Shown: positions 1 to 21,761 of the stretch, one piece after another
How the letters are laid out: every line of letters begins with the position of its first letter
Numbering within the stretch: the stretch's first letter is position 1
Virus record (IMG/VR): IMGVR_UViG_3300033141_005917
Span: 1 to 21,761 of that record
Length of the DNA stretch: 21,761 nt
Reading direction: 5' to 3' (one strand)
DNA from: a virus
The notes under the pieces: model-generated
What the model was told of the DNA's origin: nothing
The model's input: the letters and a program-made list of their open reading frames with translations, nothing else
Database searches by the model: none
Program-made: the position numbers and the translations under genes

Positions 1-1
1 G

Positions 2-1150
2 GTATATTATATTTGTGATTTTTGTGGTAAAGCCTTTTTTAATCATGAAAAAACTGAAATGCTTGCGCGCGGTAGATGGGAGCCGACTTCTAAAAGTTAT
101 TCAAGATCATTTAGGTCATATCATATTAGTTCTTTGTATAGTCCGATAGGAATGTTTTCATGGGAGGAACTTTGGGAGGAATACAGAAAGGCTCAAGAAG
201 ATCCTGATGGCTTGAGAGCTTTTGTAAATTTATCTTTAGGGATGCCATACAAAGAAGTTGGTTCACGGCCAGATTTAAAAAAAGTTATTGAACAGCGTGG
301 AAGTTATAGACAGAGCACTATTCCCCAGGGAGTTTTATTTTTAACAGCTGCTATAGATGTTCAACAAGGAAGTGAAACAGATACTGAGAATCCGCCAAGA
401 TTAGAAATGGAAATAATGGGACATGGTGCCGGATATAGATCATGGTCTATCTGTTATAAAAGATTTCCCGGTGAAATAGATGATCCTTATCAGGGAGCAT
501 GGGAAAAATTAAATCAGTATGCAGCGGATAGTAAATTACAATTCAAAAGATCTGACGGAAAAGGATTTGTTGTTGAATTGGTTTTCATAGATAGTGGTGA
601 TGGAAATTTTGTTGATGTCGTTTATAGATTTGCGAAAAGGTGGCGTAATACATTTCCGATTAAAGGTTTTGGTAGCTTAAAGAAACGGAAGCATGAAAAG
701 CAGGATGAAATAGATGAAGTTGGTCCAATGAACTTTAAAAGATACAGGGCTGTTAAAATTGGCGAAGGAAATATTTTATACGAGATTTCTACAAATTATT
801 ATAAAAATCATATATATAATAATCTAAAAGTTCAGCGCCTTCCATTAGATCCACAGAAACCAGGATTTTGTGATTTTCCTGTAGATTATGGTGAAAAGTA
901 TTTTAAGATGTTAACAGCTGAAGAAAAAAGAACTGACGGAAGTTTTTATTCAGGCGGTAGGAGAAATGAGGCATTGGATTGTAGAGTTTATGCAATGTGT
1001 GCCGGTGATGTTTATTTAGATGCAAAAGTTATGGAAGTAAAAGCAATGGCTAAAAGCAAGGGTGCTGATCCGGTTCAAATACAAAAATTAAATCATGCTG
1101 TAGTTTTACAAGAAATGACTAGGGTGATACTAAGAAGAAATACTAAATAA
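2..1150 (+). CDS. Phage terminase large subunit, lambda GpA family (5' partial)
   Basis: C-terminal part of the packaging motor. The reading frame is open to the window edge, and the 19 codons before the first ATG (nt 59) read like the family (CDFCGKAFF...EMLARGRWEP), so the true start lies upstream. The CxxC pair followed by the GRW motif is typical of GpA terminases. The nuclease half shows AIDVQ near nt 350-364, VFIDSGD near nt 580-600 and the C-terminal NEALDCRVYA near nt 965-995, which supply the acidic residues of the RNase H-like cleavage site. The Walker ATPase motifs must lie in the missing N-terminal part. About 380 codons are present, against some 600-650 for a full family member. 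The last 21 bases overlap the end of a leftward gene. Family knowledge predicts that it cuts concatemers and drives DNA into proheads through the portal. The small subunit is not in the window. Confidence 0.93.
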   Translation, partial: VYYICDFCGKAFFNHEKTEMLARGRWEPTSKSYSRSFRSYHISSLYSPIGMFSWEELWEEYRKAQEDPDGLRAFVNLSLGMPYKEVGSRPDLKKVIEQRGSYRQSTIPQGVLFLTAAIDVQQGSETDTENPPRLEMEIMGHGAGYRSWSICYKRFPGEIDDPYQGAWEKLNQYAADSKLQFKRSDGKGFVVELVFIDSGDGNFVDVVYRFAKRWRNTFPIKGFGSLKKRKHEKQDEIDEVGPMNFKRYRAVKIGEGNILYEISTNYYKNHIYNNLKVQRLPLDPQKPGFCDFPVDYGEKYFKMLTAEEKRTDGSFYSGGRRNEALDCRVYAMCAGDVYLDAKVMEVKAMAKSKGADPVQIQKLNHAVVLQEMTRVILRRNTK

Positions 1151-1516
1151 AATTATTATAGTTCCTACACTCAAACCACCTATACCAAAAATTATAGCTT
1201 TCCTATATTTAGCTTTCCATAATTTTTCACTAATCGTATTCGCTTCGGTAGATTTATCAAATTTACTATTCAAAATATTAATCTGATCATTTAAGAGCTT
1301 ATTCTCATTTTGATAAAATACATTATCAGATACTGGTATTTCGAAGTTGAGTTTGAAATAATTCAATTCAAGAATAAAAGCATCGTATTTTATTGTAATA
1401 GTCGTTCCGGCCGGAATATATATAAAATTAGAATTTATTTCAACTGTCTGACCGCATACAGTAATTGCAAAATGTAGAAGTAATAATAGAATGAGTATTA
1501 GTGTTTTTTTAATCAT
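1130..1516 (-). CDS. Candidate unimolecular spanin (u-spanin-like)
   Basis: A 128-residue protein with an N-terminal signal-like segment (KK, then about 15 hydrophobic residues) ending at Cys21 in ITVCGQ. A polar, probably beta-rich and partly helical ectodomain follows, and then a C-terminal hydrophobic segment at about residues 107-127. An outer-membrane lipoprotein signal at one end and an inner-membrane helix at the other is the architecture of phage T1 gp11-type u-spanins, which fuse the two membranes in the last step of lysis; the length (about 130) also fits. The weak point is the lipobox, because Val at -1 is atypical. It is the last gene of the leftward lysis island, overlaps the preceding gene by 8 bases and has its own AAGGGA site. 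Alternatively it could be an o-spanin partner or an unrelated exported protein. Function is inferred from architecture and context only. Confidence 0.6.
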   Translation of the reverse strand: MIKKTLILILLLLLHFAITVCGQTVEINSNFIYIPAGTTITIKYDAFILELNYFKLNFEIPVSDNVFYQNENKLLNDQINILNSKFDKSTEANTISEKLWKAKYRKAIIFGIGGLSVGTIIILFSISS

Positions 1517-1787
1517 GGTATTTATCCCTTAGATAATCAATGAATTTATCTTGTGGCATAACGGTAATCTTTTCAGACGATTCTTTCCTATCAGACTGTA
1601 TTTTCTTTATTTTTTTATCATTCTCAATATATAATATATTCAATTCTGATATTTCATTATTTAGCCGTAAAATTTCCTGTTTGTAGTAATAAGCTTTTCT
1701 GTGTTTGATCATTGAATAGCCAAAGGTTATTAAAAGCAAAATAAATAATATTAGAAGTATTGTATTCTTAAGATTTTTTAACTTCAT
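1509..1787 (-). CDS. Small membrane-anchored coiled-coil protein (i-spanin/Rz-like)
   Basis: A 92-residue protein with a short basic N-terminus, one transmembrane helix at about residues 9-27, and a charged heptad-like region at about 33-75 rich in Glu, Lys, Asn and Ile. The topology (N-in anchor with a periplasmic coiled coil) is that of Rz-type inner-membrane spanins. It overlaps the upstream holin-like gene by 20 bases and the downstream spanin-like gene by 8 bases, so the three are probably translationally coupled. An AAGGAA site lies about nine bases before the ATG. It could pair with the 128-residue protein as i-spanin plus o-spanin. If that protein is a true u-spanin, this gene must have another role, for example as an antiholin or lysis regulator. 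No conserved family motif was recognised. Confidence 0.55.
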   Translation of the reverse strand: MKLKNLKNTILLILFILLLITFGYSMIKHRKAYYYKQEILRLNNEISELNILYIENDKKIKKIQSDRKESSEKITVMPQDKFIDYLRDKYHD

Positions 1788-2076
1788 CTTTAGTTATTCC
1801 TTTTTTTATTGCACTGACTACTATTTTTGCAGAATCTTTAATTTTTGTAGTTATATAAGCCAGGCATATTGCCCCGAAGGTTTTTATCAAGAAATCATAG
1901 AAATCCTTATCAATATTAATTATATCTATTCCTAATTCATTCCTTGTTGGAATAATTCTTATTATTGTAACTCCGGTTAGAATGAACAGTGAAATTGCAA
2001 AGGCCAATCTTGTTAATGAGAATTCGCCATCTGATTTATGGCTTATTGCATATAAAAATCCTTTTTTGTTCTTCAT
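1768..2076 (-). CDS. Holin-like small membrane protein
   Basis: A 102-residue protein with a strong hydrophobic helix at about residues 23-42, a weaker second one at about 60-78, and a Lys-rich C-terminal tail (DEVKKS). Small size, two membrane segments, a charged tail and the place immediately after the endolysin are the usual marks of a phage holin, which makes the inner-membrane lesions that release or activate the endolysin. The ATG is preceded by a GGAAGG site, and only two bases separate it from the endolysin stop. I recognise no specific holin family, so the assignment rests on topology and neighbourhood. It could instead be an antiholin, with the 123/114-residue protein upstream as the holin. 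Confidence 0.6.
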   Translation of the reverse strand: MKNKKGFLYAISHKSDGEFSLTRLAFAISLFILTGVTIIRIIPTRNELGIDIINIDKDFYDFLIKTFGAICLAYITTKIKDSAKIVVSAIKKGITKDEVKKS

Positions 2077-2078
2077 TG

Positions 2079-2684
2079 TTATCCTTCCATATATTTTTTA
2101 GCTCTATCAAAATATTTTAAATCATTAGACGATATTATACGTAAAAGTGAGTTAGCATAATTTGAATCTGTTGCATATTTTTGTTCATCATCTTGTAAGT
2201 TTAGAATAGCCTCTTCAACTGATACTGATTCGACAACATCTTTAAACCATGGAGCTGAATACAAGACTTTGATATAATCTTTTATACTCGCATCAACTGA
2301 ACTATAAGCTCTGAAAGAATGTACTTCTGAGCTTACAATTTTATCCCTTTCTTCTTTTGTCATTATAGCAATGGATTTTCCTTTCCAGCCAATAGATTTA
2401 ATTCCATAAAGGGTTGATGCGTTTTTATTCCATCCGCTTTCAAGAGCTGCTTGGGCAATGGCCATGCTTGGAAATATTTTTGTTCCGACACAGTATAACA
2501 TTATTTTTACACCAATAGTAGATAAGAATTCATTTACGTGTGTATGTTTAGATGTAGGTATTGGATTTCTATTAGAAAATGAGGCGAAATCTTTAATGTT
2601 GGTTTTAGTTGCAGTAACTATCTTTTTTGGCTTAATCCATTGGTTGATAAGTATAAATAAGATTTTTAATATAGATTGAATCAT
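2079..2684 (-). CDS. Endolysin, glucosaminidase-type (GH73/FlgJ-like)
   Basis: A 201-residue peptidoglycan hydrolase. Residues 76-85 (AIAQAALESG) carry the Glu82 expected as catalytic acid in GH73 N-acetylglucosaminidases. The family signatures LYGIK (92-96), W100-KG, FRAYSSVDASIKDY (124-137) and KYATDSNYANSLLRII (169-184) follow in the usual order. Residues 1-17 are hydrophobic (IQSILKILFILINQW) and look like an uncleaved signal-anchor, which would deliver the enzyme to the periplasm as a SAR-type or membrane-tethered endolysin; that is inferred. The start has an excellent AGGAGGGG site and overlaps the upstream stop in TAATG. It sits second in the leftward lysis island, before the holin-like gene. 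It would cleave the glycan backbone to lyse the host; a virion-associated role is less likely from the context. Confidence 0.88.
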   Translation of the reverse strand: MIQSILKILFILINQWIKPKKIVTATKTNIKDFASFSNRNPIPTSKHTHVNEFLSTIGVKIMLYCVGTKIFPSMAIAQAALESGWNKNASTLYGIKSIGWKGKSIAIMTKEERDKIVSSEVHSFRAYSSVDASIKDYIKVLYSAPWFKDVVESVSVEEAILNLQDDEQKYATDSNYANSLLRIISSNDLKYFDRAKKYMEG

Positions 2685-3028
2685 TATTTTCCCCTCCTGG
2701 TATTTAGATCATTTTTATATAATTCTCTTAAACCTGAAAACGCATTATTTAATTTATCATGAGATGATTGTAGTTTTTGAAATTCTGTCCAAGATGTTAA
2801 TTCTAGTTTCATTTCTGTTTTTACTAATTTTAGTTTCAATTCTATAGCCTTTTCAATTTCTTCAGAATGAGTTTTTAGTGATTTTCCAATTTCTTTAGAA
2901 TGAATAGTTAAAGCTACTTTTATATCATCAGCGTATTTCTTAATAGATATATATATTACTCTTGCTAAAATGCCAATTAGGCCTGAAATGACGGTTGAAA
3001 CGATTATGAGGATTATTTTTTCTTTCAT
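2684..3028 (-). CDS. N-terminal membrane anchor with long helical domain, first gene of lysis island
   Basis: A 114-residue protein from the ATG at nt 3028. A nine-codon longer form could start at a TTG at nt 3055, but I see no ribosome site before it. One transmembrane helix at about residues 5-27 (IILIIVSTVISGLIGILARV) is followed by a long charged segment that reads as amphipathic helix or coiled coil, with two similar units, IHSKEIGKSLK and THSEEIEKAIE, in tandem. The C-terminus is very basic (NTRRGK). It leads the leftward lysis genes, directly after a predicted promoter, and its stop overlaps the endolysin start. Position suggests a role in lysis timing or membrane disruption (holin, antiholin or XhlA-like partner), but no family was recognised, so function is open. 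Confidence 0.6.
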   Translation of the reverse strand: MKEKIILIIVSTVISGLIGILARVIYISIKKYADDIKVALTIHSKEIGKSLKTHSEEIEKAIELKLKLVKTEMKLELTSWTEFQKLQSSHDKLNNAFSGLRELYKNDLNTRRGK

Positions 3029-3038
3029 GGTAAAATAC

Positions 3039-3067
3039 TTGATTTTTATATACAAACATAGTATATT
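3039..3067 (+). promoter_or_regulatory. Predicted sigma70-type promoter for the rightward head operon
   Basis: TTGATT (3039-3044) and TATATT (3062-3067) are separated by 17 bases and lie about 35 bases before the gpW-like start. A perfect TATAAT also occurs at 3073-3078, without a good -35. The interval is so A/T-rich that chance matches are common; the 17-base spacing and the divergent gene layout raise the likelihood. Phage late promoters may need a phage activator, and no such site was recognised. Confidence 0.45.
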
Positions 3068-3070
3068 CTT

Positions 3071-3098
3071 AATATAATAAATAAATAAGGAAAGTCAA
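3071..3098 (-). promoter_or_regulatory. Predicted leftward promoter of the lysis island
   Basis: On the minus strand TTGACT (3098-3093) is followed after 16 bases by TATATT (3076-3071), placing the start of transcription near nt 3064, just before the first lysis gene. It interleaves with the rightward promoter, so the two could exclude each other or share an activator. Prediction only, in a very A/T-rich spacer. Confidence 0.4.
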
Positions 3099-3101
3099 TA
3101 T

Positions 3102-3389
3102 ATGAGTTTACTTTCTAGTTATAGAAAACAACAACTATTGGCGCGGCATGCAAGGAAGGTAGTAGTTTTAGAAAAGCTTTATGATGCAATTGATGCCGCT
3201 GCAATAGCTCAAAAATCTTATAAATTTGATAGTGGTGAAGGTTCACAGTCAGCTATTTATAGAGATATTGAAGATCTACAAAAAACTATAGATAGTGTGG
3301 AAGCTCAGATTGATTGGATTCAGGGTAAACTATGTGGTACCGGTTTGGTGAATTTTGTATTAAGAAGGAAACAGCATAATTACTTATGA
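3102..3389 (+). CDS. Head-tail joining protein, gpW-like
   Basis: A 95-residue protein just before the portal gene. The segment at about residues 40-75 (YKFDSGEGSQSAIYRDIEDLQKTIDSVEAQI) fits the gpW pattern of a short beta hairpin followed by a helix built on I/LxxLxxxI. The N-terminal half is helical and basic. In lambda, gpW lies between terminase and portal and fills the portal channel after packaging; here the lysis island separates it from terminase. The start follows an AAGGAAAG site, and its stop overlaps the portal start in ATGA. Similarity is short, so the family call is moderate; another small neck or portal-adjacent protein is possible. Confidence 0.6.
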   Translation: MSLLSSYRKQQLLARHARKVVVLEKLYDAIDAAAIAQKSYKFDSGEGSQSAIYRDIEDLQKTIDSVEAQIDWIQGKLCGTGLVNFVLRRKQHNYL

Positions 3390-5005
3390 ATGAAAAAAAA
3401 GGTATATTAAATTTTTTCTTCCCTGGAAAAAAAGAATCAGTAAAAGAAATAGTAAATGAGATTAATACTAATCAGCCACGGGCATCATATACTTTACCGG
3501 GGGCTGGTTATTCAGGTCGTTCCGGTGGTGCTAAATGGCGTGGTGGTCTTTCAGCTTCTGGGCAAAGAACAATTTTAAATCATAAAATCCTTAGACAAAA
3601 TGCGCGGTCGGCTTATCATGAAACTCCAATAGCAAGAGCGTTTGTTGATAGATTTACTGATAGCGTTGTTGATGTTGGATTAATGGTAGAACCAATTCCA
3701 AAAGCAGATGTTTTAGGAATAACAGATGAACAAGCTGAAGAATGGGGTGAAAAGGTAGCAAGCGGATTTGATAGTTGGGCCAGAACAAAAGCACAGAATA
3801 GATCTAGAAGAATGACATTTTATCAATCACAAAAATTATATAGTACAGGACAGCAAAGAGACGGTGAAAATTTTGTCAGATTGTTTTATTCAAGGGATCG
3901 TAAATTAATTAATCCATTACAATTTGATTTCTTAGAACCTGATCAGATAAAAGGTAATGCTAGAACAACAAGCTATGGATTTACAAATGATTATGATGGA
4001 ATTGTAAGAGATTCAAGCGGTGTTGAAAAGTCTTATAAAATTTGGGTTAGAGATCAATCAAGTTTAGAAAAACCTTTTAAGGAAGTTACGGTTCCAGCTG
4101 TTGGTTCAAAATCAGGAAGAATATTTATGCTTCATGGATTTTCTTTAGAATATGCAGGTCAAACCAGAGGGTATAGTAGATTGGCGCATGCCTTACAAGA
4201 TTTTGAAAATCTTACAGATTTTTCATCAGCTCAGATAAAAAAAGCAATAGCGCAAAGTAATATTTCAATGTATGTAAAGCCAAGCCAGGATAAACCAGCA
4301 TCTAATCCTATGGAAGGAATGTTATCTAATGGTGGTGCTGGTCCTGTTGTTGAACAATTTGGAAGCAACCCAACTCCGTCAGCCGAAGCCGTTAATACTC
4401 CAAATGTAAGTTATCAACCTCTTCCAGAAGCTACAATAGATACTCCCGGAAGTGTTGGTTTTTTTAATTTAAATAGCGGTGAGGATTTATTGCCATTTAA
4501 AAGCACCGCTCCCGGTGAAAGTTACGATAGGTTTGTAGATACATTTGTTACACATCTTGCGGCGTCTATATCTATTCCTATTGAAGTTGTTTTAATGAAA
4601 TTTAATCAAAATTATTCAGCATCAAGAGCATCATTAATTTTATTTTGGAGAGTAGCGAATATTTGGCGTGAAGATATGGCCTCTGATTATTTAAACCCTG
4701 TTTATGAATCTTATATTGCTGAAGAAATTGCAGCCGGAAGATTATCGGCGCCAGGGTGGCAAGATCCTAGAATGAAAGCAGCTTGGTTAAATAATAGATG
4801 GATCGGTGCTCCTATGCCAAATATTGATCCACAAAGAACGGCAAACGCTGACAAGATACATGTTGAAATGGGTTTACAAACTTTAGATAGAACAGCACGA
4901 AACCATAATGGGTCATCTGGCAAGTCAAATAGAACAAAGTTAAAGAGAGAGTTAAAAGATTTGCCAGTTCCACCATGGAGTAAAGGAAATGGGGTAAAAA
5001 AATAA
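3386..5005 (+). CDS. Portal protein, lambda GpB family
   Basis: A 539-residue portal, the twelve-subunit ring through which DNA enters and leaves the head. Family marks include the ARSAYHETPIARAFVDRF segment near residues 72-92, the DGENFVRLFYSRD block near 158-172, LEPDQIKG near 185, and FNQNYSASRASLILFWR near 403-420, corresponding to the conserved sySsaRa motif. The Gly-rich N-terminus and basic C-terminus (KGNGVKK) are typical, and the length matches the lambda family. It overlaps the gpW-like gene by four bases and the next gene by one. In lambda-type phages the capsid protease follows immediately; here more than 3 kb of accessory genes intervene. Confidence 0.95.
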   Translation: MNEKKGILNFFFPGKKESVKEIVNEINTNQPRASYTLPGAGYSGRSGGAKWRGGLSASGQRTILNHKILRQNARSAYHETPIARAFVDRFTDSVVDVGLMVEPIPKADVLGITDEQAEEWGEKVASGFDSWARTKAQNRSRRMTFYQSQKLYSTGQQRDGENFVRLFYSRDRKLINPLQFDFLEPDQIKGNARTTSYGFTNDYDGIVRDSSGVEKSYKIWVRDQSSLEKPFKEVTVPAVGSKSGRIFMLHGFSLEYAGQTRGYSRLAHALQDFENLTDFSSAQIKKAIAQSNISMYVKPSQDKPASNPMEGMLSNGGAGPVVEQFGSNPTPSAEAVNTPNVSYQPLPEATIDTPGSVGFFNLNSGEDLLPFKSTAPGESYDRFVDTFVTHLAASISIPIEVVLMKFNQNYSASRASLILFWRVANIWREDMASDYLNPVYESYIAEEIAAGRLSAPGWQDPRMKAAWLNNRWIGAPMPNIDPQRTANADKIHVEMGLQTLDRTARNHNGSSGKSNRTKLKRELKDLPVPPWSKGNGVKK

Positions 5006-5265
5006 TGGCTAATCCAGAATTAATTGATTGTCTTGTAGATACATGGACTAAAGTTGCATCGAATGTAACGATGGGGAATGTTTGGAAAAAAAATTCATTA
5101 GCTGAATATTATCAAACATATAGAACGGCCGGGGCTGATGCCCCCACTAATCGTGAAGATGGTGTTGTTTTCAATGATTTAATGATTCCAATTTCTGCCC
5201 AAGCTGGTATAGATGTTTATATTTATTGTCATGGACAAGACGGAAAAGTGAGAGTTGATTTATGA
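5005..5265 (+). CDS. 86-residue virion-like protein, copy A of a paralogous pair
   Basis: Small protein of unknown function. It aligns end to end without gaps with the protein at 6997-7257, also 86 residues, with 37 identical positions. Shared residues include Cys9, Trp14-Thr15, AEYY (33-36), PT (47-48), D-x-YI-x-C (70-75) and the terminal GKVRVDL. Alternating hydrophobic residues suggest a compact beta fold. The start overlaps the portal stop in TAATG, and its own stop overlaps the next gene in ATGA, an arrangement repeated exactly in copy B. No family was recognised. Position among virion genes suggests a head accessory, fibre or adaptor protein; this is inference. Confidence 0.8.
   Translation: MANPELIDCLVDTWTKVASNVTMGNVWKKNSLAEYYQTYRTAGADAPTNREDGVVFNDLMIPISAQAGIDVYIYCHGQDGKVRVDL
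5245..5265 (+). repeat. Diverged repeat, copy A gene end
   Basis: These 21 bases match nt 7237-7257 at 18 positions. They encode the last six codons plus stop of the two 86-residue paralogues. All three differences fall at third codon positions and are silent, so the protein end is conserved while the DNA drifts. Confidence 0.75.
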
Positions 5266-5828
5266 TATGTGAAGTCATTGGCAATAAACCTCTTTATGGA
5301 AATGGTGGAGGGGGTGGCGGAGCTAAGGACGATCAGATAATTGATATATCTGCTGGTGCTTTTGATTACCCGGAAGTTTCTTTTGCCCCTTTGAATAAAG
5401 ACATATTAGCTAACGGTCAAATATTAGAACAATGGGCACAGGATACTGAAATTCAAAAAGTATTAGATGGAAATAGAAGGTTATATGATGATATTGATTT
5501 AACTGGCACAGTTACATTTGAGGTTGCTGTAAAAGCAGAGACCGCTCCAGCTGCTAATAAATCAGTCGTTCATGAATATTTACATAGCCATTCAGAAAAT
5601 GGTTTTTCAGTAGACCAACCTTTTGTAATCGTATCTAGTGGGGCAAAAATTATCGGAACTGTTGTTAAGGGTATATATATACATTCTTGGACGCAAACTA
5701 TAGAAACCCTTGGATGGAAAAAATCAGGGTTTTTAAGATCTGGAGTACAGAGGAATCCCGCACCGCCAGATGATTTGGTTGATCGTTTAGGTTATTTACA
5801 TTTAAGAATAAGGATTCCAAGGGCTTAG
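5262..5828 (+). CDS. Putative virion surface/fibre-type protein, 188 residues
   Basis: The N-terminal 30 residues hold a Gly run (about residues 16-20), then comes a region with alternating hydrophobic residues (DLTGTVTFEVAVKAE near 87-101). The C-terminal part ends in RLGYLHLRIRIPRA. The middle-to-end pattern of beta strands, a tryptophan in GIYIHSWTQT and a late Arg/Asp-rich loop (RSGVQRNPAPPDD) resembles the jelly-roll-like domains found in phage structural proteins, but no family can be named. It starts inside the stop of the 86-residue protein (ATGA) and probably depends on it for translation, which suggests a functional pair. Only one base separates it from the LamG-like gene that follows. 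Confidence 0.7.
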   Translation: MICEVIGNKPLYGNGGGGGGAKDDQIIDISAGAFDYPEVSFAPLNKDILANGQILEQWAQDTEIQKVLDGNRRLYDDIDLTGTVTFEVAVKAETAPAANKSVVHEYLHSHSENGFSVDQPFVIVSSGAKIIGTVVKGIYIHSWTQTIETLGWKKSGFLRSGVQRNPAPPDDLVDRLGYLHLRIRIPRA

Positions 5829-5829
5829 A

Positions 5830-6528
5830 ATGGCATTAACTTTCGATAGAACAAGTGATGAATATGCAGTTGTGCCTGACCATGTGGATTTAGATGGTGT
5901 GTCTGCTTTTTCTTTTTCTTTTTGGTTGAGATTGCCGGATGTTACAACGGTAGTCTCTTATTCTATTGTTAGAAAATATAACGGGTCTACACAGCCTTAT
6001 ACTATCAGGTTCGACGGGTCTGTTTCCGGGGCAAGATTGCTGTTTGGATTAACAGCTGGGGGGTCCGGTGCAAATTTTATAAGCAATACTCTTGGTCAGT
6101 ATTTATCCACTAATAAATGGTATTTGATTACTTGTTCTTATAATGGTGTTGCTGGAAGAGTCAGAGCCTATTTCAATACTACCCTTGCAATAAGCGATGT
6201 AAAATTGGGAACTTTGGCTGCTAATAATGCTGATGTATATATAGGCAGATTAAATACTGCTTCAAGTGAAAATTTGACAGGCGGTTTATTCGATCTAAGA
6301 TATTATAAAAGAGAGTTATCATTTGAAGAAATACAGACTATATGTAATAGTCATGGTAATGACAATATAACTAGTTCTGGATTACGGTTGCCAATGAGTG
6401 AAAAGAATGATGGAGCTTTGGCAAGTGGTGCAAATTCTATAATAGATGTTAGTATTGGAAATAAACCGGCTACACCTTATAATAATCCCGTATATGTTCC
6501 TGCGCCTTTAAAAGTATTAAAAGGATAA
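5830..6528 (+). CDS. LamG/concanavalin-like jelly-roll protein
   Basis: A 232-residue protein whose first about 180 residues follow the LamG-like (Laminin_G_3) pattern: FDRTSDEYAVVPDHVDLDG at the start, FSFSFWLRLPD near 27-37, the KWYLITCSYNGVAGRVRAYFN core near 96-115, DVYIGRLN near 135-142, and the closing GGLFDLRYYKRELSFEEIQTI near 151-171. This domain is a beta sandwich that often binds sugars and occurs in phage tail fibres and capsid decorations. The C-terminal about 50 residues are Pro- and Asn-rich. No signal peptide is present, consistent with a virion protein. It lies within the portal-to-protease accessory block. The inferred role is host-surface or glycan binding; whether it sits on the head or tail cannot be told from sequence. 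Confidence 0.82.
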   Translation: MALTFDRTSDEYAVVPDHVDLDGVSAFSFSFWLRLPDVTTVVSYSIVRKYNGSTQPYTIRFDGSVSGARLLFGLTAGGSGANFISNTLGQYLSTNKWYLITCSYNGVAGRVRAYFNTTLAISDVKLGTLAANNADVYIGRLNTASSENLTGGLFDLRYYKRELSFEEIQTICNSHGNDNITSSGLRLPMSEKNDGALASGANSIIDVSIGNKPATPYNNPVYVPAPLKVLKG

Positions 6529-6534
6529 AAAAAA

Positions 6535-6921
6535 ATGGCAAGTTTTACGAATTTGATTACATTGCAAGATTTAAGAAATGTCAAGACTTCTAAGTATATA
6601 GATAATCCTGATTATAAGGTTTGGAAGTCTGTCAGATACCCTGAAGGTTTAGTTTTACCAAAATGTGAAATTAAATATAGGAAAAGAGTAAATGATGATG
6701 TAGTTGAAATGACGGCGCATGAAAAATCAGAAAAGGATTCAGAAATTCAAGCTGTTATTGATGCTGCTTTGGCAGTACAAAAAGATATTACTCAAGCTGA
6801 TAAAATAATAAAGGCTCTTGCTTTTATTATTTTAGATGAATTAAATTTATTACGTACTAAAGCTGGTTTAGAGCCAAGGACAATAGAGACTTTAAAATTA
6901 GCTATAATAAGCAAATACTAA
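6535..6921 (+). CDS. Small helical protein of the accessory virion block
   Basis: A 128-residue protein. The N-terminal half is mixed and rich in Lys and Tyr. The segment at about residues 68-128 is helical: a Glu/Lys-rich stretch, an Ala-rich stretch, then ADKIIKALAFIILDELNLLR and KAGLEPRTIETLKLAIISKY. A final helix pair of the form LDExNxLRxxxGLxPRTxxxLKxAI is something I associate with small phage proteins next to fibre or host-contact genes, but I cannot name the family. It lies six bases after the LamG-like gene. It might be a chaperone or adaptor for its neighbours; that is inference from position. Confidence 0.7.
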   Translation: MASFTNLITLQDLRNVKTSKYIDNPDYKVWKSVRYPEGLVLPKCEIKYRKRVNDDVVEMTAHEKSEKDSEIQAVIDAALAVQKDITQADKIIKALAFIILDELNLLRTKAGLEPRTIETLKLAIISKY

Positions 6922-6996
6922 ATAGGGTAGAGTTATAAAATTATGGGAAGAATAAAAAATTGTATAAAGAAGATTGATAAGGGGGAAAGATAAAAA

Positions 6997-7257
6997 ATGC
7001 CTAATCCTATATATGTTAATTGTCCTGAAGGTGAGTGGACACCTGTGGCTATAGCTGTTAGAAATGGGGTTGTTCATGTGCAAAAATCTGATGCAGAATA
7101 TTATGAAACTTATAAAGTAACTGGTGATCCTGTCCCTACTTCCAAAGCTGAAGGTGTTAGGATGTTTCCTGCTGGTGGGATTATTTCGTGTTCTGAAAAG
7201 TGTGATATATATATTTGGTGTACCGGTTCATCCGGAAAGGTAAGAGTCGATTTATGA
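6997..7257 (+). CDS. 86-residue virion-like protein, copy B of a paralogous pair
   Basis: Second member of the 86-residue pair, with 37 of 86 positions identical to the protein at 5005-5265 and no gap. Copy B adds Cys65 and Cys69 to the shared Cys9 and Cys75, so disulfide or metal use could differ. A strong GGGGGAAAG ribosome site at 6981-6989 precedes the ATG. Its stop overlaps the next start in ATGA, as in copy A. The spacing and partner arrangement indicate that a two-gene unit (small protein plus larger partner) was duplicated, or acquired twice, and the partner then replaced. Function unknown. Confidence 0.8.
   Translation: MPNPIYVNCPEGEWTPVAIAVRNGVVHVQKSDAEYYETYKVTGDPVPTSKAEGVRMFPAGGIISCSEKCDIYIWCTGSSGKVRVDL
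7237..7257 (+). repeat. Diverged repeat, copy B gene end
   Basis: Counterpart of nt 5245-5265, matching at 18 of 21 bases with only silent differences. It includes the ATGA start/stop overlap that couples the following gene. Confidence 0.75.
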
Positions 7258-8288
7258 AACAACCTATAGATCATATGATAGGCAATGCCGGTGATAGATT
7301 ACCGCAATTATGGGATCTTTTAGATTCAAGTGAAGCGGCTTTTGAAAGAACTGGATTTGAAAATCGTATTGATAGTACAATATCATTTGATAAAGAAACA
7401 AAAACTTTCACTATAAAACCTACAGCTGAATTATATAATATATTTATTAATTCAGTAAAAGAAACTAAAAGAGCTGTAGAAACTATAGCTATTGATGATG
7501 TTGAAGGTATCTGGTTTATTTATTTTGATCTTGATTTTGTAATACAGAGAACTCAAATATTTACCAATGATATAATCACAAAATTTGTTTTAATAAAAAT
7601 ATTATATTGGGATTCAACTAATAAACAGTTATTGTTAGATGAACCATTAGAAGAAAGGCACGGTTTGTCAATGCCGGGAATTACCCATTTAAGATGGCAT
7701 ACTAAATTTGGTGCTAATTTAACAGATGGTGCTGCGTTAAATTCAAATTTGGCTGATCAAACAGGGGCTCTAGATAGTCATGCTCAATTCGGAATAGATT
7801 CTGGTGTTTTTTATGATGAAGATTTGGAGCATATTTTAAATAGTCAGGTGGCTCCTGCTCTTAGTGATGTTCTTTATAAAACTGGAGTAAATGGTGATTG
7901 GAGATATAAACCACGTGATGTTTTTCCAGTTATAAGTTTTTCTGGTGGAAATGGGTTACTTGCATATAATGAGTTTACCGGTGGTGCTTGGCAGCAAACT
8001 GAGGTATCTAACGGTAGGTTTGTACTTGCTCATTGTTATTTGATAAATGGTGATACTAAGAAAATGGTTTTTATCCAAGGTGAAAATACATATCTTAATC
8101 AGGTTTCGGCACGTGAGGGCGCGGAAATCGAAATAGACAATATAAAATTAGATGGGTTACCTTCACCGGAAATGATTGCTATAGGAACTATTATATATCA
8201 AGTATCTACTTCTTATACTAATTCTATTAAAGCCAGAATAAGAACAACAGATACTGGTAATGATTATGTTGATTTCAGAACTTTATGA
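7254..8288 (+). CDS. Putative fibre/spike-type virion protein, 344 residues
   Basis: I place the start at the ATG at nt 7254, inside the stop of the 86-residue protein (ATGA), rather than at an upstream start in the same frame at 7215, because copy A couples its partner the same way. The N-terminal about 60 residues are helical (RLPQLWDLLDSSEAAFERTG). The rest is beta-rich with repeated short strands such as KTFTIKPTAE, GIWFIYFDLDFVIQ, MPGITHLRWHTKFG and GRFVLAHCYLINGDTKKMVF. No enzymatic motif or signal peptide is seen. The overall look is that of a tail-fibre or head-fibre protein, but no family is recognised and there is no evident similarity to the copy A partner at 5262-5828. Last gene of the accessory block. 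Confidence 0.72.
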   Translation: MKQPIDHMIGNAGDRLPQLWDLLDSSEAAFERTGFENRIDSTISFDKETKTFTIKPTAELYNIFINSVKETKRAVETIAIDDVEGIWFIYFDLDFVIQRTQIFTNDIITKFVLIKILYWDSTNKQLLLDEPLEERHGLSMPGITHLRWHTKFGANLTDGAALNSNLADQTGALDSHAQFGIDSGVFYDEDLEHILNSQVAPALSDVLYKTGVNGDWRYKPRDVFPVISFSGGNGLLAYNEFTGGAWQQTEVSNGRFVLAHCYLINGDTKKMVFIQGENTYLNQVSAREGAEIEIDNIKLDGLPSPEMIAIGTIIYQVSTSYTNSIKARIRTTDTGNDYVDFRTL

Positions 8289-8302
8289 TATGATTACGAC
8301 AT

Positions 8303-8334
8303 GTGAAAAAAAAAATATTTTTTTTTATTTTCAC
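8303..8334 (+). terminator. A/T hairpin, possible terminator between accessory block and head genes
   Basis: GTGAAAA (8303-8309) pairs with TTTTCAC (8328-8334), and the A-run and T-run between them extend the stem. A long T-run lies in the right arm. It is G/C-poor, so it is not a classical intrinsic terminator; it may act bidirectionally, insulate the following promoter, or mark an insertion boundary. Confidence 0.35.
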
Positions 8335-8363
8335 TTTACATTTAGATAAATATTTGTTATATT
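8335..8363 (+). promoter_or_regulatory. Predicted sigma70-type promoter of the protease-capsid operon
   Basis: TTTACA (8335-8340) and TATATT (8358-8363) with 17-base spacing lie just after the hairpin and just before the protease ATG at 8374. Transcription would begin near nt 8370, giving almost no leader, although an AAGG site sits at 8364-8367. This is one of the longest spacers among the rightward genes (85 bases), which supports a regulatory role. Confidence 0.5.
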
Positions 8364-8373
8364 AAGGCTAATT

Positions 8374-9702
8374 ATGAAACAAATAGTTGCAATAGAAAAA
8401 TTTTTTGCTATTCAGTACATGGACAAAATCGAAAGTGCAAAAGCTGAAGATCGGAAGGCTGCTCTTGATTTGTTTGGTAATGTTGTAAAAGGTGAAAATA
8501 TTTTAACTATTGATGGTGATTCAGCTCATATTGAAATTGTTGGTCCAATGAGTCAGGATGGGCCAAGTCCGATTGCGGTATATTTTGGATTTAAAGGTAC
8601 AAGCTATCTCAAGATTAGAGAGGCTATTGAAGAAGTAAAAGCAAATCAAAATATAAAAAATGTTTACTTGGAAATGGATACTCCTGGTGGATACGTTAAA
8701 GGTGTTGATGAAGTTTGGCAGGCTGTAAAAGAGCTTTCCAGTCAAAAACATGTAGTGGCTGTTAATAATGGATTGATAGCATCAGGTGGATATTATATAG
8801 CTTCGGCTGCAAATAAAATTATATCAAGATCCCCAATGAATGAAACTGGATCAGTAGGTGTTTTAATTATTGGAACAGATTGGTCAAAGTGGGAAGAAGA
8901 ACACGGGATAAAGACAATAACTATAAAATCTAAAAACGCAAAAAACAAAGCTCCTGATATTGGCGATAAAGAAGGAAGAGATATATTACAGGAAAATGTC
9001 GATGCTATAGAACGTGTTTTTATTGATAGAATTTCAAGTGGTCGTGGTATTTCTTCTGAAGCTGTTATTAAAAAATTTGGAAACGGTAAAACTTTTATAG
9101 CCAAAGATCCTGATGGTGATATTGAAGATGCTTTATCTATAGGAATGATAGATAGTATTGAGAAGTTAGAAGATACGGAAAAAAAAAATAGAGGTGGTAG
9201 TTTTTCAGATGATAATTCTGATTCTTCTGCTTCATCTAGTAAAGATAAATCAGAAAAAAATAAAGGAAAATTTGTGGAGGTAGGAACAATGAATTTTGAC
9301 AAACTTATTGCGGAAACTCAAGGACTTGGAGAGTATATAAAGTCCCTTGAAAAAGAGGCTCATAAAAAAGGTCTTGAAGAGGCGAATGATGCAAATAATA
9401 AAAGGATTGAAGCGGCATCAAAATATTTAGGAAATAAAGATTATCCTGAAAGCATAAGTAATATGGCTAAAGATGTTTTAATTGGGAAAACAGAGTTTTC
9501 CATTCTTACCGGAACTGTAGGGGCTTATGATGCCATTACAGAGAAGGAAAAATCTGAAGCAGCAGCAGCTGAATCGTCCGATGCTGGTGATACGCCACCT
9601 GCCGAACCTGAGACCGGATCTGAAAATGGGGTAATAAATACTGAAGAAGACTATCAGAAAACTATTGCAGAAGATAGAAAAAAAACTAATGGGGGTGCAT
9701 AA
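8374..9702 (+). CDS. S49-family prohead protease with C-terminal scaffold domain (lambda gpC-like)
   Basis: A 442-residue capsid maturation protease related to SppA. The DTPGG motif (102-106) precedes IASGGYYIAS, in which Ser137 is the expected nucleophile, and NETGSVGV follows at 156-163. The general-base lysine should be Lys190 or Lys192 in the KSKNAKNK stretch, some 53-55 residues after the serine as in SppA-type enzymes. After about residue 270 comes a Ser/Asp/Lys-rich linker, then a helical and finally Ala/Glu/Pro-rich domain that fits a scaffold. A strong internal start at Met306 would yield that domain alone, as for lambda C and Nu3. It would process portal and scaffold inside the prohead. 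AAGG lies six bases before the ATG. Confidence 0.93.
   Translation: MKQIVAIEKFFAIQYMDKIESAKAEDRKAALDLFGNVVKGENILTIDGDSAHIEIVGPMSQDGPSPIAVYFGFKGTSYLKIREAIEEVKANQNIKNVYLEMDTPGGYVKGVDEVWQAVKELSSQKHVVAVNNGLIASGGYYIASAANKIISRSPMNETGSVGVLIIGTDWSKWEEEHGIKTITIKSKNAKNKAPDIGDKEGRDILQENVDAIERVFIDRISSGRGISSEAVIKKFGNGKTFIAKDPDGDIEDALSIGMIDSIEKLEDTEKKNRGGSFSDDNSDSSASSSKDKSEKNKGKFVEVGTMNFDKLIAETQGLGEYIKSLEKEAHKKGLEEANDANNKRIEAASKYLGNKDYPESISNMAKDVLIGKTEFSILTGTVGAYDAITEKEKSEAAAAESSDAGDTPPAEPETGSENGVINTEEDYQKTIAEDRKKTNGGA
9289..9702 (+). CDS. Nested in-frame scaffold protein (Nu3-like)
   Basis: An internal ATG at nt 9289, in the frame of the protease, is preceded by a near-perfect GGAGG at 9276-9280 with eight bases between. 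It would make a 137-residue protein beginning MNFDKLIAETQGLGEY, with an amphipathic helical N-terminal part and an acidic, Ala/Pro/Glu-rich tail, the composition expected of a capsid scaffold. In lambda the scaffold Nu3 is produced exactly this way from the 3' end of the protease gene C. The ribosome site lies inside a protein-coding stretch directly after a low-complexity linker, so selection for internal initiation is the simplest explanation. Product length and action are inferred by analogy. Confidence 0.78.
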   Translation: MNFDKLIAETQGLGEYIKSLEKEAHKKGLEEANDANNKRIEAASKYLGNKDYPESISNMAKDVLIGKTEFSILTGTVGAYDAITEKEKSEAAAAESSDAGDTPPAEPETGSENGVINTEEDYQKTIAEDRKKTNGGA

Positions 9703-10157
9703 TGACAGTGCAGTCAAGGGTAGATAATACAAATTTTCCTTTTATACTTTCAGGTTCTGCTTTAAAAAAAGGCGGACAGGTTCTTTTACAAGATGCTGGT
9801 AGGGCAATCCCGTTAGCATTTGGAACTCTTATGGCGAAAGTCGCAGCTAGTGGAAAGTGGGTTCCGTTTACTGATGAAACGGCTACTAATGGAGCTGCAA
9901 TACCGCAGGGTATTTATGTTGGTGAAGAAATTGCTGCTGCGGATATAGTTGCCGGTGATATTCCTGATCTTGAAATAATTATTGGTGGTGGTGCTATAAC
10001 TGTTGATTCCCAACAGGTTGTTATTGAGAGTTCAAAGCTTTTAACAACGGTTATAACTGTTGGAACAACTGATTTGAGGACTGTTGAAGATCACATGAAA
10101 AATGTTGGTATCTTCTTTGAACTAACAATAGATATAGATGAATTAGAAAATACTTAA
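9702..10157 (+). CDS. Head decoration protein, lambda gpD-like
   Basis: A 151-residue protein that would form trimers on the expanded capsid and stabilise it against internal DNA pressure. Supporting segments are LKKGGQVLLQDAGRAIPLAFGTLMAKVAA (20-50), a core of G-x-YVGEEIAAADIVAGD (70-90) and the LEIIIGGGAITVDSQQVVIES strand pair (93-113), the arrangement seen in gpD family members. It is somewhat longer than lambda gpD (110). Its position between protease/scaffold and major capsid protein matches the lambda order C-Nu3-D-E. Start and preceding stop overlap in TAATG, after a GGGGGTG site. Confidence 0.85.
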   Translation: MTVQSRVDNTNFPFILSGSALKKGGQVLLQDAGRAIPLAFGTLMAKVAASGKWVPFTDETATNGAAIPQGIYVGEEIAAADIVAGDIPDLEIIIGGGAITVDSQQVVIESSKLLTTVITVGTTDLRTVEDHMKNVGIFFELTIDIDELENT

Positions 10158-10175
10158 TAAGGGAGAAAAAAAATA

Positions 10176-11393
10176 ATGCAAAGTTTAACACCTAATAATG
10201 TAGATCCGTTCAGTCGCTATATGGCTGATCTGTTTGATGAAAATAAGGTTATAGGAGTTTCTACAGGGTTCCAGACTTTTTTTGGAGATCAAGCATCTGG
10301 TGGTTCTCAAACTGTATTTGAAACTGATAAAAATGCGGTTGATATTGATATAGTAAGAGGAAATGAAAGAACGGCAAAGATGATTTTGCGCGGTTCTGAT
10401 GCCCGTGAGATTGGAACCGTTCAGAAAAATACAAGAGCTGAACAGTCAACCAATATTACTAGAAAATTTCCTCTTATAGAAGAGGCTGGTGATATAGAAG
10501 CTGATCAGTTGCTGTATAGGCAGGCAGGGGAAAATCCTTATGCTATAAAAACGCGACTTGATAGAATGAGGGCCTTAGCTCTTAAACATCATATGGGTCA
10601 TATTCGTAGAATAGTTAGAACTTTTGAAATTTTAGCTTCTTCTTCTATATTGCTCGGACAGCATGGCGCTCTTCTCGGAACTACTAATACTAATTATATT
10701 TATGATTTTTTAAGAGCTGCTGGAAATACAATCACAACCTTAAACCCGTGGAATGGTGGAAGCCAGGATATTATGGGTGATATTGATGCTGGTTGTAATC
10801 AAATGCGGATTCAAGGTAAAACTGAACCAAATATGGCGGTTTTGGGTGGGAAGGTTATGGATGCTTTTATCCGTGATACGACAACTCAAAATCTTGCCGA
10901 TAATCGGCGTTATGAAATGATTCAGGTTAGCAGGGATTTTCCTGTTCCGGCAGAACTTTCTAAGTTTATTTTAGCTGGATTTAAAGCAAGAGGTAGACTT
11001 GTAACACCTGAAGGATATACTCTATGGTTATTTACATATAACGATGGGTATACTAATGATGCTGGAACCTTCGTTCCGTATATGCCTATTGATAAAATGC
11101 TTATAGCTAATTCTAAAGCGCGTTGTGATAGATACTTTGGACCTGCCGAAGCTCTTCCGCAGGTTCAGCAGCGTATTGATTTATATGCTGATCTATTTGG
11201 ATTTGATCTTAATATGCCACCAATGCCTCCAAATATTAAATCACCGGCCGGTGTTCTTAATCCTGCAATGTTTTATTCTGATGCTTATGTTTCTTCTGAT
11301 TGGAAAAGACTTACTATGCGAACGCAGTCTGCTCCTATATTTACAACAACGCAAACAGATGCTTTTGTTACATTAGATGGTTTAATTACATAA
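10176..11393 (+). CDS. Major capsid protein, lambda gpE family
   Basis: A 405-residue shell protein of HK97 fold by family. Recognisable parts are the N-terminal DPFSRYMADLFDENKVIGVSTGFQTFFG, the charged E-loop-like section around residues 40-110 (DIDIVRGNERTAKMILRGSDA), the long helix KTRLDRMRALALKHHMGHIRRIVRTFE near 125-151, and the C-terminal P-domain with KARCDRYFGPAEALPQVQQRIDLYAD. It is longer than lambda gpE (341). A GGGAG site lies ten bases before the ATG, a slightly long spacing. Gene order after gpD supports the call. It would be the most abundant product and so a good target for proteomic confirmation. Confidence 0.93.
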   Translation: MQSLTPNNVDPFSRYMADLFDENKVIGVSTGFQTFFGDQASGGSQTVFETDKNAVDIDIVRGNERTAKMILRGSDAREIGTVQKNTRAEQSTNITRKFPLIEEAGDIEADQLLYRQAGENPYAIKTRLDRMRALALKHHMGHIRRIVRTFEILASSSILLGQHGALLGTTNTNYIYDFLRAAGNTITTLNPWNGGSQDIMGDIDAGCNQMRIQGKTEPNMAVLGGKVMDAFIRDTTTQNLADNRRYEMIQVSRDFPVPAELSKFILAGFKARGRLVTPEGYTLWLFTYNDGYTNDAGTFVPYMPIDKMLIANSKARCDRYFGPAEALPQVQQRIDLYADLFGFDLNMPPMPPNIKSPAGVLNPAMFYSDAYVSSDWKRLTMRTQSAPIFTTTQTDAFVTLDGLIT

Positions 11394-11400
11394 GGAAAAG

Positions 11401-11949
11401 GTGAACGAATTGGAAAAAATATTTTGGTTAAAAAAAGGTGTTATTAAAGTTGGCGATAAAAAAATAAAGACCGGTGATCCTATTCCTGTTGAGAAGGTTG
11501 GTAAAAAAACCTTAGAAATGTGGAAGAAGAATGGATGGGCCGGTTCAAAAATTGTTGTTAAATCTGCCAATGAAAATGAAGCGCTCAAATTGAAAATTAA
11601 CGATTTACAGAAACAGATTGTTTCTTTGAAAGAAAATGGGTCGAATCCTGAAGAAGTTCTTCAGCTCAAAGATGAGTTGTCTGATCTCAAGGATGCAAAT
11701 GAACGGGAAGTATCTGAACTCAAAGAAGAACTCCAGAATGTTAATGAAGCAAACGGAAAGATTGTGGAATCAAATCAGAGTTTGGTCGATGAAGTTGCAT
11801 TGTTAAAAGATGGATTGTCTGAAGAAGAGGCCTATAAAAAGGTTAATCAGGAAAATAAAGTCTTGATTAAGGCGGTTACTGCAAAGGACAATAAAATTGA
11901 TGGTCTTTCAAAGAGAATTGAGAAGCTTATAAAAAAGCAAGGTAGATAA
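11401..11949 (+). CDS. Coiled-coil head-associated protein (GTG start)
   Basis: A 182-residue protein starting at GTG, with AAGGAAAAG just before it. Residues 1-55 form a small conserved-looking domain (FWLKKGVIKVGDKKIKTGDPIPVE...WKKNGWAG), of the kind often found directly after capsid genes. Residues 60-180 are a nearly uninterrupted coiled coil, with heptads of Leu, Ile and Val among Glu, Lys and Asn (for example LKDELSDLKDANEREVSELK). It occupies the place of lambda FI, which stimulates DNA packaging and is also helical and charged, but no sequence similarity is evident. Role in packaging, capsid assembly or neck formation is possible. Codon use matches the neighbours. Confidence 0.72.
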   Translation: MNELEKIFWLKKGVIKVGDKKIKTGDPIPVEKVGKKTLEMWKKNGWAGSKIVVKSANENEALKLKINDLQKQIVSLKENGSNPEEVLQLKDELSDLKDANEREVSELKEELQNVNEANGKIVESNQSLVDEVALLKDGLSEEEAYKKVNQENKVLIKAVTAKDNKIDGLSKRIEKLIKKQGR

Positions 11950-11951
11950 TC

Positions 11952-12086
11952 ATGGCCAAAGAAAAAAAAGTTACCAAAGAAAGAAAAGCCACAAAGTATA
12001 TTGGTGGCCGGGCTATAAATGTCGATCTTAAAGAAATCGAAAAAAAGCCTGCTAGTGGAAATGGAGGGTCGGGATCTAATAAATAA
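11952..12086 (+). CDS. Small basic protein, 44 residues
   Basis: A short gene beginning MAKEKKVTKERKATKYIGGR and ending PASGNGGSGSNK. It starts two bases after the stop of the coiled-coil gene, has a possible AGGT site before the ATG, and ends 14 bases before the next start, filling an interval that would otherwise be an unusually long gap in this compact operon. The Lys-rich N-terminus and Gly/Ser tail suggest a flexible, nucleic-acid- or capsid-contacting peptide; this is inference. I recognise no family. The tight packing is the main evidence that it is real. Confidence 0.6.
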   Translation: MAKEKKVTKERKATKYIGGRAINVDLKEIEKKPASGNGGSGSNK

Positions 12087-12100
12087 GATCCTTAAAATCA

Positions 12101-12496
12101 ATGACTAATCTTAGAGAATTAGCCGAAGAAGATTTAGCCGTATCTTTAGAAGGGGATTTTGGTTTACCCGTAATTCTTAAAGGTCCAAATGGCTTTACAA
12201 TCTCAACCAAAAAAGGAACAACTGATCCGCTAATGGGGCAGATTCTCTATGATATAGTCAGGATGAACCCGGAGACCGGTGAGGATATGGAAGTTAACGA
12301 ACCCGTAATTACTCTTCGCCGGTCAAGTCTTGAGAGGATTCCGAAGCCTGGGGAAAATTGGTTTGTTGAAATTCCAATTGAGCCTAAAGTTGATGGTGAA
12401 AAAAAAAGTTTTATAATTAGTGGATCAAGAACCTCGGATGGTGGCGGTTCACTCGGAATAATACGATTATTTTTGAGGAAAGTCGAACAGAAATGA
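12101..12496 (+). CDS. Head completion/connector protein (lambda FII-like position and features)
   Basis: A 131-residue protein beginning MTNLRELAEEDL, with a beta-rich core: LPVILKGPNGFTIST, VNEPVITLRRSSLERIPKPGENWFVEIPIEP and SLGIIRLFLRKVEQK at the end. The RRSSLxxxPxPGENW stretch and the final hydrophobic strand are what I would expect of a gpFII-type or related head-tail connector, which forms the ring where the tail docks. It lies between the capsid genes and the tail terminator, the standard neck position. Four bases overlap the next gene. The assignment combines a weak motif match with synteny. Confidence 0.62.
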   Translation: MTNLRELAEEDLAVSLEGDFGLPVILKGPNGFTISTKKGTTDPLMGQILYDIVRMNPETGEDMEVNEPVITLRRSSLERIPKPGENWFVEIPIEPKVDGEKKSFIISGSRTSDGGGSLGIIRLFLRKVEQK

Positions 12497-13137
12497 TGAA
12501 TTTCAGAAAAATAAAAGAAAGTCTTGTTGAATTACTTGGAAGTAAAGCTGCTGGTAGATTTAAGGTTATCGGCTATCAGAAACAGATTAAAAATGCCTCA
12601 GAGACTGAAGGGAATAATAGAGCTGTTGAAATTTTTTATTCAGATGGTGATATGCCTAAAAAGGGTAGTAGTCTTACTGGTCCTATAGATCATGATATGG
12701 AATTTAAATTAGAATTTACAGTTTCCGCTCAAGCAAAAGCTGATCTTGTAGTTCTTGAAAATCCTGGTTCCACTACTGCTGAAGTTGAAACGGCTCTTGC
12801 GGAATTGCAAGTTGCTACAAAAATTGCAGATGATTCTATAGATGAATTATGGGAGTTAGTTTATCAGATTCTTATGGATGCTTTAGAAGTAGGTCTTGGA
12901 TTGCTTGATGAAGATGGAAAAGAAAATGTTGTTCAAAATAGATGGGTAGGTGAATTTAGAAAAGATACCGCCCAACCAAAAGGTGAACTTGTTATTTTAA
13001 CAGCAAGTGCTAAATATACTTGTAGAACTGATGAAGAAATAACAGGCGATACGGTTACTTCTGGCGAAGTTATGGATACTACTTTAAACCAGGATGATGA
13101 TAAAGAAAATATTGCAGGAACAAGGGAGGAGTTATAA
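12493..13137 (+). CDS. Probable tail terminator/tail completion protein
   Basis: A 214-residue protein. The N-terminal helix (FRKIKESLVELLGSKAAGRF) followed by a beta strand with VIGYQK, a middle strand EFKLEFTVSAQAKADL, an Ala/Glu-rich helix and a later NRWVGEFRKDTAQPKGELVILTASAKYTCRTDEEITG fits the alpha/beta layout of tail terminators, which cap the finished tail and dock to the head. The acidic C-terminus (LNQDDDKENIAG) is probably flexible. It sits just before the sheath, the usual place. It could instead be a gpZ/gpJ-like neck protein. The start ATGATG overlaps the previous stop, and its stop overlaps the sheath start in TAATG. Confidence 0.6.
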   Translation: MMNFRKIKESLVELLGSKAAGRFKVIGYQKQIKNASETEGNNRAVEIFYSDGDMPKKGSSLTGPIDHDMEFKLEFTVSAQAKADLVVLENPGSTTAEVETALAELQVATKIADDSIDELWELVYQILMDALEVGLGLLDEDGKENVVQNRWVGEFRKDTAQPKGELVILTASAKYTCRTDEEITGDTVTSGEVMDTTLNQDDDKENIAGTREEL

Positions 13138-14693
13138 TGTTAGATAATAATTCGTTAGCTGCTAGTGTTGGTAGTTCTGTAAAAAATGTACAATTTCAGG
13201 CTGGTGCTGTTGTTATTCCAAGAAAGAATCTTATCATAGGAACTTATGATGCGGCAAAAACTTTAATAGTTGATGAAGTTCCAAAGCAAATTTTTAGTGC
13301 AGCGGAAGCTGGTTCTTTATATGGCTTTGGATCTATGATTCATAGATTGGCTGTAAGAAATTTTGAAGGGTCAGCTGGTATTCCAACATATGCTTCACCT
13401 CAAGCTGAAGCTGTTGCTGCTGCTGCATCTGCCGGAACAATAACTTTTGCATCTACCGGAACAAAAGCCGGAACTGTAAGAATGTATATTTCCGGAATTC
13501 CCGTTCCTTTTACTGTAGCTGAAGCCGATACCGCCGCAGAGATAGCTACAAAAGCAGCGGCCGCGATTACTGCTGATAAGAATCTTCCTGTTACGGCTGT
13601 TGTTAACGCAACACCTGAGCAGATTGATATAGCCTCGAAATCAAAAGGCCCATGGGGTGATGATATTTCTTTGAAATTTAGCATCTTGTCAGGTGAGGAA
13701 ATGCCTACAGGTGTTTCTGCTATTGCTGTTGATATGGCAGGCGGTACCGGAATTCCTGATATTCAGGATGCTGTTGATGGTCTTGGAACTGGTGATGATG
13801 CAAATGAATTATTTTTTACAGATGTTGTTCACGGATATGGACAGGATGCAACAACCTTGAACGTACTTTCTACCTATAATGGTGAAGGTAATGATTTTGT
13901 TGGTTGTTATTCTAAGACAGTAGCACGACCGTTCAGAGTTCTTACGGGTGATGTTGTTGCTGATACCGCAGGACTTTCTGCTTTGATTATTCTTGGAGAT
14001 TCAAGAAAGCTTGATAGAACTAATGGGATAATTGCTGTTCCTGGTTCGGCTTCGCATCCGTCAGAAATAGCAGCTAAAGCTATTGGTTATATGTCTAAGA
14101 TAAATAATAATAGGGCTGAGGAAAGTTATATTGGTGTTGTTTTAGCCGGTATAGATCCTGGTGCTCAAGCTGATAGGTGGACCGGTGATTATGATAACAG
14201 GGATAATGCTGTTAAAGCTGGGATAAGCCCAACTAAAATAAATAACGGTGTTGTTGTTCTTCAGAATGTTGTTACTTTTTATCATCCTGACGATGTTCCT
14301 GTAGCTTCAAATGGTTATAGATCAATGAGAAATATTTCCATACTCCAGAATATACTTACGAATATAAAATCAAATTTCCAACAGGAAAAATGGAAAGGTA
14401 TTTCTATTGTTATTGATTTACAGAAAGTAACAAATATAAATGATCGTAAAAAGGCACGGGATGTTGATACTGTTTTGGATGATCTTGTTGTTTTGGCTAA
14501 ATCATTTATGTCCCAGGCTTGGATTTATGATGATCAGTTTACAATAGATAAGTTAAAGGAAGCTGGCGCTGTTGTTATCCGGGCAGGTAATACAGGTTTT
14601 AATAATACTGTTAGTGTTATTTTGTCTGGTGAGGGTGGAATCCTTGATACTGTTACTGAATTCGATACTTCTATAGATGTGTTACTAAATTAA
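13137..14693 (+). CDS. Contractile tail sheath protein, Mu gpL-like
   Basis: A 518-residue sheath subunit. Mu gpL (495) is of similar size. The N-terminal 90 residues carry a VVIPRKNLIIGTYD strand typical of gpL-type sheaths. Residues 95-185 form the inserted, Ala/Thr-rich beta domain (TFASTGTKAGTVRMYISGIP ... PWGDDISLKFSI). The C-terminal part includes VVTFYHPDDVPVASNGYRSMRNISILQNI and LKEAGAVVIRAGNT, which belong to the core that contacts tube and neighbours. A GGGAGGAG site precedes the ATG. It is the strongest evidence that this phage has a contractile tail. Contraction of the sheath drives the tube through the host envelope. Confidence 0.94.
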   Translation: MLDNNSLAASVGSSVKNVQFQAGAVVIPRKNLIIGTYDAAKTLIVDEVPKQIFSAAEAGSLYGFGSMIHRLAVRNFEGSAGIPTYASPQAEAVAAAASAGTITFASTGTKAGTVRMYISGIPVPFTVAEADTAAEIATKAAAAITADKNLPVTAVVNATPEQIDIASKSKGPWGDDISLKFSILSGEEMPTGVSAIAVDMAGGTGIPDIQDAVDGLGTGDDANELFFTDVVHGYGQDATTLNVLSTYNGEGNDFVGCYSKTVARPFRVLTGDVVADTAGLSALIILGDSRKLDRTNGIIAVPGSASHPSEIAAKAIGYMSKINNNRAEESYIGVVLAGIDPGAQADRWTGDYDNRDNAVKAGISPTKINNGVVVLQNVVTFYHPDDVPVASNGYRSMRNISILQNILTNIKSNFQQEKWKGISIVIDLQKVTNINDRKKARDVDTVLDDLVVLAKSFMSQAWIYDDQFTIDKLKEAGAVVIRAGNTGFNNTVSVILSGEGGILDTVTEFDTSIDVLLN

Positions 14694-14708
14694 CCCGGAG
14701 GACTTAAA

Positions 14709-15083
14709 ATGGGAAAGAATGTTTCAGGTAGTATAAAAAAATGTCTTTTAGACGGAATTTCTTTTAAGGTTATGGCAGATGCAAATATTTCAGAAGTTCA
14801 TAGTGAATATGAAAATGAGAATGTTGCGACATCTGGCGATAGTTTTATAAAGAAAACAAAGAGATCTCAGAATAGAGAAGGTCTTGTTTTGGCATGCAAT
14901 GCTGAAGAATCTGAAACTCTTAAAGAGCTTTCGGAAAGAACAGATCCTTTTCCAATGAGTTATACGACTGCTGATGGTAAAACATGGAGATCGTCAGGTG
15001 GTATTGAGTTTGAAAATCGTGAGACTGAAGAAAATAGAGCAACTGTCCAGTTGTTACCGGAGAGTAAATTCGATTTGTTTTAA
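14709..15083 (+). CDS. Tail tube protein, Mu gpM-like
   Basis: A 124-residue tube subunit immediately after the sheath. Mu gpM is of comparable length (118). Beta strands such as KKCLLDGISFKVMADANI near the start and PFPMSYTTADGKTWRSSGGIEFENRETEENRATVQL near the end fit the Tail_tube family. The tube is the conduit for DNA and is wrapped by the sheath. A GGAGG site lies seven bases before the ATG. Acidic residues are common in the middle, as usual for tube lumens. Confidence 0.85.
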   Translation: MGKNVSGSIKKCLLDGISFKVMADANISEVHSEYENENVATSGDSFIKKTKRSQNREGLVLACNAEESETLKELSERTDPFPMSYTTADGKTWRSSGGIEFENRETEENRATVQLLPESKFDLF

Positions 15084-15104
15084 AAAAAATATATAGGAGT
15101 GAAC

Positions 15105-15533
15105 ATGGAGAAACGTAAAGACAAGATTTCGGCAAAGGTTGCACAGGATCAGCTTGATCAGTTACTAAATAAGTATGATATTGATATTGATGATGCTCCA
15201 AATAAAGAACAAAAAAAAGTTCTTGAAACATCTTTCCACAGGATAAAAAAATCAATTAGAAGAGGATTTCTTGAAATCAAAGTTGATGATCAATCTGGAA
15301 AGCTTGTTGTGGTTCACCATTTGCAGGAAAAAAAAGGAACTACTGTTGAGTATAAAGGTATTAGTGGGAAAAATAAGATTGAAATGAAAGAACGTGAAGA
15401 GCAGGATCAATACGGAAAGATATATGCTATGATGGGCAGTCTTTCTGGTTTGGGCTATTCGGCTATTCGGGATTTTGAAGGTATTGATATGTCGATAGCT
15501 GAATCATTAGGATCGATTTTTTTGTTAGTTTAG
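15105..15533 (+). CDS. Tail assembly chaperone, short form
   Basis: A 142-residue protein from the ATG at 15105, chosen over a GTG at 15099 because AGGAG (15095-15099) then stands five bases before the start. The protein is helical and highly charged, with KDKISAKVAQDQLDQLL at the N-terminus and KNKIEMKEREEQDQYGKIYAMMGSLSGLGYSAIRDF near residues 85-125. Position between tube and tape measure is that of the chaperones (lambda G, Mu gp41) that coat the tape measure during tail assembly. A T TTT TTG heptamer lies in its last codons and would give a longer frameshift form. Sequence similarity to known chaperones is weak; position and the frameshift signal carry the call. Confidence 0.78.
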   Translation: MEKRKDKISAKVAQDQLDQLLNKYDIDIDDAPNKEQKKVLETSFHRIKKSIRRGFLEIKVDDQSGKLVVVHHLQEKKGTTVEYKGISGKNKIEMKEREEQDQYGKIYAMMGSLSGLGYSAIRDFEGIDMSIAESLGSIFLLV

Positions 15534-15670
15534 GTTCTGTAGACCAGATGATGGGGAATCTATTCGCAAGAAAAATACAGCCATCTGAATTGAAAAAAAT
15601 GAGTTGGGAAGAATTGAACTTTTGGAATGGTTGGCATAAAGAAATGGTAAAAGCAGAAGAAAAAGATTAA
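15518..15670 (+). CDS. -1 frameshift extension of the tail assembly chaperone
   Basis: In the -1 frame relative to the chaperone an open frame runs from the heptamer T TTT TTG (15518-15524) to TAA at 15668-15670. Slippage of the tandem TTT-TTG codons would continue as VSLGSVDQMMGNLFARKIQP and end KEMVKAEEKD, adding about 48 residues and giving a product of about 188. This is the lambda G/GT and Mu gp41/gp42 arrangement, in which a minor frameshifted product bridges chaperone and tape measure. The downstream frame lacks a convincing ribosome site before its first ATG (15548), which favours frameshifting over separate initiation. Efficiency cannot be judged from sequence. Confidence 0.75.
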   Translation, partial: FFVSLGSVDQMMGNLFARKIQPSELKKMSWEELNFWNGWHKEMVKAEEKD

Positions 15671-15707
15671 AAAAATGCACAAAAAAAATAGATAATGGAT
15701 AGTAATA

Positions 15708-17774
15708 ATGCCGGATTTTGCAGTATCAACATCATTTTCAGCTAGGGATAAAGTAACGGCTGCTTTCAAGTCAATGTGGAAGAGTGCTGGAAAATTCGGA
15801 GATACTTCAAGTAGCGCTTTTAGAAAAGCATCAAAAGCTGGGTCAAGGTTCGGTGATATAGTAAAGGGAATCTTTGCAGCCGATTTATTAAAACGTGGGA
15901 TAACAACTCTTACCAACGGTGTCCGTGTAGTAACTCAAGAATTTATAGCTTTTGATTCAGCGGTAACAAATGCTTCAGCTAAATTCAAAGGACTTAATTT
16001 GGCAACAGAAGAGGGTCAGGCCAAATTAGAAGCCCTGAAAAAAACAGCAAGGGATGTTGGGTCAGTAACTCAATTTTCGGCAAGCCAGGCAGCTGAAGGA
16101 TTGGATTTTTTAGCTATGGCCGGATTTAATGCTGATCAGGCTATGAGTGCTTTACCCGGTGTTGTTGATTTGGCCACGGTTGCAAATATTGATCTTGCAA
16201 GATCTACAGATATTGCATCAGATAGTTTGGGTGCTTTTGGTTTAATGACTGAAAATACAGTTCAATTAGAAAAGAATTTCCAACGGCAAAATGATGTAAT
16301 GGCAAAAACTATGTCCAGTACAAATACTAGTATTGAGGATATGTTTGAGGCGGTTAAAAAAGGTGCTCCAACATTTACAAGTGCCGGCCAATCTATGGAA
16401 TCCTTCAATGCTTTATTAGGTGTAATGGCTAATTCTGGTGTAAAAGGATCCGAAGCTGGAACTCAATTAAGAAATGTGATGTTAAGACTTGCAAAACCGA
16501 CAGGTGAAGCACAGGATACATTGAAGAAGCTCGGAGTACAAACAAGTGATTCCCAGGGAAATTTTCGTGATGTTGTAGATATATTAAAGGATTTTGAAAA
16601 AGGTTTGAAGGGAATGGGAACACAGCAAAAAGCAGCTGCTTTATCTACTATTTTTGGAACACGTGCTGTAACCGGTATAAATTTATTGCTTCAAGAGGGA
16701 ACAAAGTCTATCTCAAAATTTAGAGACGGCTTAATTAATGCTGAAGGTGCAGCCGGTATGATGGCTAATACTATTAGACAGTCATTACAAAATAGATTGG
16801 CATCTTTGAAATCCGCAGCGCTTGAGGTCGGTTTTAAATTTGCTGAAGCTTTTCAGGAAACGGCCGGAACCGCAATAGATAGTCTTACTGAAAAAATAAG
16901 ACAGTTTGATCCGACTCCTATAATTAATGCTATAATATCTGTGGCAAAATTTACCAGTAAATTATTTAAAGCATTAAAGCCTCTTGCCCCACTACTTCCG
17001 ATAATTGTAGCTGGGATGATTGCGTATAATATTGCTTTAAAGGCTCAAGTTGCTATTCAGGCTATATCACATTTTTTTAAATTTGTAAAAGTATTAATGA
17101 TGGCTGCAAAAGCACAGGGTGTATTAAATCTTATGATGTCCGCTAATCCAATCGGTGCTATTATTACAGGTATCGTTATTTTAATTGCTTTAATAATTCT
17201 TATTGTAAAAAACTTTAAAAAAATAAAAGCTGCTGTTATTGGTTTTTTTGATTCAAAAATCGGGAAAATTGTAAAGATATATTTCGCATTAATGTTCTTT
17301 CAGATATTTTTGGCTATTGTTATTATAAAAACATTAGTAAAAGTGTTTAAAGCTGCATTTATTGCTATTCCGAACTTTTTTAAGAATACTAAATTAGGAC
17401 AATTTATAGTGAAGGTGTTTAAGCCTATTCTACAGATCCCTAAATTAATAAAGCTTGCCTGGGGTGGTTTGGTTGAATATTTTAAAAATTTATGGTTAGG
17501 AATAAAAATAATAGTTGAAAAAATAAGTATTGCTTTTAAAAAAGTAGCCAATCTATTTAGAAAAAAAGATAATAAAATAGATATATCTGGTGATGCGAGT
17601 TCTGAACCCGGAAAAAGACAAGCACCTAATAGGGCAGAAGTTGCAGCCAGAAAACAACAGATTCAATTTAATGGACAGTTAAATATTGCCGGTGCTCCTG
17701 CCGGTAGTAATATGACTTCAGAAACACGTGGTGCAAAACCAATTAAAACAGAATTGCTTGGTCAAAATCCGTGA
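15708..17774 (+). CDS. Tail tape measure protein, TP901-type core
   Basis: A 688-residue protein that would set tail length and be expelled ahead of DNA. Residues about 85-330 carry the TP901-type core, with SVTQFSASQAAEGLDFLAMA, GVVDLATVANIDLARSTDI and GVKGSEAGTQLRNVMLRL motifs. Three hydrophobic segments follow, at about 428-447, 482-500 and 524-545, suited to forming a channel in the inner membrane. The C-terminus is polar and Lys/Arg-rich. At about 0.15 nm per residue the length predicts a tail of roughly 100 nm, an estimate from the usual rule. There is only a weak GGAT site before the ATG, so translation may depend on the upstream chaperone genes. The end overlaps the next GTG start in GTGA. 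Confidence 0.92.
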   Translation: MPDFAVSTSFSARDKVTAAFKSMWKSAGKFGDTSSSAFRKASKAGSRFGDIVKGIFAADLLKRGITTLTNGVRVVTQEFIAFDSAVTNASAKFKGLNLATEEGQAKLEALKKTARDVGSVTQFSASQAAEGLDFLAMAGFNADQAMSALPGVVDLATVANIDLARSTDIASDSLGAFGLMTENTVQLEKNFQRQNDVMAKTMSSTNTSIEDMFEAVKKGAPTFTSAGQSMESFNALLGVMANSGVKGSEAGTQLRNVMLRLAKPTGEAQDTLKKLGVQTSDSQGNFRDVVDILKDFEKGLKGMGTQQKAAALSTIFGTRAVTGINLLLQEGTKSISKFRDGLINAEGAAGMMANTIRQSLQNRLASLKSAALEVGFKFAEAFQETAGTAIDSLTEKIRQFDPTPIINAIISVAKFTSKLFKALKPLAPLLPIIVAGMIAYNIALKAQVAIQAISHFFKFVKVLMMAAKAQGVLNLMMSANPIGAIITGIVILIALIILIVKNFKKIKAAVIGFFDSKIGKIVKIYFALMFFQIFLAIVIIKTLVKVFKAAFIAIPNFFKNTKLGQFIVKVFKPILQIPKLIKLAWGGLVEYFKNLWLGIKIIVEKISIAFKKVANLFRKKDNKIDISGDASSEPGKRQAPNRAEVAARKQQIQFNGQLNIAGAPAGSNMTSETRGAKPIKTELLGQNP

Positions 17775-19072
17775 GTTGGAAAGACAGGGTTAGACCTGAA
17801 ATAAAGTTAACCTCTCCGAGTGGTAAAATATTCAAAGCTTTTTGGATTGCTAATTCAAGAACTAAAGAAAAAAAACTAGGTATATTTGAATACCCAAAAG
17901 TTGACGGAACTATTGTTCAGGATCTTGGAACCAACGGCACAAGATACCCTCTCAATTTTGTCTTTGTCGGTTCTGATCACGATCTGGTGGCAGAAAGATT
18001 TTATAAAACTTGTAATGAAAAAGGGTCATGGTCAATTATTCATCCAGTAAAAGGGCAGTTGGTCCTTCAATTAGCAGATGTTGAAGAGGCTATAAATCCT
18101 GTTGAGTCTGGTAATATTACTGAATTTTCTACAAACTGGATCGAGGCGATTGAACCTGGTATAGTTGAAAGCGTTCAGCAGCTTATAGGAAGTATAAAAA
18201 GTTTTGTTGATGTATTGAACGATATTTCCGGAAATCAATTAGAACAAAATATTGATGAAACAACAAGCTCAAATAACGCTTCATTAAAAAACGCGGTCAA
18301 CACCGTTGTAACGGCTTATGATAATACTATTCTTCCTGCCTTTAGTGGTATTGGCGATATAGCTGCAAAGATCAATAGAATAAAACAGAATATATCAGGT
18401 GTTTTAGAAAGTACGCCTCTTGATATATCCATTATAGGTGCTTTGCTACAAAATTTAATATTAATTCCAGCACCTATTTTTGAAGTTTCATATAGTCAAA
18501 GAAATAATTCTTATACTGATTTTAAAAACCTTATCATTAGCGCTCTTCCTACCGGTAATGATTCAGAGGCAAAAAATGTAACATCAATATTTGAGGTATC
18601 TCTTGTTGCTGTGTTGGCCGCATTTGGTTTGATTGCAACAACATCTATAGATAATAATATCGGTATTCAGGCAAGCGGTTTATTTGTCAGGACAAAGGAC
18701 CAGGCTTTTGATGCGGCCGGATTGTTATCAGATAATTTTATTTCCGTTGTCGATGCTCTTGATTCCTCTCAAGCTTTATATGAGGATAAGCCGGTAGAAA
18801 AACAATATTTTTCTCAGTCGGAAAGTTTTTCAGATTCTTATTCATTGATAATGTCAGCAATAGCCTATTTGATTAAATCTGGATTTGATTTGTCAGTAGA
18901 AAAAAGATTTATATTGCAGCAACCTAGAGCACCTATTGAAATAACGATTACCGAATATGGTAGTTTGGGTGAAGATGATTACAATTATGATTTATTTATA
19001 GATTCTAATTCATTAAAAGGTAAAGATATTCTTTTATTAGAGGCTGGTAGAGAGGTAGTAATTTATGTCTAA
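17771..19072 (+). CDS. Baseplate-region protein with DNA-circularisation N-terminal domain (Mu gp43-like)
   Basis: A 433-residue protein starting at GTG, which overlaps the tape-measure stop in GTGA. Residues 1-115 match the DNA_circ_N type domain: MSWKDRVRPEIKLTSPSGKIF, a central FEYPKVDGTIVQDLGTNGTRYPLNFVF, and KGSWSIIHPVKGQLVLQL. The domain is common in phage Mu gp43-like proteins placed between tape measure and hub. The historical DNA-circularisation name probably does not reflect its role; a tail-tip or baseplate adaptor role is more plausible. The remaining 300 residues are Ser/Asn/Ile-rich and mostly helical, with no recognised motif. It overlaps the next gene by eight bases. Confidence 0.85.
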   Translation: MSWKDRVRPEIKLTSPSGKIFKAFWIANSRTKEKKLGIFEYPKVDGTIVQDLGTNGTRYPLNFVFVGSDHDLVAERFYKTCNEKGSWSIIHPVKGQLVLQLADVEEAINPVESGNITEFSTNWIEAIEPGIVESVQQLIGSIKSFVDVLNDISGNQLEQNIDETTSSNNASLKNAVNTVVTAYDNTILPAFSGIGDIAAKINRIKQNISGVLESTPLDISIIGALLQNLILIPAPIFEVSYSQRNNSYTDFKNLIISALPTGNDSEAKNVTSIFEVSLVAVLAAFGLIATTSIDNNIGIQASGLFVRTKDQAFDAAGLLSDNFISVVDALDSSQALYEDKPVEKQYFSQSESFSDSYSLIMSAIAYLIKSGFDLSVEKRFILQQPRAPIEITITEYGSLGEDDYNYDLFIDSNSLKGKDILLLEAGREVVIYV

Positions 19073-20336
19073 ACCGGTTCCAGGAAAAAAATATACAGTT
19101 GTTACCGGTGATTATCTTGGAAAAATTGCCCAAAAAGCCTATGGTGAATTTATTAAATGGCGTATAATTTGGCAGGCAAATCAAACAACTTTAAAATCAG
19201 ATGATCCGGATTTAATATTTCCGGGTGAAATTATAATTATTCCCGGTGTTGCTGAAAATGAACCACAGGAAAGAAAAGAGAAATCAGCAAAATTAAAAAT
19301 AGGCAATAAAACAAAAGAACAGTTTACGCTTCTTCTGGATGGAATAGAAGTTCCTGTTCAATCATCAAAGATTATCAGAACAATGGATACGGCTGCTGAT
19401 GGATGGACAGCAAAGGTTGCAAGGGATCTAGAAAGCGATAAGAGATTAGAACAGTTGATCAGGCCTTATTCGTATACAAAAGCCTCTGTATATCTTGGTT
19501 CTAATCTTATGATAGACGGGGCGCTATATGTTACAAGTCCTATTCTTGAAACAAGCGGAATTTCTGCTGATTTAGAGGGATTTTCTTCTACAGCTGATAT
19601 TATTGATTCGACATTAAAGCCGCCATATGAAAAAAATAAAGTTACTTTAGAACAGTATGCAAAAAGCGCTCTTGCTCCATTTGGAATTGATGCTATATTT
19701 GAAACTTCTTCCGGTGGGAAATTTGACAGAATAACAGCAAATCAAACTGATACTGTCTTTTCTGTTCTGGCCAGGTATGCCTCACAAAGAGGTTTGTTAA
19801 TTTCTTCAACACCATCTGGTGATTTATTATTTTTAAAAGCCAATACTAAATCAAAGCCGGTTGCTACAATTGAAGAGGGAAAAACATTAGCAGCTGGTTA
19901 TTCCGCTACATATGACGGCAGGCTCAGATTTAATGTATATAAAGCTGTTGGCCAGAGTCCGGGAAGTAATAAAAATACGATAGTTGCAAAAGATGATCAG
20001 GTGTCAAGGTCAAGATTTTTAACTTTTACGGCCAATGATTCAACAAGCGGAAATATTAAAAATGCCGCTGAATGGAAAAGAAGCAAACAAATTGCTGAAT
20101 CAATGGCAATGTCATTCCCTGTAAGAGATTGGTATACTCCTGATGGTGAAATGTGGAAAGAAAATACATTAATAACTTTAAAATCTAAGGCGTTATTTAT
20201 TCCTGATGGGTTTGATTTTTTGGTAAAATCTGTAGAATATTCATATGGATTAGATGGAAGATCATCAGTTTTGAATTTAGTACCGCCTCAAGTCTATACT
20301 GGCGAACCTGTGCCGGAACCATGGAAGGATATATGA
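19065..20336 (+). CDS. Baseplate hub protein (Mu gp44/P2 gpD-like) with N-terminal LysM
   Basis: A 423-residue hub. Residues about 8-60 form a LysM-like module (KKYTVVTGDYLGKIAQKAYG ... WRIIWQANQ ... LIFPGEIIIIPG). After a Lys/Glu-rich linker, the rest reads as the gpD/gp44 hub: ILLDGI-type strand FTLLLDGIEVPVQSSKIIRTMDTAADGWTAKVAR, RPYSYTKASVYLGSNLMIDG, a middle KVTLEQYAKSALAPFGIDAIFE, and RGLLISSTPSGDLLFLKA near 243-260. The hub trimer connects tube and spike. In P2 a LysM protein (gpX) is a separate gene upstream of gpD; here both are one polypeptide. Gene order before spike and gp46 matches Mu. Confidence 0.87.
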   Translation: MSKPVPGKKYTVVTGDYLGKIAQKAYGEFIKWRIIWQANQTTLKSDDPDLIFPGEIIIIPGVAENEPQERKEKSAKLKIGNKTKEQFTLLLDGIEVPVQSSKIIRTMDTAADGWTAKVARDLESDKRLEQLIRPYSYTKASVYLGSNLMIDGALYVTSPILETSGISADLEGFSSTADIIDSTLKPPYEKNKVTLEQYAKSALAPFGIDAIFETSSGGKFDRITANQTDTVFSVLARYASQRGLLISSTPSGDLLFLKANTKSKPVATIEEGKTLAAGYSATYDGRLRFNVYKAVGQSPGSNKNTIVAKDDQVSRSRFLTFTANDSTSGNIKNAAEWKRSKQIAESMAMSFPVRDWYTPDGEMWKENTLITLKSKALFIPDGFDFLVKSVEYSYGLDGRSSVLNLVPPQVYTGEPVPEPWKDI

Positions 20337-20851
20337 TAGGTATAATAAAAAGTAGAGAAATAAAAAAGAATAAAGACGGTGAGCAGGAAAAGATATTACT
20401 ACAAGTTGAAATTTCAGATCCTGATGATATTCAGACAGTCGAATTAATGACTACTTCCGGGGATGATAGTAATCCCCCTGATGAAAGCAGAGTCTTTATT
20501 GTTGATGTTGGTGGGGCTTATAAGATAGCTATTGCGGTTGACGATCTTATTACACCGTCAATGAGTCCTGGTGAAAAAAATTTATATAGCTCAGAAAATG
20601 GTACTATTAAAGCGTTTATTAATTTGCTTAAAACTGGAATCCTTGAATTAAATGGTAATACTGATTACGCTGTTAGATATTCAAAATTAAATACAGCCTT
20701 TAATCAATTAAGGAATGATTTTAATTTATTTTTAACGCATGTTCACTCTGGTGGGTTTGGCGGTGGCGCAACTGGACCGGCAACGCCGCCATTCTCACCT
20801 TCTACTGCTAGTATTGCAGCGGCCAAAGTTGAAGAGGTAAAGCTCCCATGA
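20333..20851 (+). CDS. Baseplate spike/assembly protein V (Mu gp45-like)
   Basis: A 172-residue protein from ATG 20333, which overlaps the hub stop in ATGA and follows GGAAGG; an in-frame ATG at 20321 would add four residues. The N-terminal two thirds are beta-rich (GEQEKILLQVEISDPDDIQTVEL, RVFIVDVGGAYKIAIAVDD), as for an OB-fold. GTIKAFINLLKTGILELNGNTDYAVRYSKLNTAFNQL leads into a His-x-His pair (His136, His138 in THVHSGG) and a Gly/Pro-rich end. HxH pairs coordinate iron at the tip of P2 and phi92 spikes, so this may be a metal-capped spike, although similar HxH pairs are common in gp45 relatives. It would pierce the outer membrane. Confidence 0.85.
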   Translation: MIGIIKSREIKKNKDGEQEKILLQVEISDPDDIQTVELMTTSGDDSNPPDESRVFIVDVGGAYKIAIAVDDLITPSMSPGEKNLYSSENGTIKAFINLLKTGILELNGNTDYAVRYSKLNTAFNQLRNDFNLFLTHVHSGGFGGGATGPATPPFSPSTASIAAAKVEEVKLP

Positions 20852-21285
20852 ATGATATTTTTAATGGTGATCCAAGATTAATCCTTACTGATGATGGTGC
20901 TACATTTGATTTTAAAGGTGGGCAGCCTGTTATGGATCAGGGGTTAGAAAACTTGGTCTTGATCTCTTTATTTACTAGAAAAGGCTGGGCTGGAAATGTT
21001 TTATTTCAGGATGTAAAACAAAAGATAGGTTCTGATTTTGAAGATACCGCAAATCAATCAATTACATTAAGCACGTTAAACGATGTAAGGCAAGCAGGGT
21101 TATTGGCTTTAGATAGTGAGGTTTTTGGTGATGTTGAAATTGAAGTTACAAATCCTAATTCATTGACTTTAAGAGTTGTTATATTAATAAGGCCACCAGT
21201 AGGAGATCCGTTTTCTTTACTGTTAGTAAAAAATGGAACTAACTGGATTTTTCAGAAAATTAATCCAGCATATCGGAGAATATAA
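20848..21285 (+). CDS. Baseplate protein, Mu gp46-like
   Basis: A 145-residue protein of the GP46 family. Supporting stretches are FNGDPRLILTDDGATFDFKGGQPVMDQGLENLVLISLF at the N-terminus and FTRKGWAGNVLFQD, followed by a C-terminal beta region (DVEIEVTNPNSLTLRVVILIRPP). It overlaps the spike stop by four bases. In Mu and P2 (gpW) it links the hub to the baseplate wedges. Its stop overlaps the next start in TAATG. Confidence 0.88.
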   Translation: MNDIFNGDPRLILTDDGATFDFKGGQPVMDQGLENLVLISLFTRKGWAGNVLFQDVKQKIGSDFEDTANQSITLSTLNDVRQAGLLALDSEVFGDVEIEVTNPNSLTLRVVILIRPPVGDPFSLLLVKNGTNWIFQKINPAYRRI

Positions 21286-21761
21286 TGGGAATAAATATAC
21301 CGACTACTGAAGAAATAAAAAATAGAAATTTATCAAATTTAGAATCGAAGCTGAATCAAACAAGTCCTTTAAATGATAAGGCTTTTTTACGAGTTCTGGC
21401 CGGGATGGAAGCTTTCAATCATACTGAATTAGCTAAATTTGCTGTTGAGAGAGCGCTACAAAATTTGGTATCTACAGCAACCGGAAGTGATCTTGATATA
21501 ATTGGTAATGAATATAATGTTCCGAGAAAACCGGCCGAAGCTGCTGAATTGACAATAGATCTTCCTGCTGTTAATGGAACTGTAATTGATTCGACTGTTG
21601 CCTTTTTAGGTGATAATAATGGAATGAGATATTTTCCAGTAACATCTGTTTCCGCAGCCGCCGGTGTTGCCATAATTCCGGTAATTGCTGAAGAAACAGG
21701 TGTTGCCGGTAATTTAATTATTGGAGATAAACTGACCATTGAAACTCAAGTTCCTGGAGCC
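21285..21761 (+). CDS. Baseplate J-like protein, Mu gp47 type (3' partial)
   Basis: The first 159 codons of a baseplate wedge protein, cut by the window end. MGINIPTTEEIKNRNLSNLESKLNQ and GSDLDIIGNEYNVPRKPAEAAELTI (about 68-92) are characteristic of the Baseplate_J family; the GxxLDxIGxxxxVxRxxAxxA pattern is clear. Full members are near 360-400 residues, so about 40% is present. Tail fibre genes would normally follow beyond the window. An ATATCGGAGAATATA context before the ATG supplies a GGAG site. It sits immediately after gp46, as in Mu. Confidence 0.92.
   Translation, partial: MGINIPTTEEIKNRNLSNLESKLNQTSPLNDKAFLRVLAGMEAFNHTELAKFAVERALQNLVSTATGSDLDIIGNEYNVPRKPAEAAELTIDLPAVNGTVIDSTVAFLGDNNGMRYFPVTSVSAAAGVAIIPVIAEETGVAGNLIIGDKLTIETQVPGA

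Follow-up and report, generated by a model that had tools for sequence, protein, structure and literature searches.

Gene content of the portal-protease gap

What do the six open reading frames encode that lie between the portal gene and the head maturation protease gene in a 21.8-kb fragment of an uncultured virus? The fragment was analysed over its whole length of 21,761 nucleotides, here called the window. By inspection, its gene order is of the contractile-tail type, and its baseplate domains are Mu-like. Profile searches recognised the portal protein (3386..5005; PF05136, 3.2e-53; phrog_21, 5.6e-66), an S49/ClpP-type head maturation protease (8374..9702; PF01343, 1.2e-19; phrog_53, 7e-52), and also decoration-like and capsid genes. 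All features described below are on the + strand. A preliminary description had placed six genes between portal and protease, and this count was confirmed.

Two of the six genes, s1 (5005..5265) and s2 (6997..7257), encode small beta proteins of 86 amino acids, for which we propose a role as fibre base or adaptor. They are indeed paralogues, with 37 of 86 residues identical in a gap-free alignment (BLASTP E = 4e-22). Each overlaps the start of a larger partner gene by ATGA, s1 at 5262-5265 and s2 at 7254-7257. The partners are p1 (5262..5828, 188 amino acids) and p2 (7254..8288, 344 amino acids), the proposed fibres 1 and 2, and sequence comparison agreed with the earlier view that they are mutually dissimilar. 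Profile searches of Pfam and PHROGs gave no convincing match for s1, s2, p1 or p2, the PDB contained no convincing match for s1 or p2, and no homologue of p1 was found in phages.

The remaining two genes lie between the pairs. The first (5830..6528) encodes a LamG/jelly-roll (concanavalin-like) protein, an assignment of the preliminary description that was borne out by a score of 65.5 bits against PF13385 (E = 7.9e-18; Pfam gathering score 27.6). It may be a further surface protein. A LamG-like protein is also encoded in the corresponding block of a related record (L022, by inspection). The second gene (6535..6921) encodes a helical protein of 128 amino acids with no family match. Both are at most candidate members of the system formed by the paired genes.

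A small protein family downstream of the portal gene

Searches of cultured phages with s1, s2 and two other members (tblastn), and of plasmids with one member (tblastn), gave no match. Neither s1 nor s2 alone, nor a two-row alignment, found anything in viral contigs, because such short patterns were too specific. The family was instead entered via the portal protein, which had about 20 relatives with 46-72% identity in viral contigs. An ORF search found the small protein in most of these relatives, directly after the portal. A pattern built from five members then led to further records. After removal of duplicates, the small gene could be read in 31 further records, giving 33 units together with the two window copies. 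The family consensus is MADPVxVxCPxDxWTKVATNVxxG...YxxTYRxTGxxAPT...ISAxAxIDVYI...GxAGxVRVDL.

The family also occurs outside virus collections, as one of the records lies in a bacterial metagenome-assembled genome (MAG; SM23_31); a host search of six genomes of this MAG's phylum did not find it further. A weak match in an uncultured proteobacterium (L062) was rejected as it was not confirmed by profile. The small protein represents an undescribed family that is absent from Pfam, PHROGs, the PDB and cultured phages.

In 28 of 31 records, the small gene starts -52 to +13 bases relative to the portal stop, and in two others (L005, L023) a single gene intervenes. Nearly all records keep the small gene between those of portal and protease, at a great distance from the baseplate genes. 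The placement among head genes that had been remarked upon in the window holds across the family.

Two copies of the small gene occur in the window alone; 20 of the 22 other records that were searched whole hold the family, with exactly one copy each. The preliminary description had interpreted the two copies as a duplicated two-gene unit. While the paralogy of s1 and s2 stands, neither scores nor tree established a duplication of the unit. The score of s1 against s2 is about 58 bits, and each of them has better-scoring matches in other phages (s1 with L017, 73.9; s1 with L008, 72.7; s2 with L007, 81.3). A tree separates s1 from s2 with weak support, and their pairing is not rejected (p-AU 0.27). 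The two copies need not be the result of a tandem duplication. The second base-fibre cassette may have been acquired from another phage, or an old duplication may have taken place, both being compatible with the data.

Coupling of the small gene to its partner

The partner gene is found directly after the small gene in 29 of the 33 units. Its start overlaps the small gene in 26 of them, by ATGA or GTGA (-4), by TAATG (-1) or by -8, and lies at +1 to +9 in three further units. In one record without partner (L060), the small gene also has a -4 overlap, but the next gene there is the protease. Small proteins that mostly occur without a coupled partner, which the preliminary description had named as a result against its reading, were not what was found.

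The 21-base coding ends of s1 and s2 (GGAAAAGTGAGAGTTGATTTA and GGAAAGGTAAGAGTCGATTTA, respectively) differ in three places, all of them silent third positions, as had been noticed before. Shine-Dalgarno-like sequences are present inside both 3' ends, GTGAGAG in s1 (5248..5254), 7 bases before the start of p1, and TAAGAG in s2 (7241..7246). The C-terminus encoded here, GxVRVD, is conserved across the family. For the arginine in this overlap, 22 of 26 coupled cases use AGG or AGA, codons whose share is 36% in the portal genes of these records. L005 and L014, where the partner starts further away, use CGC. These codon preferences suggest that the bases encoding VRVD likely double as the ribosome-binding site of the partner. 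The silent differences between the s1 and s2 ends are expected, since GxVRVD is conserved and the ribosome-binding site of the partner probably lies in this stretch.

A common N-terminal motif in unrelated partners

Although the partners come from many unrelated families, their N-termini have in common a short motif that resembles IGNG or IGPG. Of 33 partners, 28 have the pattern [VIL]G[NPSDG] in their first 25 residues, against 50 of 442 control N-termini (Fisher 1e-19); among internal stretches, it was seen in 31 of 208. Counted by family, it occurs in all members of 16 of 21 partner families (binomial 8e-12). As the motif class was defined with the sequences already in view, these p-values overstate the certainty of an effect that is nevertheless large. 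By these motif statistics, the putative docking-type motif of p1 is IGN at residues 6-8 (5277..5285), followed by YGNGGGGGG, and that of p2 is IGNA at residues 9-12 (7278..7289), within the N-terminal 33 residues.

Several records depart from the common arrangement. L010 and L060 are without partner, the small gene being located directly before the protease. L056 has only a short membrane-type gene as the next gene, and the L022 partner has IGAE in place of the motif class. In L003, a natural fusion joins the small domain to a C-terminal partner-like region. The fusion protein begins with a signal-peptide-like sequence, as do the products of two later genes in the block of L007.

Small constant genes that neighbour variable fibre genes often encode fibre assembly chaperones, and the small protein could likewise be an assembly factor for the fibre rather than a virion component. 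Such chaperones are usually encoded by downstream genes and act on C-terminal parts of the fibre. Here, the small gene is upstream, the element common to the partners is the N-terminus, and the small domain is itself fused to a partner-like region in L003. We consider a chaperone role very improbable.

The number of partner genes varies. Minimal blocks of portal, small gene, partner and protease are present in L004, L038, L039, L041, L044, L045, L052 and L058, and two tandem motif-bearing genes in L005, L017, L019, L042, L047, L053, L054 and L057. L047 and L041 are about 90% identical in their portal and downstream DNA, but L047 has an extra ATGA-coupled gene, encoding 154 amino acids with the motif IGPGNG, which separates the small gene from the L041-type partner. 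By sequence comparison, one of these two close relatives has gained (or lost) a fibre gene.

The p2 protein is composite. Its residues 33/34-342 are homologous to a domain that occurs inside long fibre-like proteins, with 31% identity to a 1227-aa protein of L125, 28% to an 800-aa protein of L126, and 24% to a collagen-like protein with GTSGTS repeats from a 735-kb phage. The first 33 residues, including IGNA, are not common to these fibre-like relatives. Judged by this homology, the p2 body is a fibre-type module. The 800-aa fibre-like protein of L126 adjoins a LamG protein.

The portal-protease gap also hosts gene kinds other than the proposed base and fibre genes. Lysis and membrane genes share it in L012, L015-L018 and L022, and since lysis genes are found in the same gap in several relatives, the position alone is no proof of a structural role. 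The gap could therefore be a hotspot for accessory genes (morons, lysis genes, envelope proteins), with the pair acting on the host cell and not being part of the virion. The signal-peptide-like N-termini of the L003 fusion and the two L007 genes would fit this explanation. However, the pair is the sole content of the gap in the minimal blocks, the p2 body is of fibre type, and no signal peptide was seen by inspection in s1, s2, p1 or p2 of the window. We regard action on the host cell as improbable.

Predicted fold of the small protein

AlphaFold2 predicted s1, on the basis of a 16-sequence alignment, as a confident all-beta domain (pLDDT 91.1). The model had only weak matches in the PDB, none of the 50 listed reaching E <= 1e-3, and many of them were cupin-like (RmlC-type epimerases, HppE, CENP-C cupin). 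The best fold neighbours were small unnamed phage proteins. Among the Foldseek neighbours was a 95-aa protein of Pseudomonas phage tf (TM 0.62), by its length tf_60. In the phage tf genome, tf_60 and tf_61 form a tandem pair of ATGA-overlapping paralogues next to a tail-fibre gene.

A proposed base-plus-plug fibre system

A two-protein fibre of known structure is the head spike of the Rhodobacter capsulatus gene transfer agent (RcGTA), which consists of a base (Rcc01079/GhsA, 84 aa, PDB 6tb9) and a fibre (Rcc01080/GhsB) (PMC7296036). Five copies of the 84-residue jelly-roll protein form the base, a pentamer that is seated on the capsid pentamers and anchors a single fibre. Aliphatic side chains of fibre residues 2-10 (IALGLGLGL) enter pockets of the five base subunits, and the fibres bind the host capsule (PMC7296036). 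Because of the close analogy in size, gene order, coupling and the N-terminal peptide of glycine and aliphatic residues, we propose that the small protein and its partner constitute an RcGTA-like base-plus-plug fibre system. We judge this reading, with a probable location on the capsid, to be the favoured one, with a good deal of room for doubt.

According to this proposal, the 86-aa protein would form an oligomeric base, or socket, assembled on the virion and most likely on the capsid. The coupled partner would be a fibre or adhesin, the N-terminal peptide of which, rich in Ile/Val and Gly (IGNG, IGPG etc.), would plug directly into the base. The variable partner body would be left exposed and could bind host or environmental glycans. 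ATGA/TAATG coupling and a ribosome-binding site inside the base gene would link the amounts of base and fibre. Any body that bears a plug could be displayed, so that fibre genes might be replaced, added in tandem, or accompanied by a second base copy as in the window. We infer the location on the virion, the oligomeric state, the binding of plug to base and the ligand as parts of this proposal, which starts from what is observed: the family, its position, the coupling, the common N-terminus of the partners, the inserted fibre gene and the fibre-like body of p2. The earlier idea of a constant small adaptor with a swapped partner for fibre display is strongly supported by the comparative genomics.

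Some observations sit uneasily with a base and plug. The signal-peptide-like starts of the L003 fusion and of the L007 genes are odd for a virion protein assembled in the cytoplasm. There are also the partnerless L010 and L060, the membrane-type gene of L056, a candidate plug that usually has a single IGxG, and the lack of profile similarity to the RcGTA base.

The pair might instead belong to the tail, the baseplate or the neck, as a fibre with its adaptor; the plug-and-socket logic would be the same there as on the capsid. The tail-fibre gene adjoining the tandem paralogues of phage tf is consistent with such a site, as are relatives of the RcGTA base in other phages that are labelled 'tail fiber' (an annotation only). 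The conserved distance of the small gene from the baseplate genes argues against it, and solved systems of such anatomy were found here only on capsids (RcGTA, 6tb9; Carin1, 8cjz_h). We therefore consider a tail-related site unlikely, though to be taken seriously, and favour the capsid as the place of the base and plug.

If the proposal is right, a sequence rule (a small gene after the portal, coupled to a partner with IGxG at its start) would find accessory surface fibres in uncultured phages, whose binding to host and environment is otherwise invisible. The base-plus-plug solution of RcGTA would then have a second occurrence, with a base family that looks unrelated and with the role of an exchangeable display platform. 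The plug would also be short enough for testing as a tag to display proteins on phage capsids.

Comparison with known systems

Phage homologues of the RcGTA base form PHROG 12296. In RcapNL, RcapMu and Pben1, these base genes overlap fibre genes, the products of which begin with MGLGLGIGLGL (RcapNL), MTGLPGCGMGGGG (RcapMu) and MLIGLGIGIG (Pben1). In Flavobacterium phage immuto, an RcGTA-type base gene is located after the capsid gene and before the gene of a protein starting with MYIGLGIS. The present system resembles the RcGTA spike in having a proposed base of about 85 amino acids that is all-beta (for s1, according to the model) and a variable fibre body. It resembles the pairs of RcapNL, RcapMu and Pben1 in the fibre gene that follows directly downstream with an overlapping start. 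Both have a glycine-plus-aliphatic peptide at the fibre N-terminus, the anchoring role of which has been demonstrated for RcGTA, while the present resemblance is one of motif.

There are also differences. The RcGTA plug contains repeated LG/IG, whereas the candidate plug here is usually a single IGxG. The small gene lies between portal and protease, while RcGTA-type genes occupy a locus of their own or stand at the end of the tail gene cluster. The present system further differs in its tandem fibre genes and, in the window, in its two bases.

The small family showed no profile similarity to the RcGTA base: hmmsearch, run without any of its filters, produced no cross-match of note, and hhalign gave a probability of 1%. 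Neither s1 nor s2 matched a PHROG. Homology of the two bases is thus not supported by profile search or profile-profile comparison. Moreover, 6tb9 was not among the 50 PDB fold matches listed for the s1 model, although a control model of an RcGTA-type base of moderate confidence (pLDDT 74) readily retrieved it, together with a CENP-C cupin chain. Since there is no base profile similarity and 6tb9 is absent from the listed matches, we do not file the small-partner system as an RcGTA-type spike. As cupin-like folds occur among the matches of both models, a common distant fold of the two bases is possible.

Other phages offer partial parallels. The mature capsid structure of the Cobetia marina phage Carin1 includes a small 'Spike Base Protein' (PDB 8cjz, chain h), which is matched by the RcGTA-type base model but not by the small family. 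Pseudomonas phage tf resembles the window in its tandem, ATGA-overlapping small paralogues near fibre genes; however, these are in another gene region, have no profile similarity to the small family, and are without a coupled variable partner of the present kind. Flavobacterium phage FCL-2 was considered for its several small genes between portal and protease and for its mucin binding, but the small family does not match it. Its published Ig-fold protein ORF17 is described as being encoded beside a peptidase and two hypothetical genes, near the portal and capsid genes, with no link to the small family.

The preliminary description could name no described system for this gene combination. This was too strong, as the RcGTA head spike, which is built from two proteins and follows the same logic, has been described (PMC7296036). 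The chances seem to us about even that the genes represent an unrecognised capsid-display platform of uncultured contractile-tailed phages, with a new base family and a universal IGxG plug, on which unrelated fibre bodies are gained, lost and stacked. One virion could then carry several fibre types, on a platform that would be either independent of the RcGTA head spike or related to it beyond sequence recognition.

Organization of the region around the accessory block

A reverse-strand island (positions 1130-3055, minus strand) lies in the window with the terminase on one side and a gpW-like gene on the other. It carries genes for a glucosaminidase (PF01832, 1.2e-20) and for small proteins of membrane type, and is probably the lysis cassette. 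In several relatives, unlike in the window, the lysis genes are placed between portal and protease.

The AT-rich gap upstream of the protease (window 8289-8373) contains a near-palindrome, GTGAAAAAAAAAATATTTTTTTTTATTTTCAC, which may be a terminator or a processing site dividing the head genes from the accessory block. By inspection, the block contains ClpP-like protease genes in three related uncultured records (L019:3345-4592, L020:4887-6134 and L054:6747-7781), either additional to the S49-like protease or replacing it, suggesting that the maturation protease has been exchanged or duplicated within this phage group.

Only in the related record L003 (11582-12682) is the small domain naturally fused to a partner-like region, and this fusion protein has a signal-peptide-like N-terminus, MKKKIIALSILFCVCFSLNAMA. 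Two block genes in another relative (L007:6308-8085) begin likewise. Such starts are unexpected in virion proteins, which assemble in the cytoplasm.

Related proteins in other phages

The body domain of p2, the 344-residue partner, was found embedded in a protein of more than 2000 residues, mostly GTSGTS collagen-like repeats, in a 735-kb phage (LR756501.1), whose genome is among the largest phage genomes.

In Flavobacterium phage immuto (2489-4412), the gene immediately after that of the major capsid protein encodes an RcGTA-type spike base, and after it comes the gene for a repetitive 546-residue protein with the N-terminus MYIGLGIS. This arrangement makes it probable that large Flavobacterium phages carry RcGTA-like head spikes.
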